A stretch of 64,000 nucleotides of DNA. Source: a bacterium. Lineage in GTDB: Bacteria; Chloroflexota; Dormibacteria; Dormibacterales; Dormibacteraceae. Of this stretch, positions 1 through 64,000 are shown one piece after another. The position numbers and the translations under genes are program-made. The stretch spans positions 62,001 through 126,000 of the forward strand of contig SCQL01000031.1 in NCBI GenBank assembly GCA_004299235.1, given 5' to 3'. Within the stretch, counting starts at the first letter, position 1. Each line of letters begins with the position of its first letter. Under the pieces are notes generated by a model. The model was not told the DNA's origin and did not search any database. It was given only the letters and a program-made list of their open reading frames with translations.

Positions 1-2
1 CG

Positions 3-215
3 ACCGGCGGCGGCGGCTGGGGCGACCCGTTCGAGCGAGAGCCGGAGCTGGTCCTCGAGGACGTCGCGCGCGGCCTGGTCTCCGCGGAGTCCGCGGAGCG
101 CGACTACGGCGTGATCATCCGCGACGGGCGGATCGTCGAGCTGCGGCGACCCGGGCGCGAGCGGCCGCTGTTCGACCGCGGGCCCGGTTACGTGGCGCTG
201 CGGGACAGTTCGTAG
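3..215 (+). CDS. Hydantoinase B/oxoprolinase family protein, C-terminal fragment
   Basis: Only the last 70 codons lie in the window. The reading frame opens with TGGGGWGDP, the conserved glycine-rich segment near the C-terminus of the HyuB/N-methylhydantoinase B family, and then EPELVLEDV and a RDYGV segment typical of the same end. The family hydrolyses 5-membered cyclic amides (hydantoins, 5-oxoproline) in an ATP-dependent complex with HyuA, which would lie further left. It ends at TAG and overlaps the tail of the convergent Mo-enzyme large subunit by 28 bases. The neighbouring Mo-hydroxylase and cyclase suggest joint use in degrading an N-heterocycle, but this is inference. Confidence 0.8.
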   Translation, partial: TGGGGWGDPFEREPELVLEDVARGLVSAESAERDYGVIIRDGRIVELRRPGRERPLFDRGPGYVALRDSS

Positions 216-2520
216 AGCTTCAGCGGTGAGAGCGGCATCTCGGTGATCGGCACTCCGAGCGCCTCCTCGACCGCCGACGCAATGACGGCGCCGACGGGAA
301 TCACTCCCGCCTCCCCCGCCCCCTTGACGCCGAGCGGGTTGAGCGGTGACGGCGTTTCGATGTGGTCGATCTCGATCTCGGGCACCTCGGTGGCGTAGGG
401 CATCAGGAACTCCATGAAGGACGCATTTCGGAGCTGACCTTCCTGGTCGTACGCCAGCCGCTCGTAGAACGCGCCCCCGATGCCCTGCGCGACACCGCCT
501 TCGATCTGACCCTCGAGCACGAGCGGGTTGATGACGCGACCGCAGTCGTGGACGACCACGTATTTGAGGATCTGGAGCCGGTACGTCTGTGGGTCGACCC
601 GCACATACGCCGCGTGGCAACCCGACGCCCAGGTGGATCCACTCGGGCTGAAGAATCCAGTCGCCTCGAGTCCGGGCTGCTCGCCCTCGCGCAGCGGCGG
701 CCCCGGGCGCGCCTTGCCGGCGAACTGGGTGGCCTTATCGGTGCCGCCTCCGAACGCGTACCGGACGGGGTTCGCGAGCACGGCCGCGGCGGCCAGCGAG
801 ATGCCCCGGTCGGGTGAGCCCTTCACCCGCACCCGGCCGCCGGCCAGCTCCAGGTCGGCCGGATCCACCTCCAGATGCTCGGCCGCGATCTGTCTCGCCT
901 TCTCGGCCACCATGCCGGCGGCGACGGCCATCGCGTTGCCCGCGGTGACCGCGCTCCGCGATGCGAAGGTGCCCACACCCCACTGAAAACGGCGGGTGTC
1001 GCCGCTCGTCACCTGGACGTCGGCGACGTCCACGCCCAGCTGGTCGGCAACCACCTGCGCCCAGACCGTGGCGTGAGCCTGGCCCTGGCTCGGAACGCCG
1101 GTTGCGGCCACGACCTTCCCCGAGACCAGGACCTGGACGTGGGCGCCTTCGTAGGGCCCGACGCCGGTGCCTTCGACGTAAACGCCAAGCCCCATCCCGA
1201 CGTGGTCCCCGGCCGGCCGGGGCCCGAGCATCTGGACCGCTCGTTCGAGCAGCGCCGGGTAGTTGCCGCTGTCGTAGATGACCTCGTTGCCGTCCTGCCA
1301 GGCGACGCCCAGCTCGTAGGGAAAGTCATCCGGCTGGATGAGGTTTCGCCTGCGAACCTCGACCCGGTCCAGTCCCAGTGCGGTGGCGATGGCGTCGAGC
1401 GTCCGCTCCATCACGAAGCAGGCGTGGGGCCGGCCGGCCCCGCGATATGGCGAGGTCGGGGTGGCGTTGGTGTAGACATCACGGAAGCGGACGCGATAGT
1501 TCGGCACGCGGTACGGGCCCGGCACCTGAGCCGCCGTGATGATGGGAAGGATGATCCCGTACGGCGTGTAGGCGCCGGCGTCGTGGATGAAATCGTCGCT
1601 GAGCGCGAGCACGCGGCCGTCCCCGTCGAAGCCGACCTCGACCTCGTGGACCTGCCCGCGTTCGTGGTTGACGGCCGTGAAGTGCTCCCGCCGGTCCTCG
1701 GTCCACTTGACCGGGCGGCCGAGCTGCATCGCCGCCCACGGCACGAGCAGCTCGTCCGGGTAGAAGAGCATGATCTTGGGCCCGAAACCCCCACCCACGT
1801 CGGGTGCGATGACCTCGACGCTCGATTCGGGCAGCCCGAACAGCACGGCCAGGCCGCCCCTGATCGAGGTTGGCGACTGGGTGGAGTCGTAGACGGTCAG
1901 CCTGCGCTCGGAGGCCGACCACCGTGCCCAGACGGCACGCGCCTCCATCGGGCTCGCGGCGCCTCGCTCGAAGCGCAGGCGCAGGCGCCGGCGATGCGGC
2001 GCGGCGGCCAGCGCCCCCTCCACCTCGCCCACCTCCTGGATCATCTCGGCCGCCACGTTGCCGGGGACGTCGTCGTGAACCAGGCGCTCGGCGCGGGCGG
2101 CCGCCTCCGGCGTGATCACGACCGGCAGCGGCTCGTAGTCGACCTCGACCAGGTCGGCCGCGTCCTCCGCGAGGTAGCGGTCTTCGGCGACCACGAAGGC
2201 CACGGCCTCGCCGGCGTAGCGCACGACGTCGGATGCCAGGCACCTCTGGGTCCGGCCGTGGGTGAGGTTGGGGTGTGGGATGAGAATCGGCAGGTCGGTA
2301 TCGCCGAACGGAAGGTCCGCGGCGGTGTAGACGGCGGTCACCCCGGCCGCCCGCCGCGCCGCGCTCACATCGATCGAGCGGATGCGGGCATGGGCGTGCG
2401 GCGATCGCACCAGGCAGCCCTCGAGCGCGCCTCCGTCGATGTCGTCGGTGAAGCGGCCCGATCCGCGCAGCAGGCGATCGTCTTCGACCCGCGGCACCCT
2501 GGCGCCGAACCACCTGGTGA

Positions 2521-2524
<4 letters not shown>
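188..2524 (-). CDS. Xanthine/CO-dehydrogenase-type molybdenum hydroxylase, large (Mo) subunit
   Basis: This 778-aa protein is the Mo-cofactor subunit of a three-subunit aerobic Mo-hydroxylase. It has the N-terminal RVEDDRLLRGSGRFTDDI segment, VGGGFGPK near residue 245, and the C-terminal GAGEAG segment near 735 that carries the catalytic Glu. The active-site loop at about 358-365 reads SPYRGAGR. Form I CO dehydrogenases have AYxCSFR there and form II-like proteins have AYRGAGR, so this is a form II-like enzyme with an uncertain substrate, not a demonstrated CoxL. I chose ATG at 2524 because it overlaps the small-subunit TGA by four bases; an open frame upstream runs into the small-subunit gene and is not family-like. 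Confidence 0.9.
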
Positions 2525-2999
<475 letters not shown>

Positions 3000-3003
<4 letters not shown>

Positions 3004-3752
3004 GCCGCGAAGACCCGACGCGCGAGGACCCGCACCAGGTGAACTCGAAACTCGGGCGTGGCCTCGAGGTCGCCGCTCGGTTGCAGCCCACGGCCGGGGT
3101 CCTTGGGATCGGCCAGCACCGGCGTGGGCGCGACGCCGAACAGCGCCAGGCGCTCGGCCGCGCGCACGGCGCCGGCGAGCGCGAAATCGCCGTGCCGCCG
3201 CGACTCTTCGGTGATCGCGAAAGCACCCGAAACCGCCGGGAACCACGCCTCGACCAGCAGTTCCTCCGGCGCCAGCGCGGTCTCCATGACGCCGCGAAAG
3301 AGCTGCTCTGCGGAGATCACGCGGTCGCCGCGCGTCGAGCGGGCGACGACGTGGCCGCCCAACGCCAGCAGCACAGCCGGGAGCTCGGAAGCCGGATCCG
3401 CGTGGGCGAGGCTGCCACACAAGGTGCCGCGGTTGCGGATGACGCGGTGGGCGACCAGGCGCATGGCTGCGGACAGCAGCGGGCAGACGCGCGCCACCAC
3501 CTCGGAATCCTCGACATCGGCCTGGCGGGCGAGCGCTTCGACAGCAACACCCCCATCGCGCTCGTAGATGGCGTCCAGTCCTCTTACCCGGTTGATGTCG
3601 ACCAGGTGCGACGGGCGCGCGAGCCGGAAGTTGAGCAGCGGAACCAGGGACTGGCCGCCCGCCAGCACCTTGGCGTCGTCCAGCCCGGCGAGCAACGCAC
3701 ACGCCTCCGCGATCGTCGTCGGGGCGTGGTATTCGAACGGAGGCGGCTTCAC
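3000..3752 (-). CDS. Mo-hydroxylase medium (FAD-binding) subunit
   Basis: This 250-aa protein is the FAD subunit of the CoxM type. It starts MKPPPFEYHAP, has the FAD pyrophosphate motif AGGQS at residues 31-35, and a second FAD motif reading TLCGSLAHADPASELP, where the family usually has TxGGSLAHADPAAE; the first Gly is a Cys here. It lies between the cyclase gene and the small subunit with four-base overlaps on both sides. The order medium, small, large matches coxMSL-like operons. Confidence 0.92.
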
Positions 3753-4528
3753 TCCAGGATGGCCACGGCGCGGCAGGGGGCTGCCTCGCCTCCCTGGAAG
3801 CGCCAGGGAAAGCAGCCGAACGAGATCTTCTGGTCGAGCACCTGGTCGATCTGCCCGCCCAGGTTCTCGATGTGGACGACGTCATGCGGGAAGAGCAGGG
3901 TGTGCATGATCTGGTAGTCGTCCTTCGGGAAGAGCTCGCCAAGGCTGCGGCCCAGCTTCTTCTCCGCCTCCTCGGCTTCGTCGGCGCGAATGCGCCGGAT
4001 GACGGTGTTCATCGGGTGGTCCGCGCTCCCGGCGTCGACCGCAATCCAGCGCACGCCGCGCTCCAGCACCCACTCGGCGAAGGCGCGAGCCGGCCCAGGG
4101 TGGCGGATGAAGTACCTGGTCTCATCCACCTGCGTGCGATCGGCCCAGTTCTCGGGATAGTAGCGGTGATAGCCGGTGTGGATGACGAGGATGTCGCCAC
4201 GCTCGATCCGATGACCGGTGTCCCTCTCCCAGCGCTCGAAGTGCTCCGGCCCGTAAAGCTCGTAGTCGCCCACCCCCATGCGCTCCAGGTCGACGACGCA
4301 GGCGGGGCCGATGAGGAAGTCCAGCCCGAGCTCGCCGATGAACTTGCCGCCGGAGAGGAAATGCGCCGGGGCGTCCAGGTGAGTGCTGACGTGAAGCGTC
4401 ATCGTGATCTCCTGGCCGCCGGCCTTGTCGAAGGCCAGGCGCTTGATCCATCGGATCGCCGGTCCGGCGTAGCCCGCGAACGCCGGCGTGTGCAGCGAGA
4501 AGTCCTGCGTCAGGTCGAGGAATCTCAT
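3749..4528 (-). CDS. Cyclase-family (kynurenine formamidase-like) metal hydrolase
   Basis: This 259-aa protein belongs to the PF04199 family, which includes kynurenine formamidase and isatin hydrolase; these hydrolyse amide or lactam bonds at a divalent metal site. The signature HxGTHxDxPxH appears at residues 46-56 as HVSTHLDAPAH, with Ser in place of Gly but all metal-binding His and Asp residues kept. It is the first gene of the four-gene Mo-hydroxylase operon and overlaps the FAD subunit by four bases. A hydrolase opening a ring before or after oxidation by the Mo enzyme is a reasonable but unproven role. Confidence 0.85.
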   Translation of the reverse strand: MRFLDLTQDFSLHTPAFAGYAGPAIRWIKRLAFDKAGGQEITMTLHVSTHLDAPAHFLSGGKFIGELGLDFLIGPACVVDLERMGVGDYELYGPEHFERWERDTGHRIERGDILVIHTGYHRYYPENWADRTQVDETRYFIRHPGPARAFAEWVLERGVRWIAVDAGSADHPMNTVIRRIRADEAEEAEKKLGRSLGELFPKDDYQIMHTLLFPHDVVHIENLGGQIDQVLDQKISFGCFPWRFQGGEAAPCRAVAILE

Positions 4529-4649
4529 GGCGCTGGATTGCGGACGCTATGCATCGACCTTCCTATTCGACGCCGCGCAGACGTGGACGGCTCATATTAG
4601 CGACCGCGTCGCCGGTCGACCCCAGCCCGGCCACTGCTATCTTCTGGAC

Positions 4650-4916
4650 ATGAGCACGTTCGTGCGAGTGGCCCACCGGCAGGGATGGGAGGTCGAGGTG
4701 ATCCGGCATGCGGGCGAGGTCGAAACCGAGACCTTCGCTTCGCGCGAGGAGGCGATCACCCACGCCCAGTCCTTGGATCCTGAGTGGATCGAGGTCGGAG
4801 ACATCGTCGGTCTCGGCACGCCGGCCCAGCAGCACTCGTGGACGACCCTTCGGCGGCGCGCGAATGGGTCTTACGCACCCAGCGCGCTCAAATGGCAAGC
4901 CAAGCGCGACGATTGA
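4650..4916 (+). CDS. Small hypothetical protein (DUF2188-like)
   Basis: This 88-aa acidic protein starts at ATG 4650 (MSTFVRVAHRQGWEVEV). An open frame extends further upstream but would overlap the divergent cyclase gene. The pattern of a Trp-Glu-Val strand, a charged stretch, then SREEAITHAQSLD resembles the small DUF2188 fold, in which a strand pair is followed by an Ala-rich helix. I see no catalytic motif. It is a single gene between the cyclase promoter and a toxin-antitoxin pair. Confidence 0.55.
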   Translation: MSTFVRVAHRQGWEVEVIRHAGEVETETFASREEAITHAQSLDPEWIEVGDIVGLGTPAQQHSWTTLRRRANGSYAPSALKWQAKRDD

Positions 4917-4943
4917 GTCACGGCAGGGGTCCTGGTCGCCGCA

Positions 4944-5372
4944 CTAGCGCGATGCGATCAGAGATTTCCAGGCTCGTTCATCGAGCGGGTCCACTCGACG
5001 CAGGCCCGCGATGCCATCAAACCCCGAGTCGGCGCTGACGATCGTGCGTATGCCGTTGTTGAGGCATGTGGCGGCGTGTATGCGATCGTTCGCGCCGAGG
5101 TTTGGAGCTCGGAGTGACAGGGCGGCGAGGAAGATCTCGTCGGTGACCGGGAGCAGCGGCGCCAGAACCGTGTAGCTGCGGCGAGTGAGACCTCTCAGAT
5201 CGCCGGCCTTGGCCGACAGCTCGAGAAACCACATCTCCTCCATCACGGCCGGCGAGGTCTTGCCGTCGGCGCCGCCCACGGCAATGGCCCTGAGTATCTC
5301 GAGGCAGGGGGAGCGGTACCGACCGGCGCTGGCGCTGTAGACCAGGATGTTGGCGTCGACGAAGAAGGTCAC
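4944..5372 (-). CDS. vapC: PIN-domain toxin, VapC-like
   Basis: This 142-aa protein is a PIN-domain ribonuclease of the VapC type II toxin class. It begins MTFFVDANILVYS, where the Asp is the first acidic metal ligand. A central MEE supplies the second, NDRIHAAT the third, and SADSGFD the last, so the active site looks complete. Its ATG overlaps the end of the upstream antitoxin gene by four bases, the usual arrangement for a toxin translated with its antitoxin. VapC toxins cleave tRNA or rRNA; the target here is unknown. Confidence 0.88.
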   Translation of the reverse strand: MTFFVDANILVYSASAGRYRSPCLEILRAIAVGGADGKTSPAVMEEMWFLELSAKAGDLRGLTRRSYTVLAPLLPVTDEIFLAALSLRAPNLGANDRIHAATCLNNGIRTIVSADSGFDGIAGLRRVDPLDERAWKSLIASR

Positions 5373-5650
5373 CTGCGGGTCGTTTTCGAAACCCGCTTCG
5401 CCGGCCGTCGGTGCTCGGACTCGATCAACCGGTCCAGATCATCTGGGGCCACGAATCTCACGGGGTGCATCGCGGCGATCTCTTCAACCGCGCGCTGGCG
5501 ATCATCCGCCGAAACCCCGCCGACAACCGAATCAATGGCCTCCCGTACAAGCCCCCCGATCGTCGAGCCCCGGCGCTCGGCCTCGGAGACGAGTCGCCGC
5601 CGCTGCTGTGGTGTGATCAAGACCTGGAGTCGTTCAGTCAGCATGCTCAT
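5369..5650 (-). CDS. Ribbon-helix-helix antitoxin of the VapBC pair
   Basis: This 93-aa protein begins MSMLTERLQVLITPQQRRRL, the short strand plus helix of a ribbon-helix-helix (CopG/VapB) DNA-binding domain, followed by ERRGSTIGGLVREAIDSV as the second helix. The charged C-terminus would wrap the toxin. ATG 5650 is preferred because it starts exactly where the RHH strand should; an ATG at 5644 is also possible. An imperfect inverted repeat lies over the start codon, consistent with autoregulation. Confidence 0.78.
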   Translation of the reverse strand: MSMLTERLQVLITPQQRRRLVSEAERRGSTIGGLVREAIDSVVGGVSADDRQRAVEEIAAMHPVRFVAPDDLDRLIESEHRRPAKRVSKTTRR

Positions 5651-5657
5651 AGCATAC
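5641..5657 (-). promoter_or_regulatory. Inverted repeat over the antitoxin start, candidate operator
   Basis: On the plus strand the sequence is GCATGC, TCATA, GCATAC, an imperfect dyad with five of six matching positions. It covers the antitoxin's initiation codon. RHH antitoxins commonly bind such short repeats to repress their own operon. This is the only dyad I see near this gene pair. Confidence 0.4.
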
Positions 5658-5682
5658 ACATATCGGCCCGAGCCTCCTCCCT

Positions 5683-6279
5683 TCACCTCCACCCCGTGCT
5701 CAGCGCCCCAAGCAATCTGCGGATGGATGGCGGGCGGTCCGCGTCCCGCACCGGAACGACGCGAGCGAGCTTGGGATTGTGGCGGATCACAATCGCCTCG
5801 GTCGGCAAGCGTGGCGGTTCTTCCACCCTCAATAGAGATCCGCTCTCGGCCGCCGCCGCCCCCTCGAGTCGCTCACCGACTCCACGGATTGCGCCGGCGT
5901 CGAGATGCAGGCCGCAAAGCCCGACGAGGGCTCTGGTTTCAGACTCCCGCTGCGCGGCCAGCAGGCGGGCGAGCTCCGAGGTCTTGCGCGTCACCAGATC
6001 GAGGTCGGAGCTCCGCGGCGGTAGCGCCAGGATCGAGAGCGATTCGGCAAGCCGGCTGAGCTCGAGGCCGCGCCGCGATCAGCCTTCGCTGACCTGTGGG
6101 AGGGCGGCGATGAGCGGCAGCAGGAATGCCGCCTCGGCGCGCATGCGCGGGATCGTTTCACCGACCAGCAGATCGACCACCGCCGCCAGCGCGAGCGGCA
6201 TTTGCTCGCGGGTCGCGGACCGGACGGCCGAGACCGCGCCCTCGATCTCCCGCCACACCTCCGCCAGGGCGCCCCGCAA
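5683..6279 (-). pseudogene. Degenerate hemerythrin-like gene with an in-frame TGA
   Basis: Two open stretches in the same frame (6279-6082 and 6078-5683) are split by TGA at 6079-6081. Read through, they align by eye with the intact hemerythrin domain at 8622-9500. LLVGETIPRMRAEAAFLLPLIA matches FLRDGLLPHAKEEERSVYPAV, and a later helix matches the segment before LLYGLQSLLKAHF. The iron-binding His and Glu residues are lost at each matching place (H to R, E to A), so this looks like a decayed copy. The TGA does not sit at a Cys position and is not a selenocysteine candidate. The alternative is two short unrelated genes. Confidence 0.35.
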
Positions 6280-6332
6280 CGCGGCCTAGGGAGCCGGTGG
6301 CCCCGGGTCGGGAAGTAGGCCGGCCGGGCCGG

Positions 6333-7550
6333 TCACGTGCGATCAGGCACGGTCAGGTTCGACGGGGCGCTTGACCTCATCCCCCGAAGAATCGCGGTGC
6401 AGACCAGCGCGGCCGCGGCCAGCAGGGCGAAACCGATCGTGTAGCTGCCGGTGGCCGACTTCACTGAGGCCATGACCAGCGGCGGGAAGAAGCCGCCCAG
6501 CCCGCCTGCCGCCCCGACGACTCCGGTCATCGCCCCGACCTGGGCGGGAAACTCCCCCGCGACCAGCTTGAAGACGGCGCCGGTGCCGAGACCGAGCATC
6601 ACGGCCATGGTCAGGCAGCTGATCGTCAGCGGCACCATGCTCTGGTACTCGAGCGCGAGCACGCCTGCCAGGACGGCCGTCCCGATGAAGCTCACGTACA
6701 GGACCTGCTGGGCGCTGAAACGGTCGGAGAGGTAGCCGCCGAGCGGGCGCGCCAGCACGGCCAGAAATGCGAAGCCGGCCGCTCGGGCGCCGGCGTCCGG
6801 CCGGGTCAGCCCGTGGACGCCGACCAGCAGCTGGGGCAGGTAGAGGAACATCGCCACGAATCCGCCGAAGGCGACGAAATAGAAGAGGGTGAACGCCCAT
6901 GCACGAGGCTCGCCGGCGATCACTTTGAAGGGAGCGAGCCAAGGCGCGGCGGCCGGCCGGGGGGCGGGCGGCTCCTCGGCCAATAAAAGGAAGCCAAGCC
7001 CGACCGCCAGGACCAGGACGGCGCCGGCGATGAACGGCGCGGCCAGGCCCCACGTCTGGGCGATGAAGGGCGCGGTCAGACCGGTGAGCACCGTGCCCCC
7101 CATCCCCATGCCGTAGACCCCAAGGGCGAACCCCTGCCTTGCCTTCGGATACCAGCGACTCACGAAGGGCACCCCCACGGCGAAGGACGCGCCCGCAAAA
7201 CCCATGAGGAATCCGAACGCGACCAGGCCGGCAAAGCTGAGATGCCAGACGGCGAGCGCCAGCAGGGTCAGCGTGGTGAAGCCCATCAACGGCGGGAACG
7301 TCCGTCTCGCGCCGTACCGATCGGTCAGGACGCCCATCGGCACCCGCATGAGGGAACCGAGGATGACCGGAATCGCAACCAGCCACCCGACCTGAACTTC
7401 TGTGAGCCCGAGGTCCTGCTGAAGCACCGGCGAGAGCGGCCCGTACAGGGCCCAAACATAAAAGCAGGTGAAGAAGGCGACGGTGGCCAGCGACAGCGCC
7501 TTCAGCTGCCGCATCGGGTCGCTTTCAGGCATGGGCCTGCGCCAGCTCAT
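6333..7550 (-). CDS. narK: Nitrate/nitrite transporter NarK, MFS
   Basis: This 405-aa protein has about 12 predicted membrane segments and belongs to the nitrate/nitrite porter branch of the major facilitator superfamily. The nitrate signature appears twice: an N-terminal glycine-rich stretch around RWYPKARQGFALGVYGMG, and GAAGGLGGFFPP near the C-terminus. It would import nitrate or exchange nitrite for nitrate for the cytoplasmic NarG encoded 8 kb away. The gene has its own leader region (7551-7688) with a palindrome matching those upstream of the nar operon. ATG 7535 is an alternative start. Confidence 0.92.
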   Translation of the reverse strand: MSWRRPMPESDPMRQLKALSLATVAFFTCFYVWALYGPLSPVLQQDLGLTEVQVGWLVAIPVILGSLMRVPMGVLTDRYGARRTFPPLMGFTTLTLLALAVWHLSFAGLVAFGFLMGFAGASFAVGVPFVSRWYPKARQGFALGVYGMGMGGTVLTGLTAPFIAQTWGLAAPFIAGAVLVLAVGLGFLLLAEEPPAPRPAAAPWLAPFKVIAGEPRAWAFTLFYFVAFGGFVAMFLYLPQLLVGVHGLTRPDAGARAAGFAFLAVLARPLGGYLSDRFSAQQVLYVSFIGTAVLAGVLALEYQSMVPLTISCLTMAVMLGLGTGAVFKLVAGEFPAQVGAMTGVVGAAGGLGGFFPPLVMASVKSATGSYTIGFALLAAAALVCTAILRGMRSSAPSNLTVPDRT

Positions 7551-7578
7551 CCCTCAGCGGCTGGATGAGACGGGACAT
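7525..7578 (-). other. Possible 17-codon leader ORF overlapping the narK start
   Basis: ATG at 7578, preceded by GGAG at a plausible distance, opens a 17-codon frame (MSRLIQPLRDELAQAHA) that ends inside the first codons of narK, its stop next to the internal ATG at 7535. It could couple translation to narK or be chance. Confidence 0.2.
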
Positions 7579-7652
7579 CTCCAAATCCTCACCTGAACTA
7601 CAGACGGGAGGTGCCATGCCCCGAGTCTGCCGCCTGGACCCCAGGCGCAACG

Positions 7653-7666
7653 GGGCCGAAGGTCCC
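7653..7666 (-). promoter_or_regulatory. DosR-like palindrome upstream of narK
   Basis: The minus strand reads GGGACCTTCGGCCC, the form GGGAC-N4-GGCCC. The M. tuberculosis DosR box is close to GGGACTTTNGGCCC. It lies about 110 bases upstream of narK. The same form occurs upstream of the nar operon, and a DosR-like regulator is encoded at 25846-26502. Just to its left (7632-7650) is a CGCCTGG/CCAGGCG hairpin that may mark the end of the upstream operon. Confidence 0.45.
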
Positions 7667-7688
7667 TTCTCGGGCAGGCCGAACGGGG

Positions 7689-8366
7689 TTACGCGATCCG
7701 TGCGATGCGGACGCGCCACGCCTCCGGTCCCTGCTCCACGTAATCCCAGCTGAATCGGCCGGGCTGGGTCGCCTCCAGCTGGTAGTGCAGCGGCTTGGGG
7801 TCGTGGTCGTTCACCAGCGTGATCACGTCCCCGCCCGCCAGCTCGGCCAGCCGGTTGAAGATGAGCTCGTGGCGCCTCGGTGGCGGCAGAGTGCGAACGT
7901 CGAGCACGTTGCCGGCCGGCGCCGGGGCTTCGGCGAACTGGACCTCTCCCACCCGGTAGCTCACCTGCGGCCCCAGGTGCTTGCCGATGAAGCAGCGCTC
8001 GCGCGCCTTCGCGGCGGCGCTCTCGTACTCGGGCTTCCGGCCGCCCTCGATGCCCGTGAAAGTAGGGCTCGCGATGATCGCGGAGAACCCTGCCTTCGGA
8101 CCCGGGTAGTCGGCGACGATGCCCTCGACCCGCACCGCCAGGGACGCAATCGGCAAGCGGGCCGCCGCCAGGAGCGCGGAGAGAGTCGCTGTGTAGCAGG
8201 CGCCGACCGCGCTCAGCAGGAGCTCTTCGGGATTGGTCCCGGCGCCGAGCCCGCCCATCGATGCCGGGACCGAGAACTCGACGGCCTGGCCGCCGACCTC
8301 GATCAAGCCCGAGCCGGATTCCACCGACCAGGTCAGCTTGCTGTTGAAGGCGAGATCTGACATCAC
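7689..8366 (-). CDS. OsmC-family redox protein fused to a DUF2249 domain
   Basis: This 225-aa protein has an OsmC/Ohr-type domain at residues 1-150, with the two characteristic Cys at 57 (VGACYT) and 125 (RERCFIGKH). A DUF2249 domain follows from about 155 to 225 (DVRTLPPPRRHELIF, DHDPKPLHYQLE, PGRFSWDYVEQ). OsmC proteins reduce peroxides or related electrophiles through the Cys pair. DUF2249 is a small TusA-like fold often found with NO and nitrate genes. It is the last gene of the operon starting at 11374 and begins right after the ferredoxin stop. Confidence 0.85.
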   Translation of the reverse strand: MMSDLAFNSKLTWSVESGSGLIEVGGQAVEFSVPASMGGLGAGTNPEELLLSAVGACYTATLSALLAAARLPIASLAVRVEGIVADYPGPKAGFSAIIASPTFTGIEGGRKPEYESAAAKARERCFIGKHLGPQVSYRVGEVQFAEAPAPAGNVLDVRTLPPPRRHELIFNRLAELAGGDVITLVNDHDPKPLHYQLEATQPGRFSWDYVEQGPEAWRVRIARIA

Positions 8367-8618
8367 CTACCTCCCGGCCGTCTTGAAGTAGTCGGCGTTG
8401 ACGGCGATGAACTGCGTCCACTGCGGTGGGACCTCGTCCTCGGGAAAGATGGCGTCGACCGGGCAGGGATCCACGCAGGCGCCGCAATCGATGCACTCGT
8501 CGGGGTCGATGTAGTACTGGTCGGCGGCGGCGTCGGTCTTGATGCAGTCCACGGGGCAGACCTCGACGCACGACGCGTCCTTGACGCCGATGCAGGGTTG
8601 GGCGATGACGTAAGCCAT
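8367..8618 (-). CDS. fdxA: Seven-iron ferredoxin (FdxA type)
   Basis: This 83-aa protein has the FdxA arrangement. An N-terminal 3Fe-4S/4Fe-4S region has Cys9, Cys17, Cys21 and Cys25 (with VCPVDC), and then the classical CIDCGACVDPCPV motif. The length and the start MAYVIAQPCIG are typical. In mycobacteria fdxA belongs to the DosR hypoxia regulon, which fits the DosR/DosS-like pair in this window. It sits between the cupin-hemerythrin gene and the OsmC fusion gene, with 3 and 0 bases between. Confidence 0.92.
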   Translation of the reverse strand: MAYVIAQPCIGVKDASCVEVCPVDCIKTDAAADQYYIDPDECIDCGACVDPCPVDAIFPEDEVPPQWTQFIAVNADYFKTAGR

Positions 8619-8621
8619 GGT

Positions 8622-9500
8622 TCAGACCTCCTTGGGGTGGTGGTGGCCGTGCTCTCCGCCGGAGAGATGGTCGTGGAGCTCCCGCCGCTCGGCCGGTGAG
8701 AGGCGGTTCAAAAGCGGGGCGTAGGCCTCGTTCTCCTTGGTGAAGTGAGCCTTGAGCAGCGACTGCAGGCCGTAGAGCAGCCGCGACGTCTGCTCACAAA
8801 CCGGCTCGGAGAACGGTCCCCGGCTGATGCCCTCGAGCTCGTCGATCATCTCGGTGATGAAGCGATGGTCGATGGTCATCGTCTTGGTCGCCCCGCCGAC
8901 GGCTCTCAGCACCCTGTCGACGGCCGGGTAGACGGAGCGCTCCTCCTCCTTGGCATGCGGCAGCAGCCCGTCACGGAGGAACTCGAGCGCGACGGCCAGG
9001 CGCGTGCGCCGAGCGGCTTCGTCCAGCGTCTGCACCTCGGCGGCCAGGCGGCCCAGATCCTCCAGGCGGCCGAAGAGCCCGCCGTGCTCCTCCAGGATGA
9101 GAGCGGCCACGTCAGGCGCCTCCTCGTCGGCGGGCCAGGCGGAGGCCGAGGCGGCGTGGTCGCCAGACCCGGGCGGCGGGCTGACGACGTTGACGGCGAC
9201 CAGCCGCCCGCCAGTCGCTCGCAGGCCGCGGGTCTCGCCCGCGGGGACGACGACCACGTCTCCGCCGCGAACGGAGAAAGCAGTGTCACCCGCCGTCACC
9301 CGGCCGGTCCCCTCCATGATCGCCATCACCAGGTCGAGCGCCGGCGCGTGGAGCGGGATCTCCTGGCCGTCTTCGAGCGCGGCCACCACCACCCGCAGGC
9401 GCTGGGTCTCGACCAGCGTCCGGCGGCCGAAGCCTGCGGTCGAGAACTCGGCGAGGTCGGCGGCGCGGCCGACCAGCGGACGCGGCGGCTTGACCGCCAT
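8622..9500 (-). CDS. Cupin-hemerythrin two-domain protein
   Basis: This 292-aa protein starts at ATG 9500, one base after the DUF2249 stop. Residues 1-115 look like a cupin barrel (EIPLHAPALDLVMAIMEGTG, RGGDVVVVPAG). The second half is a hemerythrin-like helical bundle with LPHAKEEERSVYP, TIDHRFI and LKAHFTKENE, which keeps the His and Glu ligands of the diiron site. A His-rich tail (EHGHHHPKEV) may bind metal. Hemerythrin domains in such operons are linked to oxygen, NO or Fe-S repair; the real substrate is unknown. Confidence 0.85.
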   Translation of the reverse strand: MAVKPPRPLVGRAADLAEFSTAGFGRRTLVETQRLRVVVAALEDGQEIPLHAPALDLVMAIMEGTGRVTAGDTAFSVRGGDVVVVPAGETRGLRATGGRLVAVNVVSPPPGSGDHAASASAWPADEEAPDVAALILEEHGGLFGRLEDLGRLAAEVQTLDEAARRTRLAVALEFLRDGLLPHAKEEERSVYPAVDRVLRAVGGATKTMTIDHRFITEMIDELEGISRGPFSEPVCEQTSRLLYGLQSLLKAHFTKENEAYAPLLNRLSPAERRELHDHLSGGEHGHHHPKEV

Positions 9501-9501
9501 C

Positions 9502-9726
9502 TCAGCCCACCTCCCGGCGGAAGACGACGCGAAATTCTCCGCCACCGAGGGCCTCGGTCTCGTGGCCGAAACCTTGAGCGCCGAGGACCGCATACAGGGG
9601 CACCGGGTCAAGGGGGGCCAGGAGCTCGAGCTCCTCGTCTGGACCCAGGGCGCCGACCGCTGCCATGATCGCGTCAAACGGTTCCTTGCCGGCTGCCATC
9701 AACGGCCGCACATCCAACGTCGCCAT
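9502..9726 (-). CDS. DUF2249 single-domain protein
   Basis: This 74-aa protein (MATLDVRPLMAAGKEPFDAI) has the family's DVRPL start, the PLDPVPLYAVL centre and the FRVVFRREV end. The start at 9726 gives the canonical N-terminus; a longer frame from 9753 would overlap the DUF59 gene. A GGAGGTG sequence lies upstream. A second DUF2249 domain occurs three genes downstream in the OsmC fusion, so the operon carries two versions of the fold. Confidence 0.8.
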   Translation of the reverse strand: MATLDVRPLMAAGKEPFDAIMAAVGALGPDEELELLAPLDPVPLYAVLGAQGFGHETEALGGGEFRVVFRREVG

Positions 9727-9743
9727 CGCCAACACACCTCCAA

Positions 9744-10073
9744 TCACATCCAACCGAGCTCGCGACGAGCGCGCTCGGACATCATCTCGGGCACCCAGCG
9801 GGGCTCCCAGACCAGGTCGACGGCGACCTTGCAGGCGCCCGGGATCATCAGGAGCGCCCTTTCGACCGCCTCCGGCATGCTGTCGCTCATCGGGCAGCCC
9901 GGGGTGGTGAGCGTCATCCGCACGTGAACCTCACCCGCCTTCACAGCCAGCGAGTAGACGAGGCCGAGGTCGACGAGGTTGACGCCCAGCTCAGGGTCAT
10001 AGACGTTTTCAAGCTGCTGCCAGGCCTCGGCTTCAACCATCTCGTCGAGGATCTGGATGCGAGCGTCGTTCAT
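9744..10073 (-). CDS. DUF59 (MIP18/SufT-type) protein
   Basis: This 109-aa protein contains ENVYDPELGVNLVDLGLVY, the DPE and LGLVY signatures of the DUF59 family, and TTPGCPMSD with the conserved reactive Cys. The family takes part in Fe-S cluster assembly and carriage (SufT, PaaD, MIP18). Its ATG overlaps the stop of the membrane protein gene by four bases. With hemerythrin and ferredoxin genes in the same operon, a role in Fe-S maturation or repair under NO or low oxygen is likely. Confidence 0.87.
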   Translation of the reverse strand: MNDARIQILDEMVEAEAWQQLENVYDPELGVNLVDLGLVYSLAVKAGEVHVRMTLTTPGCPMSDSMPEAVERALLMIPGACKVAVDLVWEPRWVPEMMSERARRELGWM

Positions 10074-11374
10074 GCCGCCGCCCCGTTCGCCGGCGCCGCC
10101 GGGCGCCGCCGCAGCGCGAGCGGAAGCACCAACCCGGCCGCGCTGAAGGCGAAGACCAGCGCCCCGGCGGCATAGACCATGCCGCCACCACGGACGACCA
10201 CGGCATCGCCGACGAGCAACCCGCTCAGCACAGCGGCGAATCCGACCACCAGCAGCGAGAACGAAACCCAGGCCAGGCGCTCGTCGACGAGCTCGCGGAG
10301 GAGCGGCACCGGCCTCTGTCCGGCCAGGCCGCTGAAACGGTGGAGCCAGCTGAGAAAGGGCAGGATCCTGTAGGACTTGCCGAGAATGGCAAATCCGAAC
10401 CAGCCGGCCAGCGCCGCATAGCCGTAGGCAACCACCCAGTTGCGGCCGGGGATGTGGCCCGAGGCCAGGAGCACGCCGAGAGCCGCGGCCACCAGAAGGG
10501 CGGCGAGCGAAGCGAATCCGTGCCACTGATCAACGGTGAGCTTCCGGCGCCGCCGGGTTCGCAGCAGAAGCCCGACATCCAGCACGTGAAGCAGGGCCGA
10601 GGCCGCGAGCAGAGCGGCGAAGCCGGTTACGAGCGGTGTACCGGCCGCGAACAGCAGGCTGAGGGTGAGCCCCAGGAGCCCCACGTTCCACGCCGCCAGG
10701 TTCGCGAACGTGAGGATCCAGCCGCGACCGTGAGCGAGGGAGAACAGCTCCGTCAGCTTGTAGGAGACGCCCATCAGGGTCAGCCCCAGCCAGCCGGCGA
10801 GGCCGATGTGGACGTGGGCCGCCAGCATCGGATCGCTGACGTCGAACCACCGGAAATGCCAGTTGAGCGCGTAAACCAAGCCGAAGCCGATGGTCGCGAC
10901 CAGCCAGATCAATGCGGCCAGCACGTAAAAGGCCATGGGGTGCCAGTACTGCACGGAGGGGAAGCTGCGCAGCATCTGGAAGGCGAAGTGGAGGACGCCG
11001 CCGACCACCAGGCACCCGAACAGGGCGACGCCTGGCGTCCAGTCCAGGTAGAAGCTTGGCACGAACCCCGCGACGCCGGCCAGCAGCACCCAGTAGTTCC
11101 AGCGGCCCAGGCGTGGCGACCGGACGGTCCCGCCGAGGGCGACCGGGAACAGTTGGTAGAGGGCGCCGAACATGGTCATCGTGATCCAGCCCAGCACCGC
11201 GACGTGGGTCAGGGCGAAGACCCTGGGCTCGTCATTGGTGCGCACCAGGTCCGGGGCCAAAAGCGGCACCCCGACGGCGAAGAGGAGGAAGGCGCCCAGG
11301 CCCGTGGCCAGGTAGCGGCCGGGCAGATCCGGCTCGGGTGAGCGCTTGGGTTTGATTCCGCTCACGCCTGGCAT
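10070..11374 (-). CDS. Heme-copper-oxidase subunit I-like membrane protein
   Basis: This 434-aa protein has about 12 hydrophobic segments. The segment with ALTHVAVLGWITMTMFGALYQLFPV near residue 55 and the one with AAHVHIGLAGWLGL near 185 resemble heme-binding helices of cbb3/NorB-type subunit I proteins, but I do not see the full set of CuB histidines. It may be a heme-binding relative such as the stand-alone NorB/CcoN-like proteins found with nitrate genes. It is the first gene of a six-gene operon, preceded by a GGGGGG ribosome site, and diverges from a COG2345 regulator. Confidence 0.65.
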   Translation of the reverse strand: MPGVSGIKPKRSPEPDLPGRYLATGLGAFLLFAVGVPLLAPDLVRTNDEPRVFALTHVAVLGWITMTMFGALYQLFPVALGGTVRSPRLGRWNYWVLLAGVAGFVPSFYLDWTPGVALFGCLVVGGVLHFAFQMLRSFPSVQYWHPMAFYVLAALIWLVATIGFGLVYALNWHFRWFDVSDPMLAAHVHIGLAGWLGLTLMGVSYKLTELFSLAHGRGWILTFANLAAWNVGLLGLTLSLLFAAGTPLVTGFAALLAASALLHVLDVGLLLRTRRRRKLTVDQWHGFASLAALLVAAALGVLLASGHIPGRNWVVAYGYAALAGWFGFAILGKSYRILPFLSWLHRFSGLAGQRPVPLLRELVDERLAWVSFSLLVVGFAAVLSGLLVGDAVVVRGGGMVYAAGALVFAFSAAGLVLPLALRRRPAAPANGAAA

Positions 11375-11423
11375 ACGTTCCCCCCGACACTCACCATGTT
11401 TCTATTATTTACTATGGCTGTCG

Positions 11424-11429
11424 TATAAT
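11424..11429 (+). promoter_or_regulatory. -10 box giving a probable leaderless transcript
   Basis: A perfect TATAAT ends six bases before the GTG at 11436, so transcription would start at or next to the start codon. No Shine-Dalgarno sequence is present. The surrounding 60 bases are the most AT-rich of the neighbourhood and also hold the divergent promoter for the gene at 11374. Confidence 0.6.
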
Positions 11430-11435
11430 TCAACC

Positions 11436-12161
11436 GTGCAGGCCGACCCCGCTCTGAGGATCCACAGGGCCCTTGCCGACGTGAGCCGGTCCCGGATCCT
11501 GGAGGAGCTGCGGACGGGCGGCCCGATGGACTCCCGTGAGCTCGGCCGCCGGCTGGGCCTCCACCCCAACACCATCCGCTCGCACACCGAGCAGCTGATG
11601 GAGGCCCGCCTGGTCAAGGCGGTGAGCGCCCCGGCTGCCGGGCGCGGGCGCCCGCGCGTCCTGTACGAGGCAGCGGATGCACCGGAAGGCCAGGAGGGTG
11701 GCTATCGTTTGCTGGCCCAGATCCTGGCGAGCTACGTCGCCAGCGGGGACCGGCCTCAGGCGGTGGCCGAGGATGCGGGGCGCGCCTGGGGCAGCTATCT
11801 GACCGAGAGGTCGAAGCCCTTCGCGCAGATCTCAGCGGACGAGGCTGTGGGCAAGGTGACCCAGCTCTTCACCGAGCTGGGTTTCATGGCCGAGTCCACG
11901 GGTCAAGGTGACGAGCGGAAGATCCTGCTCCACCACTGCCCGTTCCGGCAGGTCGCTGAGTCCAACCCGGAGGTGGTCTGCTCCGTGCACCTGGGGATGC
12001 TCAAGGGCGCGATCGCCGAGATGGGTGCGCCACTTCAGGCCTGGCGCCTGGAGCCGTTCGTCGAGCCCACCCTTTGCATCGCGCGCCTGCGCCGAGTCGC
12101 ACGGCACGGACGACGAGGTGTTCCCAGCCCAAGAAGGAAGGCGTCCGCTCCCAGCTCGTGA
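11436..12161 (+). CDS. COG2345-type regulator with HTH and a Cys-containing sensor domain
   Basis: This 241-aa protein has an N-terminal winged helix (RIHRALADVSRSRILEELRTGG, LGLHPNTIRSHTEQLMEARLV). Its C-terminal domain holds HHCPFRQVAES, PEVVCSVHLGML and PTLCIA, the three Cys expected for an Fe-S site as in SufR-like COG2345 regulators. It diverges from the operon with ferredoxin, hemerythrin and DUF59 genes, which suggests it senses Fe-S status, NO or oxygen and controls that operon. GTG 11436 is the start because of the TATAAT box just before it; an upstream ATG frame runs through the promoter. Confidence 0.82.
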   Translation: MQADPALRIHRALADVSRSRILEELRTGGPMDSRELGRRLGLHPNTIRSHTEQLMEARLVKAVSAPAAGRGRPRVLYEAADAPEGQEGGYRLLAQILASYVASGDRPQAVAEDAGRAWGSYLTERSKPFAQISADEAVGKVTQLFTELGFMAESTGQGDERKILLHHCPFRQVAESNPEVVCSVHLGMLKGAIAEMGAPLQAWRLEPFVEPTLCIARLRRVARHGRRGVPSPRRKASAPSS

Positions 12162-12177
12162 GCCTCGTCTGAGGACC

Positions 12178-12450
12178 TCAGCGGACCGTTGCCACGCCGG
12201 ACTCGCCGTCCGGGGCGATGGTCATGAGCAGCGTTCGCTCGCATGAGCGGCATGCGACCTCGACCACGACCCGATCCAGCTCCGGCTCGCGCAGGTTCAT
12301 CTCGCAGTCCGCCAGCGGAGCGGCACAGGCCGGGCAAGCCTTGGATCGCACCTCCTCCTGGACGATCCTGAGCAACAGGTCAAGGCCTGCCGATTCGGCC
12401 TCGGCGCCGGCCCCCGGCACCCGCTCCGGCCCCGGCTCCCCACCACTCAT
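12178..12450 (-). CDS. Small zinc-ribbon protein at the end of the nar operon
   Basis: This 90-aa acidic protein starts at ATG 12450, overlapping the narI stop by four bases. It has CPAC and later CRSC, two Cys pairs spaced like a zinc ribbon. The N-terminus is Gly/Glu-rich. I do not recognise a named family. Its coupling to narI suggests a small accessory role in nitrate reductase maturation or regulation. Confidence 0.65.
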   Translation of the reverse strand: MSGGEPGPERVPGAGAEAESAGLDLLLRIVQEEVRSKACPACAAPLADCEMNLREPELDRVVVEVACRSCERTLLMTIAPDGESGVATVR

Positions 12451-13142
12451 CTGCGCGTTGCCGCGTAGCGGCTGCGATACAGGATGTAAGGCCGGCCCAG
12501 GTACTGGAAGGGCAGGCTCCAGGCATGGACCAGGCGGCTGAAGGGCCACAGCGCGTAGAGCAGCCAGGCGGACGCGGCATGCAGCTGATAGACGAACGGG
12601 GCGGAGGCCATCAGCTGGGGCTGGGGTGAAAGCACGAACAGCCCGCGGAACCAGACTCCCACCGTGGCCCGGTAGTCGTAGCCCCCGCCGAGTGTGTTGT
12701 AGAAGAAGGTCTCGGCCATCCCGAGCCCGATCAGCAGAGCCAGCAGGACGTACACCGCGACATCGATGCCGGTGGTGGTGCGCCGGACACGCGGGAAGTA
12801 GGCGCGCCGCACGACAAGGATCACAAGACCGGCCACGCAGGCGATGCCGGCCAGCGATCCGGCGCCGGCTGAGATCACGTGATAGCGGGCCTCGGAGACG
12901 CCGATGAAGGCGGTGACCTGGGCAGGGATCAGGATGCCCAGGAAGTGGCCTCCGATCGCGGCCAGGGCGCCGTAATGAAACAGGTTGCTCCCCCAGGCGA
13001 GCCAGCGACTCTCCAGCAGCTGCGTGGACCGGCTGGTCCACCCGAACTGGTCGTGGCGGTAGCGCCAGACATGACCGGCGACGAACAGGACCATGGCGGC
13101 GTACGGGAGCACCACCCAGATGAAGAGCCCGGCGGCGCTCAT
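12447..13142 (-). CDS. narI: Respiratory nitrate reductase gamma subunit (cytochrome b)
   Basis: This 231-aa membrane protein has five hydrophobic segments and the NarI pattern: LPYAAMVLFVAGHVWRYRHDQFGW at the N-terminus, SNLFHYGALAAIGGHFLG, and later FVYQLHAASAWLLYALWPFSRLVHAW. These carry the four His that bind the two b hemes. It oxidises quinol at the membrane and feeds NarH. ATG 13142 overlaps the narJ stop by four bases; longer frames run into narJ. Confidence 0.92.
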   Translation of the reverse strand: MSAAGLFIWVVLPYAAMVLFVAGHVWRYRHDQFGWTSRSTQLLESRWLAWGSNLFHYGALAAIGGHFLGILIPAQVTAFIGVSEARYHVISAGAGSLAGIACVAGLVILVVRRAYFPRVRRTTTGIDVAVYVLLALLIGLGMAETFFYNTLGGGYDYRATVGVWFRGLFVLSPQPQLMASAPFVYQLHAASAWLLYALWPFSRLVHAWSLPFQYLGRPYILYRSRYAATRR

Positions 13143-13780
13143 CGCCGCGCCCCCATCGAGGGCATCACCTCGGGCGGGGCAAAGGGCTGGAGCCCGACCT
13201 CCTCGTTGGGCGGGCCCTCCTGGAGCAGCCGGCGCACGGACTCCAGCTCCGGGAGGGCCAGACCGGGAAGGCCGGCGCAAACGCCCTCGATCAGGTGCAC
13301 GTACGGACTCTCCGATTCGCGCAGGTGGATGCGCAGCAGCTCGAGCCCGGTCCGGTGTTCGGCCAGGATCTGGGCCCCATGCCCGGCGGGCGCGAGCTCG
13401 GCGAACTCGAGCATCACCGGCAGGTAGTCCGGAAGCTCACGGCCGCCCAGGCGAAACCCGGCGGCCGCGTACAGGCGCTTGAGGCGGAGCAGCGCCATCC
13501 CCCGTTTCCGGGTGTCGCCCTCGGTGTAGAAGGTCAGGTACAGGCTGGAACGCTTTTGCAGGTCGAAGGTCGCCACGTATTGCTGACGCAGCTCATCAAC
13601 CGGGGTCACGCTGAAGTGCGCGAAGAAGCGTTCCAGAGCCTTCTGTTCGGGACCTCGAGGCAGCTCTCGGATCGCTTGGGCAAGTTCAGCTCGGGCCCCG
13701 CAGATCTCCTCGTCCGGATACTGGAGCAGCAGCGACAGCAGCTTGTAGGGCGGCTGACGGCGGCCGCCTGTGGGCCTCAT
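13139..13780 (-). CDS. narJ: Nitrate reductase assembly chaperone
   Basis: This 213-aa helical protein matches NarJ/TorD-type chaperones: LLSLLLQYPDEEI at the start, YVATFDLQKRSSLYLTFYTEGDTRKRG in the middle, and LPDYLPVMLEFAEL. NarJ binds apo-NarG and helps Mo-cofactor insertion. Four-base overlaps join it to narH upstream and narI downstream. Confidence 0.92.
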   Translation of the reverse strand: MRPTGGRRQPPYKLLSLLLQYPDEEICGARAELAQAIRELPRGPEQKALERFFAHFSVTPVDELRQQYVATFDLQKRSSLYLTFYTEGDTRKRGMALLRLKRLYAAAGFRLGGRELPDYLPVMLEFAELAPAGHGAQILAEHRTGLELLRIHLRESESPYVHLIEGVCAGLPGLALPELESVRRLLQEGPPNEEVGLQPFAPPEVMPSMGARR

Positions 13781-15330
13781 TGCCGGCCTCCCTCCGGCCC
13801 CACGACGGGAAGCCTCTTGGTCAGCATGAAGTTCTCGTTGAGGCTCTTGGCGGGCCGCGGCAGGGCTCCGCAGTTGCCGGGCCCGCCGTCGAAGTCCAGG
13901 CCGCAGGTGCCGGGCTGTTCGACCAGCCTCTGAGCAAGCTCCGTATGGGCCTGGGGAATGACGTAGCGATCCTCCGCCTTGGCGATCGCGAGCAACCGGT
14001 ACATGTCCTCGAGGTCGGTCGTGGTCATGCCCACCGCCTGGGCCGCCGCCGCGTCCTCTTGATCGAGCACCTGCTTCTTGCGCATGAACGTGCGCATCGC
14101 CGCCAGCCTCTTCAGCACATACCGGATGCGGTCCGCGTCGCCGGCCGCGAGCAGGTTGGCCAGGTAGTCGACAGGGATCCGCATCATGTCGATGGCCGGG
14201 AACACGTCGTCCGGGTTGGCTTCGAAGCCGTCGCCCTCGAGCGCGTTCACGACCGGGGAGAGCGGCGGCACGTACCAGACCATGGGAAGGGTCCGATACT
14301 CGGGGTGAAGGGGAAGGGCCACCCCATAGCGGATCGCGAGCGCGTAAACCGGTGAGCGGCGAGCGTGTTCGATCCAATCGTCGGGGATGCCGTCTTTGCC
14401 GGCCTGCTCCCGAACCGCCGGGTCCTCCGGGTCGAGGAAGACGGACAGCTGCGCGTCCAGCAATTTCTTCTCGTCGGGCGTGGAAGCGGCCTCGAGCACC
14501 CGGTCGGCGTCGTAAAGGACCAGGCCCAGGTAGCGGATGCGGCCGACACAGGTCTCCGAGCAGATGGTGGGGAGCCCGGCCTCGATGCGCGGGTAGCAGA
14601 GCGTGCACTTCTCGGCCTTGCCTGTCTTGTGGTTGAAATAGACCTTCTTGTAGGGACAGCCCGACACGCAGAAGCGCCAGCCGCGGCACTTGTCCTGGTC
14701 GACCAGGACGATGCCGTCCTCGTTGCGCTTGTACATGGCCCCCGAAGGGCACGAAGCGACGCAGGAGGGATTCAGGCAGTGCTCGCAGATGCGGGGCAGG
14801 TAGAACATGAAGGCCTGCTCGTAGGCGAGCTTGACGTGCTCCTGGATGCCGCGGAGGTCGGGGTCCCCAGGCGCATTCTGGGGCGCTCCCGCCAGGTCGT
14901 CATCCCAGTTGGGGCCCCAGCGCACGCTCATCTGCTTTCCCGTCAATTGGCTGTGCGGCTTCGCCACCGGGTCCCGGTCTGAGAGCGGAGCCGTCGTCAG
15001 CATCTCGTAGTCGTAGGTCCAGGGTTCGTAGAAATCGTCCATCGTCGGCAGGTTCGGGTTCCAGAAGATGGTCAGCAGCTTGCGCAGCTGGCCCCCCGCC
15101 TTCAAGCGAAGCCGGCCGTGCTTGTCAAGCTCCCAGCCCCCGCGCCACTTGTCGTTGTCCTCCCAGCGCCTTGGGTAGCCGAGCCCGGGCTTGGTCTCGA
15201 CGTTGTTGAACCAGACGTACTCGGTGCCGGGGCGGTTGGTCCAGACCTGCTTGCAGGTGACGCTGCAGGTGTGGCAGCCGATGCACTTGTCGAGGTTCAT
15301 GACCATCGCCATCTGGGCCTTGATCCGCAT
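13777..15330 (-). CDS. narH: Respiratory nitrate reductase beta subunit (Fe-S)
   Basis: This 517-aa protein has the NarH ferredoxin-like Cys groups: CIGCHTCSVTCKQVW near residues 17-29, CEHCLNPSCVASCPSGAMYKR, the group CRGWRFCVSGCPYKK with Trp in place of one Cys, and CTLCYPRIEAGLPTICSETCVGRIRYLG. These bind three [4Fe-4S] clusters and one [3Fe-4S] cluster. It conducts electrons from NarI to NarG. It shares one base with the narG stop. Confidence 0.95.
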   Translation of the reverse strand: MRIKAQMAMVMNLDKCIGCHTCSVTCKQVWTNRPGTEYVWFNNVETKPGLGYPRRWEDNDKWRGGWELDKHGRLRLKAGGQLRKLLTIFWNPNLPTMDDFYEPWTYDYEMLTTAPLSDRDPVAKPHSQLTGKQMSVRWGPNWDDDLAGAPQNAPGDPDLRGIQEHVKLAYEQAFMFYLPRICEHCLNPSCVASCPSGAMYKRNEDGIVLVDQDKCRGWRFCVSGCPYKKVYFNHKTGKAEKCTLCYPRIEAGLPTICSETCVGRIRYLGLVLYDADRVLEAASTPDEKKLLDAQLSVFLDPEDPAVREQAGKDGIPDDWIEHARRSPVYALAIRYGVALPLHPEYRTLPMVWYVPPLSPVVNALEGDGFEANPDDVFPAIDMMRIPVDYLANLLAAGDADRIRYVLKRLAAMRTFMRKKQVLDQEDAAAAQAVGMTTTDLEDMYRLLAIAKAEDRYVIPQAHTELAQRLVEQPGTCGLDFDGGPGNCGALPRPAKSLNENFMLTKRLPVVGPEGGRQ

Positions 15331-18300
15331 CAGAACACCACCTCCGCCTGCCGCTTGCGGATCACGGTCACCTCATCCCTCTGCGACCCGGTGGGGCCGT
15401 AGTAGTTGAAGGCGAACGAAAGCTGCGCATAGCCGCCGATGAGGTGCGTCGGCTTCCAGACCACGCGGGTCAGGGAGTTGTCCGTCCCTCCCCGGTTGCC
15501 CCGAAGCTCGGTCAGGGGAACGTTCACATGGCGGTCCTTGGCGTGATACATCAGACAGACTCCCTTCGGGATGCGGTGGGTGACGACGGCGCGGCAGCTG
15601 ACGACACCGTTGCGGTTGAAGGCCTCGATCCAGTCGTTGTCGCGGACCTCGAGCAACGCCGCGTCCTCCTGGCTCAGCCACATCACAGGCCCGCCGCGGA
15701 AGAGGGTGAGCATGTGCAGGTTGTCCTGGTACTCGGAGTGGATCGACCACTTGGAGTGGGGCGTCAGGTAGCGAAGCGTCACCTCCAGGCGGCCCGCGTC
15801 GCCGGTGCCCTGATCGCCGAAATGCCGCTGGTAGTTGAGGGGTGGCTTGAAGACGGGCAGGCTCTCGCCGTATTCCAGCATCCACTCGTGGTCGACGTAG
15901 AAGTGCTGGCGCCCGCTCAACGTGTGCCAGGGCTTGTTCTTCTCGACGTTCATCGTGAAGGGCGAGTAGCGCCGGCCGTGGGCCTCGATCCCGGACCACT
16001 CAGGGGAGGTGATGACGGTGCGCGGCTGGACCTGCGCGTCCTGGAAGGTGATTCGATCCCCTTCTCGAGGCGCGGCGAGGTCGGTGAGCACCAGGCCGGT
16101 CGTCTTCTCCAACGAACGGAAACCTTCGACGGCCAGCCTGCCGTTGGTGGTGCCGGAGAGGACGAGGATCGCGTCCGCCACCTGCTCGGCCCGATCGAAC
16201 CGGGGACGTCCGTCGGCCACACCACCGCGGACGACGCCATTTTTGTGCGCCAGGTACTCGATCTCCTCGATGGGCTTCCAGCTCGCCCCCTTGACCTGGT
16301 TGCCCAGCGACTCCAGGAGCGGGCCCAGCGAGCGCATCTTGGCGGCGACCGCCCCGTAATCACGCTCGACGACGATCAGCTTGGGCATCGTCTTCCCGGG
16401 GACGGGATCGCACTCGCCCTTCTTCCAGTCGAGGACTCGCCCCAGCGGCTGAGCGATCTCATCGGGCGTGTCGTGAAGGAGCGGGGCAGCGATCAGGTCC
16501 TGGCGGACGCCAAGATGTTCGGCGGCCAGCCGCGAGAAGGCGTCGGCGATGTGGTTGAAGGCGTCCCAGTCGGTCTTGGTCTCCCAGGGCGGCGGGATCG
16601 CCTGGTTGAAGGCGTGCACGAAGGGGTGCATGTCGGTGGACGAAAGGTCGTACTTCTCGTACCAGGTCGCGGCCGGCAGGACCACGTCTGAGAACAGGCA
16701 GTTGGACGTCATCCGGAAGTCGATGGTCGTCATCAGGTCGAGCTTGCCGGCGGGCGCCTGCTCCCGCCAGACCACCTCCTCCGGCCGCAGCTCGGGCGCG
16801 GTCTCGTCGGCTCGGACGGCGGGATCGATGGTGCCGAGCAGGTGCTTCAGGAAGTACTCGTGACCCTTCCCCGAGGAGCCGAGCAGATTCGAGCGCCACA
16901 CGGTGAGCACGCGCGGCCAGTTCTCGGGTGCGTCAGGGTCCTCGGTCGCCGAGCGCAGCCTCCCCGCCTGGAGCTCCCGGACGACGAAGTCCTTGGCCTC
17001 GACGCCGGCGCGCTGGGCCTCCTCCACGATCTTCAGCGGATTGCGGTCGAAGCTCGGAAATGACGGGGTCCAACCCAGCCTTCCGGCCAGCGAGTAACAG
17101 TCCGCGAACTGACGCCCGCGGAAGAGGCCGCGGCCGAGCGGCGAGGCTAGCTCATCGGCGTTGAAGGCCTCGTAGCGCCACTGGTCGGTGACCATGTAGA
17201 AGAACGGAGTCGATGCCTGCTGGCGCGGGGGCCTGGTCCAGTCCAGGGCGAAGGCCATCGTCTGCCAGCCGGTGAGCGGCCGCACCTTCTCCTGGCCGAC
17301 GTAATGCGCCCAGCCGCCGCCATTCACCCCCTCGCAGCCGCAGAGCATGAGCAAGCTCAAGAAGGTGCGATAGATGAGGTCCGAGTGATACCAGTGGTTG
17401 GTCCCGGCGCCCATGCAGATCATGGAGCGGCCGCGCGTGAGCTCCGCGTTGCGCGCGAACTCCCGAGCGATTCGGGTTGCCAGCTGCGCCTCGACTGACG
17501 TGATCTCCGCCTGCCACGCCGGGGTGTAGGGCTCGGGGTCTTCGTAGCCCTTCGGCCAATCTCCGGGCAGCCCGTCTCGCGCCACGCCGTACTGGGCCAG
17601 CAGCAGGTCGAAAACCGTGGTCACCAGGTGAGCGCCGATCCGCAGCGCGGGCACACCCCGTCGCAGGCTGCTCCCGCCCTCGGTCACGCCGATGTCGAAG
17701 CGAGGCAGGTCGACCGCGACCGAGTCCTGCCGCCGGCCGTAGAGGCTCAGTGCGGGCTGGATCGCCTCGAGGTCGAGGTTCCACTTCCCCGCCTCGGTGC
17801 CATAACGATGCCCGACCGAGCCCTTGGGCACCGCGGGCGCTTCGGTCGCCTCGTCGAAGACGACGGTTTTCCAATCTCCGTTGTCCTCCGCAGCGGCGAG
17901 ATCGGAGCCGCGCAGGAAGCGATCCGGCACGTACGCCCCTTCCCGCTCCCGCAGCGTGACCAGCATCGGCAGGTCGGTGAAGCGCCGGGCGTACTCCTGG
18001 AAGTAGGGGACCTCCCGGTCGACGTAGAACTCCTTGAGGATCACGTGGCCCATGGCCATCCCGAGCGCGGCGTCCGTGCCCGGTTGGGCGGGCAGCCAGT
18101 GATCGGCGAACTTGGTGTGGTCGGAGTAATCCGGCGACACCACCACCACCTTCTGGCCTCGGTAGCGCGCCTCGGTCATGAAGTGCGCGTCCGGCGTGCG
18201 AGTGATCGGCAGGTTGGTGCCCCAGATGATGAGATAGCCCGCGTTCCACCAGTCCGCCGACTCCGGTACGTCGGTCTGGTCGCCAAAGGCCTGGGGCGAG

Positions 18301-18989
18301 GCGGGCGGGAGGTCCGCGTACCAGTCGTAAAAACTCAGGATCACCCCGCCGATGAGAGAGAGGAATCGGGTGCCGGCGGCGTAGGACACCTGGGACATGG
18401 CGGGGATCGGCGAGAAGCCGAGCACCCGATCGGGACCGTACTTCTTGATCGTGTGCACGTGCGCGGCGGCGATCATGTCCGCCGCTTCCGACCAGCTCGC
18501 GCGAACGAATCCGCCCTTGCCTCGCTGCGACTTGTAGAGCCGAGCCTTCTCGGGATCCTCGACGATCTCGGCCCAGGCGGCAACGGGGTCTTCGTGCCGG
18601 GCCAGCGCCTCCCGGTACATGCCGAGCAGGCTGCCGCGGACGTAGGGGTATTTCACCCTGAGCGGGGAGTAGGTGTACCAGGAGAAGGACGCGCCGCGAG
18701 GGCAGCCCCGGGGTTCGTATTCGGGCATGTCGGGCCCGGTTGAGGGGTAGTCGACCGCCTGCGACTCCCAGGTGATGATGCCGTCTTTGACGTAGACGTT
18801 CCAGGAGCAGGAGCCGGTGCAGTTGACGCCATGTGTCGAGCGCACGACTTTGTCGTGCTGCCAGCGGTCTCGATAGAAGGACTCCCACTCCCGATCCTTG
18901 GCGACCAGCTGACTCCAGCCCTCGGCCGAAGCCGGTCCCTGGCGGAAGAACTGATGCGCCTTCAGGAGCGGGTTCTTCACATCAGGCAT
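15330..18989 (-). CDS. narG: Respiratory nitrate reductase alpha subunit (Mo-bis-MGD)
   Basis: This 1219-aa catalytic subunit reduces nitrate to nitrite. The N-terminal [20 protein letters not shown] and the following [13 protein letters not shown] give the His plus three Cys of the FS0 cluster, and [16 protein letters not shown] surrounds the Asp that ligates Mo. No Tat signal is visible at the N-terminus ([15 protein letters not shown]), so the catalytic site is probably cytoplasmic, as in classical Nar. It follows the cytochrome b-like pair with a 144-base gap at 18990-19133. Confidence 0.95.
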
Positions 18990-19133
18990 TGCTCTTCCTC
19001 CAGGTAAAAGTGACTCGAACCGAGACCTGTCTTTCCAGGTTAAAGCTCGCTTGGATGGGCCGCCAGCGCGGAGCGCATGGATCCACGCCCGAAAGTCGCC
19101 GGGACGTCGGGCGCCGAGCGTTCGCCGGTGTTC

Positions 19134-20117
19134 TCAGGGGCGGATGGCGGCTCGCTTGGGCGCGTAGTACCGCCGCCAGATCAGCCTGTGGACGGGCAGC
19201 CAGCGCGGGAGGTCACGAAGGATCGGGATGAATGGCACCAGCGCCAGCGCGATCGTCAGCGCCGTCATCAGGATGATGATTCCGAGGTCCGCGTTCGCGG
19301 CGTTGAGGCCGAGGAGGCCGCTCGTGCTGGTGAACGGCGCCACCTGGTACCACATCGTGTACAGCCACAGCCATGTCTGGCCGGGGTAGCGGCCGGTCTC
19401 GTTCATCATGCCCCACAGGCTGCCGGTCAGATTCGCCTGCTGCGCCAGGCCGGCCAGGTAGCCGCCATCGCCCATGAAGAGCAGCCCCTGCGTGTAGTCG
19501 GTCTGGTAGAAGCGGCCGTTGATCAGAAGCAGGCCGTCGAGGCCGCCCGCCTGCCCGACGCCGAGCAGGTCGGACATCATCAGCGGCAGCGGTCCGTAGT
19601 CGCCATCGGCGACGACCACCGTGCCGTCCGTGACGGCGGCCTTGGGGAGCGCCTTGGTATAGGCGTCAAGCCAGTTGCCCCGCTGGTCCGCGGTCGCAGC
19701 CCGCCATTGGCTCAAGGCGGTGCCCAGAGCGGTGTTGCTGAAGCTCGCACGTTGGAGTGGCTGGATCACGAAGCTGTCGGCCGGATCGATCGGGATGCGC
19801 GCGCCCAACCATTCTTGGGGTGCGATCGGCCCCCAGCTCTGGCCGGGACCCGCGGTGTTGTAAGGAGCGCCGTACCCGGCGCTCGTGGTCGAGCCGGCGA
19901 GCTCGTTGGCGGCGGTGGTAACGAAGTCCACCGCGTCGCCCTGCGCCCAGCTTGCGATGGTGACCGGGGGGACGTCCGGCGACGAGAGCGCAGCCGCGAG
20001 CACGAGCGCGATCACGCCGATGCCGGCCAGCGCCAGGACCAGCTCCTTGACCAGGTCGTAGGGGACCATCCGGACGCCTCGGTAGTACTCGTCCTGCGTC
20101 GTCGCCATGGCCTTCAT
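19134..20117 (-). CDS. Membrane protein with a long extracytoplasmic domain, partner of cytochrome b
   Basis: This 327-aa protein has one hydrophobic helix near the N-terminus (residues 26-46), about 210 polar residues likely outside the membrane, and a second membrane region with a basic tail near the C-terminus (IIILMTALTIALALVPFIPILRDLPRW). It occupies the place of subunit IV next to a b6-type cytochrome b but is not a normal three-helix subunit IV. Its gene overlaps the cytochrome b stop by four bases. I do not recognise the extracytoplasmic domain. Confidence 0.7.
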   Translation of the reverse strand: MKAMATTQDEYYRGVRMVPYDLVKELVLALAGIGVIALVLAAALSSPDVPPVTIASWAQGDAVDFVTTAANELAGSTTSAGYGAPYNTAGPGQSWGPIAPQEWLGARIPIDPADSFVIQPLQRASFSNTALGTALSQWRAATADQRGNWLDAYTKALPKAAVTDGTVVVADGDYGPLPLMMSDLLGVGQAGGLDGLLLINGRFYQTDYTQGLLFMGDGGYLAGLAQQANLTGSLWGMMNETGRYPGQTWLWLYTMWYQVAPFTSTSGLLGLNAANADLGIIILMTALTIALALVPFIPILRDLPRWLPVHRLIWRRYYAPKRAAIRP

Positions 20118-20761
20118 GGCCGAGCCCCCCCTTCGGCGTCGATCGGTTTCACGACTCCGCGCATGCGCACCATGACGATGTGGACGGCGACCAGGGACGT
20201 GACTCCGATCGGGAGCAGCATCACGTGCAGGCCGTACATCTGGCCGAAGTTGAGGACGTTGAAGAAGGCGCCCGCCCCGGCGGCGTTCATCGCATCCTTG
20301 GCGTTGATAGCGATGAATTGCGAATCGAAGTTCTGCTGCGACAGATAACCCGTGAAGGCGGTGAGGATGCTGACGCCGAAGATGACGACGCCGATCATCC
20401 AGGTCGCGGCGCGTCCATGCCGCCAGCCGGCCATGAAGTACTGGCCCCAGAGGTGCAGGACCATGAAGATGAAGAAGAGCTGCACCGACCAGAAGTGGAG
20501 GCTGTTGAAGAACCGCCCAAGCGTTGAGTCATGCCACCACTGCGGTCCCATGAACGACAGCACGACGCCGCTGACGACGACCCATACGAGGGCGGCGATG
20601 GTGACCACGCCGAACACATAGACCCACGAGCCGACGTAGTAGGGCTGACGGTCGGGGAGCAGGTGTTCGGTGGGCAGGAGCCGGTCGACGGCCCGGCGGA
20701 CCCTCAGCGTCCAGGTTGCGGCTGGTCGGGCCACCGCGGCCGGTGTGGCTGTCTCAGTCAT
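20114..20761 (-). CDS. Cytochrome b (b6/bc1-type N-terminal half)
   Basis: This 215-aa protein has four transmembrane helices with two His pairs spaced as in cytochrome b: LHFWSVQLFFIFMVLHLWG in helix two and LHVMLLPIGVTSLVAVH in helix four. These bind the two b hemes of quinol:acceptor oxidoreductases. It lies at the head of the nar operon, but no Rieske protein gene is visible nearby. The start MTETATP at 20761 overlaps the stop of the upstream 58-aa gene; an in-frame ATG at 20776 is possible. Confidence 0.88.
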   Translation of the reverse strand: MTETATPAAVARPAATWTLRVRRAVDRLLPTEHLLPDRQPYYVGSWVYVFGVVTIAALVWVVVSGVVLSFMGPQWWHDSTLGRFFNSLHFWSVQLFFIFMVLHLWGQYFMAGWRHGRAATWMIGVVIFGVSILTAFTGYLSQQNFDSQFIAINAKDAMNAAGAGAFFNVLNFGQMYGLHVMLLPIGVTSLVAVHIVMVRMRGVVKPIDAEGGARP

Positions 20762-20930
20762 CGCCGTCGCCCCCATGCGGAAAGGGAGCCACGAGCGCGA
20801 TGGCGAAGAGCACGATCATGGTGCCGATCACGACCAGGTTCGGTATTGAGATGAGGATGAAGCCCCAATGCAGGTAGGTCGCCGGTGAGTCCATCGCCTC
20901 GGTCTCCTTCTCCAACAGTCCCGACGTCAT
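20754..20930 (-). CDS. 58-aa single-TM protein, first gene of the nar operon
   Basis: ATG 20930 opens a 58-codon frame beginning MTSGLLEKETEAMDSP. It then has a clear hydrophobic helix (FILISIPNLVVIGTMIVLFAIALV) and ends PFPHGGDGDD. The TGA overlaps the cytochrome b start by eight bases, the same tight coupling as the other genes here. Length and topology fit a small subunit that stabilises a membrane cytochrome complex. A DosR-like palindrome is located 28 bases upstream. Confidence 0.72.
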   Translation of the reverse strand: MTSGLLEKETEAMDSPATYLHWGFILISIPNLVVIGTMIVLFAIALVAPFPHGGDGDD

Positions 20931-20957
20931 TGGACCGCCCCCTCGGTCGGATCACTA

Positions 20958-20971
20958 GGGCCTGAGGTCCC
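20958..20971 (-). promoter_or_regulatory. DosR-like box nearest the nar operon
   Basis: The minus strand reads GGGACCTCAGGCCC, matching the half-sites of the narK-upstream site exactly (GGGACCT and GGCCC). It is 28-41 bases upstream of the first nar operon gene, a position that would overlap or flank the promoter. Confidence 0.5.
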
Positions 20972-21076
20972 CTTCCGGCAGGGGCTCCTGGCCGTGCACC
21001 GACGAACGCGCAGGTGATCGCCGCGGCTGGTCGCGGGCATCGGCTCGAGTCTGGTGTCCCCCAACCGCCGGCACGC

Positions 21077-21090
21077 GGGCCGAGAGTCCC
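21077..21090 (-). promoter_or_regulatory. DosR-like box in the nar control region
   Basis: The minus strand reads GGGACTCTCGGCCC, the closest match in the window to the mycobacterial DosR consensus GGGACTTTNGGCCC. It is central in the divergent region and could serve both directions. Confidence 0.5.
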
Positions 21091-21230
21091 GACCGAGCGG
21101 GCCTTCGGACCCTAAGCCAGCAGGGCCCAACGGCAGTCGTCTTGCGACCGGCCGACCAGTTGACTGCAATCAAGAGCCGTCAACAGCTCAGTTAAATCCC
21201 TCATCGAGGGCTGGTCAAGGAGGCAATGAC

Positions 21231-21790
21231 GTGAACGCGGCAATTCGGTGGCGGATCGTGATCCTTCAATCGATCCTGGTCGTCGTCTTGGCGGCCGCCT
21301 CGGGCTGGCTTTTCTACGAGGGCAGCTTCGTGACCGGCATGGTGCACGACGAGCTCGTCGCGCAGAAGATCGACTTCCCGCGGGCGGGCAGCCCGGCGCT
21401 CAGCCCGAGCGAGTTCCCCGACCTGCAGCGGTACGCGGGGCAGCAGGTGGACAACGGCGACAAGGCCAGGCTTACGCGAACGGATTCATCGGAAGGCACC
21501 TGCAAGGCGTGGCGGGCGGCCAGACCTATGCGCAGGTCAGCACACAGGCCAGCGCCGACCCGACGAACGCCAAGCTGCAGGGGCAGGTGGCGACCCTCTT
21601 CAAGGGCGAAACGCTCCGCTCGATGCTGCTGAATGCTTACGGATGGTGGACGATCGGCGTCTACACGACGTATGCCGGCATCGGACTCTTGATCGCGGCG
21701 CTGGCGGTTCTCGGCGCCCTCGTCTTCGAGCTTTTCATCGCCGGGCGCAAGCCCGAGTCAGTCAGGGCCGCGCATAAGATCGCGGCGTGA
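21231..21790 (+). pseudogene. Two-TM extracytoplasmic protein with a one-base frameshift
   Basis: AAGGAGG seven bases before GTG 21231 marks the start. The protein begins VNAAIRWRIVILQSILVVV with a first membrane helix and runs to GQQVDNGDKA. At about 21464-21470 (AAGGCCAGGCTT) the frame must shift by one base. It then continues QAYANGFIGRHLQ to a second helix (YAGIGLLIAALAVLGALVFELFI) and ends at TGA 21790. Adding one C restores a single protein of about 186 aa. It is either a sequencing error or a real lesion. Function is unknown; it lies between the nar and sdh operons. Confidence 0.65.
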
Positions 21791-21815
21791 CAGCTCTTCC
21801 GCACGGCATGGCTCG

Positions 21816-21832
21816 GGCGGGCTCAGCCCGCC
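21816..21832. terminator. GC hairpin after the two-TM protein gene
   Basis: GGCGGGC, loop TCA, GCCCGCC forms a perfect seven-base stem 26 bases after the stop codon. No T-run follows, so it is at best a weak or factor-dependent terminator. The remaining sequence to 21990 holds no gene that I can see. Confidence 0.35.
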
Positions 21833-21990
21833 GGAGCCGCCGCTTGCATACGGCGCCTCCGCTGCGCAAATTGCCTTGCCGGACCGCCCGCGGCAACCAA
21901 TTTTCTCGCCTCCGCCCAGGGCGTAAATCACCCTGTTCACCGCGCGCGGCCGGCGTCGCACATGCGATTCGTAGTTAGATAAGACCCGAC

Positions 21991-22755
21991 GTGGCGCTGT
22001 CTTCACCAACCGCTGACCAGGCTCGCGTGGACCGTTTGGCGGTCCGCAACCCGTACAGCGTCCTGCCCAACTGGCTCTATCCCGCCTTCGTCGTGGTCGC
22101 GCTCAGCCTGTTCGGCATCTTCGCCATCTGGGTCGTTTTCCTCCAGACGAACGGCTACTACGCGCCATACCTCAGCCCGTTCTACTCCCCCCTGATCAAG
22201 GTCGGTCCCATCCCGCCGGGCATCTGGGTGGCGTGGGCGCCGCTGGCCTTCCGGCTCACCTGCTACTACTACCGCAAGGCCTACTTCCGATCATTCTTCG
22301 GACATCCCCGCTCGTGCGCGGTGCCCGAGCCGAACGGCCGGCGCTATCGCGGTGAGACCGCGTTTCCATGGGTCTTCAACAACCTGCATCGCTTCGCCTT
22401 CTACGCGACGGTCGTGCAGGTCGCGTTCCTGTGGTTCGACGCCATCTTCGCCTTCGACTTCGGCGGACGCTTTGGGATCGGCTTCGGCAGCCTGCTGATG
22501 CTAGCCAACGTCCTCCTGCTGTCCGCATACACCTTCGGCTGCCATGCATTCCGCCATCTGGCCGGTGGCGAGCTCGATTGCTTCTCCTGCACAGCGGCGG
22601 CTCGCGCCCGCCACCGGCTGTGGCGGGGGGTGTCCGTGCTCAACATCAAGCACGATCGCTGGGCCTGGGCGAGCCTTTTCTCAGTCGCCGCGACCGACAT
22701 CTACATCCGGCTCCTGCTGTCGGGAGTGCTGCACGACCCGAGGTGGATCGCCTGA
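21991..22755 (+). CDS. sdhC: Succinate dehydrogenase membrane anchor (large, single-subunit type)
   Basis: This 254-aa protein has about five to six hydrophobic segments with His residues suited to heme b (NNLHRFAFYATVVQ, CHAFRHLAGG). It resembles the large membrane subunits found with actinobacterial and chloroflexal SdhAB in place of SdhC and SdhD. GTG 21991 is the start. It overlaps the sdhA start by 13 bases. The role is to anchor the complex and exchange electrons with quinone. Confidence 0.8.
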   Translation: MALSSPTADQARVDRLAVRNPYSVLPNWLYPAFVVVALSLFGIFAIWVVFLQTNGYYAPYLSPFYSPLIKVGPIPPGIWVAWAPLAFRLTCYYYRKAYFRSFFGHPRSCAVPEPNGRRYRGETAFPWVFNNLHRFAFYATVVQVAFLWFDAIFAFDFGGRFGIGFGSLLMLANVLLLSAYTFGCHAFRHLAGGELDCFSCTAAARARHRLWRGVSVLNIKHDRWAWASLFSVAATDIYIRLLLSGVLHDPRWIA

Positions 22756-24518
22756 GCTCGAGCAACTACGAGACAGTCGAGACCGACGTCCTCGTCTTGG
22801 GCGCGGGCGGCGCCGGCCTGCGAGGCGCAATCGCCGCCGCGGAGGCGGGCGCGCGCGTGCTGGTCGTGTGCAAGTCGCTGCTCGGCAAAGCGCACACGGT
22901 CATGGCCGAAGGCGGCGTCGCCGCGGCCCTGCACAACGTGGCCTACCAGGACACCTGGGAAGTTCACTTCGCGGACACGATGAAGGGCGGCAAGCTCATC
23001 AACGACTGGCGGATGGCCGAACTCCACGCCAAAGAGTCACCGGAGAGGGTGATCGAGCTCGAGCGCTGGGGCGCCCTTTTCGATCGTACCTGGCAGGGCC
23101 GCATACACCAGCGACCGTTTGGCGCCCATACCTATCCACGCCTCGCCCACATCGGCGACCGAACCGGGCTGGAGCTGATCCGCACCCTCCAGGACCGCGC
23201 GGTGCACACCAGCGGAGTGGACGTCCACATGGAGACAAACGTGTTCAAGCTCCTGACGTCCGACGGGCGCGTGACCGGGGCGCTCGCTTACAGGCGAGCA
23301 GACGGCTCGCTGATTCAGTACCGCTGCGCGGCGCTCCTTTTGGCAAGCGGCGGCGCGGGCAAGATGTACCGCGTCACGTCCAACTCGTGGGAGAGCACGG
23401 GTGATGGTACCGCCCTCGCTTACGAAGCGGGCGCGCAGCTGCGCGACATGGAGATGGTCCAGTTCCATCCGACCGGGATGGTCTGGCCGGCCGGGGTGCG
23501 AGGCATCCTCGTCACCGAGGGCGTGCGCGGCGAAGGCGGCGTGCTGCGCAACAAGGACGGGGAACGTTTCATGGAGCGCTACGACCACGAGCGCATGGAG
23601 CTGTCGTCCAGGGACATCGTCGCGCGCGCGATCAACTCAGAGGTCGGGGCCGGCCGGGGGACTCCCCACGGTGGCGCGTACCTCGACATCACGCACAAGA
23701 AGCCCGAGTTCATCAAGAGCAAGCTCCCCTCGATGTATGAGCAGTTCCTCAAGCTGGCCAAGGTCGACATCACCAAGCAACCCATGGAGGTGGCGCCGAC
23801 GATCCACTACGCGATGGGCGGCGTGCGGGTGAATCCCGAGACCGGCGCCACCACGGTCGCCGGGTTGTTTGCCGCCGGCGAGGTCGCGTCAGGGCTGCAT
23901 GGAGCCAACCGCCTGGGCGGGAACTCCCTCAGCGACCTCCTGGTCTTCGGCAAGCGGGCCGGCGACGCGGCCGCCGCCGCCGCCAAGGCGAATCCGAAGA
24001 CGGCGAAAGCGAAGATCGACCCGGCGCAGGTGGAGAGCGCGATCGCCGCCCTCATGGCGCCCTTCGACCGCCCCGCCGGAGAGAGCCCGTTCAAGCTGCA
24101 GGCGGAGATCCAGGACGTGATGACGCAACACGCACCGATCGTCAGGGATGCGCCGGGCCTCCAAGCCGGCCTGGAGAAGATCGAGGAACTCGGTGCGCGT
24201 GCCCAGAGCTGCGGGACGGGAGGTTCGACGACGCGGGCATTCAACCCCGGCTGGCACACCGCGCATGACCTGGTGTCGATGCTGCTCAACGCCGAGGCTT
24301 TGCTGCGGTCCGCCCTGGAAAGGAAGGAGAGCCGCGGCGCCCATGCCCGCTCCGACTTTCCGAAGACGGACGAGAAGCTCGCCGCCGTGAACTTCGTGGT
24401 CGAGAAGACAGCTCACGGCATGCACGTCCAGGCCGAGCCGAAACCACCCCTGCCGGCTTATCTCGCCGACGCCGTGCAGCGCTCTTACGCCACCTATACG
24501 CCCGAGGAGACCGAGTAG
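22743..24518 (+). CDS. sdhA: Succinate dehydrogenase/fumarate reductase flavoprotein subunit
   Basis: This 591-aa FAD subunit begins at GTG 22743 (VDRLSSSNYETVETDVLVLGAGGAG), giving the FAD dinucleotide motif about 16 residues in. The His of the covalent FAD site region (KAHTVMAEGGVAAAL), the catalytic MVQFHPTGM and RGEGG, and HGANRLGGNSLSDLLVFG near the C-terminus are all present. It oxidises succinate or reduces fumarate. sdhB follows directly, with no gap. Confidence 0.95.
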   Translation: MDRLSSSNYETVETDVLVLGAGGAGLRGAIAAAEAGARVLVVCKSLLGKAHTVMAEGGVAAALHNVAYQDTWEVHFADTMKGGKLINDWRMAELHAKESPERVIELERWGALFDRTWQGRIHQRPFGAHTYPRLAHIGDRTGLELIRTLQDRAVHTSGVDVHMETNVFKLLTSDGRVTGALAYRRADGSLIQYRCAALLLASGGAGKMYRVTSNSWESTGDGTALAYEAGAQLRDMEMVQFHPTGMVWPAGVRGILVTEGVRGEGGVLRNKDGERFMERYDHERMELSSRDIVARAINSEVGAGRGTPHGGAYLDITHKKPEFIKSKLPSMYEQFLKLAKVDITKQPMEVAPTIHYAMGGVRVNPETGATTVAGLFAAGEVASGLHGANRLGGNSLSDLLVFGKRAGDAAAAAAKANPKTAKAKIDPAQVESAIAALMAPFDRPAGESPFKLQAEIQDVMTQHAPIVRDAPGLQAGLEKIEELGARAQSCGTGGSTTRAFNPGWHTAHDLVSMLLNAEALLRSALERKESRGAHARSDFPKTDEKLAAVNFVVEKTAHGMHVQAEPKPPLPAYLADAVQRSYATYTPEETE

Positions 24519-25283
24519 ATGGAGCTCACGAACCTGGACCTCAAGATCTGGCGCGGCGACGCCGCCGGTGGCGAGCTGGTCTCCTATCGCGTCCCGGTAC
24601 GGGAGGGCATGGTCGTCCTCGACGCGGTGCTGTGGGTGCAGGCCAACATGGCCGCGGACCTGGCCGTGCGCTGGAACTGCAAAGCCGCCAAGTGCGGTTC
24701 CTGCTCGGCCGAGATCAACGGCTTCCCACGTCTCATGTGCAAGACGCCGATCGCGGAGTACGGCGACCAGGTGACGGTCCGGCCGATGCAGGCCTTCCCG
24801 TTGGTCAAGGACCTGGTCACCGACGTGAGCTGGAACTACGAGGTCAACAAGCAGATCCCTCCGTTCACTCCATCCGAGAAGGACGCCTCCGGGAGCGAGC
24901 CGTGGCGCATGCAGCAGAAGGACGTGGAACGCTCGCTGGAGTTTCGCAAATGCATCGAGTGCTTCCTGTGCCAGGACGTATGCCACGTGCTGCGCAGCCA
25001 CGACCTGAAGGGCGTCTACTACGGCCCGCGCTTCATGGTCCGGATCGCAAGCCTGGAGATGCACCCGAAGGACGTGCTCGACCGCCGGCCGCTGCTCAAG
25101 GGCAAGGCCGGCGTCGGCTACTGCAACATCACGAAGTGCTGCCAGGAGGTCTGCCCCGAGCACATCAAGATCACCGACAACGCGATCATCCCGCTCAAGG
25201 AGCGCATGGACGACGTCTACTTCGATCCGGTGCGTTCGGTGATCCAGCGCTTTTCGGGCGCGAACCGCAAGGCTGGCGAGTAA
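24519..25283 (+). CDS. sdhB: Succinate dehydrogenase/fumarate reductase iron-sulfur subunit
   Basis: This 254-aa protein has the N-terminal plant-type [2Fe-2S] ligands (CKAAKCGSCSAEI and a later LMC). The C-terminal ferredoxin-like groups are CIECFLCQDVCHV and CNITKCCQEVCPEHIKI. These transfer electrons from SdhA to the membrane anchor. It is the last gene of sdhCAB; the following 86 bases carry two DosR-like sites. Confidence 0.95.
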   Translation: MELTNLDLKIWRGDAAGGELVSYRVPVREGMVVLDAVLWVQANMAADLAVRWNCKAAKCGSCSAEINGFPRLMCKTPIAEYGDQVTVRPMQAFPLVKDLVTDVSWNYEVNKQIPPFTPSEKDASGSEPWRMQQKDVERSLEFRKCIECFLCQDVCHVLRSHDLKGVYYGPRFMVRIASLEMHPKDVLDRRPLLKGKAGVGYCNITKCCQEVCPEHIKITDNAIIPLKERMDDVYFDPVRSVIQRFSGANRKAGE

Positions 25284-25297
25284 ACCGAGCCTTGTGT

Positions 25298-25334
25298 GGG
25301 CCCTTCGGCCCAGCGACGCCGGGACCTCCGGCAC
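25298..25334. promoter_or_regulatory. Two DosR-like half-palindromic sites upstream of the 25.4-kb gene
   Basis: GGGCCCTTCGGCCC (25298-25311) and GGGACCTCCGGCAC (25321-25334) share the GGGNC-N4-GGC pattern of the nar sites and lie 23 bases apart, about two helical turns. The second has one mismatch. They precede ATG 25370, and a DosR-like gene pair lies just beyond. Confidence 0.35.
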
Positions 25335-25369
25335 CTGACGTCCGATCCCGACGCCTGGATACTCAGGTC

Positions 25370-25849
25370 ATGTTCGTTGAGCACTCCGTCCACGTCGGCC
25401 GTCCGGTGGAAGTGTGCAGCGCCGTCCTGGCCGGCGGGCCCCGCAGATGGTTCCCGCGCCTTGACGATCAGAACCGGTCCCCAGTCGGGCCGTGGATCGC
25501 CGGCTTGCCCCTTCGCAAGACGGTCGCGGTCGACCTGGGTGGCCCCGTGACCGCCGGTGATCGGATGGTCATCCCACTCAGCTGGAGTGCAACCTTTCCG
25601 TGGAGGCTCTTTCCTTCACTCGTGGGCAGGATCGAGCTGGCGCCGCTGGATCGGCACGTGACGAGGTTGACGGTCAGCGGCGTCTATGAACCGCCCCTCG
25701 GCCGTTTCGGCGAGCACCTGGACGAGGTGCTCATGCACAACGTCGCGGAAGGCACGGTCCAAGAGCTGGCCGAGTCGATCGCCAAGCGCCTCGAAACGCC
25801 GCTGTGCCGCCTGGCTTCGCCATCGGAGGGCCTCGCTCCGCCTGGCTAA
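25370..25849 (+). CDS. SRPBCC-like (polyketide cyclase/START fold) protein
   Basis: This 159-aa protein begins MFVEHSVHVGRPVEVCSAVL, the typical first strand and helix of SRPBCC ligand-binding folds, and ends with a long amphipathic helix (LHEVAEGT-like region through AKRLETPL). The middle is a beta sheet. No catalytic residues can be inferred. It ends four bases inside the convergent regulator gene at 25846. The upstream sites suggest hypoxia control. Confidence 0.55.
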   Translation: MFVEHSVHVGRPVEVCSAVLAGGPRRWFPRLDDQNRSPVGPWIAGLPLRKTVAVDLGGPVTAGDRMVIPLSWSATFPWRLFPSLVGRIELAPLDRHVTRLTVSGVYEPPLGRFGEHLDEVLMHNVAEGTVQELAESIAKRLETPLCRLASPSEGLAPPG

Positions 25850-26502
25850 GAGCCTGGCGTCATCGTATGCCGAGCCAGGTAGGCCGCCGCCTCCGCCCGG
25901 CGCGCCACCTCCAGCTTGGACAGAATGGTCGAGACGTAGTTCTTGACGGTCTTTTCGGCGAGCTTCAGATCCTTGCCGATCTGCCCATTGGTCCTACCCT
26001 TCGCGATCAGGGTGAGGATGCGCTCTTCCTGCGCCGACAGGCGCGCCAGCTTCTCATCGCGCATGGTCTTGCCCCTGCGGAGCCGCTCCAGCACCGTTCG
26101 CGTGACTTCCGGGTCCAGAAGGCTCTTACCCTCCCCCACCTGGCGGATGGCCCGGATGAGCTCGCCGCCCCTGATTTGCTTGAGCACGTAACCCGCGGCG
26201 CCCGCCATGATCGAGGCGAACAGCGCCTCGTCGTCCGCGAACGATGTCAGCATCAGGACCTGGGTGTTCTCGAGGCGAGCGCGGATCTCGCGCGTGGCCT
26301 CGATCCCGCTGCCGTCGGCCAGCCGGACGTCCATCACGATCACGTCAGGCTTCGTCCTTTCCGCCTGCTCGATCGCCTCACGCACCGAGGCGGCCTCGGC
26401 GACGACGGCAAGGTCGTCATGGGCGGCGATGAGCGCCTTGACGCCATCTCGGACGACCTCGTGATCGTCCACCAGCAGGAGGCGAATGCGATTCGACGCC
26501 AT
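25846..26502 (-). CDS. NarL/DosR-family response regulator
   Basis: This 218-aa regulator has a receiver domain (LLLVDDHEVVRDG with the acidic pair, phospho-acceptor Asp58 in VIVMDVRLADG, and Lys in YVLKQIRGG) and a C-terminal LuxR-type HTH (LSAQEERILTLIAKGRTNGQIGKDLKLAEKTVKNYVSTILSKL). The overall sequence is close to DosR. The partner kinase gene ends five bases before it. ATG 26502 is chosen because the receiver domain begins there. The palindromes upstream of narK and nar are likely targets, by inference. Confidence 0.88.
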   Translation of the reverse strand: MASNRIRLLLVDDHEVVRDGVKALIAAHDDLAVVAEAASVREAIEQAERTKPDVIVMDVRLADGSGIEATREIRARLENTQVLMLTSFADDEALFASIMAGAAGYVLKQIRGGELIRAIRQVGEGKSLLDPEVTRTVLERLRRGKTMRDEKLARLSAQEERILTLIAKGRTNGQIGKDLKLAEKTVKNYVSTILSKLEVARRAEAAAYLARHTMTPGS

Positions 26503-26506
26503 CGCC

Positions 26507-28195
26507 CTATGCTCGCAACCGGGGGCGCCGTACCGCACGGTCTTTGGTCCCGCGAGAAGGAGTCCGTTCGGCTCCCCGGTTCGCAGCCGGGAACGTCACG
26601 CGCAACCGGGTGCCCTTTCCCACTTCGCTGGTGATCCGCATGGTCCCCCCCAGCCCTGCGGCGCGTCCATGCATGTTGGCCATGCCGTTGCCCCGGGACT
26701 CGGCGCCGGTGTCAAAGCCGACGCCGTCGTCTTCGATTGTAAGAACGGCATTGGACCCGTGCCGCGCCAGGCGGATGGTGGTGCGCTTGGCCTGGGCGTG
26801 CCGGGCGACATTGGACAGCGCCTCGCGCGTCAGCTGGACGATCTCATGGGAACTCGCCGAGAGACTCGCCGCGAGCCCGGCGTCCACTTCGACCTCGACC
26901 TGACCTTGCGAGCGGGCCTGGGCCTCTTCTCCCAACGCGCGCAGCGCCTGGTCGAGTTGACGGTCGGCGAGGATTCCCGGCCGCAGCCCAAAGATGTAGT
27001 TGCGCAGGTCGCTGATCGAGCGGTCGAGCTCCCCCACCGCGCCCTCGATGCGCGCGGTCACCTCTGGCGAGCCGGTGAGCTGCCCTGTCCCCTGAAGACC
27101 CATGCCGACCGCGAACAGCGACTGGATGATCCCGTCGTGCAGCTCTCTGGCGATGCGTTCCCGTTCTTCCATCAGCCCCAGCCGCCTCAAGTCCGCCTGC
27201 GCCCGCGCGTATTCGATGGCCACGGAAACCTGGTCGGCGAACGTCTCTACGAGACGGACCGTCCGGTCGTCAAAGCCGCGCCCGCCTTTCAGGTTGGCGA
27301 CCAGCAACGTGCCGGTGGCGCCTCCGCGCACTCGAAGGGGGACGAAAAGGGCGGGCCCATGGCGTCCGAGTCGGACGGTCGGCTGATACGCGCGGGGGTC
27401 GGCGCTGACGTCATCGAAAGCCAGCGATTTGCCGGTGCGCATAACCTCACCCGAGATCGACCGCGCAGCCGGCAGCCGTTGTCCCTTCAACTCGCTCGAA
27501 TACGCTCCGACCGCGGCGGCAACGATCAGCTGGCCGGGGCTGTGGCTCACGCTCACGATGGTGGCGGCGTCGGCCTCGGCGAGATCGCGAGCGTGCTCCG
27601 CGATGTCCTCCAGCAGCGAGTCGGCTCCAGCCCCGGCCAAGATCTCGTTGGTGATGTCACGCAGAGCGCGGAGCCATCGCTCTCGAGTGCGTGCCTCTTC
27701 ATAGAGCAACGCATTGGCGATGGCGACGCCCGCCTGTGTGGCGAGCACAATCAGGGACTCCTGGTCCTCGGCGCTGAACTCGTGGGCGCCGCGCTTCTCG
27801 GCCAGGTAGATGTTGCCGAACACCCGGCCCATCGCCTGGACGGGCGCGCCGAGGAACGAGTGCATCGGCGGGTGATTCGGCGGGAACCCAACCGATCGTG
27901 GATGGTCCCCGATGTTCCGGATGCGGACCGGATGCGGTTCATGGATGAGCAACCCGAGCACGCCCCGGCCACGGGGCAGGGCGCCGATCAGCCGCCTCTC
28001 CTCATCCGAGAGCCCGGTGGTGATGAACTCCCTCAGCGTGCCCCCCTCTCCAAGCACACCCAGAGCCCCATAGCGGGCGTCCGTGACCTGGGCGGCGATG
28101 TCGACGATCCTCTGGAGCACGATCGGCAGCGACAGCTCAGAAGCCAGCGTGAGCCCGGCTTCGAGCAGCATGTCTTTGCGGTCGCGACCGGCCAT
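26507..28195 (-). CDS. DosS/DevS-like histidine kinase with two GAF domains
   Basis: This 562-aa kinase has GAF domains at about 20-165 and 185-330, a HisKA_3 dimerisation domain with phospho-acceptor His353 (IARELHDGIIQSL), and an ATPase domain at about 445-540 (GVGFD, GNGMANMHGRA). The first GAF contains GFPPNHPPMHSFLGAPV and VFGNIYLAEK, closely matching the heme-binding GAF of DosS/DosT; His108 in HPPM may be the heme ligand. There are no transmembrane segments. It likely senses oxygen, NO or redox state and phosphorylates the adjacent regulator. Confidence 0.87.
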   Translation of the reverse strand: MAGRDRKDMLLEAGLTLASELSLPIVLQRIVDIAAQVTDARYGALGVLGEGGTLREFITTGLSDEERRLIGALPRGRGVLGLLIHEPHPVRIRNIGDHPRSVGFPPNHPPMHSFLGAPVQAMGRVFGNIYLAEKRGAHEFSAEDQESLIVLATQAGVAIANALLYEEARTRERWLRALRDITNEILAGAGADSLLEDIAEHARDLAEADAATIVSVSHSPGQLIVAAAVGAYSSELKGQRLPAARSISGEVMRTGKSLAFDDVSADPRAYQPTVRLGRHGPALFVPLRVRGGATGTLLVANLKGGRGFDDRTVRLVETFADQVSVAIEYARAQADLRRLGLMEERERIARELHDGIIQSLFAVGMGLQGTGQLTGSPEVTARIEGAVGELDRSISDLRNYIFGLRPGILADRQLDQALRALGEEAQARSQGQVEVEVDAGLAASLSASSHEIVQLTREALSNVARHAQAKRTTIRLARHGSNAVLTIEDDGVGFDTGAESRGNGMANMHGRAAGLGGTMRITSEVGKGTRLRVTFPAANRGAERTPSRGTKDRAVRRPRLRA

Positions 28196-28313
28196 GGCAG
28201 TGGGAATCTACCCCAGTGAATGAGCGTGGCGCTTGGACGGTTAGGCTTAGACCAAGCACGAGCGATCGGAGACCCGATCGTCGTCGATCCGGCGAGCGGG
28301 AAAAAGGAGTGAC

Positions 28314-28760
28314 GTGGACGAGGCAATCGACTTCGAGCTATCCGACCAAGACGGCAAGAGTTGGCACCTCGCCGATCACCTTGCCCGTGGACCCGTCCTG
28401 CTCGTCTTCTACCGCGGTGATTGGTGACCCTACTGCAACGGGCAGTTGGCCTCGTACGCAAGAACCTGGGACCGCTTCGTCAATGAGGGCGTGAGCCTCG
28501 CCGGCATCTCGGTCGATCCGGTCGAGAACAACCGCGCGATGGTCGACAAGCTGCTGTTGCCGTTTCCGCTGCTCAGTGATCCCGAGGGTCGCGTGATCAA
28601 GGCATGGGGCGTGTGGACCGATGGCGAGGGCGGCATCGCCAGGCCGTCGATCTTTGCAGTCCGAAGTGACGGCCGCGTGGCGTGGAGATACGTCGGCAAC
28701 GATTACGCCGACCGGCCGGCTGACGACGAGTTGCTCGATTCCGTTCGCGGAGGTGACTGA
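28314..28760 (+). CDS. Peroxiredoxin-like selenoprotein with in-frame TGA (UxxC)
   Basis: The frame runs from GTG 28314 (AAGGAG four to five bases upstream) to TGA 28760 with one internal TGA at 28425-28427. Translated with Sec, it is a 148-aa AhpC/TSA-like protein containing FYRGDWUPYCNGQL, where family members have DWCPYC. Sec38 and Cys41 would form a selenenylsulfide pair. The rest (SVDPVENNRAMVDKL, FPLLSDPEGRVIKAWGV, RPSIFAV) is continuous and typical. A CAAC/GTTG hairpin with loop GGGCA (28436-28448) follows the TGA, weaker than a model SECIS. A nonsense mutation is the alternative, but three further cases in the window argue against it. Confidence 0.82.
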
Positions 28761-28761
28761 C

Positions 28762-28974
28762 ATGGCGCGCGGAGACCGACCTCTGCCGTTGGAGCAGTTG
28801 GAGCCGTATATGAGAGGGGCCAAGTTCGCGGTCCTCGCATTGAGCCGGCGCCATAAGGAACACGACCCGGACATCGTCGATGACGCCGCACGCTACTTTG
28901 AGATGGCCGAGCGCTACCGCCAGGCGGCAATCGCGACTTTCCGGGCCCGGCGCGAGCGAGGCGGAACCGGCTGA
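28762..28974 (+). CDS. Small hypothetical protein downstream of the peroxiredoxin
   Basis: This 70-aa basic protein (MARGDRPLPLEQLEPYMRG) starts one base after the selenoprotein stop, so both are likely co-transcribed. It appears wholly helical, with many Arg residues and DPDIVDDAARYFEMAERY. I do not recognise a family. Confidence 0.6.
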   Translation: MARGDRPLPLEQLEPYMRGAKFAVLALSRRHKEHDPDIVDDAARYFEMAERYRQAAIATFRARRERGGTG

Positions 28975-28983
28975 GACCCCGGA

Positions 28984-29325
28984 TCAGCGATAGAGAAGCT
29001 CTCCCCACTGCTCGCCGTCGAGGTTGAGGTCGAGGTGCTTCAAGGGACCCAGCCCGCGCACCGTGAGGCCGAAGCGCGACGGCAACCGGGCCGCCGCCCT
29101 GCGATCGATCAGGAACCGGGCGCCGCCTTCCAGGGTGCCGGTCACGAACTCCCTGGGATCATCCTTTGGCGACAGCCCGCGGACGCTCACCTGGCAGATC
29201 TTGCCGCCTCCGCAGCACCGATGGACGTCATATGCGATGACCCGCGGCTCGGCTGAGGGGTGCGATTTCAGCCATTCACGCGCGCTGGCGTCGGCCTCGA
29301 GCTGAAAGCCCCTGATCGCAGCCAT
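28984..29325 (-). CDS. Uncharacterised protein with a CCGGGKxC motif
   Basis: This 113-aa protein starts at ATG 29325 (MAAIRGFQLEADASAREWL). Its centre has VHRCCGGGKICQVSVR, a Cys pair followed by a Gly-rich turn and a third Cys. This could be a metal or redox site and has a loose likeness to HesB/A-type small proteins. It ends with GPLKHLDLNLDGEQWGELLYR. The convergent neighbour is the selenoprotein operon. The Cys cluster and location hint at thiol chemistry, but function is unknown. Confidence 0.6.
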   Translation of the reverse strand: MAAIRGFQLEADASAREWLKSHPSAEPRVIAYDVHRCCGGGKICQVSVRGLSPKDDPREFVTGTLEGGARFLIDRRAAARLPSRFGLTVRGLGPLKHLDLNLDGEQWGELLYR

Positions 29326-29332
29326 GACGTCA

Positions 29333-29680
29333 TTATCCCGCGACCGGCTCGATTGTGACGCCGTGCCAGAACGCAACTCGGTCCTTGATCCGATCGGCGG
29401 CCGCGCTGGGTTTGGGGTAGTACCACGCAGCGTCTCGATTGACCCTGTCGCCCACGACGACGTCGTGATAGCTAGCGACACCCTTCCAGTGGCAGGTCGT
29501 GTGGGTCGTGCTCGGTCGAAGATTCTCAGCGCGCACGTCAGCGCGCGGGAAGTAGTGATTGCCCTCGACGACAACCGTATCGGCGCTCTCGGCCAGGACC
29601 GCGCCATTCCAGGTGGCGCGATAAAGCCTCGCCGCCGGCGGCTGGGACCTTGGAGAGATGAGCCGGCTCAGGAATGCCAT
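29333..29680 (-). CDS. DUF427 family protein
   Basis: This 115-aa protein matches the DUF427 (PF04248) fold: ATWNGAVLAESADTVVVEGNHYFP, then THTTCHWKGVASYHDVVVG, and AAWYYPKPSAAADRIKDRVAFW. The conserved Cys-His-Trp-Lys-Gly segment is the family hallmark. The biochemical role is unknown. A CRP-type palindrome lies 33 bases upstream of its start. Confidence 0.88.
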   Translation of the reverse strand: MAFLSRLISPRSQPPAARLYRATWNGAVLAESADTVVVEGNHYFPRADVRAENLRPSTTHTTCHWKGVASYHDVVVGDRVNRDAAWYYPKPSAAADRIKDRVAFWHGVTIEPVAG

Positions 29681-29712
29681 GAGGCCAGCCTATGTCGCCA
29701 ACGATACACACC

Positions 29713-29730
29713 ATGTGACGCGGATCACAT
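29713..29730. promoter_or_regulatory. CRP/FNR-type palindrome upstream of the DUF427 gene
   Basis: ATGTGA-N6-TCACAT is a perfect six-base inverted repeat matching the CRP consensus TGTGA-N6-TCACA. It is located 33-50 bases upstream of the DUF427 start and just after the reductase stop codon. Confidence 0.6.
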
Positions 29731-29736
29731 TTCGTC

Positions 29737-30942
29737 CTACGCGTTGACCGTGTGCGGGATGACGTGATGGTGTTCCTGCAGGTACTGGCGAATGTCGAGC
29801 AGAGCGGCGATGCCCTCACCGACGGCGGCGCCCAGCTGTTTGGTTGAGCCGGCTCTCACGTCCCCGGCACTGAAGACGCCTGTCATCGACGTGCGGTGCT
29901 CCTGGGTGACCACGAAACCCCAACGGTCGAGCTCCACCGCGCCTTCGAGGAAGCCGGTGTTGGGATCGAGCCCGATGAACACAAAGGCGGCCGCCGGATT
30001 CCAGTGGTGTTCGGCTCCGGTGGCGCGATCACGCGCCACCACCTCTTTCAACTTGGGTTCGCCCTTGAGCTCGACCACCTGCGTGTTGGTGTGGACCGTA
30101 AACCGCGGATGCGACCGCACCTTGTCTTGCAGCAGCTTGGAGGCCTTCAGCTCGGGGGCGAATTCGACGATGCGGATCCGCTTGGCGAACTGGCTGAGGA
30201 ACAACCCCTCCTCCAGCCCCGAGTTGCCGCCGCCGACCACGAGCAGCTCCTCCGCGCCTTTGTAGAAAGGGCCGTCGCACGTGGCGCAGAAATGGACGCC
30301 GGCGCCGATCAGGCCTTCCTCCCCGGGGACGCCCAGCTTGCGATACGAGGATCCGGTGGCGAGCAGAGCCGCATGTGCGCAGACCTGCTGGCCGTTGCTC
30401 AGCCGAAGCAGCACATCGCCTTCCTCCGGGGCGATCCCCTCCACGCCCACCGCCGCCACGAGCTCGATCCCATAGCGTCGCGCCTGCGCGACGAACCGGT
30501 CCGCCAGCTCCGCGCCTCCGATTCCCTCCGGGAATCCGGGGTAGTTCTCGATGCGCTCGGTCACGCCGGCCTGCCCGCCCAGCGCGCTGCGGTCGATGAT
30601 GACGGCGTCGATGCCCTCGCGGGCGGCGTAAATGGCCGCTGCCAGGCCGGCTGGACCACCGCCGACGATGGCGAGGTCGTAGAACTCGCGGTCGGCCTCG
30701 AGCTTCAGCCCGAGCTTGCGCGCAAGCTCCTCGTCTGAGGGCTCGAGCAGATGGCCGCCGTCCGGGAACACGATCGTGGGAATGGTGCGGCCGCCGTTCT
30801 GCAGTTCCTCGACCCAACGCAGACCTTCGGCGTCGTCATCGATGTCGATCCACTGGTAGGGCACCCGGTGCTCGGCGAGGAATCTCTTGGAGCGCTTGCA
30901 GTCGGGGCACCACGGCGCCCCATACACCTTGATGTCCGCCAT
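29737..30942 (-). CDS. Glutaredoxin-thioredoxin reductase fusion
   Basis: This 401-aa protein joins a glutaredoxin-like domain (residues 1-80, active site Cys12-Pro-Asp-Cys15) to a thioredoxin reductase (residues 88-400). The reductase part has FAD motif GGGPAG at 94-99, redox pair Cys219-Ala-Thr-Cys222, an NAD(P)H motif VVGGGNSGLEE, and the FAD end GVFSAGDVR. It could pass NAD(P)H electrons to its own glutaredoxin domain and on to peroxiredoxins or selenoproteins nearby. The gene lies between a CRP-type site at its 3' side and the Crp-like regulator. Confidence 0.9.
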   Translation of the reverse strand: MADIKVYGAPWCPDCKRSKRFLAEHRVPYQWIDIDDDAEGLRWVEELQNGGRTIPTIVFPDGGHLLEPSDEELARKLGLKLEADREFYDLAIVGGGPAGLAAAIYAAREGIDAVIIDRSALGGQAGVTERIENYPGFPEGIGGAELADRFVAQARRYGIELVAAVGVEGIAPEEGDVLLRLSNGQQVCAHAALLATGSSYRKLGVPGEEGLIGAGVHFCATCDGPFYKGAEELLVVGGGNSGLEEGLFLSQFAKRIRIVEFAPELKASKLLQDKVRSHPRFTVHTNTQVVELKGEPKLKEVVARDRATGAEHHWNPAAAFVFIGLDPNTGFLEGAVELDRWGFVVTQEHRTSMTGVFSAGDVRAGSTKQLGAAVGEGIAALLDIRQYLQEHHHVIPHTVNA

Positions 30943-31004
30943 TCATCAACTCCTTGCGATGCGAAATGGTGACCGCCGGGACCGGATCGAGGCGAGCCGC
31001 GTGC

Positions 31005-31688
31005 TCAATCATCGGAGATGTGAATCAGCCGGCGAAGGCGCTCAGGATCGCGGACCAGGATGCGGCGCCCGCGCAGCTCGACAATGCCCTTTTTCGACCA
31101 GGCGGAAAGGGTTCTGGAGACCGATTCTCTGGTCGTGATGGCGATCTTCGCCATCTCCTCGCGGCCCAGGACCGGCAACAGCTGGCCCTCCGGCAACCTC
31201 TCGGCGGCGCCCAGCATGTCCACGACGAGGCGGGCGAGCCGGCTGTCGACCGGCTCTCGGGCCAGGCCCTCGATGGTCCGCTCGAGACGGAACATCTGCT
31301 TGGCCATGGCCATCATCACCTTGGCCATCAACAAAGGATGGCGAGCGAGGATGGCCAGGAAGTCCGGGGCGCCCGCCTCACAGACATAGATATCGTCGAG
31401 CGCCTCGGCGCTCAGATCCTCGTTGCCGCCGCCGAACAGAGCGCTCAGCCCGAACAGCTGACCGGGCTCGAGCATGGCCGTCGTGACGTCCTCTCCCTCC
31501 GACGAAAGGCGGTAGAGGCGGACGTGACCGGCCTTCAGCAGGTAGACGCGGTCGGGGGTACCTTCGAAGACCGTCTCGTGGGCGCGGCAGTGACGCATCT
31601 TCAGCTCTCGTGAGATCTGCTCGACTTCGGCCTCGCTCATCTGTTCGAAGAGGTTGAGCCGCCGCATGAAGCCGAGCTTGTCGCCCAT
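31005..31688 (-). CDS. Crp/Fnr-family transcription regulator
   Basis: This 227-aa regulator has a cyclic-nucleotide-binding-like sensor (RLNLFEQMSEAEVEQISRELK, VYLLKAGHVRLYRLSSEGED, LFGLSALFGG), a long dimer helix, and a C-terminal winged helix (GREEMAKIAITTRESVSRTLSAWSKKGIVEL). The recognition helix has RESVSR, which in CRP/FNR proteins reads GTGA half-sites. No FNR-type Cys cluster is present, so sensing is not by a [4Fe-4S] cluster as in FNR. ATG 31688 is preferred; ATG 31739 would add 17 residues. A perfect CCGTGATGC/GCATCACGG palindrome lies upstream. Confidence 0.88.
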   Translation of the reverse strand: MGDKLGFMRRLNLFEQMSEAEVEQISRELKMRHCRAHETVFEGTPDRVYLLKAGHVRLYRLSSEGEDVTTAMLEPGQLFGLSALFGGGNEDLSAEALDDIYVCEAGAPDFLAILARHPLLMAKVMMAMAKQMFRLERTIEGLAREPVDSRLARLVVDMLGAAERLPEGQLLPVLGREEMAKIAITTRESVSRTLSAWSKKGIVELRGRRILVRDPERLRRLIHISDD

Positions 31689-31764
31689 GCCGACCAGCGT
31701 ACTGGTCCTCCCTGTCGGTGCCGGCTGCATGCCTACCAAGGATCCATGGTGCGGTCACGGCCAA

Positions 31765-31782
31765 CCGTGATGCGCATCACGG
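31765..31782. promoter_or_regulatory. Perfect 18-bp CRP/FNR-type palindrome between divergent genes
   Basis: CCGTGATGC followed by GCATCACGG is a perfect dyad located between the Crp-like gene (leftward) and the membrane protein gene at 31851 (rightward). A second overlapping repeat (TCACGG-CCAA-CCGTGA) starts at 31755. Autoregulation is likely. Confidence 0.68.
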
Positions 31783-31850
31783 AAGACCACCTGGGACCGG
31801 TCTGATGCTGGGGACATCACAGGCCCTCAGGGCAAGGAGGACGTATCAAG

Positions 31851-32360
31851 ATGTCGCAGGAGTCGGGCACCCGGACGGTGCTCAAGTGGGTTCTGCCCGG
31901 CCTCATCGCCGGGCTGGTCTTCGCCATGTGGGCGATGGTGGTCGGGCTGTTCACGAGCACGCTCTGGGCGCCGCCACAAGGCATCGCGCAATCGATCGGG
32001 ATCGGGTCGCCCGGTCATAACCTTCAGCTGGTGCCGCTGCTCGCCGGCCTGATGGGCCACATGATGAACTCGGTCGTGATCGGTGCCGTCTTCATCGCCA
32101 TCGCCCGAGCGATCCGTCTTCACGGTCCCGCCGCCGTGGTCGGTGGCATGGCGTACGGAGTCATCGTCTACGCGGCCATGTACTGGGTTCTGCTTCGGGG
32201 CGTGTTGAGCGGGACCAGTGGTTCGTTCCTCTCGGCCAACCCCGAGTGGTCGTGGGTGGTCGCCCACCTGATGTTCGGAGTCGTGCTCGGCGCGCTGGCC
32301 GCATACGGCCCCCTGCGCACTCTTCGCTACCAGGCGGCGCGGCCGTCTGTGGCCGCATAG
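31851..32360 (+). CDS. Four-TM membrane protein of unknown function
   Basis: This 169-aa protein (MSQESGTRTVLKWVLPGLIAGLVFAMWAM) has four hydrophobic segments and little else. AAGGAGG lies 11 bases before the ATG. It shows resemblance to small integral proteins found near heme-copper or histidine-kinase genes, but I cannot assign a family. It diverges from the Crp-like gene under a shared palindrome and ends with a strong terminator. Confidence 0.7.
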   Translation: MSQESGTRTVLKWVLPGLIAGLVFAMWAMVVGLFTSTLWAPPQGIAQSIGIGSPGHNLQLVPLLAGLMGHMMNSVVIGAVFIAIARAIRLHGPAAVVGGMAYGVIVYAAMYWVLLRGVLSGTSGSFLSANPEWSWVVAHLMFGVVLGALAAYGPLRTLRYQAARPSVAA

Positions 32361-32373
32361 CCGCTGACGCACT

Positions 32374-32404
32374 GGCGGGATCGGTCACGGCCGATCCCGC
32401 CTTT
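32374..32404 (+). terminator. Intrinsic terminator
   Basis: GGCGGGATCGG, loop TCACGG, CCGATCCCGCC forms an 11-base perfect stem followed by TTTCC, 14 bases after the stop of the membrane protein gene. Confidence 0.8.
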
Positions 32405-32468
32405 CCACGGTCACGGCGGCCTGATCCAGGGCCAGCAAGGGCGCCGAGCACCTAAGGTCGAGAGCGGA

Positions 32469-33308
32469 ATGCATGTCTGGCTGCCGCTGGCCGCTATGGC
32501 GCTTGTCGCCTGGTCGCTGCAGCGGCTTTTGAGCAAGATCGCGCTCAAGACCCTGACGACGGCGAAGTTTTACTTGCTCAGCGCGACGATCTCGCTGTTC
32601 GTGTATCTACCCTACCTGCTGTTCCACCCGCCCGCCGCGAGCGAGCTGCTCCCCGCGCTGGGCCTCGCCTGTCTCATGGCGGTCACCTTCTGGGTGACGA
32701 CCGAGGCCATCCGCCGTGGACCCCTGGGAGTCGTCTCCCCTGTCACCGCTCTGAGCCCGGCACTGACCGCCGCGCTCGCCATCGGACTGATCGGCGAGCG
32801 CCCCGGCTGGCTCGCCTACGCAGGGATCGCAATCGCGCCGGCCGGGGTCGCGCTGCTCAGCGCGCCCGGCGGCAAGACGGACGTGGAGAAGCCGGGATGG
32901 ATGGCGCTGGCGATTGCATCGCTCGTGCTGCAGGGGCTGGGAGCCTTCGTCGCCAAGTTGGTCGTGACGCCCGCCGGTCCCTCCGCCTTGCTGCTGATGG
33001 GCGCCGGTGTGCAGGTGCTCGTCGGACTCGCACTGGCGCCTCCTTGGCGGTGGACGCTACAGGAGCTCAGCGGCCGGCCGGCCCTCTACACCGTGTTCGC
33101 GTACTCGATCGCCGGCATCGCTACGATCGGATACCTTTCAGCCTTGGCCTCAGGCCCGGCCGCCGTAGTCGTTCCGCTCGTTTCCACCAGCCCCGCCCTG
33201 GCCGGAATCCTCGGGGTGGTGCTGCTCAAGGAGAGGCTGAGGCGCCGGCAGCTCGCCGGCCTCCTTGTGGCGCTGGTCGGCGCCGCGCTGCTGGCCGGCG
33301 AAGGCTGA
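32469..33308 (+). CDS. EamA/DMT-family transporter
   Basis: This 279-aa protein has ten hydrophobic segments in two EamA repeats (about 1-130 and 140-279). Each repeat ends with a motif near ALTAALAIGLIGERP and PALAGILGVVLLKERLRRRQL. The drug/metabolite transporter superfamily exports small metabolites; the substrate cannot be told. It stands alone between a terminator and the CRP-type site of the radical SAM gene. Confidence 0.85.
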   Translation: MHVWLPLAAMALVAWSLQRLLSKIALKTLTTAKFYLLSATISLFVYLPYLLFHPPAASELLPALGLACLMAVTFWVTTEAIRRGPLGVVSPVTALSPALTAALAIGLIGERPGWLAYAGIAIAPAGVALLSAPGGKTDVEKPGWMALAIASLVLQGLGAFVAKLVVTPAGPSALLLMGAGVQVLVGLALAPPWRWTLQELSGRPALYTVFAYSIAGIATIGYLSALASGPAAVVVPLVSTSPALAGILGVVLLKERLRRRQLAGLLVALVGAALLAGEG

Positions 33309-33364
33309 TCGGCGTCGCGCATTCGGGCTTGGATCCCGGAAGGTTATGGAGCGCCTCAAGCCGA

Positions 33365-33382
33365 CCGTGATGCCCGTCACGG
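33365..33382 (+). promoter_or_regulatory. CRP/FNR-type palindrome upstream of the radical SAM gene
   Basis: CCGTGA-TGCCCG-TCACGG has identical outer half-sites to the palindrome at the Crp-like gene. It lies 34 bases upstream of ATG 33416. Confidence 0.62.
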
Positions 33383-33415
33383 TGCCACCCAGCTCGACCT
33401 CATAAGCTAAGCCCC

Positions 33416-34912
33416 ATGGCCGACGTGGTCGTCTCGGGGGTGAAGAAGGACGCCGACCACGTCTTCTTGGAGCTCACACGAAGCATCTGTCCCACCTGCC
33501 GGAGGGTCATCGATGCCCAGGTGCTGCTGCGCTCCGGAAAAGTCTTCATGCGCAAGCGCTGCCCCGAGCATGGGACCTTCGAGGCGCTCGTCTACGGCGA
33601 CTCGGATGCTTATGTCCGGCTCGCGCGCTTCAACAAACCGGGGACCATCCCCCTGGCCTTCAACGCCGAGGTCCGCGAAGGCTGCCCGCACGACTGCGGC
33701 CTCTGTCCGGAGCATCAGCAGCACACCTGCCTCGGCATCATCGAGGTCAACAGCGCCTGCAACATGAGCTGCCCGCTGTGCTTCGCCAACGCCGGGCACG
33801 GTTTCAACCTGACGCTCGCCGAGGTGGAGGAGATCCTCGACAACCTCGTGCGGACCGAGGGCGCCCCCGAGGTGGTGCAGTTCTCGGGCGGCGAACCAAG
33901 CATCCATCCCCAGATCGTGGAGATGCTGCGCGCGGCCAAGGAGCGGCCCATCCGGAATGTCATGCTGAACACCAACGGCAAGCGGATCGCCCGCGACGAC
34001 CGCTTCCTGGCCGAGCTGGCCGAGATCAGGCCGGCGATCTACTTCCAGTTCGACGGCTTCGAAGAGCGGACCTATGAGGCGCTGCGCGGGGAAGCCGGCA
34101 TCCTGCCCGAGAAACTGAGAGCGCTCGACCGCCTGGCCGAAGCCCGCTGTCCGGTCGTGCTCGTCCCGGCGGTCGAGCGGGGGGTGAACGAACACGAGGT
34201 CGGCCGGATCGTCGAATTCGCCATCGCCCACCCGGCGGTCTTCGGCGTCAACTTCCAGCCCGCCTTCCATGCGGGACGCCACCTCGACCACGACCCCAAT
34301 TGCCGCCTCACCATCCCGGACATCCTGCGGGGCCTGGAGGAGCAGACCAAAGGTCTCTTCAAGATCTCGGATTTCGTGCCGGTGCCCTGCTGTTTTCCGA
34401 CCTGCAACTCGGTCACCTACGCCGTGGTCGAGGGCGACAAGGTGACTCCCATCACCCGCCTGCTCGACGTGGACGACTACCTCGACTACATCGCCAACCG
34501 GGTCCTTCCCGACGAGCAGGCGATCCGCCAGGCTCTGGAGGGACTCTGGAGCAGCTCCGCCGTTCCTGGCGGGGACAGGGCCGCCCAGAATTTCGCCACC
34601 GCCTGCGCGGCCTGCGGCCTGCCCGGCGCCGGCTGGGAGGATGTCCGGGAGCGGATGTTCATGGTCATGCTCCAGGACTTCATGGACCCCTGGACCTTCA
34701 ACCAGAAGAACGTGATGAAGTGCTGCAAGGAGATCCTGCTCCCCGGCGGCCATCAGATCCCCTTCTGCGCCTACAACAACGTCGGCTACCGCGAGCAGGC
34801 GCGCGCCCAGCTGGCGGAGCGCGAGCGTGGGAGGCGGCAAGCAGCCCGCCGCGGGATGGCTTTCGAGCCGGCGCCGATCAGGTTCGACTTCAGTTCGGAG
34901 CGGTCCACATGA
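33416..34912 (+). CDS. COG1964 radical SAM protein (Tes/MJ0619-like)
   Basis: This 498-aa enzyme has the radical SAM cluster at Cys115, Cys119 and Cys122 (CNMSCPLCF), followed by FSGGEPS. Extra Cys groups are CPTC at 25-28, CPEHG at 49, CPHDCGLCPEHQQHTC at 90-105, and C-terminal VPCCFPTC, CAACG and KCCKEIL. This multi-cluster pattern is that of COG1964, which includes archaeal tetraether synthase Tes and the pterin methyltransferase MJ0619. A role in joining or modifying lipid chains is possible here because a methyltransferase and a CDP-alcohol phosphatidyltransferase follow; a pterin or other role is not excluded. Confidence 0.85.
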   Translation: MADVVVSGVKKDADHVFLELTRSICPTCRRVIDAQVLLRSGKVFMRKRCPEHGTFEALVYGDSDAYVRLARFNKPGTIPLAFNAEVREGCPHDCGLCPEHQQHTCLGIIEVNSACNMSCPLCFANAGHGFNLTLAEVEEILDNLVRTEGAPEVVQFSGGEPSIHPQIVEMLRAAKERPIRNVMLNTNGKRIARDDRFLAELAEIRPAIYFQFDGFEERTYEALRGEAGILPEKLRALDRLAEARCPVVLVPAVERGVNEHEVGRIVEFAIAHPAVFGVNFQPAFHAGRHLDHDPNCRLTIPDILRGLEEQTKGLFKISDFVPVPCCFPTCNSVTYAVVEGDKVTPITRLLDVDDYLDYIANRVLPDEQAIRQALEGLWSSSAVPGGDRAAQNFATACAACGLPGAGWEDVRERMFMVMLQDFMDPWTFNQKNVMKCCKEILLPGGHQIPFCAYNNVGYREQARAQLAERERGRRQAARRGMAFEPAPIRFDFSSERST

Positions 34913-35736
34913 ACGAGGGCGTTCGTATGGTCGAAGCCAGGGAGCTCAAGGCCTGCTGCGCGCAGCTGTACTCCAACGACTGGGTCCGGACCCTGGCCGG
35001 CGAATCGCTGCATCCTGGCGGCCTCGAGCTGACCCGGCGCCTGGGCCGTCTTCTCGGCCTCGGCCCGGGCCGGGCGCTGCTCGACGTGGCCTGCGGCTAC
35101 GGCAGCTCGGCTTTATGGCTCGCCGGCGAACTCGACTGCGAGGTGACGGGCGTGGATTACGCGCAGCCGAGCATCGCCACGGCACGGCGTGAGGCCGCTG
35201 CAAGCGCGGTGCCGGCGCGGGCGCGCTTCCTGTCCGCGGATGCCGAGCATCTGCCGTTGTCCGACTCGTCGTTCGACGCCGTCATCTGTGAGTGCTCGTT
35301 CTGCACATTTCCCGACAAGCTCGCCGCCGCGCGGGAGATCTTCCGGGTGCTCCGTCCGGGCGGCAGGTTCGGCCTCGCCGACCTGGTCCGATCGGGGCCG
35401 CTACCGGCCGAGCTCGTGGGCCTGCTCGGCTGGGTGGCCTGCATCGCCGACGCTCGGCCGGTCGCTGAATACCGCTCGACGCTTGAGGCATGCGGTTTCG
35501 TGGTCGAGCTGGTCGAGCATCACGACACCGCGCTCGCCACCCTGGTTGACGGCATCCGCCGCCGGCTCGTCGGGGCTCAGCTCGCGTCGACTCTGGGCAA
35601 GCTGGATCTGCCTGGGATCGACCTGGCGGCCGCAACGTCGCTGGCCAGGGGCGCGGCACGGGCCATCGAAGACCGCCGCCTCGGCTACGCCCTGCTGTTG
35701 GCGGCCAAGCCGGCACCAGGTTGGCCCGGTCGATGA
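34909..35736 (+). CDS. SAM-dependent class I methyltransferase (UbiE/ArsM-like)
   Basis: This 275-aa protein has motif I LLDVACGYGSSALWLA, then VTGVDYAQPSIATA and ADAEHLPLSDSSFDAVICECSFCTF, and a later VLRPGGRFGLADLV. ATG 34909 overlaps the radical SAM stop by four bases, so it acts in the same pathway. Cys pairs near both ends of the fold (KACCAQLY and CECSFC) recall arsenite methyltransferases. The coupling to a COG1964 enzyme points instead to a lipid or cofactor substrate. Both options are inference. Confidence 0.8.
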   Translation: MNEGVRMVEARELKACCAQLYSNDWVRTLAGESLHPGGLELTRRLGRLLGLGPGRALLDVACGYGSSALWLAGELDCEVTGVDYAQPSIATARREAAASAVPARARFLSADAEHLPLSDSSFDAVICECSFCTFPDKLAAAREIFRVLRPGGRFGLADLVRSGPLPAELVGLLGWVACIADARPVAEYRSTLEACGFVVELVEHHDTALATLVDGIRRRLVGAQLASTLGKLDLPGIDLAAATSLARGAARAIEDRRLGYALLLAAKPAPGWPGR

Positions 35737-35749
35737 TGAAAGGCGCTGC

Positions 35750-36469
35750 TCACGAGCCGGCTGAACGCAGCGTGCGGAGCGTGAGCAGGATCTGGGCCGC
35801 GGCCGACGCGTAGCGAACTGCGATCGGTCTGGGGTAGTCGATGGCGCGGCCGCGCCCGAAATACGCGGCCGAAATTCCCGCCGCGGACACCGCGAACAGA
35901 GTGATCGGCGCCCAGCGCAGCCATCGGTTCGACTCCCAGCGCAACGCCAACCAGCACCAGAAGGCACCATCGGCGATCGGATCGGCGAAGGCCCCGAACG
36001 CGGACTCGCTCCCCTGTCGGGCAATGCGGCCGTCAGCGAGGTCGGTCGCCAAAGCGACCAGCGACGTCCAGCGAGAATCCGGCCGGAGCGCGGGTAGCAG
36101 GGCTCGGAGCAGGGTCAGTCGATTCGGCCACCCCAAAGAGGAACGCTCGCCGAGTAGGCCGAGGTGAGTGATGCACAGCCACCAGGACGCCAGCGCCCAC
36201 CGCCGGCTGCCGCCGGCACCCGCGAGCAGATGAAGAGCGGTCACCTCGATCGCGGCGGCCGGCCGGATCCGAATCTGACCGGCCGAACGGACGAGGCTGC
36301 GGCCGAAGAAGCGGACCCACGCGAGAGGGCCAAACCTGTGGGCGGCCAGCTCGCCGAGGACATCGTCCACGAACTGGCGACCGGCATCGGGTCGCACGAT
36401 GGCCTTGCGCGTGGCGAGCCACGGCATGGGAGTGACTGGCGGGCCGATTCCGTCCGCTCGGCGAACCAC
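35750..36469 (-). CDS. CDP-alcohol phosphatidyltransferase family membrane protein
   Basis: This 239-aa protein contains the complete family signature D-x2-D-G-x2-A-R-x8-G-x3-D-x3-D (DLADGRIARQGSESAFGAFADPIAD), with hydrophobic segments around it. The family moves a phospho-alcohol head group onto CDP-diacylglycerol or a similar lipid. The N-terminal 90 residues are unusual and basic. It converges with the methyltransferase gene, and its promoter shares the CRP-type site at 36502 with the next gene. Confidence 0.82.
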   Translation of the reverse strand: MVRRADGIGPPVTPMPWLATRKAIVRPDAGRQFVDDVLGELAAHRFGPLAWVRFFGRSLVRSAGQIRIRPAAAIEVTALHLLAGAGGSRRWALASWWLCITHLGLLGERSSLGWPNRLTLLRALLPALRPDSRWTSLVALATDLADGRIARQGSESAFGAFADPIADGAFWCWLALRWESNRWLRWAPITLFAVSAAGISAAYFGRGRAIDYPRPIAVRYASAAAQILLTLRTLRSAGS

Positions 36470-36501
36470 GCCGCCACGATAGTCGCCGCCTGCGTGTGAG
36501 G

Positions 36502-36517
36502 CGTGACGGAGATCACG
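36502..36517. promoter_or_regulatory. CRP/FNR-type palindrome between divergent genes
   Basis: CGTGA-N6-TCACG lies 33 bases from both the CDP-alcohol transferase start (leftward) and the flavoprotein start (rightward), so one site could serve both promoters. Confidence 0.55.
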
Positions 36518-36549
36518 TTCTCCGCCGGGGTTTCATCGATGATGGGGTC

Positions 36550-37971
36550 GTGGCCGGTGTCTCAAGAGCCGATCGCTACGACCTGGTCGTGATCGGCGGC
36601 GGGTCGGCCGGCCTGACCGCCGCGGGCTTCGCCGCCCAGATCGGAGCCAGGGTGCTCATCGCCGCGGAGCGGCTGGGGGGCGACTGCACCTGGACCGGCT
36701 GCATTCCCTCCAAGGCCCTGATCCGCGCCGCCCGACTGGCTCACGAAGGGCGCCGCGCCGCCGCGATGGGTATCGGGACTCCAGAACTCCGGTTGGACTT
36801 CGCGCGCGTGATGGCCGAGGTGCACGCCGTCATCGCCCGGGTCTACTCGTACGAAACGCCGGAGGCGCTGGCGAAGCGTGGAGTGGAGGTCGCGATCGGC
36901 CCGGTCCGCTTCCTCGACCGCGAGACGGCGGAGGTCGGCGATCGCAGGGTGCACGGTGAACATTTCGTCGTCTGCACGGGCGCGCACCCGACCATCCCGC
37001 CGATTCCGGGACTCGGCGGTGTCACCTACCTCACGTACGAGTCTCTGTTCGACCTCGAGCGCCTGCCCGCGAGCCTGATCGTCGTCGGAGCCGGCCCGAC
37101 CGGCGTCGAGAGCGCACAGGCCTTGGCCAGATTCGGCTCCCGGGTCACCGTGATCGACCAGCGCGGTTCGGTGCTGCCGGATGCGGACCCGGAAGCCGGC
37201 GCGGTCATCCGGCGCCGCCTCGATTCGGAGGGAGTCACCGTTCAGACGTCTGCGGTTGTGACCCGCGTGGCGGCACAAGCCGCAGGGGTGGTGGTTGAGG
37301 TCGGGGCTTCGCGGCTCGAAGCCGACGCCCTGCTCTTGGCGACCGGACGCAGACCATTCGTCGCCGCCCTGGCCCTGGAGCACGCCGGCGTCGAGGTAGA
37401 CGAGGGAGCGATCCGCGTCGACAGGAACCTGCGCACGACCAATCCACATGTGTACGCGGCGGGCGACGTCACTGGAGGCTTCCAGTTCACCCACTACGCC
37501 GCCTGGCAGGGGTACGTGGCGGCGCGCAACGCGCTCCTCCCAGGAGCCCAGGAGGGGTTGCGCTCGAACATCCCATGGGCGGTCTTCACCGATCCGGAGG
37601 TCGCACAGGCCGGCCTCAGCGAGGCCGAGGCGCGCGCCCAGCTCGGCGACGTCAAAGTTCACCGCTTGGAGCTCGAGCTCGTCGATCGGGCGCAGACCGA
37701 GGATGGGCGCGAGGGCTTCCTCAAGCTGGTTACACGGGCGGGCGGGAGGCTCATCGGGGCGACGGCGGTCTCGAGAGCAGCGGGAGAAACCATCAACGAG
37801 CTGGCACTCGCCATCGACCGCGGACTGACCGTATCCGATCTTGCTTCGACCATCCACGCCTACCCCACCTTCGGCTCCGCTGTTCAGCAGCTGGCCGCGG
37901 AGGCTGCCTTTGAAGCCGCCGCCACCGGCATTCGCGGCCACGCCCTGCGCACGATTCGCCGCCTGAGCTGA
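36550..37971 (+). CDS. FAD-dependent disulfide oxidoreductase (MerA/Lpd-like)
   Basis: This 473-aa flavoprotein has the FAD motif VVIGGGSAGL, the redox pair GGDCTWTGCIPSKA (Cys-x4-Cys), a NAD(P)H motif VVGAGPTGVESAQAL, an FAD end VYAAGDVTGG, and the dimerisation end IHAYPTFGSAVQQLA. It lacks the N-terminal heavy-metal domain and the C-terminal Cys pair of true mercuric reductases, so the substrate is probably a disulfide or a quinone. GTG 36550 is the start. Confidence 0.88.
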   Translation: MAGVSRADRYDLVVIGGGSAGLTAAGFAAQIGARVLIAAERLGGDCTWTGCIPSKALIRAARLAHEGRRAAAMGIGTPELRLDFARVMAEVHAVIARVYSYETPEALAKRGVEVAIGPVRFLDRETAEVGDRRVHGEHFVVCTGAHPTIPPIPGLGGVTYLTYESLFDLERLPASLIVVGAGPTGVESAQALARFGSRVTVIDQRGSVLPDADPEAGAVIRRRLDSEGVTVQTSAVVTRVAAQAAGVVVEVGASRLEADALLLATGRRPFVAALALEHAGVEVDEGAIRVDRNLRTTNPHVYAAGDVTGGFQFTHYAAWQGYVAARNALLPGAQEGLRSNIPWAVFTDPEVAQAGLSEAEARAQLGDVKVHRLELELVDRAQTEDGREGFLKLVTRAGGRLIGATAVSRAAGETINELALAIDRGLTVSDLASTIHAYPTFGSAVQQLAAEAAFEAAATGIRGHALRTIRRLS

Positions 37972-38056
37972 CCCGGGAATGGACCCGGCGCCGGCGTGTT
38001 GTCCTTCGAAGACCGGCGCATGCCGCGTTGTTGGCCGCGTGTTTGGAGGACTGCCC

Positions 38057-38905
38057 ATGCCAGTGTCCCGCCGATTGATCGCCTCGATCCTATCCGCGCC
38101 GCTGCTCATCGCCGCCTGTGGCGGGAGCTCCTCCTCTTTATCCTCTTCATCCTCGGAGCACATGAGCCCGATGGCCAGCGGCGAGGCCATGATGATGCAG
38201 CCGGGCGCCGCGAGCATGCAGGTGGACATCCTCTCACCAGCCGACGGGGCTGTGGTCACCGGAAACATCGTTGGCGTCCAAGTCCAGGCAACCGGCTTCA
38301 CCAACACGTGCAACGGTGCGGGCACCAAGGATGTGGCGGGCTTTGGCCACTACCACATCGAACTCGACAAGTCACTCGTGAACATGTTCTGCACGTCCGC
38401 CGCCGCCCTGATCTCCATGCAGAACGTCAAGCTGGGCAAGCACACGTTGACCGTGATCCCGGCGCAAAACGACCACTCCGAGATCACCGCGAACGCCAAG
38501 TCGATCACCTTCGACTACGAACCCACCAACCCGCTTCCGGCGATCACCGACGCCACGTTCAGCGGCCCGAAGTCGATCAAGATCCTGAGCCCGGCCGCCG
38601 GGAGTGTGCTCAAGGGCGCGTTCGACGTAACCGTTCAGGTCACCAACTTCAACCTCAGTTGTGACCTCTTTGGCAAGCCTGACGTCGCCGGTTACGGCCA
38701 CTGGCATTTGAATGTGGATTCCGACATGGGCGCCATGATGGGCATGGGAACGATGCTGGCCATGAACTGCACCCAGACGTTCCACGCCACCACGGCTGGC
38801 ATGACCCCCGGCCAGCACACCCTGATCGCGCTGTTGGTCGACAACGGCCACGTTCCCTTCAATCCTGATGTGAACGCTCAGGTTGCGGTGACGGTCGCCT
38901 CGTGA
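38057..38905 (+). CDS. Met-rich lipoprotein with two repeated GHxHxxxD domains
   Basis: This 282-aa protein is exported and lipid-anchored: signal peptide with lipobox LIAAC (Cys21) and a Ser-rich linker. A Met-rich stretch (HMSPMASGEAMMMQP) suggests copper or silver binding. Two similar domains follow, one with GFGHYHIELD (about 95-104) and one with GYGHWHLNVD (about 215-224), each preceded by an NTC or LSC Cys and resembling DUF4399-type repeats. The next gene overlaps by four bases and encodes a cupredoxin-like lipoprotein. Confidence 0.72.
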   Translation: MPVSRRLIASILSAPLLIAACGGSSSSLSSSSSEHMSPMASGEAMMMQPGAASMQVDILSPADGAVVTGNIVGVQVQATGFTNTCNGAGTKDVAGFGHYHIELDKSLVNMFCTSAAALISMQNVKLGKHTLTVIPAQNDHSEITANAKSITFDYEPTNPLPAITDATFSGPKSIKILSPAAGSVLKGAFDVTVQVTNFNLSCDLFGKPDVAGYGHWHLNVDSDMGAMMGMGTMLAMNCTQTFHATTAGMTPGQHTLIALLVDNGHVPFNPDVNAQVAVTVAS

Positions 38906-39333
38906 CCCTGATCGCGTACCTGCGGGCCGGCGCCGTGCTCGGGGCCGCGCTGCTCGCGACACTCGCATGCGGGGGAGGGCAATCCGCCGGCCAGTCCTCC
39001 TTCGCTCCCACGTGTGCGGCGGTGGCCGGGTTACCGGGAGCAGTGAATGACAAAGGGACCGCCACCCTGGCCGCGGCCGGAACCATCACTGTCGATGACG
39101 AGTACTTCTCCCCCACCTGCCTCACTGGTGCGAAGGGCACCGTCACCTTGACCCTGCACAACCGCGGGCACCTCCTACACAACTTTTCAGTGCCCGAACA
39201 GAGCATCGACGTCGACATACCGCCAGGCCAGACGGTGAAGGTCGAGGTCACCGTCGCGGGCAAACCCGTTCACTTCTTCTGCAAGTACCACCGAGACGCC
39301 GGCCAGCAGGGAGCGCTCCTCCCTGCCCCTTAA
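38902..39333 (+). CDS. Cupredoxin-like lipoprotein
   Basis: This 143-aa protein has a lipobox (LATLAC, Cys23) and a beta-rich domain with LLHNFSVPE and HFFCKYHRDAG. The His, the Cys and the last His match a blue-copper type ligand set (H...C-x2-H) without an obvious axial Met. It would sit on the outer face of the membrane and carry electrons or copper. GTG 38902 overlaps the upstream lipoprotein stop by four bases. Confidence 0.78.
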   Translation: MTLIAYLRAGAVLGAALLATLACGGGQSAGQSSFAPTCAAVAGLPGAVNDKGTATLAAAGTITVDDEYFSPTCLTGAKGTVTLTLHNRGHLLHNFSVPEQSIDVDIPPGQTVKVEVTVAGKPVHFFCKYHRDAGQQGALLPAP

Positions 39334-39410
39334 GGGTGGCAAGGGCGCGGCTGCCGGCGCCGCCGGTGCTCGGAGGGGAATCCGCGACTTGCAGGGGTGT
39401 TAGCAGGGGT

Positions 39411-40076
39411 ATGGCGCGTCGGCGCAAGCAAAACCTGGCTCGGGCCCATCGAGATCGCGGGGGCGCTCACCCCGTGGGCGAGCGAACAAGGCCAGCCCAA
39501 AGGCGCGCCCTGCGGGCAAGGTTCAAGTGGCGATCCTTGGCCTGGATTTGCGGCGGACTGGCGGTCGCGGTCGCGGCCGTGGCGCTGCTGATCGCAAGCG
39601 GCATCAACCACCAGGCACCACCGCTGCCGATTCCAACGGTCGCGGAGGGCGCTCTGGTGCGCGGCCAGCCGCCGGCCGATTTCACCGCCACCACATTCGA
39701 CGGCCACCAACTCACCCTGTCGAGCCTGAAGGGCCGGCCGGTGCTGGTCAACTTCTTCGCCTCGTGGTGCACGCAGTGCGCGCATGAGCTGGTGTTCATG
39801 GAGCAGTCGTACGAACGGCATCAGGCTGACGGGTTCGTCATCGTCGGCGTCAACGGCTTGGAAACTGGCGACGGAGTTGGCTTCTACCATCGGTTGGGGC
39901 TCACCTTCCCGGCCGTCTACGACCCGGGCGATCCCGGCAAGATCTCTCTCGCTTACAACGTCACCTCCAGCCTCCCGGTCTCCGTCTTCCTGGACAAGAC
40001 CGGCCGCGTCGACCTCATTCAGCTCGGAGCCCTCACCCCCGAGCTGCTCGAGCAGGAGATCCAGAAGCTCAGCTGA
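39411..40076 (+). CDS. Membrane-anchored TlpA/ResA-like thioredoxin
   Basis: This 221-aa protein has a basic N-terminus, a membrane anchor at residues 44-63, and a thioredoxin fold with active site Cys120-Thr-Gln-Cys123 (FFASWCTQCAHE) and the cis-Pro loop LPVSVFLDK. It would reduce extracytoplasmic disulfides, for instance in cytochrome c maturation or in the lipoproteins next door. ATG 39411 is chosen because it follows a GGGGT ribosome site and gives a normal anchor. ccdA follows after four bases. Confidence 0.88.
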   Translation: MARRRKQNLARAHRDRGGAHPVGERTRPAQRRALRARFKWRSLAWICGGLAVAVAAVALLIASGINHQAPPLPIPTVAEGALVRGQPPADFTATTFDGHQLTLSSLKGRPVLVNFFASWCTQCAHELVFMEQSYERHQADGFVIVGVNGLETGDGVGFYHRLGLTFPAVYDPGDPGKISLAYNVTSSLPVSVFLDKTGRVDLIQLGALTPELLEQEIQKLS

Positions 40077-40080
40077 ACCG

Positions 40081-40806
40081 ATGACCTTGGACAACGTCAC
40101 CGTTCCACTCGCTCTGGCGGCCGGCGCCGCCTCGTTCCTGTCGCCCTGCGTAATTCCGCTGGTACCGGTGTACGTTTCCTACCTCGTCCGCTCCGCCGCC
40201 GGCATTGGCGCTCACCGCACGTCGCGAGCCTCAGGGACTGTCAACGCGGTGGCCTTTGTGGCCGGCGTCAGCCTGGTCTTTCTCACGCTCTTCTACGCGC
40301 TTCGGACGCTGTTGCAGCCGGTTCGCGGGGCGATCGTTCCGATCGCCGGCGCCCTGGTCATCGTGTTCGCTCTGCACGTGGCGGGCCTGGTTCGAATTCC
40401 AGGCTTGGACCGCGAGTACCGGCTGTTCAAGGCGGCTCCCGTCCGCTCGGGGCCGATCGGAGGCTTCCTGCTTGGGCTGGCCTTTGCCGCCGGTTGGACT
40501 CCATGCGTCGGACCGGTGCTGGGGGCGGTGCTGACCGCAGGCGCGACCACCGGCACGACCGGCAGGGGGCTGATCATGGTCGCCGCCTACTGCGTTGGTC
40601 TGGGCCTTCCGTTCGTGTTGCTCGGGCTGGGGGTTGGCAGGGCGTCGGCGATGGTGGGAAGACTGAACCGGTGGCGGCGGCCGATCGATCTCGCTTCCGC
40701 GGGCGTGCTCGCGGCGATGGGGCTCCTGCTCTTGACCAACAGCCTCACCCTCCTCACCGACTTCGCGAGCCGCGTTCTCCCCAGCGTGGATCCGTTCGGG
40801 CTGTGA
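40081..40806 (+). CDS. ccdA: Cytochrome c biogenesis/thiol transporter CcdA
   Basis: This 241-aa membrane protein has six hydrophobic segments and the two conserved Cys motifs SPCVIPLVP and GWTPCVGPVLG of CcdA/DsbD. It carries reducing equivalents from cytoplasmic thioredoxin to extracytoplasmic thiol proteins. It sits between the TlpA-like gene and a DUF3179 selenoprotein gene four bases downstream, so it may supply electrons to both. Confidence 0.93.
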   Translation: MTLDNVTVPLALAAGAASFLSPCVIPLVPVYVSYLVRSAAGIGAHRTSRASGTVNAVAFVAGVSLVFLTLFYALRTLLQPVRGAIVPIAGALVIVFALHVAGLVRIPGLDREYRLFKAAPVRSGPIGGFLLGLAFAAGWTPCVGPVLGAVLTAGATTGTTGRGLIMVAAYCVGLGLPFVLLGLGVGRASAMVGRLNRWRRPIDLASAGVLAAMGLLLLTNSLTLLTDFASRVLPSVDPFGL

Positions 40807-40810
40807 AGCC

Positions 40811-41872
40811 GTGATCGCACCCTCGCGAGCCCAGTTGCTGGCCGGCCTGCTGGTGGCGGTCGCGGCCGGCGCGGCGGCGCTCTACATCACGCGACCCCCG
40901 GCCCCCACAGCGGCCCCACCCGGAACTCCCGATCAGCTCAGCAGCGCCGAGATCACAACCATTCTCGAGCCCGACGCCATACAGTCGGTCGACCATCCCC
41001 GCTTCGTCGCTGCCGGTACGGCCGGCGTGCGCGCGAACTCGGCCGTGATCGGTGTCGACCTTGGAGGCGAGGCGCACGCCTACCCGATCGCCTTCATGAG
41101 CCGGGTCGAGATCGTCAACGACCGTCTGGGCGGGACCAACATCGCCATCACCTGGTGACCACTTTGCTACACGGGCATCGTGTATGCCCGAGACGTGAAC
41201 GGCAAGACGCTCACGTTCGGTGTGTCCGGCAAGCTCATCCGTAACTCGCTGGTCATGTTCGACCGCGAGACCGGTACGCTCTGGAGCCACCTGACCGGCG
41301 AGGCGCTCGAGGGACCGCTGGCCGGGGAGCGCCTGCGGCAGGTGCTGTCAGAGCAGACGACATGGGGCCGCTGGCGAGCCGAGCACCCCCAGACCCGGAT
41401 GCTCGAGGTCGACCCCGATGAGCTCAGGTTCGATCCTTACCAGAGCTACTACGAAACCTCCGACGCCGGCGTCCTCGGACGCAAGCGCGCGGACGACCGG
41501 CTGCCGATCAAGCAAAAGGTGCTCGGGGTCCGCCTGGGCGGCGAGGCGAAGGCCTACTCGTTCACTGCCCTGGCACGGGATCGTGTGGTCGACGACACGG
41601 TCGGAGGTGTTCCTCTCGTGGTGGTCTTCGACGGCTCATCGCAGTCCGGTGCGGTCTATCGAAGGGACCCTGGCGGAAAACTCCTCACGTTCGCCCCTGG
41701 TCCGGGGGCGCTGTCCATGCTGGATACCGAGACCGGCTCAACGTGGGACGGCCTGTCCGGCAGGGCGACCGCTGGCGCGGATGCCGGGATCCAGCTGGAT
41801 CAGGTGCCCATCACCTACAGCTTCTGGTTCGGGTGGGCCGACTTCTATCCCCAGACTCAGGTGTATCGGTGA
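40811..41872 (+). CDS. DUF3179 protein with in-frame TGA, candidate selenoprotein
   Basis: GTG 40811 to TGA 41872 encodes 353 residues with one internal TGA at 41156-41158 (position 116). Read as Sec, the site is ITW-U-PLCYTG; DUF3179 (PF11376) proteins have a CPLC here, so Sec116 and Cys119 form a UxxC redox pair. The remaining sequence is uninterrupted and family-like (FGVSGKLIRNSLVMFDRETGTLWSHLTGEALEGPL). The N-terminal helix (residues 9-26) suggests an anchor or signal, so the pair would face outside. TACACG-GGCAT-CGTGTA directly follows, loop starting 16 nt after the TGA. The upstream genes encode CcdA and a TlpA-like thioredoxin. Confidence 0.85.
41168..41184 (+). promoter_or_regulatory. 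SECIS-like hairpin after the TGA of DUF3179 gene 1
   Basis: TACACG, loop GGCAT, CGTGTA forms a perfect six-base stem whose loop begins with G 16 nt after the TGA. This is within the range described for bacterial SECIS elements (G among the first two loop bases). An alternative stem GGGCAT/ATGCCC overlaps it. The same 17 bases occur after the TGA in the second gene. Confidence 0.6.
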
Positions 41873-41881
41873 GGCTGGCCA

Positions 41882-42982
41882 TCACGCGAAGAGGTCGGTC
41901 TCCGGGTAGACGTCCGACCACGCGAACCAGAACCCGTAGGTGATCGGTATCTGCTGGAGCGCCGTGTCACGCATCGGGCCAAGGACCGCTTGGCCGCCGA
42001 GGCCATCCCATCTCGAGCCGGTCTCTTCATCCACCATGTCGAGAGGGGCGGGCCCAGGCCGGAACCTCAGGACTGCACCAGCGGGGTCACGCCTGAAGAC
42101 TGCCCCGGACTCGCTGGCGCCGTCGAACACGATCACCAGCGGAATCCCGCCGACGAGATCGTTCACGACCTTTTGCTTGGCCAGGGCGGCCAGGCTGTAC
42201 GCCTTGACGCGGCCCGCCAGCCGCAGCCCGATCACCTTCTCCTTCGGCCCCAGCCGCGGGTCGACCACGAAGTCGGTCTGGTCGCGGTCGACGCCGAGCT
42301 TGGGGCTCCGGTAATACGGGCCGTAAGGATCGCCGAGCAATGCGCGGTCGAATTCAAGCAACAGCGAGTCGGGATGCACGCGGCGCCAAGCCGCCCAGCT
42401 CGCCTGAGTGGAGGCGAGCAGCTGCAGATGCTCCCCCGCCATTGGTCCCGCCAGGGCCCGGCCGGTGAGGTGACTCCACAGGCTGCCCGTCTCGTGGTCG
42501 TACATGACCAGCGAGTTGCGCACCAGCAGGCCCGAAACGCCAAACGTGAGCGTTCGGTTGCCGACGCTTCGGGCATACACGATGCCCGTGTAGCAGAGCG
42601 GTCACCAGGTGACGGCGATTGCCCGGCCGCGGATCTGGTCGTTGACGATCTCCACCCGGCTCAGGACGGATATCGGATAGGCCCTCGACTCTCCGCCGAG
42701 AGCGACGCCGATCACAGGTGTGCGATCGGGGACGAACCGGGCGGCGGCGGCGACCACGAAGGAGGGGGCGTCGATGGCTTTGATCCTGTCCCTGGGCACC
42801 TGATAACCGATCTCGTCTGGTGTCAGGGGGTCGGGCGGTTGCAGGCTGGGATGATCTTGGCCTACGAACCCTGGACCGGTGGTCGCGGGCGGGGGGGCCG
42901 GGCGCGTCACGTAGAGCGCGACCATCCCAAAGAGGATGGCGATGGCAACCGCCATCGCCCGGGTCCGGCCATTGGTCCGCAT
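41882..42982 (-). CDS. Second DUF3179 protein with in-frame TGA, candidate selenoprotein
   Basis: This 366-residue frame (ATG 42982) has one internal TGA at 42604-42602, position 127, giving VTW-U-PLCYTG with Cys130 as partner. The protein parallels the first DUF3179 protein throughout but is clearly diverged (for example LVRNSLVMYDHETGSLWSHLTGRAL). It also has an N-terminal membrane helix (residues 10-26). The two genes meet tail to tail with nine bases between their stops. Such paired recoding in two diverged copies is strong evidence that the TGA is read as selenocysteine. Confidence 0.85.
42576..42592 (-). promoter_or_regulatory. SECIS-like hairpin after the TGA of DUF3179 gene 2
   Basis: TACACG, loop GGCAT, CGTGTA on the minus strand is identical to the hairpin in the first DUF3179 gene and at the same distance from the TGA. 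Confidence 0.6.
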
Positions 42983-43104
42983 AGGCGTTTCAATAGTCTC
43001 AACACCGCTGCGGCACTGTGATTTCCGGCAACTGAGGAATAGCCGCCGCCGCCTGGTGTTGTGCTGGGAGTGGTCCCGATCGGCGGCGTCGCCGGCCCCC
43101 TCCG

Positions 43105-43617
43105 ATGAGTCAGTGGCGGGCTGGGGTCCTGCTCACCCTTGTCCTCTCCGCCGCCGCGGTGGGCGGCGTTCTCGGCTACCGTCATCTGCAGCCGGCACCC
43201 AACCCATCCGCGACCGCACTCGAGCTTGCCCGATTGGATGGCTCGGGTAGCGCACGCCTATCCGACTGGCACGGCACGCCGGTGGTTGTGAACCTCTTCG
43301 CCTCGTGGTGTCCGGCCTGTCTCGCCGAGATGCCCAATTTCGAGCAGGCCTCGCACGACTACGCCGGGCGGCTCGTGGTCGTCGGCGTGGACAGCCAGGA
43401 CACCGCGGCGGTCGGCCTCGCGCTGGCTCGCCAGCTTGGCATCACGTATCCACTGCTGCTCGACACCAGCCACGCGGACCTCTATGCCTCCCTGGGAGGT
43501 CAGGGCATGCCGGTGACCGCGTTCATCGATCGGAACGGCACCGTGCGGCAGGTCTACAGCGGAGAGCTCGATGCCGCGCTCCTACAGCAGCTGATCGACC
43601 AGCTGCTGGGGCCTTGA
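43105..43617 (+). CDS. Second TlpA/ResA-like thioredoxin
   Basis: This 170-aa protein has an N-terminal membrane helix (residues 7-24) and a thioredoxin domain with Cys69-Pro-Ala-Cys72 (LFASWCPACLAEMP) and cis-Pro loop MPVTAFIDRNG. It probably reduces disulfides, or selenenylsulfides of the adjacent DUF3179 protein, on the outer face of the membrane. It diverges from the second DUF3179 gene. Its last 36 bases overlap the end of the convergent anti-sigma gene. Confidence 0.9.
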   Translation: MSQWRAGVLLTLVLSAAAVGGVLGYRHLQPAPNPSATALELARLDGSGSARLSDWHGTPVVVNLFASWCPACLAEMPNFEQASHDYAGRLVVVGVDSQDTAAVGLALARQLGITYPLLLDTSHADLYASLGGQGMPVTAFIDRNGTVRQVYSGELDAALLQQLIDQLLGP

Positions 43618-44322
43618 GGCCAGCAGCTGGGCCCATGTCGCCGTCGATTCGATCGCGGCGGCGGCCTTCCACATCACCGCGCTCGAGGACCCGGTGATCA
43701 CCGCGGTGCCCAGGGCTGAGTGGACGATCAGCACCGGGTGGACGGATGCGCTCCTGGTCTCGACACCCGAGCCTACAGGGGCCTGGCCTTCGAGCCAGCT
43801 CACGCTCACCCGCTCGCCCGCCGGCGCCGAGTACACCACGGTCACGATGTCAGTCGAAGGCACCCGGTCCATCCGCGCCCCGATGACCCGCATCCCGTCC
43901 AATTGGATCGCCGGTAGCCCTCTGCCCGAGGCCCTGAAGCACCATTCCCCAACCTGCGAAGGATCCGTTGACTGGATCTGGAGCGGTTGCGATGAGGCCG
44001 CCACCGCAGCCTGCACCGGATCCGGACGCGAGAGCCCCGACCAGACCGCGGCCACGGCCGCAACCGCCAGCAAAGCCGCGGCAGCCGCGGCGATCGCGGC
44101 TGATCGTCTGGTGCGGACCCAGACGCGCGGGCGTCTTGGAGCGGCGCCGTCGAGGTGCTCGCTCGCCTCGCGAAGCCTCGACGTGAGCAGCCGGTGCGCC
44201 TGAACCTCCCGCGAGCAGTCCGCGCAGTGTTCCACGTGGTCGAGCGTCGCCGCGGGAACAAGCTCGGCCTCACCATCCGCCAGCGCCGCCACGAATTGGC
44301 GATACGGGTCGCAGGCGCTCAC
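43582..44322 (-). CDS. Zinc-finger anti-sigma factor
   Basis: This 246-aa protein has an N-terminal zf-HC2 domain with HVEHCADC (H-x3-C-x2-C), one membrane helix at about 75-95 (Ala/Val-rich), and an extracytoplasmic sensory domain. It starts at GTG directly after the TAG of the ECF sigma gene, the normal sigma/anti-sigma order. It would hold the sigma factor at the membrane until an envelope or redox signal arrives. Confidence 0.85.
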   Translation of the reverse strand: MSACDPYRQFVAALADGEAELVPAATLDHVEHCADCSREVQAHRLLTSRLREASEHLDGAAPRRPRVWVRTRRSAAIAAAAAALLAVAAVAAVWSGLSRPDPVQAAVAASSQPLQIQSTDPSQVGEWCFRASGRGLPAIQLDGMRVIGARMDRVPSTDIVTVVYSAPAGERVSVSWLEGQAPVGSGVETRSASVHPVLIVHSALGTAVITGSSSAVMWKAAAAIESTATWAQLLASRPQQLVDQLL

Positions 44323-44859
44323 CTATCTGCCTCCCGCCAGCCGGGAAATCAAAAGCCGCCGGCCGCGATAAATGCGAGACATGACGGTACCGAGAGGAAT
44401 GCCGAGGATGGACGCGACTTCCGCGTAACTCAGCTCTTCCACGGCCGTCAGGTACACGGGGATCGCGAACGCGGGCGGCAGCGTTCGATAGGCCTCGGCA
44501 ATGCGCCTCAGGTCCGCACGCGCGATGACCCTCGCCTCGACAGGATTGAGGTTGTGATGGTTGGTGCTGGCAGGCTCGACCACGAGCTCCTCGATCGAGA
44601 CGAGGCCGGGCCGCGTCCCGGCCCCACGGAGGACGTTCAAATGGATGTTGCGCATGATCCGGAAGAGCCAGGCCTTGAGATTCGTGCCGGGCTGAAAGCG
44701 CCATTGCGAGGCGAGGGCGCGGACCATCGTCTCCTGCGCCAGGTCTGCCGCCGCCTCTCGGTCGTGCGTCAGCGACCGGGCGAAGCGCACCAGGCGCGGA
44801 TGCAAGCTCGCGATCTGGCCCGCCAGATCACCTCCTGCCTCGACGTTCCTTTCGCTCAC
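44323..44859 (-). CDS. ECF-type RNA polymerase sigma factor
   Basis: This 178-aa protein has sigma region 2 (RLVRFARSLTHDREAAADLAQETMVRALAS, TNLKAWLFRIMRNIHLNVLR) and region 4 (AYRTLPPAFAIPVYLTAVEELSYAEVASILGIPLGTVMSRIYRGRR). No C-terminal extension is present. GTG 44859 is the start because it follows a GGAGGGG site; longer frames are not family-like. Together with the anti-sigma gene it may control the redox genes around it. Confidence 0.9.
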   Translation of the reverse strand: MSERNVEAGGDLAGQIASLHPRLVRFARSLTHDREAAADLAQETMVRALASQWRFQPGTNLKAWLFRIMRNIHLNVLRGAGTRPGLVSIEELVVEPASTNHHNLNPVEARVIARADLRRIAEAYRTLPPAFAIPVYLTAVEELSYAEVASILGIPLGTVMSRIYRGRRLLISRLAGGR

Positions 44860-45050
44860 GGCACCTGGCCCCTCCCACGTTCGAGCCGAGAATACCGACT
44901 CACAGGCATTTCGGGGTCGCGTCGGGTCAATTCCGGCCAGGGCCATTGCCTGCATAACACGGCACCAGGCATAAACTTCCCCCCGCCGGCCGGCGAGGTA
45001 TGTGATCTCCGTCACCAAAGCCGGCGGTCCGGTGGCGCAGCCTACCCGAA

Positions 45051-45467
45051 ATGACCCCACCTGGAGCCGACGAGGCCTGGATCGTCGAGACCTCGCGGGA
45101 CGGCCAAAACTGGCGCTTCTTCGGCAAGGCGTGGGTGCGCCCCGGCGAGTCGCTGATGGTGCACGGACTGCCGGCCTTCCTCCGCTTCAGGCGGGATGGT
45201 GCCGACCAGTGGTCCCCGCCGCTCGAGAGGACCGGCGATCACCCGGTTGCTCTGATCACGCTGGATCCGGCATCACGACGAGAGCTGTGGCCGGAGGAGA
45301 CCCACCGCGGACTCCCAGTTCTTCTGCCGGGCGGCGAGGAAGGCAGGCTGTTGCGCTTCGAGCACAGCGCCGACGGCAGCGAGTGGACGTGGGCCCTCGA
45401 GTTCCGCGGCCGCCGGCGCGAGATCAGTGCATCTGGCCGTTCGGCATCCGGCCGCGGTCTGAGCTGA
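45051..45467 (+). CDS. Hypothetical protein
   Basis: This 138-aa protein (MTPPGADEAWIVETSRDGQNWRFFGKAWVR) is rich in Trp, Arg and Glu. It has no signal peptide or membrane segment and is probably beta-rich, with a repeated DGxxW pattern (SRDGQNWRFF, RRDGADQWSPP, SADGSEWTWA). The codon pattern looks coding. It is divergent from the sigma gene and precedes the peroxiredoxin-like gene. Family unknown. Confidence 0.5.
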   Translation: MTPPGADEAWIVETSRDGQNWRFFGKAWVRPGESLMVHGLPAFLRFRRDGADQWSPPLERTGDHPVALITLDPASRRELWPEETHRGLPVLLPGGEEGRLLRFEHSADGSEWTWALEFRGRRREISASGRSASGRGLS

Positions 45468-45523
45468 TTGTTGAAACCGGCGAAGGTTGGAAGAAGCGGC
45501 CCGTCGCGCACGTTCCCATTGGT

Positions 45524-46120
45524 ATGAGAGACGACATTCGCCCCGGGGCGATATTCCCGGACTTTGAACTGCCCGACCACCGCGGTATTCGTCGCAAGCT
45601 TTCCGATCTACAAGGCGCCGACCCGATGATCCTGGTGCTCTCCCGAGGCGCGTATTGCCCCAAGGATCGGCAGCAGCACCGGCTGCTGGTTGAGCTCGAA
45701 CCCGAGATCCGGGTCGCCTACACCAAGATCGTCACCATTTCCACCGACGGCCTCATGGAACTCAACGAGATGCGGGACGGGGTCGGTGCGCATTGGCCCT
45801 TCCTGTCTGACGTGGGCCGGCGGATCCAAAAGGACCTCGACATCCAGGAATACACCGACCCTCACCACAACCCCATGATCCCCTACACCTTCGTGCTCGA
45901 GCCGGGCCTGGTGATCCACAGCGTGTACAACGGCTACTGGTACTGGGGCCGGCCCTCCAACGACGACCTGCGCCACGACCTGCGCGAGGTCGCCCGCAAG
46001 GTTCGGCTGGATTGGGACCTCGGCGCGCCTGGGCTCCGCGAGGAGTGGGAGAAGGGTGACAAGGCACGCTTCTGGCCTTACGGCAAATCGTTGAAAGAGG
46101 TGTTCGCCCAGAGCGCCTGA
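45524..46120 (+). CDS. Peroxiredoxin-like protein with GAYCPKD active site
   Basis: This 198-aa AhpC/TSA-like protein has GAIFPDFELPDHRG at the start and LVLSRGAYCPKDRQQHRLL around the likely peroxidatic Cys. The typical resolving Cys is not seen, and the active site is an ordinary TGC codon. Later segments (SDVGRRIQKDLDIQEY, IPYTFVLEPGLVIHSVYNGYWYWG) are conserved in a small subfamily. It shows that the organism keeps both Cys and putative Sec versions of this fold. Confidence 0.78.
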   Translation: MRDDIRPGAIFPDFELPDHRGIRRKLSDLQGADPMILVLSRGAYCPKDRQQHRLLVELEPEIRVAYTKIVTISTDGLMELNEMRDGVGAHWPFLSDVGRRIQKDLDIQEYTDPHHNPMIPYTFVLEPGLVIHSVYNGYWYWGRPSNDDLRHDLREVARKVRLDWDLGAPGLREEWEKGDKARFWPYGKSLKEVFAQSA

Positions 46121-46177
46121 CAGCATGTCGCGCCGGCGGTTTCGCGGCTGCGAATGCTGCCGGCGCGAGACTGCACC

Positions 46178-46726
46178 TTAGCTTTCAGCGATGTCGGGAG
46201 CGCTCGCCGCCCGGCGAAAGGCGGACATCACCGCCTCCACCGACGGCCGGTCGTCAGAGCTGGAGCCGGCGTGTTTGAGCGTCAGGTTACCGTGGCGATC
46301 GAACACCAGGTCACCTCCCATCTGGGCCATGTCCAACTGCCTGGGATGCCAGATCTTTCCCTGCAACGCGAAGCGCATGTAGTCCCAGACCACGCGCGGC
46401 GGCGCGATGGCTGAAAGACCCCTGCGTCCGAACCCGAGACTTCGGTAGCTTCGGCGCTCGGGATCGGCCAGCCACAGATAGGGATGCCTAAGCTGCTCCG
46501 CGAAGCGCTTGAGGTGATCAGGACGGGCAAACGAGATGACCGCGACCTGTCCTTTCAAATTGGCGATCTCGAGGTCGAATTCCCGCAACTGCGAGAGATG
46601 CTCCTGGCAATACAGTCAACCCAGGTAGCGGAGCAGGACCAGGATGGTCGGAGCGCCCAGCAGCCGGCGCGCGGCAAAGACATCTCCATCCAGGGTCCGA
46701 AGGTCGAAGGCAAGGTCGACCTTCAT
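46178..46726 (-). CDS. PRXL2/AhpC-TSA_2-like selenoprotein with in-frame TGA (UxxC)
   Basis: Read from ATG 46726 with TGA 46618-46616 as Sec, this is a 182-aa thioredoxin-fold protein: MKVDLAFDLRTLDGDVFAARRLL, then ILVLLRYLGULYCQEHLSQLREFD, with Sec37 and Cys40. AhpC-TSA_2 proteins have RxFGCPFCREHLxQL at this place. The downstream half (VWDYMRFALQGKIWHPRQLDMAQMGGDLVFDRHGNL) matches that family. Read without Sec, the downstream part would need a TTG start in mid-domain. GTG 46771 is an alternative start. The hairpin after the TGA is weak by eye. Confidence 0.8.
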
Positions 46727-46823
46727 CCAACGTCCGATCCCACGCCTGGCCCAACGTAACAGCTTTGTCACATTGCATCGCTACGGTCACCTCATCTGGA
46801 AACCAGTCATTGGAGGTGACTCG

Positions 46824-47282
46824 ATGGACTTTCCTTTTCGAACCCAGCAAGGGGCCATGACCCGAAGCATCGTCACCGCGGCTCGCTTGGCCGCCGCGGG
46901 GGCCGTGGCCGCGGCATCCCTGGCGACGGCCGGCGCTCAAAGCGCAATCGCGGCCGAGCCAAGCTTCGGCCACCTGTACCTCAACGGCATCGTCGTCGGC
47001 ACCGTTATTCCGCCGGCACACGTTGAGCCTGGAAGCGGGCGGGACCCGTTCTACGAGGTCACCAACGGCGCCACTGGTCAGCTCGGGATCGCGGGGGTGG
47101 GGCCGGGGCAAGGCGAGTATCACGGCGGCGATTGGGAGGTCTTCACCGTCGCGTTCAACGCCGGGCACACGCCTTATCTGCTGACCTCGGCCGCAGCCGT
47201 TGCGTCGGCGGCGACTGCCGGCGACGTGATGGTCAAGCGCCAGCCGGGCCAGGACTTCCGGTGTCCGATCACAGCCGGTTGA
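46824..47282 (+). CDS. Secreted protein of unknown function
   Basis: This 152-aa protein starts at ATG 46824 after GGAGGTGA. It has a long Ala-rich signal peptide (SIVTAARLAAAGAVAAASLATAGAQSAIAAEP) with a likely AxA cleavage site near residue 41, and a short Gly-rich mature part (GHLYLNGIVVGTVIPPAHVEPGSGRDPFYEV). No known domain is recognised. It ends just before a terminator. Confidence 0.65.
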   Translation: MDFPFRTQQGAMTRSIVTAARLAAAGAVAAASLATAGAQSAIAAEPSFGHLYLNGIVVGTVIPPAHVEPGSGRDPFYEVTNGATGQLGIAGVGPGQGEYHGGDWEVFTVAFNAGHTPYLLTSAAAVASAATAGDVMVKRQPGQDFRCPITAG

Positions 47283-47300
47283 GGAACTGATCCGAGGGGG

Positions 47301-47322
47301 GGCCGGCGTTCAGCCGGCCTTC
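47301..47322 (+). terminator. Hairpin terminator
   Basis: GGCCGGC, loop GTTCA, GCCGGCC, then TTCC forms a seven-base perfect stem 19 bases after the stop of the secreted protein gene. Confidence 0.6.
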
Positions 47323-47339
47323 CGCCGTGGCACTCTTGA

Positions 47340-48068
47340 GTGCGGCGAGAGACGGTGGTTGATGACAGCGTGACCGAGGGGGCCTCGCTCCAGGAGCTGA
47401 TCCTGGTCGTCGACGACGACCCGAAGATCGCAGTCCTGGTCGAGCTCTATCTGACTCGCGCCGGGTACCGGGTTGCGGTCGCGGGCGACGGCAGGGCCGC
47501 TGTGCGGCTGCTGCGCGAGAGCGAGCCTGCGCTGGTCGTCCTGGACCTCATGCTTCCCGAGCTCGACGGCCGCGCCGTGGCTCGCGTCGCGCGCGAGGAA
47601 GCTCATATCCCGATCGTGATGCTTTCGGCGTTGAGCTCGATCGCGGACCGGGTATCCGGCCTTGAGGCCGGGGCCGATGACTATGTCGCCAAGCCGTTCG
47701 CGCCCTCCGAGCTCGTGGCCAGGGTTCGTTCCGTGCTGCGTCGAGCGCGCCCGCCCGCGCCCTCTGGTGGGCTCCGCCGCGGCAGGCTGGCTCTGGATCT
47801 CGATCGCCACCGCGTAGAGGTCGCCGGCTTGGGCGTCGAGCTGAGTGCGGTCGAGTTCGAACTGCTGGCGTCCCTGGTCATCGCCCAGGGACGTGTTCTG
47901 ACTCGCGACCAGCTCGTCGATCGCCTCCATCCCCACGGCGACGGGATCCAGGGCCGCAGCATCGACGTCTACATAAAGCGACTGCGCGCCAAGCTCGGCG
48001 ACGACCCGACGGAGCCCCGTTTCGTGGAAACCGTGCGGGCCGTGGGCTACCGCGCGGGGACGGGCTGA
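47340..48068 (+). CDS. OmpR/PhoB-family response regulator
   Basis: This 242-aa regulator has a receiver domain (LILVVDDDPKIAVLVELYLTRAGY, phospho-acceptor in LVVLDLMLPELDG, Lys in DDYVAKPFAPSEL) and a winged-helix output domain (GRVLTRDQLVDRLHP, RSIDVYIKRLRAKLGDDP, VRAVGYRAG). GTG 47340 and GTG 47370 are both possible starts; the latter trims a non-conserved ten-residue end. The stop shares one base with the kinase ATG. Confidence 0.92.
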   Translation: MRRETVVDDSVTEGASLQELILVVDDDPKIAVLVELYLTRAGYRVAVAGDGRAAVRLLRESEPALVVLDLMLPELDGRAVARVAREEAHIPIVMLSALSSIADRVSGLEAGADDYVAKPFAPSELVARVRSVLRRARPPAPSGGLRRGRLALDLDRHRVEVAGLGVELSAVEFELLASLVIAQGRVLTRDQLVDRLHPHGDGIQGRSIDVYIKRLRAKLGDDPTEPRFVETVRAVGYRAGTG

Positions 48069-49183
48069 TGCCCGCGCGGATCAACACCATCGCGGCCCGC
48101 ATCGCGCTGGCGGCTATCGCCATCGCCGTCCTGGTGGCCGGGGTCGTGGTGGGCGGCGTGCTCCTAATCGGCCGGGCCACATTCGAGGCGCTCATGGCGC
48201 AGCACGGTACCGCCGCCGCGACCTCGTATGCGATGTTCGACGCATCGGTCACCCGAGTCGTCGTCATCGCCGCGGCGATCGCCCTGGTGGGAGCGTTGGC
48301 GCTTGCCTTTGTGGCGGCGCGACTGATCGAACAACCGCTGGCCGAGGTCGCCCAAGCAGCTCGAAGGGTCGCGACCGGCAGCTTCGGCGTCCGGGTTACC
48401 CGGCCTCGATCGCGCGAGCTCGCGTCCCTTGCCGACTCGTTCAACCAGATGGCCGCCGCCCTCGAGGACCAGGAGCGGCACCGCCGCGATCTGATCCTCA
48501 ACTTCGCCCATGAGCTGCGCACTCCCCTGACCAACCTTCATGGCTACCTCAGCGCGATGAGCGAAGGCGTGGTCGCCGCGGGGCCCGGCTCCTATGCCTC
48601 CCTGCAGGAGGAGGTCGACCGCTTACGCAGGCTCTCACGCTCGCTTGACATCCTGGCGGATGGGGGTCGCCCGAGCGCCGATCTGGTCGAGGTTGACCTG
48701 ATCCCAATTCTCACCGGCCTCGTCGATTTGCATCGCCCGGCGTTCGCCGGCCGCGGCCTCCATGTGGAGACACGATTGCCACCCCGGCTGCGGGCGCGCG
48801 CCAACGCCGACGCGCTGGCGCAGATCCTCAGCAACCTGCTCCAGAACGCGGGTCGCTACACACCGCAGGGCGGAACCGTCCTGGTGCATGCCCAGACCGA
48901 GCAGGACAGCGTTCTCGTGTCGATCGCCAACTCCGGAGACGGCATCCCGTCAGAAGATCTGATCCACGTGTTTGAACGGTTCTATCGAGTCGATAAGTCG
49001 CGCGATCTCGACCGTGGTGGCGCCGGGATCGGTCTCGCGGTCGTCAAGGAGCTGGTCGAGGCGGCCGGCGGGCGCGTCGGCGTCGAGTCGCGGCCGGGCC
49101 AGACCCTTTTCTGGTTCAGGCTGCCGAGCTGGTCAGCACCCTTCGGCGCGCCCGACCCGACCGCTCTCCGCCGCCCGCCGTGA
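48068..49183 (+). CDS. Membrane sensor histidine kinase
   Basis: This 371-aa kinase has two membrane helices (about 10-36 and 62-84) with only a short outside loop of about 25 residues. A HAMP domain (85-137) follows, then a HisKA domain with the phospho-acceptor in NFAHELRTPLTNLHGYL, and an ATPase domain with N, G1 and G2 boxes (NLLQNAGRYTP, GDGIPSE, GGAGIGLAVVKELV). The small outside loop suggests intramembrane sensing. It is coupled to the OmpR-type gene. Confidence 0.92.
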   Translation: MPARINTIAARIALAAIAIAVLVAGVVVGGVLLIGRATFEALMAQHGTAAATSYAMFDASVTRVVVIAAAIALVGALALAFVAARLIEQPLAEVAQAARRVATGSFGVRVTRPRSRELASLADSFNQMAAALEDQERHRRDLILNFAHELRTPLTNLHGYLSAMSEGVVAAGPGSYASLQEEVDRLRRLSRSLDILADGGRPSADLVEVDLIPILTGLVDLHRPAFAGRGLHVETRLPPRLRARANADALAQILSNLLQNAGRYTPQGGTVLVHAQTEQDSVLVSIANSGDGIPSEDLIHVFERFYRVDKSRDLDRGGAGIGLAVVKELVEAAGGRVGVESRPGQTLFWFRLPSWSAPFGAPDPTALRRPP

Positions 49184-49188
49184 TCCTT

Positions 49189-49485
49189 TCAGTGGGTGTG
49201 GGCGCTGTGCACGACGTCGCCATCGTGCCACTCGGGCTCCGATTCGAGCAGCTTCACGAGCTCGCCGAACCATTCGTTCTGGATCGGGTCGTCGGCGTTC
49301 TTCTTGTAGCTCGACTCGTCGCGGAAGACGACCGAGATCCAGTACTCCTCAGGGTCATTCTTGCTGCGGTAGATGTTGGTGGCCATCCAGCCGTCGACGT
49401 GCCGGCTCTCGAATTTCCGGCTCAGGTCATCCAGCGCTGATCCCATCCCCTGTTTGACGCGCATCCGTGCGACGGTGCCGAACAT
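49189..49485 (-). CDS. Antibiotic-biosynthesis-monooxygenase-fold protein
   Basis: This 98-aa protein (MFGTVARMRVKQGMGSALDDLSRKF, ATNIYRSKNDPEEYWISVVFRDESSYKKNAD) has the dimeric ferredoxin-like ABM fold. Members act as small monooxygenases, heme-degrading enzymes or have no known activity. It converges with the kinase gene with five bases between. Confidence 0.78.
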   Translation of the reverse strand: MFGTVARMRVKQGMGSALDDLSRKFESRHVDGWMATNIYRSKNDPEEYWISVVFRDESSYKKNADDPIQNEWFGELVKLLESEPEWHDGDVVHSAHTH

Positions 49486-49648
49486 CGCTATACCCCCAAT
49501 TTCACGGGTTGGCCGGACGTCACCAGTCTAGGCAGGCGAACGTCTTTCGGGGCAGAGTTGACGTTTGCCCTCCTCGCCTCCATCGTTGCCCCTGATTCCG
49601 TGGAGCGGAGGCCGCCGGCCCCCGCTCCTGGCCTCGGTCACGAAGGGC

Positions 49649-51331
49649 TTACGGGAAAATGTTCGACGCGTAGTCGCTCTGGATCTCCTGGGCGGCTCGT
49701 TTGCCCTCCTCCGCGCCGCCTTCCATGAATCCCTGGAAGTTGAGGGAGCAGTGCTCGCCGGCGAAGTGGCACTTGCCGGAGCGCAATTTCTCCGAGCCGG
49801 TGATCGTCGTGTACTGACCGACCTTGTAGCACGCGTAGGAGCCCAGAAGGTTGGGGTTGCGCCAGGGAGTGTCCAGGGTCACCCGCCCGTTCCACAGAGG
49901 CGTGATGCCGGGGTAGACCGGCTCGAGCTGGGACAGGAAGTTCTTGGCGTAGCTCGCAAGGGAAGCAGAATCGTCCCTGGTGAAGGAGGTCCCGATCGTC
50001 CCTCCGGTGTATTGGACCTGAAGGCCTGTGCTGCCTGACTGCCCGCGCGTGACGTCCCAGCTGGTCTGGTAGCCGGTGTCGACGTAAGTGGTGCCATTGT
50101 TGGCGATGCCCCATGGCTGCCCGGACTGGTTCCACAGGCGCGAGTTGAACTGGAGATGGAGCTTGGAGTTGGTCCCGTAGCCGAGATTGTTGATGGCGTT
50201 GGTCTTGAGGGGGTCGAATCCGGCAGCGCCGAAGTTGAGCCCGCGCAGCACGGAGAACGGGAGGCTCAGGATGACCCGGTCGAAGACCTGTGTGAACGTG
50301 GTGTTGCCCTGAGCAAAAGTCAGTGTGTAGGTGCCGTCGGCGTTCAGCGCGACGGCTGTCATCTTGGTGTTGAGGTTGATCGTGCACTGCGGCGACCGGG
50401 TGGTCAGCAGATTGGCGATGGCCACCGGAAGCTGCTGATTTCCTCCGGTGATGTGAAAGCGCTCGTCGGACGTGCCGAAGATGGAGAACTTGACAGGCTT
50501 CGGCTGAAAGCCGAGCAGGTAGACGATGTTGAGCGAGCTCTGCGCCGTTGAATCCAATCCAAACTCGGTGGCGTAGGAAACGTCGATCAGCTGGCCCATG
50601 GGCGAGGTGTGCCCGCCCGGCACCCGGCTCTCGATCCACTGGTAGTTGCTCATGTTGTCCAGGGCCTGGCCGGCTGCGGTAAAGCTGTTGTAGAGGGTCG
50701 GGAAGGGCGCCGACTTGATGTCGCTCTGGAGCGCGTTGTAGACCGGTCCGAAGTCGGTGACGGCCTGGGAGTACGGGTAGTACTTGTTGAAGAAGAAGTA
50801 GAGGTCGGTGGATCCGCTCGGCTGCGCCGCCAGAAGGTCGGTGGTCGCCAGGTTGAAGCGCGTGGCCAGGTTGAGGAGCGTCGTGTGGTTGGTGTCGATC
50901 AGCTCACCACAGTGCTCACTGACCTGGCCGTTGGCCCAGCTGGTGGTGTCGGAGTGCATTCGCCCGCCGATGTATCCGGAGGCTTCATAGATCGTGGAGG
51001 CATAAGCCGGGACCTTGGGAGGGTTACCGTCCTGCAGCTGTAGCGCCGCGCTGAGCCCGGCGATGCCGGCACCGATGACGGCAATCCGAGGCGTGGTCGC
51101 GGCAGCCGCCTGCAGCGCCCGGCCCAGGACCTGCGGGCCCGCCAGCGCGCCCGCGGCGGCGATCGCCCCGCCGGCCTTGATCAGCTCGCGGCGGGTGAGG
51201 ATCGCCTTGCGCTGCTGCTCGTGTCGCTCCGCCTGCACCTCCTGCACGCTGCAGCCGGCTTGTTCGGCATCGGCGTAGTCACGATAGAGTCCTTGCAGGA
51301 AAGCCATCAGCGGGGTTCGTGCTCGTGGCAT
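49649..51331 (-). CDS. Flavin-containing amine oxidase, probably Tat-exported
   Basis: This 560-aa protein has a FAD motif PRIAVIGAGIAGLSAALQL at about 80-98 and EASGYIGGRMHSD, the MAO/LSD-type GGR segment. The end has HFAGEHCSLNFQGFMEGGAEEGKRAA. The N-terminus contains LTRRELIKAGGAIAAAGALAGP, a twin-Arg plus hydrophobic stretch fitting a Tat signal but placed after a 45-residue extension. It would oxidise amines outside the cell membrane. The downstream-coded APC permease and PucR suggest amine or amino acid use. Confidence 0.85.
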   Translation of the reverse strand: MPRARTPLMAFLQGLYRDYADAEQAGCSVQEVQAERHEQQRKAILTRRELIKAGGAIAAAGALAGPQVLGRALQAAAATTPRIAVIGAGIAGLSAALQLQDGNPPKVPAYASTIYEASGYIGGRMHSDTTSWANGQVSEHCGELIDTNHTTLLNLATRFNLATTDLLAAQPSGSTDLYFFFNKYYPYSQAVTDFGPVYNALQSDIKSAPFPTLYNSFTAAGQALDNMSNYQWIESRVPGGHTSPMGQLIDVSYATEFGLDSTAQSSLNIVYLLGFQPKPVKFSIFGTSDERFHITGGNQQLPVAIANLLTTRSPQCTINLNTKMTAVALNADGTYTLTFAQGNTTFTQVFDRVILSLPFSVLRGLNFGAAGFDPLKTNAINNLGYGTNSKLHLQFNSRLWNQSGQPWGIANNGTTYVDTGYQTSWDVTRGQSGSTGLQVQYTGGTIGTSFTRDDSASLASYAKNFLSQLEPVYPGITPLWNGRVTLDTPWRNPNLLGSYACYKVGQYTTITGSEKLRSGKCHFAGEHCSLNFQGFMEGGAEEGKRAAQEIQSDYASNIFP

Positions 51332-51392
51332 GGGTCCTGTTCCTCCTATGTGGTCCTGGCTTTAGGTTTTCCGGAAGCGGGGATCTCAGAAG

Positions 51393-53036
51393 TCAGACGC
51401 TTGCCTCCTCGGCGCCGGGGCTCTTGCCAAGCGCGACCGGCTCGACGCCCGCGCGCGCTCGCCGGCCGATCTTGGTCTGCGGCGCTGCGACGAGGTAGTA
51501 AGCGGCGCCGATGACGATGATCGCCACCATCACCAGCAGCGTCATCCAGTCGTAGTTGAAGAGCACGCCCTTGGGACTGTTGATCCCGGTCGGCAGGAGG
51601 ATGTTGAGGAGCATCACGGACCCGTAGACGAGCCCGCCGATGGTCACCGGGTAGGCCCATCTGCCGAGCCGGAAGGCTCCCTCCGGAACCCAGCCGCGCA
51701 GCCGCGCGACCAGCGAGCCGACCACGATGAGCATGAACGAGAGATAGATCCCGGAGACGCCGAAGGAGACGAGCAGGGTGAGCGCGTTGACGTTGGCCGG
51801 GATGGTGACGAAGCCGAGCTGGATATTGTTGGCCGGAGTGAAGTGCGCCAGCAGGGCGAACAGGGTGGGGATGACCGCCGCCAGCAGAATGGCGTTGACG
51901 GGGGTCTTGAAGCGGGTCGAGACCTTGCGAATTGCGCTGCTCCCGGGGAGCGCTCCGTCCCGCGCGTAGGAGAAGGCGACCCGCGCCGCTGCGCCCTGTA
52001 CGGCGGTGCCGCAACTGAAGAACGCGAGGCAGACCAGGACCAGGATGACGGCCTGGAGGCCCGGGCTTGAGATGTTGGCGCTGATGATGTACGGGACTCC
52101 ACCGGCAAAGGAAGCCGCCTGCGCAAACTCCTTGGACCCGCTCGGAATGGCGAGGATGAGGGCCGCCACGAGCACAAAGCTGGCGGCACCACCGACAAGC
52201 AGCGAGCTGAGGATCGCTCGCGGCACCCGCTTGGAGGCATTCACCACCTCTTCCGCCACGTCGCCGGCCGATTCGAAGCCGTAGAAGATGTAGACGTGGG
52301 CGAGGACCGCGACGAGGGCGGCGCCCAGCCACCAGTTGCCGCCGAAGTCGACCTGAAGGGGGTTGGTCTGGGCGACCTCCGTGCCCTGGGTCGCAAACAG
52401 AAAGCTCAGCCCATGGTGGAAACCCACGACGGCGAGCAGGACGGCGATGCCGATAGTCCCCAGGATCTCAACGTAAACGCCGATCTTCGAAATGATGCCA
52501 AGGAGATGGACGCCGATGATGTTGAAGAAGGTCTGGATCGCGATCAACACCAGCGTGAAGAGCAGGACCATGTTGGGGTCCACGGGGTTGATGTTGGTGT
52601 GGAAGTACTGGTTGATGAGAGGTGCTGCGTAGAACACGATGCCGGTATCGACGGAGGCGACCGTAATGATGAGCGCCCAGCCGTAAATCCAGCCCACCCA
52701 CCAGCCATAACCGGGACCGACCAGGTTCTTCCCCCACTGGAAGAGAGCACCCGCGATCGGGTAGTGGCTCCCCAACTCGGCGAAGACTAGGGCCACGAGC
52801 AACTGGCCGCCGACCACGACCGGCATCAGCCACAGGTAGCGCGGACCGGCGCTGCCGATTCCCAGCACGAACAGTGAATAGATGCCGACCATCGGCGACA
52901 GATAGGAGAAGGCGATGGCGAAGTTCTCGAACAGGCTGAGTGCTCGGCTCAGCTCCTGCTTGTAGCCGAACTGCGCCAACCGCGCGGCATCCGCATCGGC
53001 CGGCATCCGTTGCTGCGTCGTTCCCGAACTCATCAC
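51393..53036 (-). CDS. APC-family amino acid/amine permease
   Basis: This 547-aa protein has about 12 to 14 hydrophobic segments. The APC-type start is FGYKQELSRALSLFENFAIAFSYLSPMVGIYS, with AELGSHYPIAGALFQWGKNLVGPGYGWWVGWIYGW near helix 3. A conserved FYGFESAGDVAEEV follows later. It likely imports amino acids or polyamines such as the substrate of the adjacent amine oxidase, whose gene follows after 61 bases. Confidence 0.9.
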   Translation of the reverse strand: MMSSGTTQQRMPADADAARLAQFGYKQELSRALSLFENFAIAFSYLSPMVGIYSLFVLGIGSAGPRYLWLMPVVVGGQLLVALVFAELGSHYPIAGALFQWGKNLVGPGYGWWVGWIYGWALIITVASVDTGIVFYAAPLINQYFHTNINPVDPNMVLLFTLVLIAIQTFFNIIGVHLLGIISKIGVYVEILGTIGIAVLLAVVGFHHGLSFLFATQGTEVAQTNPLQVDFGGNWWLGAALVAVLAHVYIFYGFESAGDVAEEVVNASKRVPRAILSSLLVGGAASFVLVAALILAIPSGSKEFAQAASFAGGVPYIISANISSPGLQAVILVLVCLAFFSCGTAVQGAAARVAFSYARDGALPGSSAIRKVSTRFKTPVNAILLAAVIPTLFALLAHFTPANNIQLGFVTIPANVNALTLLVSFGVSGIYLSFMLIVVGSLVARLRGWVPEGAFRLGRWAYPVTIGGLVYGSVMLLNILLPTGINSPKGVLFNYDWMTLLVMVAIIVIGAAYYLVAAPQTKIGRRARAGVEPVALGKSPGAEEASV

Positions 53037-53312
53037 ACCTCTCCCATTTCCGTTCCGTCAGCGATCCGGTGGCCCGGCAACCTCGCCCCAACCAGGGGTG
53101 TTTTGGAGGAGAGGAAACCCGATGCGCGAGTCCAGATGCGATATGCCCGCAACCCGGAGTGGGCCCACGAACGTGACGCTACAGTCGAGCGCCTTTGGGA
53201 GCTATGGCCACAAGGAGCAGAGTTTTGGCTCGCTCTTGCATGTCAGAAACAAAGAGGGCGCACGCAGGTCATGTCGGTGGCGCCCCGCATGTCACCGATC
53301 CGGATACGTTCG

Positions 53313-54920
53313 TCAGGGCCGGACTCCGTTCGGAGCCGCCAGCAGTTGGACCGCCAACTGCAGGCGAAAGCGGACCTCCGGGTCGCGGAGGTCGAGGCCG
53401 GTGAGAGCGGAGGCACGCTCGAGCCTGTAGCGGAGGGTGTTCGGATGCACGTGAAGAGCCGCGGCGGCGCGGTTTCGCAGGAATCCGTATCGGGCATAGC
53501 AGAGCAGGCTGTGCTCGAGCACCGCGCCACCGCGAGTGCTGCGGATCCGATCGAGCAGCTGATCGAGGAAGTCTTGCCTGGCCTCCCTGTCGCCGTCCAG
53601 AACCCGCGGGATCAGCATGTCGTCGTAGCGCCGGATTTCGCCGGGGACCGCGTACGGGACCACGGACTGCGCCTCGCGATAGCTGCGCGGTACTCCTCCC
53701 GCACCGGGATGGGCACGTCCAAGCACCATCGCCAGGCCGGGACCGGACACGTAATCCCAAACCTTGACCGGCTCGGCCGCCTCAGGCAGCAGGCAGATGA
53801 CCTGGCTCAGCTGAGACGAGGTGACCGCCATGGCTTTCAGTTGGGACAGCCGATGTCGAAGCCGGTCAGCCAGACGGTCACGCCGGATCACACCCTCCCT
53901 GGACAGCGGCAGCGGCTCGTCGAGCACGATGAGGGCGACCCGGTGGCTCTCTTCGGGGTCGAATCCGAGGAGCCGTGCGCGCTCGAGGTTCGGGGCCGTG
54001 GGCTCGAAGCGGCCGTCCAGAAGCGCGTCGAGAAAGGTCGCTCCGAGCCGTCCCTCCAACGCGGCCAGATGGCGCTGGTTGGCGATGTGCAGCGCTGCCA
54101 CCAGCGCGGCATGCTCCGCGGCCCGGAGGTCGAGCTCGCTCAGCTGGCGCTCGCCCTCCACCATCCAGACGGCGCCGACGAACTCGCTCTTGAGCCAGAT
54201 GGGACACGCCACCCTGCTGCTGAAGCCCATCGAGGGCACGGCGGGAACCCGCATCGGGCCGGCACTGTTACGGAGGGCACTGAGGTGGCCGAGCTCGCGG
54301 AGCTGCGTCAGCACCTCTGGCGGCGTCTTGCCCTGATCGATGGTCGCGCGGCGGACCGGGTCGAGGTCCTCGCCTGAGTTCCAGAATCCAAGCAGGTTGG
54401 AGTCCGAATCCTCGAAGGTGACCGCGTGCTGGATCAGGTTACCCAGCGTGCGGGCCAGGTCTTGAAGGCTCTCCGCCTCGAGGGCGGCACGGGTCAGCTC
54501 GCGATGGATGACGTCCCCTTGCTCAATGACCTTGAACTGCTCGGCCACGATGGCCCCGTTCAGCTCCTCGGTGATCTTCGCAAAAGGAATCTCCCATGGG
54601 ATCTCCAGGAGGGGAAGGCCCGCCCGCTCGGCCTCTCTAATGACGGCGGGAGGAAAATGCTCGAAGTACTTGGGGACCGCCAACCCCACCGCCACCACGC
54701 CCCGATCGACAAGGCTCCTGACCAGTGATCGCTGCTGGTCCGCCTCGCGAGGCCAGGCATAGCCGGTGGTCAGCAGCACCTGCCCGGTACCGAGCCACGG
54801 CGCGGGGTCGGGAATCTCGACCACATGAATCCAGCGGACGTCGCCGTCGAGCCTGTTCCCGGCGACGACCAAGCTGGCCTGCCCCAGGCATTTCAGCTTC
54901 AGGGCCTCGCAGAGTCTCAT
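53313..54920 (-). CDS. PucR-family transcription regulator
   Basis: This 535-aa regulator has the N-terminal PucR domain (EALKLKCLGQASLVVAGNRLDGDVRWIHVVEIPDPAPWLGTGQVLLTTG), a GGDEF-like or GAF-like middle, and the C-terminal HTH_30 (SLLCYARYGFLRNRAAAALHVHPNTLRYRLERASALTGLDLRDPEVRFRLQLA). PucR activates purine catabolism in Bacillus, and relatives control amine and hydantoin use. It is followed by the APC permease and amine oxidase genes. The 276 bases at 53037-53312 hold no gene that I can support. Confidence 0.9.
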   Translation of the reverse strand: MRLCEALKLKCLGQASLVVAGNRLDGDVRWIHVVEIPDPAPWLGTGQVLLTTGYAWPREADQQRSLVRSLVDRGVVAVGLAVPKYFEHFPPAVIREAERAGLPLLEIPWEIPFAKITEELNGAIVAEQFKVIEQGDVIHRELTRAALEAESLQDLARTLGNLIQHAVTFEDSDSNLLGFWNSGEDLDPVRRATIDQGKTPPEVLTQLRELGHLSALRNSAGPMRVPAVPSMGFSSRVACPIWLKSEFVGAVWMVEGERQLSELDLRAAEHAALVAALHIANQRHLAALEGRLGATFLDALLDGRFEPTAPNLERARLLGFDPEESHRVALIVLDEPLPLSREGVIRRDRLADRLRHRLSQLKAMAVTSSQLSQVICLLPEAAEPVKVWDYVSGPGLAMVLGRAHPGAGGVPRSYREAQSVVPYAVPGEIRRYDDMLIPRVLDGDREARQDFLDQLLDRIRSTRGGAVLEHSLLCYARYGFLRNRAAAALHVHPNTLRYRLERASALTGLDLRDPEVRFRLQLAVQLLAAPNGVRP

Positions 54921-55383
54921 CCGGTTGTCACTCCCCCGGTCCGCTCACGATCGCCAGCTTCTCGCCTTACAGCGGACCCGGCCGTGGCGATGAGCGATCA
55001 CCATGTTGTGCATTCCTGCGGTTACCCACCCTATTTGGAGCCCCACTCTAACCCGTCGCGGTTTGGTGCTCACTCCACTCCCCGGCTTGCTCGATGGCCG
55101 GCGGTGAGATGGGGGTATCGGGGAGTTTCACTTTGGCGCTGTATGGATCAACTGCGCCGCCAGTAAGAGGCCTGCTTGTGACTCATTGCGCGCCCGGAAC
55201 CGTGGCAGGTCGAGTGCAACGCCTCGCCAGTGGGCTCGCCAACAAGCACGTCGGCGCAGGTCCTCCGCGCCGAGCATCCGCTGGAGTACGCGGGGGGACA
55301 TACGCGGCGACCATGGCTCGCTAATCCTGACCGCCCCGAGTTGAAGCTTGCTGAGCTGGATCGGGGCGCCACCCTGGCCCTGT
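54921..55383. other. 463-bp gene-free stretch
   Basis: This stretch lies between the pucR start and the 3' end of the next operon. It has short open frames on both strands, none with family-like sequence or a good ribosome site. It must carry the pucR promoter and may carry the 3' end of the operon transcript. Otherwise I see nothing in it. Confidence 0.5.
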
Positions 55384-56391
55384 TCAGCTCGAAATGTCCG
55401 ATTTTTTTGCATGGTCGGTCTCAGGCCAGTTCCATGTCTGCGTTGGCGCGAAGCGTTCCAGCCAGAACCGTGCGATCGCTGTGCTGGTGGTCACCCACGC
55501 ATCACCTTGATCCCTAACGTGCGCCAAGAAGTGGTCGAGCGCCAACGCGCGGCCCGGCCTGCCTGTTATTCGAGCATGGAGACCGACCGACATCATGCGT
55601 GGTTTTCGCCGACTCTCAGCATGGAGCACGTCGAACTCGTCGATGCAGTACTGGGCAAAGTCGCGAGCAGTAAACAGCGTGCCTTGCCAGAACCGCCAAT
55701 CGTTGGACGTCAATGTATAAGGAACGACCAGGAAGGGTCGCCCCAGTACCGGCTGGAAATACGGGAGGTCATCATTCGATGCGCCGCTGTCGAACAAGAA
55801 ACCTTCCTCGGCAAGGATGCGCCTGGTGATCAGCGTCTGCGGGCCGCGTGTGAACCAGCCCGCTATTCGCTGGCCAGTGGTCCGTCTAATTGATTCGACG
55901 GCCTGCCGGATGTCGGCTCGCTCGCTATCCTCCGCCATGGTGAAATGTGATATCCAGCGATAGCCGTGTCCCACCATGTCGTAGCCTCGCCGCACCATGG
56001 CCTCAGTCGCCAGGGGATTTCGTTCTAGGGCTAACGCCGACGCAAACACGGTCGCTCGGGCTTCGTACTTGTCCAGGATATCCATGAGCCGCCAAACCCC
56101 AACCCGGCTCCCATATTCGTACTGGGACTCGATCATCACCTGACGCTCGCCGGGCCGGGTTGGGAACCTCCCGAGTTCGCCTAATGGTTCGACCTCCGCA
56201 TCGCCATCCAGCGGATTGGGCTCCGCACCCTCCTCATAGTTAATGACTATGTTCACAGCCATCCTGGAACCGCCCGGCCACTCGAAATCGGGGGGCCTGT
56301 CGCCATATCCGACCCAGTCGCGTGGCATCTCGTCATGCTCAGTGGTCACGTTCTGGCCTTCGTACCCGGGTGCCGCAGCGGCGAAATCCAT
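55384..56391 (-). CDS. PuuE-like polysaccharide deacetylase-fold hydrolase
   Basis: This 335-aa protein has PRDWVGYGDRPPDFEWPGGSRMAVNIVINYEEGAEPNPLDGD, the start seen in PuuE allantoinases and cyclic-imide-type members of the polysaccharide deacetylase family. It also has SQYEYGSRVGVWRLMDIL, MVGHGYRWISHF and GWFTRGPQTLITRRIL. A cofactor-independent hydrolysis of a ureide or cyclic amide is likely. It is the last gene of the ECF-transporter operon. GTG codons downstream of ATG 56391 may be the real start, as the first 18 residues are not conserved. Confidence 0.85.
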   Translation of the reverse strand: MDFAAAAPGYEGQNVTTEHDEMPRDWVGYGDRPPDFEWPGGSRMAVNIVINYEEGAEPNPLDGDAEVEPLGELGRFPTRPGERQVMIESQYEYGSRVGVWRLMDILDKYEARATVFASALALERNPLATEAMVRRGYDMVGHGYRWISHFTMAEDSERADIRQAVESIRRTTGQRIAGWFTRGPQTLITRRILAEEGFLFDSGASNDDLPYFQPVLGRPFLVVPYTLTSNDWRFWQGTLFTARDFAQYCIDEFDVLHAESRRKPRMMSVGLHARITGRPGRALALDHFLAHVRDQGDAWVTTSTAIARFWLERFAPTQTWNWPETDHAKKSDISS

Positions 56392-56427
56392 TTAATCGCC
56401 AACCGCGGCGGGAAGACAGTCATCCAC

Positions 56428-57153
56428 TCATCTCGCGGCAACCCCAACGGGTGCAACCGGTGGAGGCACCTCGCCTTCGAACGATTCGTCGAGGATATCG
56501 GCCGTAGTTTTAACCAGAGCGAAGTTGTGATCCATGTCGCGAATTGATTCTTCATGCAACTCGGGTTTGAAGGCCGCGCATCCGTCCTCGACGAGATAGG
56601 TTAGATATCCCAGGTCTCCAGCCGTCCGCACAGTGCTCTCTACGCAGCCGTTCGTGGCCACTCCGGAGATGACGAGGCTACTGATGGCCATGTTGCGCAG
56701 CACTTGGTCCAGATTGGTCGAGCTGAAGGCGCCAGAGGTCGTTTTGTCGATTACGACATCGCCCGGCTCAGGCGCGATCTCAGCCAAGATCTGGGCTTCT
56801 TTCGAATCAGGTGGTGCTAGCAGGTTGAACTGCTTATATCTCCATGACGTATCGGACCCGTCCGATCGACGGCTGCCGATCCTGACATAGATGACCGGCT
56901 GCGGCAGTTCACGGAATCGCCCCGCGAGTCGACCGATGTTGGGGAGCACCAGCTTGGCCAGGCGATCGAAGTAGTAATTCAACGTTGCAAACGTGCCGGC
57001 CTCCTTGGCCTTCAATCCGTACCCGTAGTCCGGATGGGCGTCTATGTACTGCATGTCAATGATCAGGAGAGCCACATGCTGCCAATCGACCTTGAAGTCC
57101 GGAAGCCTGCCCCGCAGGTCACGCGCCACTTGAATGTCTGCCGAATACCGCAT
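56428..57153 (-). CDS. Isochorismatase-family amidohydrolase
   Basis: This 241-aa protein has the cysteine hydrolase triad: Asp in HVALLIIDMQ, Lys in VVIDKTTSGAFSSTNLD, and Cys in ISGVATNGCVESTVRTAGDLGY. Relatives include ureidoacrylate amidohydrolase RutB and N-carbamoylsarcosine amidase. The PuuE-like neighbour fits cleavage of a carbamoyl or ureido product. ATG 57153 follows an AGGAGG site. Confidence 0.9.
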   Translation of the reverse strand: MRYSADIQVARDLRGRLPDFKVDWQHVALLIIDMQYIDAHPDYGYGLKAKEAGTFATLNYYFDRLAKLVLPNIGRLAGRFRELPQPVIYVRIGSRRSDGSDTSWRYKQFNLLAPPDSKEAQILAEIAPEPGDVVIDKTTSGAFSSTNLDQVLRNMAISSLVISGVATNGCVESTVRTAGDLGYLTYLVEDGCAAFKPELHEESIRDMDHNFALVKTTADILDESFEGEVPPPVAPVGVAAR

Positions 57154-57170
57154 CAACGTATCCTCCTGCC

Positions 57171-58190
57171 TTAAGCGACTCGAGCGTCCCATGTCTCTAA
57201 GCGAGACACCACATGGTTAATCGCTTGATCGTCCGCGGAGTAATGGGTGACCAAACGCAGAGTCAGGTCATCGCCCATGCCCACAAGAATCCCGGTTTCA
57301 GCAAGGCTGTCCCGGAGTCGCATGGCCTTCTGCGCTGACCCAAAGCGAGCCAGCACGATGTTGGTTTGGGGCTCGGCCGTAGTGCAGCCGTCAATCCGCG
57401 CCAGTGCGGCCGCAAGCCGTTTGGCCGCAGCGTGATCGCGCCTGATCACGGCGCGGGGGGTCTGGAGCGCCACACGGCCGGCCGCAGCCATGTGGCCCGG
57501 CTTACGCCAGAATCCTCCCAGACGGATCCGCACATTGTGGGCTTGCTCGATAAACTCGCTGGAGCCAGCCAGAATCGCTCCCACAGGCGCACCTAACGCC
57601 TTGTTCAGCGACAGGGTCACCGAGTCAGCAGGGGACGACAGATGAGCCACTGGCACGTCCAGGTGTACGGCGGCATTCACGAGACGCGCGCCATCAACGT
57701 GAAGCGAGGCGCCATACAGCCGCACAATGACGGCATACTCCTCCACGTGCTGCACGTCAGTCACCGTGCCACCCCCGCGCGTGTGTGTGTTTTCAATCCA
57801 GAGAAGTTGCGGTAGCCTCCTGGTCTGAGCAAAGCAAGCTCGAATTTCCTGAGGTTGCAGCACGCCGTCAAGGCAATTTATTGCTCGCGGCATGGCGCCA
57901 GCCACGGCGGCCGGGCCCCCGCCTTCGGCGACGAGTACATGGCTGTTCGAGGCCACGATGAACTCTTCGCCGGGTCGCAAGTGGACGGCAAGCGCTACCT
58001 GATTCGCCATCGTGGCCGTGGGCAAGAAGATGGCCGCCTCATGGCCCAGCAACACCGCTGCCTCCCGCTCCAGCCGCGCCGACTCGGGATCATCCCCGAA
58101 GACGTATGAGCCGATCTCAGCGTCTGCCATCCTGGCGAGCATCAGCGCGGTTGGTCGAGTAGCGGTATCGCTGCGAAGATCGATGGTCAT
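57171..58190 (-). CDS. Beta-eliminating lyase/threonine aldolase-like PLP enzyme
   Basis: This 339-aa protein begins MTIDLRSDTATRPTALMLARM, as threonine aldolases do (IDLRSDTxTxPT). It continues GSYVFGDDPESARLEREAAVLLG and has the PLP lysine in SLNKALGAPVGAIL. The family cleaves beta-hydroxy amino acids to glycine and an aldehyde or carries out related eliminations. It shares one base with the M24 gene stop upstream. Confidence 0.9.
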   Translation of the reverse strand: MTIDLRSDTATRPTALMLARMADAEIGSYVFGDDPESARLEREAAVLLGHEAAIFLPTATMANQVALAVHLRPGEEFIVASNSHVLVAEGGGPAAVAGAMPRAINCLDGVLQPQEIRACFAQTRRLPQLLWIENTHTRGGGTVTDVQHVEEYAVIVRLYGASLHVDGARLVNAAVHLDVPVAHLSSPADSVTLSLNKALGAPVGAILAGSSEFIEQAHNVRIRLGGFWRKPGHMAAAGRVALQTPRAVIRRDHAAAKRLAAALARIDGCTTAEPQTNIVLARFGSAQKAMRLRDSLAETGILVGMGDDLTLRLVTHYSADDQAINHVVSRLETWDARVA

Positions 58191-59371
58191 CAACGTTCTA
58201 GCGCCTCGGAGTAGGGGACATCTGAGCTCAGCACAACGCATCCCGTATCGGTTACCAGCACGGCATCTTCAACCTGCACACCACCCGATTCCGGACGATC
58301 GAAGACATGGATCCGCGGTTCAAGACACATGACCATGTTTGGCTTCACGGCCTCGTGTACTCCAGGACCCACTAAAGGCGCGCCATGGAGGCCAAAGCCG
58401 ATTTGATGACCAGTCGCCCAGCGCGAACCGTATTTCGACCAGGCTGATGCGTTGTAGCTACGTCGCGCTGCGCCGTCTATCTCGGCACAGGTGGCACCGG
58501 GACGTACAGCTTCGATGGCAGCTCGAAGGGCCGCCTTGACGGTGCGGTACATGTCTTGCTGCTGCGCAGTCGCTTCTCCGGACGACAGCACCGTCCTAGC
58601 GGTATCGGCCGTATAGCCATTGACGACCGCGGTTGCATCCAAGATGACGAGTTCCCGCTCACCGATCACGCGTTCAGTGGCGACCCGCTCAAAGATGGCG
58701 GCGTTTGGCCCGGACGCGACCATCGTGATCGCCGGCGTCATCTCGTTGCCGGCCCGGCGCATCGCTGCCTCTATTTCTGCTGCAACGTCGATCTCGCGAG
58801 TCTTCGGAACCACTGTGGCAATGCCCGCTCGGATGCCAATGGCCAATACGTCATAGGCCCTCCGGATACAGTCCACCTCCAAAGGGTGCTTGTCCGCGCT
58901 GACCTGCTCCCACATCGCCTCTGCGGATCGCAGCTCGAGGTGAGGGGCCAGCTCACGAAGCCTCACGTCCAGCGCAGCGGGCAAGAGATCGTAGCCCACC
59001 CGCTTAGCCGCCAACCCGTAGTCAGTCAACATATCGACGATGACCGGAGCCCATTCGTCAACTCGACCACTGACACGGCGTGTGTCTTCAAGGAACGAGG
59101 TGAGCGGCAGGCGATAGTCGTCGGAGCCGGAGCTATAGGCAAGGGCATGCCGCCCGCGCCTGTCCATGAGTAAGCAGTACTCAATGTCGAGAAAACGCCG
59201 AAAGCCCTTGACATAGAAGTCGGTGGCGTAACGGATGGCCTCCGGTTTGAAAACCAGCACTCCATCCAGTCCAGCCGACTCCAATGCCCGCAGAAGCTTG
59301 TCACCCTTGACCCGACGCACGGCGTCACCCGGGTAGAAGATTGGGCGGGGTGCTCCGATCCGTGTGGTCAC
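58190..59371 (-). CDS. M24-family hydrolase (creatinase/Xaa-Pro peptidase fold)
   Basis: This 393-aa protein has a creatinase-type N-domain (LESAGLDGVLVFKPEAIRYATDFYVKGF) and a pita-bread domain with the five metal ligands: Asp and Asp in LDATAVVNGYTADTARTV, His in WATGHQIGFGLHG, Glu in CLEPRI, and Glu in GVQVEDAV. It may hydrolyse a C-N bond as creatinase or ectoine hydrolase do, or a dipeptide. GTG 59371 is preferred because AGGAGG lies seven bases upstream; ATG 59392 overlaps the ecfT stop. Confidence 0.87.
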   Translation of the reverse strand: MTTRIGAPRPIFYPGDAVRRVKGDKLLRALESAGLDGVLVFKPEAIRYATDFYVKGFRRFLDIEYCLLMDRRGRHALAYSSGSDDYRLPLTSFLEDTRRVSGRVDEWAPVIVDMLTDYGLAAKRVGYDLLPAALDVRLRELAPHLELRSAEAMWEQVSADKHPLEVDCIRRAYDVLAIGIRAGIATVVPKTREIDVAAEIEAAMRRAGNEMTPAITMVASGPNAAIFERVATERVIGERELVILDATAVVNGYTADTARTVLSSGEATAQQQDMYRTVKAALRAAIEAVRPGATCAEIDGAARRSYNASAWSKYGSRWATGHQIGFGLHGAPLVGPGVHEAVKPNMVMCLEPRIHVFDRPESGGVQVEDAVLVTDTGCVVLSSDVPYSEALER

Positions 59372-59391
59372 ATCAGCACCTCCTCCGCGCA

Positions 59392-60159
59392 TCAATGGAC
59401 TACCACCAGTAATAGCGTCGCAGCAGCCACGCTGGCGACTGAAGTCGCAACATCTCGACGCAGGAACGGCAGCAATCGCAGGCGTGTGCGATGGTTAGCG
59501 CCATCCCAACCGCGCAGTTCCATGGCTAACGCAATGTTCAAACTCTTTCTGAACACGCCGATAAGCATCGGCGGCAATAGATTCCACGACAGCTGGAAAA
59601 CAGAGACTGGATTCCAGAAGCTGTACGACTTGCCCCGGATCCGGCTCGCCGAAATCATGTCATTCATCTCTTCTTGAATCAGATTCAAGAATCGCAGGGC
59701 GAATCCCACCATATAGGCCGCCTTGTACGGCACCCCTATCGTCTCCAGCGCGGTCTCTATTTGCGGCGGGGTCGTCGTCATCGAGAAGCTCAGAAAAGCT
59801 AAGAGCATTGCCAAGAGCCGCAGCGCGAGTGTCGCTCCGAAGAGGAGCCCTGCTTGGCCAATCCTGATGAGCCCCAACTGATAGTGAATGCTCCCGGGAG
59901 CGTCACGAATCAGTCCTTGGAAAACGACTACCGCGCCGAAAAATGGCACGAAGAAGGCCACCAGCCTCCAGTACTCCGTTGGGGGCACCTTCGCTCCGAA
60001 CCAAAGGACCAGCACGAGGAGCACGGCCACGATCAGCATCGTGGTGAGCTGCTGAAATCGCAGGACCACGATTAAGGTGCAGACGACCACGACGAATTTG
60101 CTGATCGGGTTGAGACTTTGCAGGAAGCCTGGCCGGAACGCGTACAGAAAGAGATACAT
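59392..60159 (-). CDS. ecfT: ECF transporter transmembrane subunit T
   Basis: This 255-aa protein has five to six hydrophobic segments and the two EcfT coupling motifs with Ala-Arg-Gly or Arg-Gly cores: MISASRIRGKS and MELRGWDG. It starts at ATG 60159, sharing one base with the ATPase stop. It links the S component to the two ATPases. Confidence 0.88.
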   Translation of the reverse strand: MYLFLYAFRPGFLQSLNPISKFVVVVCTLIVVLRFQQLTTMLIVAVLLVLVLWFGAKVPPTEYWRLVAFFVPFFGAVVVFQGLIRDAPGSIHYQLGLIRIGQAGLLFGATLALRLLAMLLAFLSFSMTTTPPQIETALETIGVPYKAAYMVGFALRFLNLIQEEMNDMISASRIRGKSYSFWNPVSVFQLSWNLLPPMLIGVFRKSLNIALAMELRGWDGANHRTRLRLLPFLRRDVATSVASVAAATLLLVVVH

Positions 60160-61031
60160 CAGCCGGCCTGACCCCCGAGCTGCGTGGCCAATAGCGGCCG
60201 TTTGATCTGGTACTCCCTTGTCGCTTCCTCCACCGTCAAACAACAGCGGCCGAACAACTTGAGTGTCAAGCTGGCTATTGGTGGGATCGCCACGGCCGTG
60301 TGCCGGAGAGTATCTGGCTGAGCGAAGACTTCATAAGGTGTCCCGTCGGCCAGAAGTTGGCCATCTGCGAAGGCAATTACTCGGGTGGCGTAAGCCGCGA
60401 CCAGCTCGACGTCATGCGTGATCAGGATTACGGTCGTGCCGTTTTCATTGATGTCCCGCAAGATGGCCATAATGCGGTGAACTCCGGCTGGATCCTGGCC
60501 GGTCGTGGGTTCGTCAATCAGCATGACGGGGGGCCTCATGGCAAGGATGGAGGCGATCGCCAGGCGCTGGCGCAGGCCGCGACTGAGCGTGAACGAGTTC
60601 GACTCCAAATCGGCAGAAAGACCTAACGACGTGGAGGCTGACGCCACGCGGCTCCTCACCTCCTCTAATTCCAACCGCTGATTTCGTGGTCCGAGCGCTA
60701 TCTCATCCTTCACGAAGTCCATGACTATTTGCCGATCAGGGTTCTGATAGACATAGCCCACTCGCTTCGAAAGCTCTATGACTGAAAGCCGGCCCGCATC
60801 GCGTCCGAGGAGGGTTAGCTTCCCGCTGGTAGGCCGGAGCAGGCCGATCAACATCTTCATGAAGGTCGTCTTACCCGAACCGTTGCGCCCGATGATCGCG
60901 ATGAATTCTCCGGCGGCCACAGTCAATGAGATGTTGGCGACCGCTCGTACCGGATTCGGCTCGGGATACGTATAGGTGACCCGGTCGGCGACGATGACGG
61001 GCTCGGTTCTCTGGCTAGGCCCGTCGCTCAC
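60159..61031 (-). CDS. ECF transporter ATPase subunit (A-prime)
   Basis: This 290-aa ABC ATPase has Walker A GRNGSGKTT, the Q-loop YQNPDRQIVMDFVKDEIALGP, signature LSRGLRQRLAIA and Walker B MLIDEPTTGQDP. The signature reads LSRG instead of LSGG, normal for one of the two EcfA copies. It begins with GTG at 61031, immediately after the stop of the second ATPase gene. Confidence 0.92.
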   Translation of the reverse strand: MSDGPSQRTEPVIVADRVTYTYPEPNPVRAVANISLTVAAGEFIAIIGRNGSGKTTFMKMLIGLLRPTSGKLTLLGRDAGRLSVIELSKRVGYVYQNPDRQIVMDFVKDEIALGPRNQRLELEEVRSRVASASTSLGLSADLESNSFTLSRGLRQRLAIASILAMRPPVMLIDEPTTGQDPAGVHRIMAILRDINENGTTVILITHDVELVAAYATRVIAFADGQLLADGTPYEVFAQPDTLRHTAVAIPPIASLTLKLFGRCCLTVEEATREYQIKRPLLATQLGGQAG

Positions 61032-61904
61032 TCAAACTGCCGACGCAATCGCCGCTTTAACCCAAGCGGCCGCCGCCTCAACATCCCAGAGAGATGGAAT
61101 GGTCTCGATCCCTTCCAGCAAGGCCAGCTCCCTGAGGAAGCGGAAGACGGCCGGCTGCTCGTACCCGCAGCTCGCCAGCAAGTCAGGATCCGCTATGACT
61201 CGGCCGGGTTCCGCGTCAGCCTGCACGGCTGCGTCGTTGAGCAGGATGAGTCTGTCTGCAAAGGCAGCTAGCAGTTCAAGCTTGTGCTCCGCCACGATCA
61301 TCGTTATTCCGCCGCGAAGAGATGCCAGCACCTCATAGAAGGTCTTTGTTGCTGCACTGTCGAGCTCGGCGGTGGGCTCGTCCAGAAGAAGGATTCGCGG
61401 CTTGGCGACGATTGCAGAGGCCAGCGCAACCAGCTGTTTTTGCCCGCCCGACAGAGTCGGGGTCATCCTATCGATCAGCTCGTCCAGCCGGAAGGTGCCC
61501 GAGACCTCGGCGACGCGTGCCTTGATCTCACCAGCAGGGATGATCAGATTCTGCGCAGTCCACGTGACTTCGTCTTGAACGAACAGGTTGAAGATTTGTG
61601 CCTCCGGATCTTGCGCGACGGTTCCCACGAAACTGCTGAGGTCGGAAAGGCGGCGCTCGGCAACCGCCTTCCCTTCCACCTCCACAGAACCACTGCTGAC
61701 TCCGGTGGTGAAGAAATGAGGGATCGCACCGGAGATCGAGTGGAGAAGGGTCGACTTTCCACTGCCAGCTGGCCCTAGTAATCCAACGAATTCTCCCTTG
61801 CCCACTTTGAGTGTGATGTCGCGCAACGCGGGCGCGGCTGAACTCTCGTACCGATACGAGAATGACTTGAACTCGATGGCACAGTCGACAGGCCGGCTTG
61901 CCAA
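61032..61904 (-). CDS. ecfA: ECF transporter ATPase subunit (A)
   Basis: This 290-aa ABC ATPase has Walker A GPAGSGKST, Q-loop VAQDPEAQIFNLFVQDEVTW, signature LSGGQKQLVALASAI and Walker B ILLLDEPTAELD. It pairs with the adjacent A-prime subunit of equal length. It starts four bases after the S-component stop. Confidence 0.92.
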   Translation of the reverse strand: MASRPVDCAIEFKSFSYRYESSAAPALRDITLKVGKGEFVGLLGPAGSGKSTLLHSISGAIPHFFTTGVSSGSVEVEGKAVAERRLSDLSSFVGTVAQDPEAQIFNLFVQDEVTWTAQNLIIPAGEIKARVAEVSGTFRLDELIDRMTPTLSGGQKQLVALASAIVAKPRILLLDEPTAELDSAATKTFYEVLASLRGGITMIVAEHKLELLAAFADRLILLNDAAVQADAEPGRVIADPDLLASCGYEQPAVFRFLRELALLEGIETIPSLWDVEAAAAWVKAAIASAV

Positions 61905-61908
61905 CTTG

Positions 61909-62532
61909 CTATGGCCAAAGCCGAGTCGCCAGAGCCCGCTTCATGACAACGAACGACAGGATTGGCAGCCCTAGTGCGAATTCCAGGAACAGAATCAAAC
62001 CCGTCTTGAAGACCAAGTTGGGCGTCATCCCAACCAACACAGGCCAGATAAACAGCGGATAGGGCAGGGTGATCAGAAGCGAACCGACAGCGTTGGCTAG
62101 ATAGAGTTGGAGGATGGTGAGGCCCTTACCCTCCCGCTTCACCATGTAGGTGCCGACCGCAGTGCCGATTGCGTAGAGACTGTTCGTGAAGAAGAAGATG
62201 GGAGCCAGCGGCGTGGTCGCTGTGAGCGTACTGAAGAGGGGACTTATGACCAGGGTGATCCAACCACCCGGCAGGCCGAAGAGCGCCGGTCCGACCGCCA
62301 GGGCCTGCGTGGCCGCTCCAAACAGGAAGAACGTGCCCCCGAAGATCGCCGAGTCGAGCCGCTCCGCAATGTTGAGCATGACCGCGACGACGATGCCCCA
62401 CAGCACGGACGCGACGATTGTTTTCAAATCGACGCGCCAAAGCTTGAAGTCGTACGTCACGGTGCTGTACCACGGCACGCGCTCCCTGATCTGTGCCGCG
62501 CCGCCCATGTCTCGAGAAGTTGTCGCCATCAT
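61909..62532 (-). CDS. Putative ECF transporter substrate-binding S component
   Basis: This 207-aa membrane protein has about six hydrophobic segments and is the first gene of the operon, in the place of the S component. It resembles YkoE-like S components only in general pattern (AIFGGTFFLFGAATQALAVGPALFGLPGGWITLVISPL). The substrate is unknown; the four downstream hydrolases suggest a nitrogen-rich small molecule. The start could be either of two Met codons at 62532 and 62529. Confidence 0.7.
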   Translation of the reverse strand: MMATTSRDMGGAAQIRERVPWYSTVTYDFKLWRVDLKTIVASVLWGIVVAVMLNIAERLDSAIFGGTFFLFGAATQALAVGPALFGLPGGWITLVISPLFSTLTATTPLAPIFFFTNSLYAIGTAVGTYMVKREGKGLTILQLYLANAVGSLLITLPYPLFIWPVLVGMTPNLVFKTGLILFLEFALGLPILSFVVMKRALATRLWP

Positions 62533-62584
62533 TCGAACCTCCTGACCCGCTAACTACGGAATGAAAGTTGGAACCGAATGGCCT

Positions 62585-63526
62585 CTAACCCTGCACCTCC
62601 TTGCGTCTCGGTCGGCGTCGAGGCGCCGACGGTTGTCTTGGTCTCGGTTTGGACTGCAACGGGATCGACGGCCCAAGTGATTGGTTCCCGGACATATGGC
62701 TTGACTTGAAGTGATCACCCAAAGGGGGGCTTACATTCGTCGCCAGAGCCGAGAGAGCTTGCGCCGTCTCCAGGACGGCGGGGATCGAGCTGTTAAGGAG
62801 CTCTTGGGTCACCCGAACCGTCGGGCCGTGAACGGCGAGAGCACCCAGCAGCTGTCCCCGTGAGTTGAAGACGGGAGCTGCGACACCAACGGAACCCTGC
62901 ACACGTTCGTTCCAGCTGGTCGCGTATCCCTTCTGTCGTATGAGCGCCAGCTCCTCCATATAGACACCGAGGTCGAACCGACGGCTGAATTCCTCCGGAT
63001 GCCGGCTCGCATCTTCGAATACGGCTTCAGCGAGGCCAGGGATCCCGCCGAAGGCGACCAACACCTTGCCAGCCGCACCCGCGAATAGCGGATAGGAGCC
63101 GCCAGCGCGGAGCACGTGCCGGAGCTCATGCGAGCATTCAGCGATCACTATCGGGACCCGCCTAACGCCGACCCGCACCTGTAGAGAAGTGGTCTCGTCG
63201 AGGCGATCCCGAAGCGAATTGGCGACGGGCGTCCCCAGTGATACCAGGTCGTGCCGAGACAGAAAACCACTGGCAAGCATCAGCACCCGCGGCCCCAGCT
63301 GATAGAGCTGGCTAGCCTGGTCCTTCACCAACAGGCCGTACGATTCGAGCACAGCCATTGCGCGGTGAACACTGCTGCGAGGCCAACCGAGGTGGTTTGA
63401 AAGCTCGCGCACGGTCATGGGCTGCTTCGGACCGGCCACAGTAAGCAGGACGTCTAGAGCGAGGCCAACTGGCGACGGACGCCTTCGCCTATCGGGGGTC
63501 CCTGAACCGGCTGATGCTAGGGTCAC
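62585..63526 (-). CDS. IclR-family transcription regulator
   Basis: This 313-aa regulator has an IclR winged helix (LALDVLLTVAGPKQPMTVRELSNHLGWPRSSVHRAMAVLESYGLLVKD) and an effector domain (PIVIAECSHELRHVLRAGGSYPLFAGAAGKVLVAFG, NERVQGSVGVAAPVFNSRGQLLGALAVHGP). A basic, Ser/Pro-rich tail of about 45 residues is atypical. GTG 63526 is preferred over ATG 63571 because an AAGG site precedes it and because the dyad at 63537-63569 would otherwise be coding. It likely controls the downstream ECF-hydrolase operon. Confidence 0.88.
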   Translation of the reverse strand: MTLASAGSGTPDRRRRPSPVGLALDVLLTVAGPKQPMTVRELSNHLGWPRSSVHRAMAVLESYGLLVKDQASQLYQLGPRVLMLASGFLSRHDLVSLGTPVANSLRDRLDETTSLQVRVGVRRVPIVIAECSHELRHVLRAGGSYPLFAGAAGKVLVAFGGIPGLAEAVFEDASRHPEEFSRRFDLGVYMEELALIRQKGYATSWNERVQGSVGVAAPVFNSRGQLLGALAVHGPTVRVTQELLNSSIPAVLETAQALSALATNVSPPLGDHFKSSHMSGNQSLGPSIPLQSKPRPRQPSAPRRRPRRKEVQG

Positions 63527-63536
63527 AAGGCTGCCT

Positions 63537-63569
63537 GCCTTAAATTGGGACGATGTCCCACTGTAAGGC
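63537..63569. promoter_or_regulatory. 33-bp nested dyad upstream of the IclR gene
   Basis: Outer arms GCCTTA (63537-63542) and TAAGGC (63564-63569) and inner arms TGGGAC (63546-63551) and GTCCCA (63555-63560) are all perfect and share one centre. It is a likely operator for the IclR-family protein. Confidence 0.65.
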
Positions 63570-63649
63570 ATAATGCCACATCCGCAGCCTGGGGTCAATG
63601 ACACTGTCACGACCCCCCCGAGCTCTAGAAGTCCGGTCCGGGCTCGGAG

Positions 63650-63866
63650 GTGAGCGTGTTGCGTCGGGACAAGCTCGATGCCGGCGGCCGAGTCACCGTT
63701 CGCCCCTTGGGTCGGCTTCGCCACATCTACGTCAGCTACAAACGCAAGCGGCACCCAGTCACCCTCTGGTTGCCGGGCCCACCTGCGAGTCATCGCCGAG
63801 GACGGCTCATCCTGCGGGAACGGACACTCAATGCCCGCCGGAATTACCAGCCGACACCCGCAGCCG
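63650..63866 (+). pseudogene. C-terminal remnant of an IS481-family transposase
   Basis: The frame VSVLRRDKLDAGGRVTVRPLGRLRHI resembles the beta-strand C-terminal domain of IS481 transposases (RxDxVDxxGxVTLRxxGRLxHI). A second reading frame then gives HLRVIAEDG, and the first frame resumes RERTLNARRNYQPTPA. Two compensating frame changes and the missing catalytic core mark it as a remnant of a mobile element. Confidence 0.55.
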
Positions 63867-63870
63867 GTCG

Positions 63871-63972
63871 GTCTACGATGTCGCGAGACATAGGGCGGCA
63901 CGAGCGCACTACGCGTGAGACAGCAGCGGGTCTACGATGTCTTGTGACAGGCTCCACCATGTCGTGAGACAT
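63871..63972. repeat. Three short ATGTC-N4-GACA palindromes
   Basis: ATGTCGCGAGACAT (63878), ATGTCTTGTGACA (63937) and ATGTCGTGAGACAT (63959) are near-identical palindromes; the first two are also preceded by the same TCTACG. They follow the transposase remnant and may be element ends or regulator sites. No gene is visible from 63867 to the window end. Confidence 0.5.
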
Positions 63973-64000
63973 GAGATGGCTCCCCTTGGTGGACGCTCTT

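Follow-up and report, generated by a model that had tools for sequence, protein, structure and literature searches.

A tail-to-tail pair of DUF3179 genes in a Dormibacteraceae genome whose in-frame UGA codons very probably encode selenocysteine

Two neighbouring genes of the DUF3179 family, here called A and B, lie tail to tail in a bacterial genome of the family Dormibacteraceae, and apart from one internal TGA codon each has an uninterrupted reading frame. Does this codon end the protein, or is it read? We analysed the locus within a stretch of 64,000 nucleotides (the window; contig SCQL01000031.1 of assembly GCA_004299235.1, positions 62,001 to 126,000), whose relevant features are collected in Table 1. 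The sequence evidence makes it very likely, with a probability that we put at roughly 0.93, that UGA encodes selenocysteine (Sec) in both genes and that A and B represent a duplicated pair of DUF3179 selenoproteins.

A sequence-only reading had drawn attention to the pair, and its description of the coordinates and gene order is confirmed; the two copies are 57% identical. Translation and alignment likewise bear out that the single in-frame TGA falls on the same residue in both genes, where relatives carry the first Cys of CPLC, and that more than 230 family codons follow intact in each copy. With TGA read through, PF11376 (DUF3179) was matched over its full length by gene A (E 2.3e-82, 277 bits, model positions 2-292 of 292) and gene B (E 1.1e-75, 255 bits, positions 1-292), the curated cut-off being 27 bits; no NCBIfam model catches either protein. 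A six-frame family search of the genome (2.87 Mb in 100 contigs, 97% complete) recovered exactly these two DUF3179 copies, each with one internal TGA. The terminal stop codon of both genes is TGA as well, in keeping with the earlier statement that TGA is a normal stop here and the code standard, and a non-standard-code reading is rejected. Aligning homologues, as had been proposed, showed UGA or Cys at the column of residue 116 (C116) in all 33 relatives aligned; across the sequences examined this column holds UGA in 22 cases and Cys in 34. Each protein has no cysteines other than the Sec site and the Cys at +3 (in our Cys listing the last position stands for the terminal TGA, translated as C).

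Table 1. Positions of the genes, UGA codons and RNA hairpins discussed in the text, numbered from the first letter of the window
Feature	Position	Strand	Evidence and remarks
Putative DUF3179 selenoprotein gene A	40811..41872	+	353 aa with Sec at 116; PF11376 read-through match
Putative Sec codon TGA of gene A, motif TW-U-PLC	41156..41158	+	Translation; Cys/Sec-invariant column in relatives
Putative DUF3179 selenoprotein gene B	41882..42982	-	366 aa with Sec at 127; PF11376 read-through match
Putative Sec codon TGA of gene B, motif TW-U-PLC	42602..42604	-	Translation
Bacterial SECIS hairpin of gene A, CGGGCAU-CGUGU-AUGCCCG	41172..41190	+	Fits bSECIS model of PMC13188914
Bacterial SECIS hairpin of gene B, sequence identical to that of gene A	42570..42588	-	Fold and comparison
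Peroxiredoxin-like AhpC/TSA selenoprotein candidate	28317..28760	+	TGA 28425-28427, FYRGDW-U-PYC; PF00578 1.6e-30 read through
SelL-related redox selenoprotein candidate, 5' end not fixed	46178..46780	-	TGA 46618-46616, LLRYLG-U-LYC
ResA/TlpA-like thioredoxin-fold thiol-disulfide oxidoreductase, FASWCTQC	39336..40076	+	AhpC-TSA PF00578 1.3e-16
DsbD/CcdA-type membrane reductant transporter	39784..40806	+	PF02683 2.6e-9
Second TlpA/DsbE-like thioredoxin-fold protein, FASWCPAC	43105..43617	+	PF00578 2.2e-16

Can the organism decode UGA as Sec? A genome search for selA, selB, selD and tRNA-Sec, suggested by the sequence-only reading as a check, found all of them above their curated cut-offs; their absence, which that reading had named as refuting it, is thereby excluded. 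Profile searches located SelA at C1:80065 (492 bits, cut-off 268), with SelB following immediately at C1:81450 (353 bits, cut-off 242), SelD at C9:225013-225951 (L021; 364 bits, cut-off 125) and a tRNA-Sec with anticodon TCA (UCA) at C15:9492 (68.6 bits, cut-off 47). SelD is itself a selenoprotein candidate, with one in-frame UGA in GAG-U-ACK.

Both UGA codons are followed at the same distance by the same hairpin. From UGA onward the two genes read UGACC(A/G)CU(U/C)UGCUACA-CGGGCAU-CGUGU-AUGCCCG, giving a stem with 7 of 7 base pairs and a 5-nt loop, CGUGU, with G at loop position 2 and then U; the spacing from UGA to the apical loop is 20 nt. Folding energies run from -11.0 (hairpin alone) to -18.5 kcal/mol, and from -13 to -18 over 48 nt. 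The published bSECIS model specifies a loop of 3-9 nt with G in its first two positions, a stem of 4-16 bp, a spacing of 16-37 nt and a minimum free energy of at most -7.5 kcal/mol (PMC13188914), and the hairpins of A and B lie within every one of these bounds. Dinucleotide shuffles of single sequences yielded only modest z-scores, from -1 to -1.8, and the case for a SECIS element is therefore carried by comparison rather than by energy. Across 11 Sec-form genes, drawn from a number of genera and phyla, 77 of 77 stem cells are paired, with compensatory changes at three of the seven stem pairs (GC to UA; CG to AU or UA; AU to GC); the eight doubly changed cells were equalled in 0 of 500 shuffles, and slid controls failed too. 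At the same place Cys forms pair at a mean of 2.8 of 7 positions (n=34), as against 5.7 of 7 in Sec forms (n=22), and those Sec forms that have fewer pairs in this register mostly fold a hairpin of slightly different shape near this position. Codon choice points in the same direction: hairpin codons are identical between A and B at 7 of 7 positions, as against 55% of the identical residues outside the hairpin (P=0.018), conservation is similar relative to a Chloroflexi gene (P=0.016 and 0.005), and synonymous recoding produced an equally good hairpin in about 2% of trials.

UGA at this column is not confined to the present genome. Named records from Dehalococcoidia, another Chloroflexi, Acidobacteria and a Planctomycetota MAG carry it, and SelB was found in all four named Sec relatives. 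In a sample of 400 genomes of the same phylum, DUF3179 occurs in 80, and at least 13 have UGA-containing copies; SelA is present in 13 of 13 such genomes, a coincidence that says little by itself because SelA exceeds its cut-off in 321 of the 400 (chance about 0.06). Two TAG-containing DUF3179 matches (G259:C42 and G097:C73) have Cys at the motif column, so that their stop lies elsewhere. Some Sec forms depart from the U-P-L-C pattern: one from Acidobacteriota (L056, 5786-5833) and one from Planctomycetota (L058, 6247-6294) read UPLA, the +3 Cys being replaced by Ala, with UGA and SECIS retained, and a second Sec subgroup (L065, L068, L069) reads U-T-L-C (AYUTLCG), the hairpin being less regular in two of its three members.

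How, then, did two adjacent genes come to share the codon? In a tree computed with the Sec/Cys column masked, A and B are sister paralogues within the Sec part (SH-aLRT 99), whereas 35 Cys forms make up one strongly supported clade; the Sec forms fall outside it, along with one odd, long-branched Cys row (L079). The pair was therefore most likely duplicated from a gene that already had Sec; a single inherited UGA retained by both copies, rather than two gains, is the most likely history. The argument that independent nonsense mutations at one codon are improbable, on which the sequence-only reading had leaned, is thus not literally applicable to sister copies, and its place is taken by retention of UGA in both after duplication and by its spread across phyla. 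Among 42 genomes of the same taxonomic family, ours alone has a DUF3179 gene (0 of 41 others), which suggests either horizontal gain by a lineage already able to decode Sec or repeated loss; contamination is an unlikely source of the pair, given a contig of more than 360 kb.

Could the codons instead be true nonsense mutations in decaying pseudogenes? TGA is, after all, the normal stop of both genes. Yet the copies have diverged by 43% and keep the same single UGA, the reading frame beyond it is intact in each, about 20 relatives, other phyla included, have UGA at this codon, and the hairpin has undergone compensatory changes, so that we consider decay highly improbable. An equally slim chance attaches to a reading of UGA as Trp or Cys, by suppression or a change of code and without selenium. 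Relatives do have Cys at the column, and near-cognate reading of UGA is possible in principle, but UGA terminates these same genes, the selA/selB/selD/tRNA-Sec set is complete, and a SECIS element would have no point. Insertion of Sec is very strongly supported because three things coincide: the full decoding machinery, a covarying SECIS element and the recurrence of UGA in this column across many lineages.

What this residue does is a separate matter. An AlphaFold model (mean pLDDT 90.7, pTM 0.85) is beta-rich, with Sec at a strand end; its halves, at residues of about 78-200 and 236-352, are homologous to each other (39% identity, E 1e-25), and only the first has UxxC, the second being without the motif. 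A PDB sequence search with the protein (P0001) gave no match. Among solved structures the model finds its best matches, weak but consistent ones, in Rieske ferredoxins and Rieske proteins; they cover about 90 residues (probability up to 0.99, E 0.04-0.5, target TM-score about 0.5-0.6). It is conceivable, on account of these matches, that UxxC belongs to a degenerate Rieske-like domain and serves metal or cluster binding, or a metal/metalloid site, rather than thiol oxidoreduction, the more so as CPLCxxGxVY of DUF3179 resembles the second Rieske loop, CPxHGxxF. We regard such a site as improbable, however: the E-values are 0.04 or worse over a short match, the alignment of relatives contains neither the CxH motif nor a conserved His pair corresponding to the Rieske ligands (CxH...CxxH), and we know of no Rieske-type cluster ligated by Sec. 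Since the cluster ligands are absent, DUF3179 is not filed as Rieske here. A combined picture, in which DUF3179 has a Rieske-like beta fold of two repeats and no cluster, bears an envelope Sec/Cys-Pro-Leu-Cys redox centre and possesses an ancient Sec clade separate from the Cys clade, appears to us doubtful as a whole; if it is true, this selenoprotein oxidoreductase would have a fold that is not of the thioredoxin class.

How might a DUF3179 selenoprotein of this kind operate? We envision that SelB delivers Sec-tRNA(UCA) to the internal UGA, directed by the SECIS hairpin just downstream, and that Sec would thereby take the place of the first Cys in the CPLC of the family. Both proteins start with an N-terminal hydrophobic segment, and several relatives have lipoprotein-like starts; the product may thus be exported and held at the membrane by this anchor, with an envelope location. 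A single redox centre, Sec116-Pro-Leu-Cys119, would belong to the first of its two beta-rich halves, and the motif and the Sec/Cys exchange suggest redox activity of UxxC. Its most likely role is that of an envelope selenol/thiol oxidoreductase, which would form an intramolecular Se-S bond in its cycle and regain its reduced state from the DsbD/CcdA and thioredoxin-like proteins encoded alongside. A Se-S bond with the +3 Cys cannot serve all members, because the two UxxA relatives lack that Cys. We hold the chances of an oxidoreductase role with these adjacent partners to be evenly balanced. The thioredoxin-fold protein upstream of the DsbD/CcdA gene is a possible electron partner; it matches the ResA model at 5.6e-23, below the model cut-off, as does its counterpart beyond gene B the DsbE model (4.4e-17, also below cut-off), and the DsbD/CcdA gene probably starts near 40078. 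Nothing obvious is shared among the neighbours of six Sec-form loci, and the local thioredoxin and DsbD partners are therefore offered as a suggestion only. Upstream of this redox cluster lie, on the plus strand, a MerA/dihydrolipoamide-dehydrogenase-like flavoprotein gene (36496-37971, below the MerA cut-off) and a gene for a cupredoxin-like protein (38902-39333).

The window holds further UGA-containing candidates. The peroxiredoxin-like AhpC/TSA gene, of a selenoprotein kind already known, has a possible SECIS hairpin (ACGGGC-AGUUG-GCCuCGU), and the SelL-related gene, which scores 120.2 bits against the curated cut-off of 120 for NF040769, has another (UCUCGC-AGUU-GCGGGA); together with the DUF3179 pair, four UGA redox genes thus lie within 18.5 kb. 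A codon-bias scan of the window also flagged UGA at 6081 and 8624, which look like ordinary gene ends, and at 48952, where a selenoprotein codon is unsupported. Like A and B, the Prx-like thiol:disulfide oxidoreductase selenoproteins (PF00578, UxxC) and the SelL-related proteins are UGA-encoded UxxC redox genes, but they have the thioredoxin fold, whereas DUF3179 is a two-repeat, beta-rich protein without sequence relation to them.

Is the family new? The sequence-only reading had called it a possible undescribed selenoprotein family, of which the selenoprotein part holds and the undescribed part does not: a 'DUF3179 domain-containing protein' (PF11376, UxxC/T) appears in the prokaryotic selenoprotein catalogues PMC9312934 (2022) and PMC13188914 (2026). 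The former credits it to Zhang & Gladyshev 2007, Nucleic Acids Research, a study of the deltaproteobacterial symbiont of the worm Olavius algarvensis. The catalogued protein and A and B share the Pfam family, the UxxC Sec motif and one Sec per protein; the catalogues provide a motif and an example accession, whereas the present genome has two adjacent paralogues with a covarying SECIS, and the Sec clade described here spans Chloroflexota, Acidobacteriota and Planctomycetota, UxxA forms included. Cys forms of DUF3179 (CPLCNTA, PF11376) have the same length, domain and most other conserved columns, but differ in carrying Cys at the Sec column, in forming their own strongly supported clade and in being without the hairpin. 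It is well supported, then, that A and B constitute a new pair in an already known selenoprotein family. Possible additions to what is known of it are the adjacent duplicate, a SECIS with covariation, the wide occurrence of the Sec clade, UxxA forms next to the listed UxxC/T, and an architecture of two repeats that faintly recalls Rieske proteins.

For the family, these findings depict an old Sec-bearing DUF3179 clade that is found in several phyla, has a clear SECIS element and is present in several copies in some genomes. Where annotation treats UGA as a stop only, each of these genes is split into two fragments labelled hypothetical. Being compact, with Sec and one Cys only, these proteins should lend themselves well to work on the biochemical role of DUF3179.
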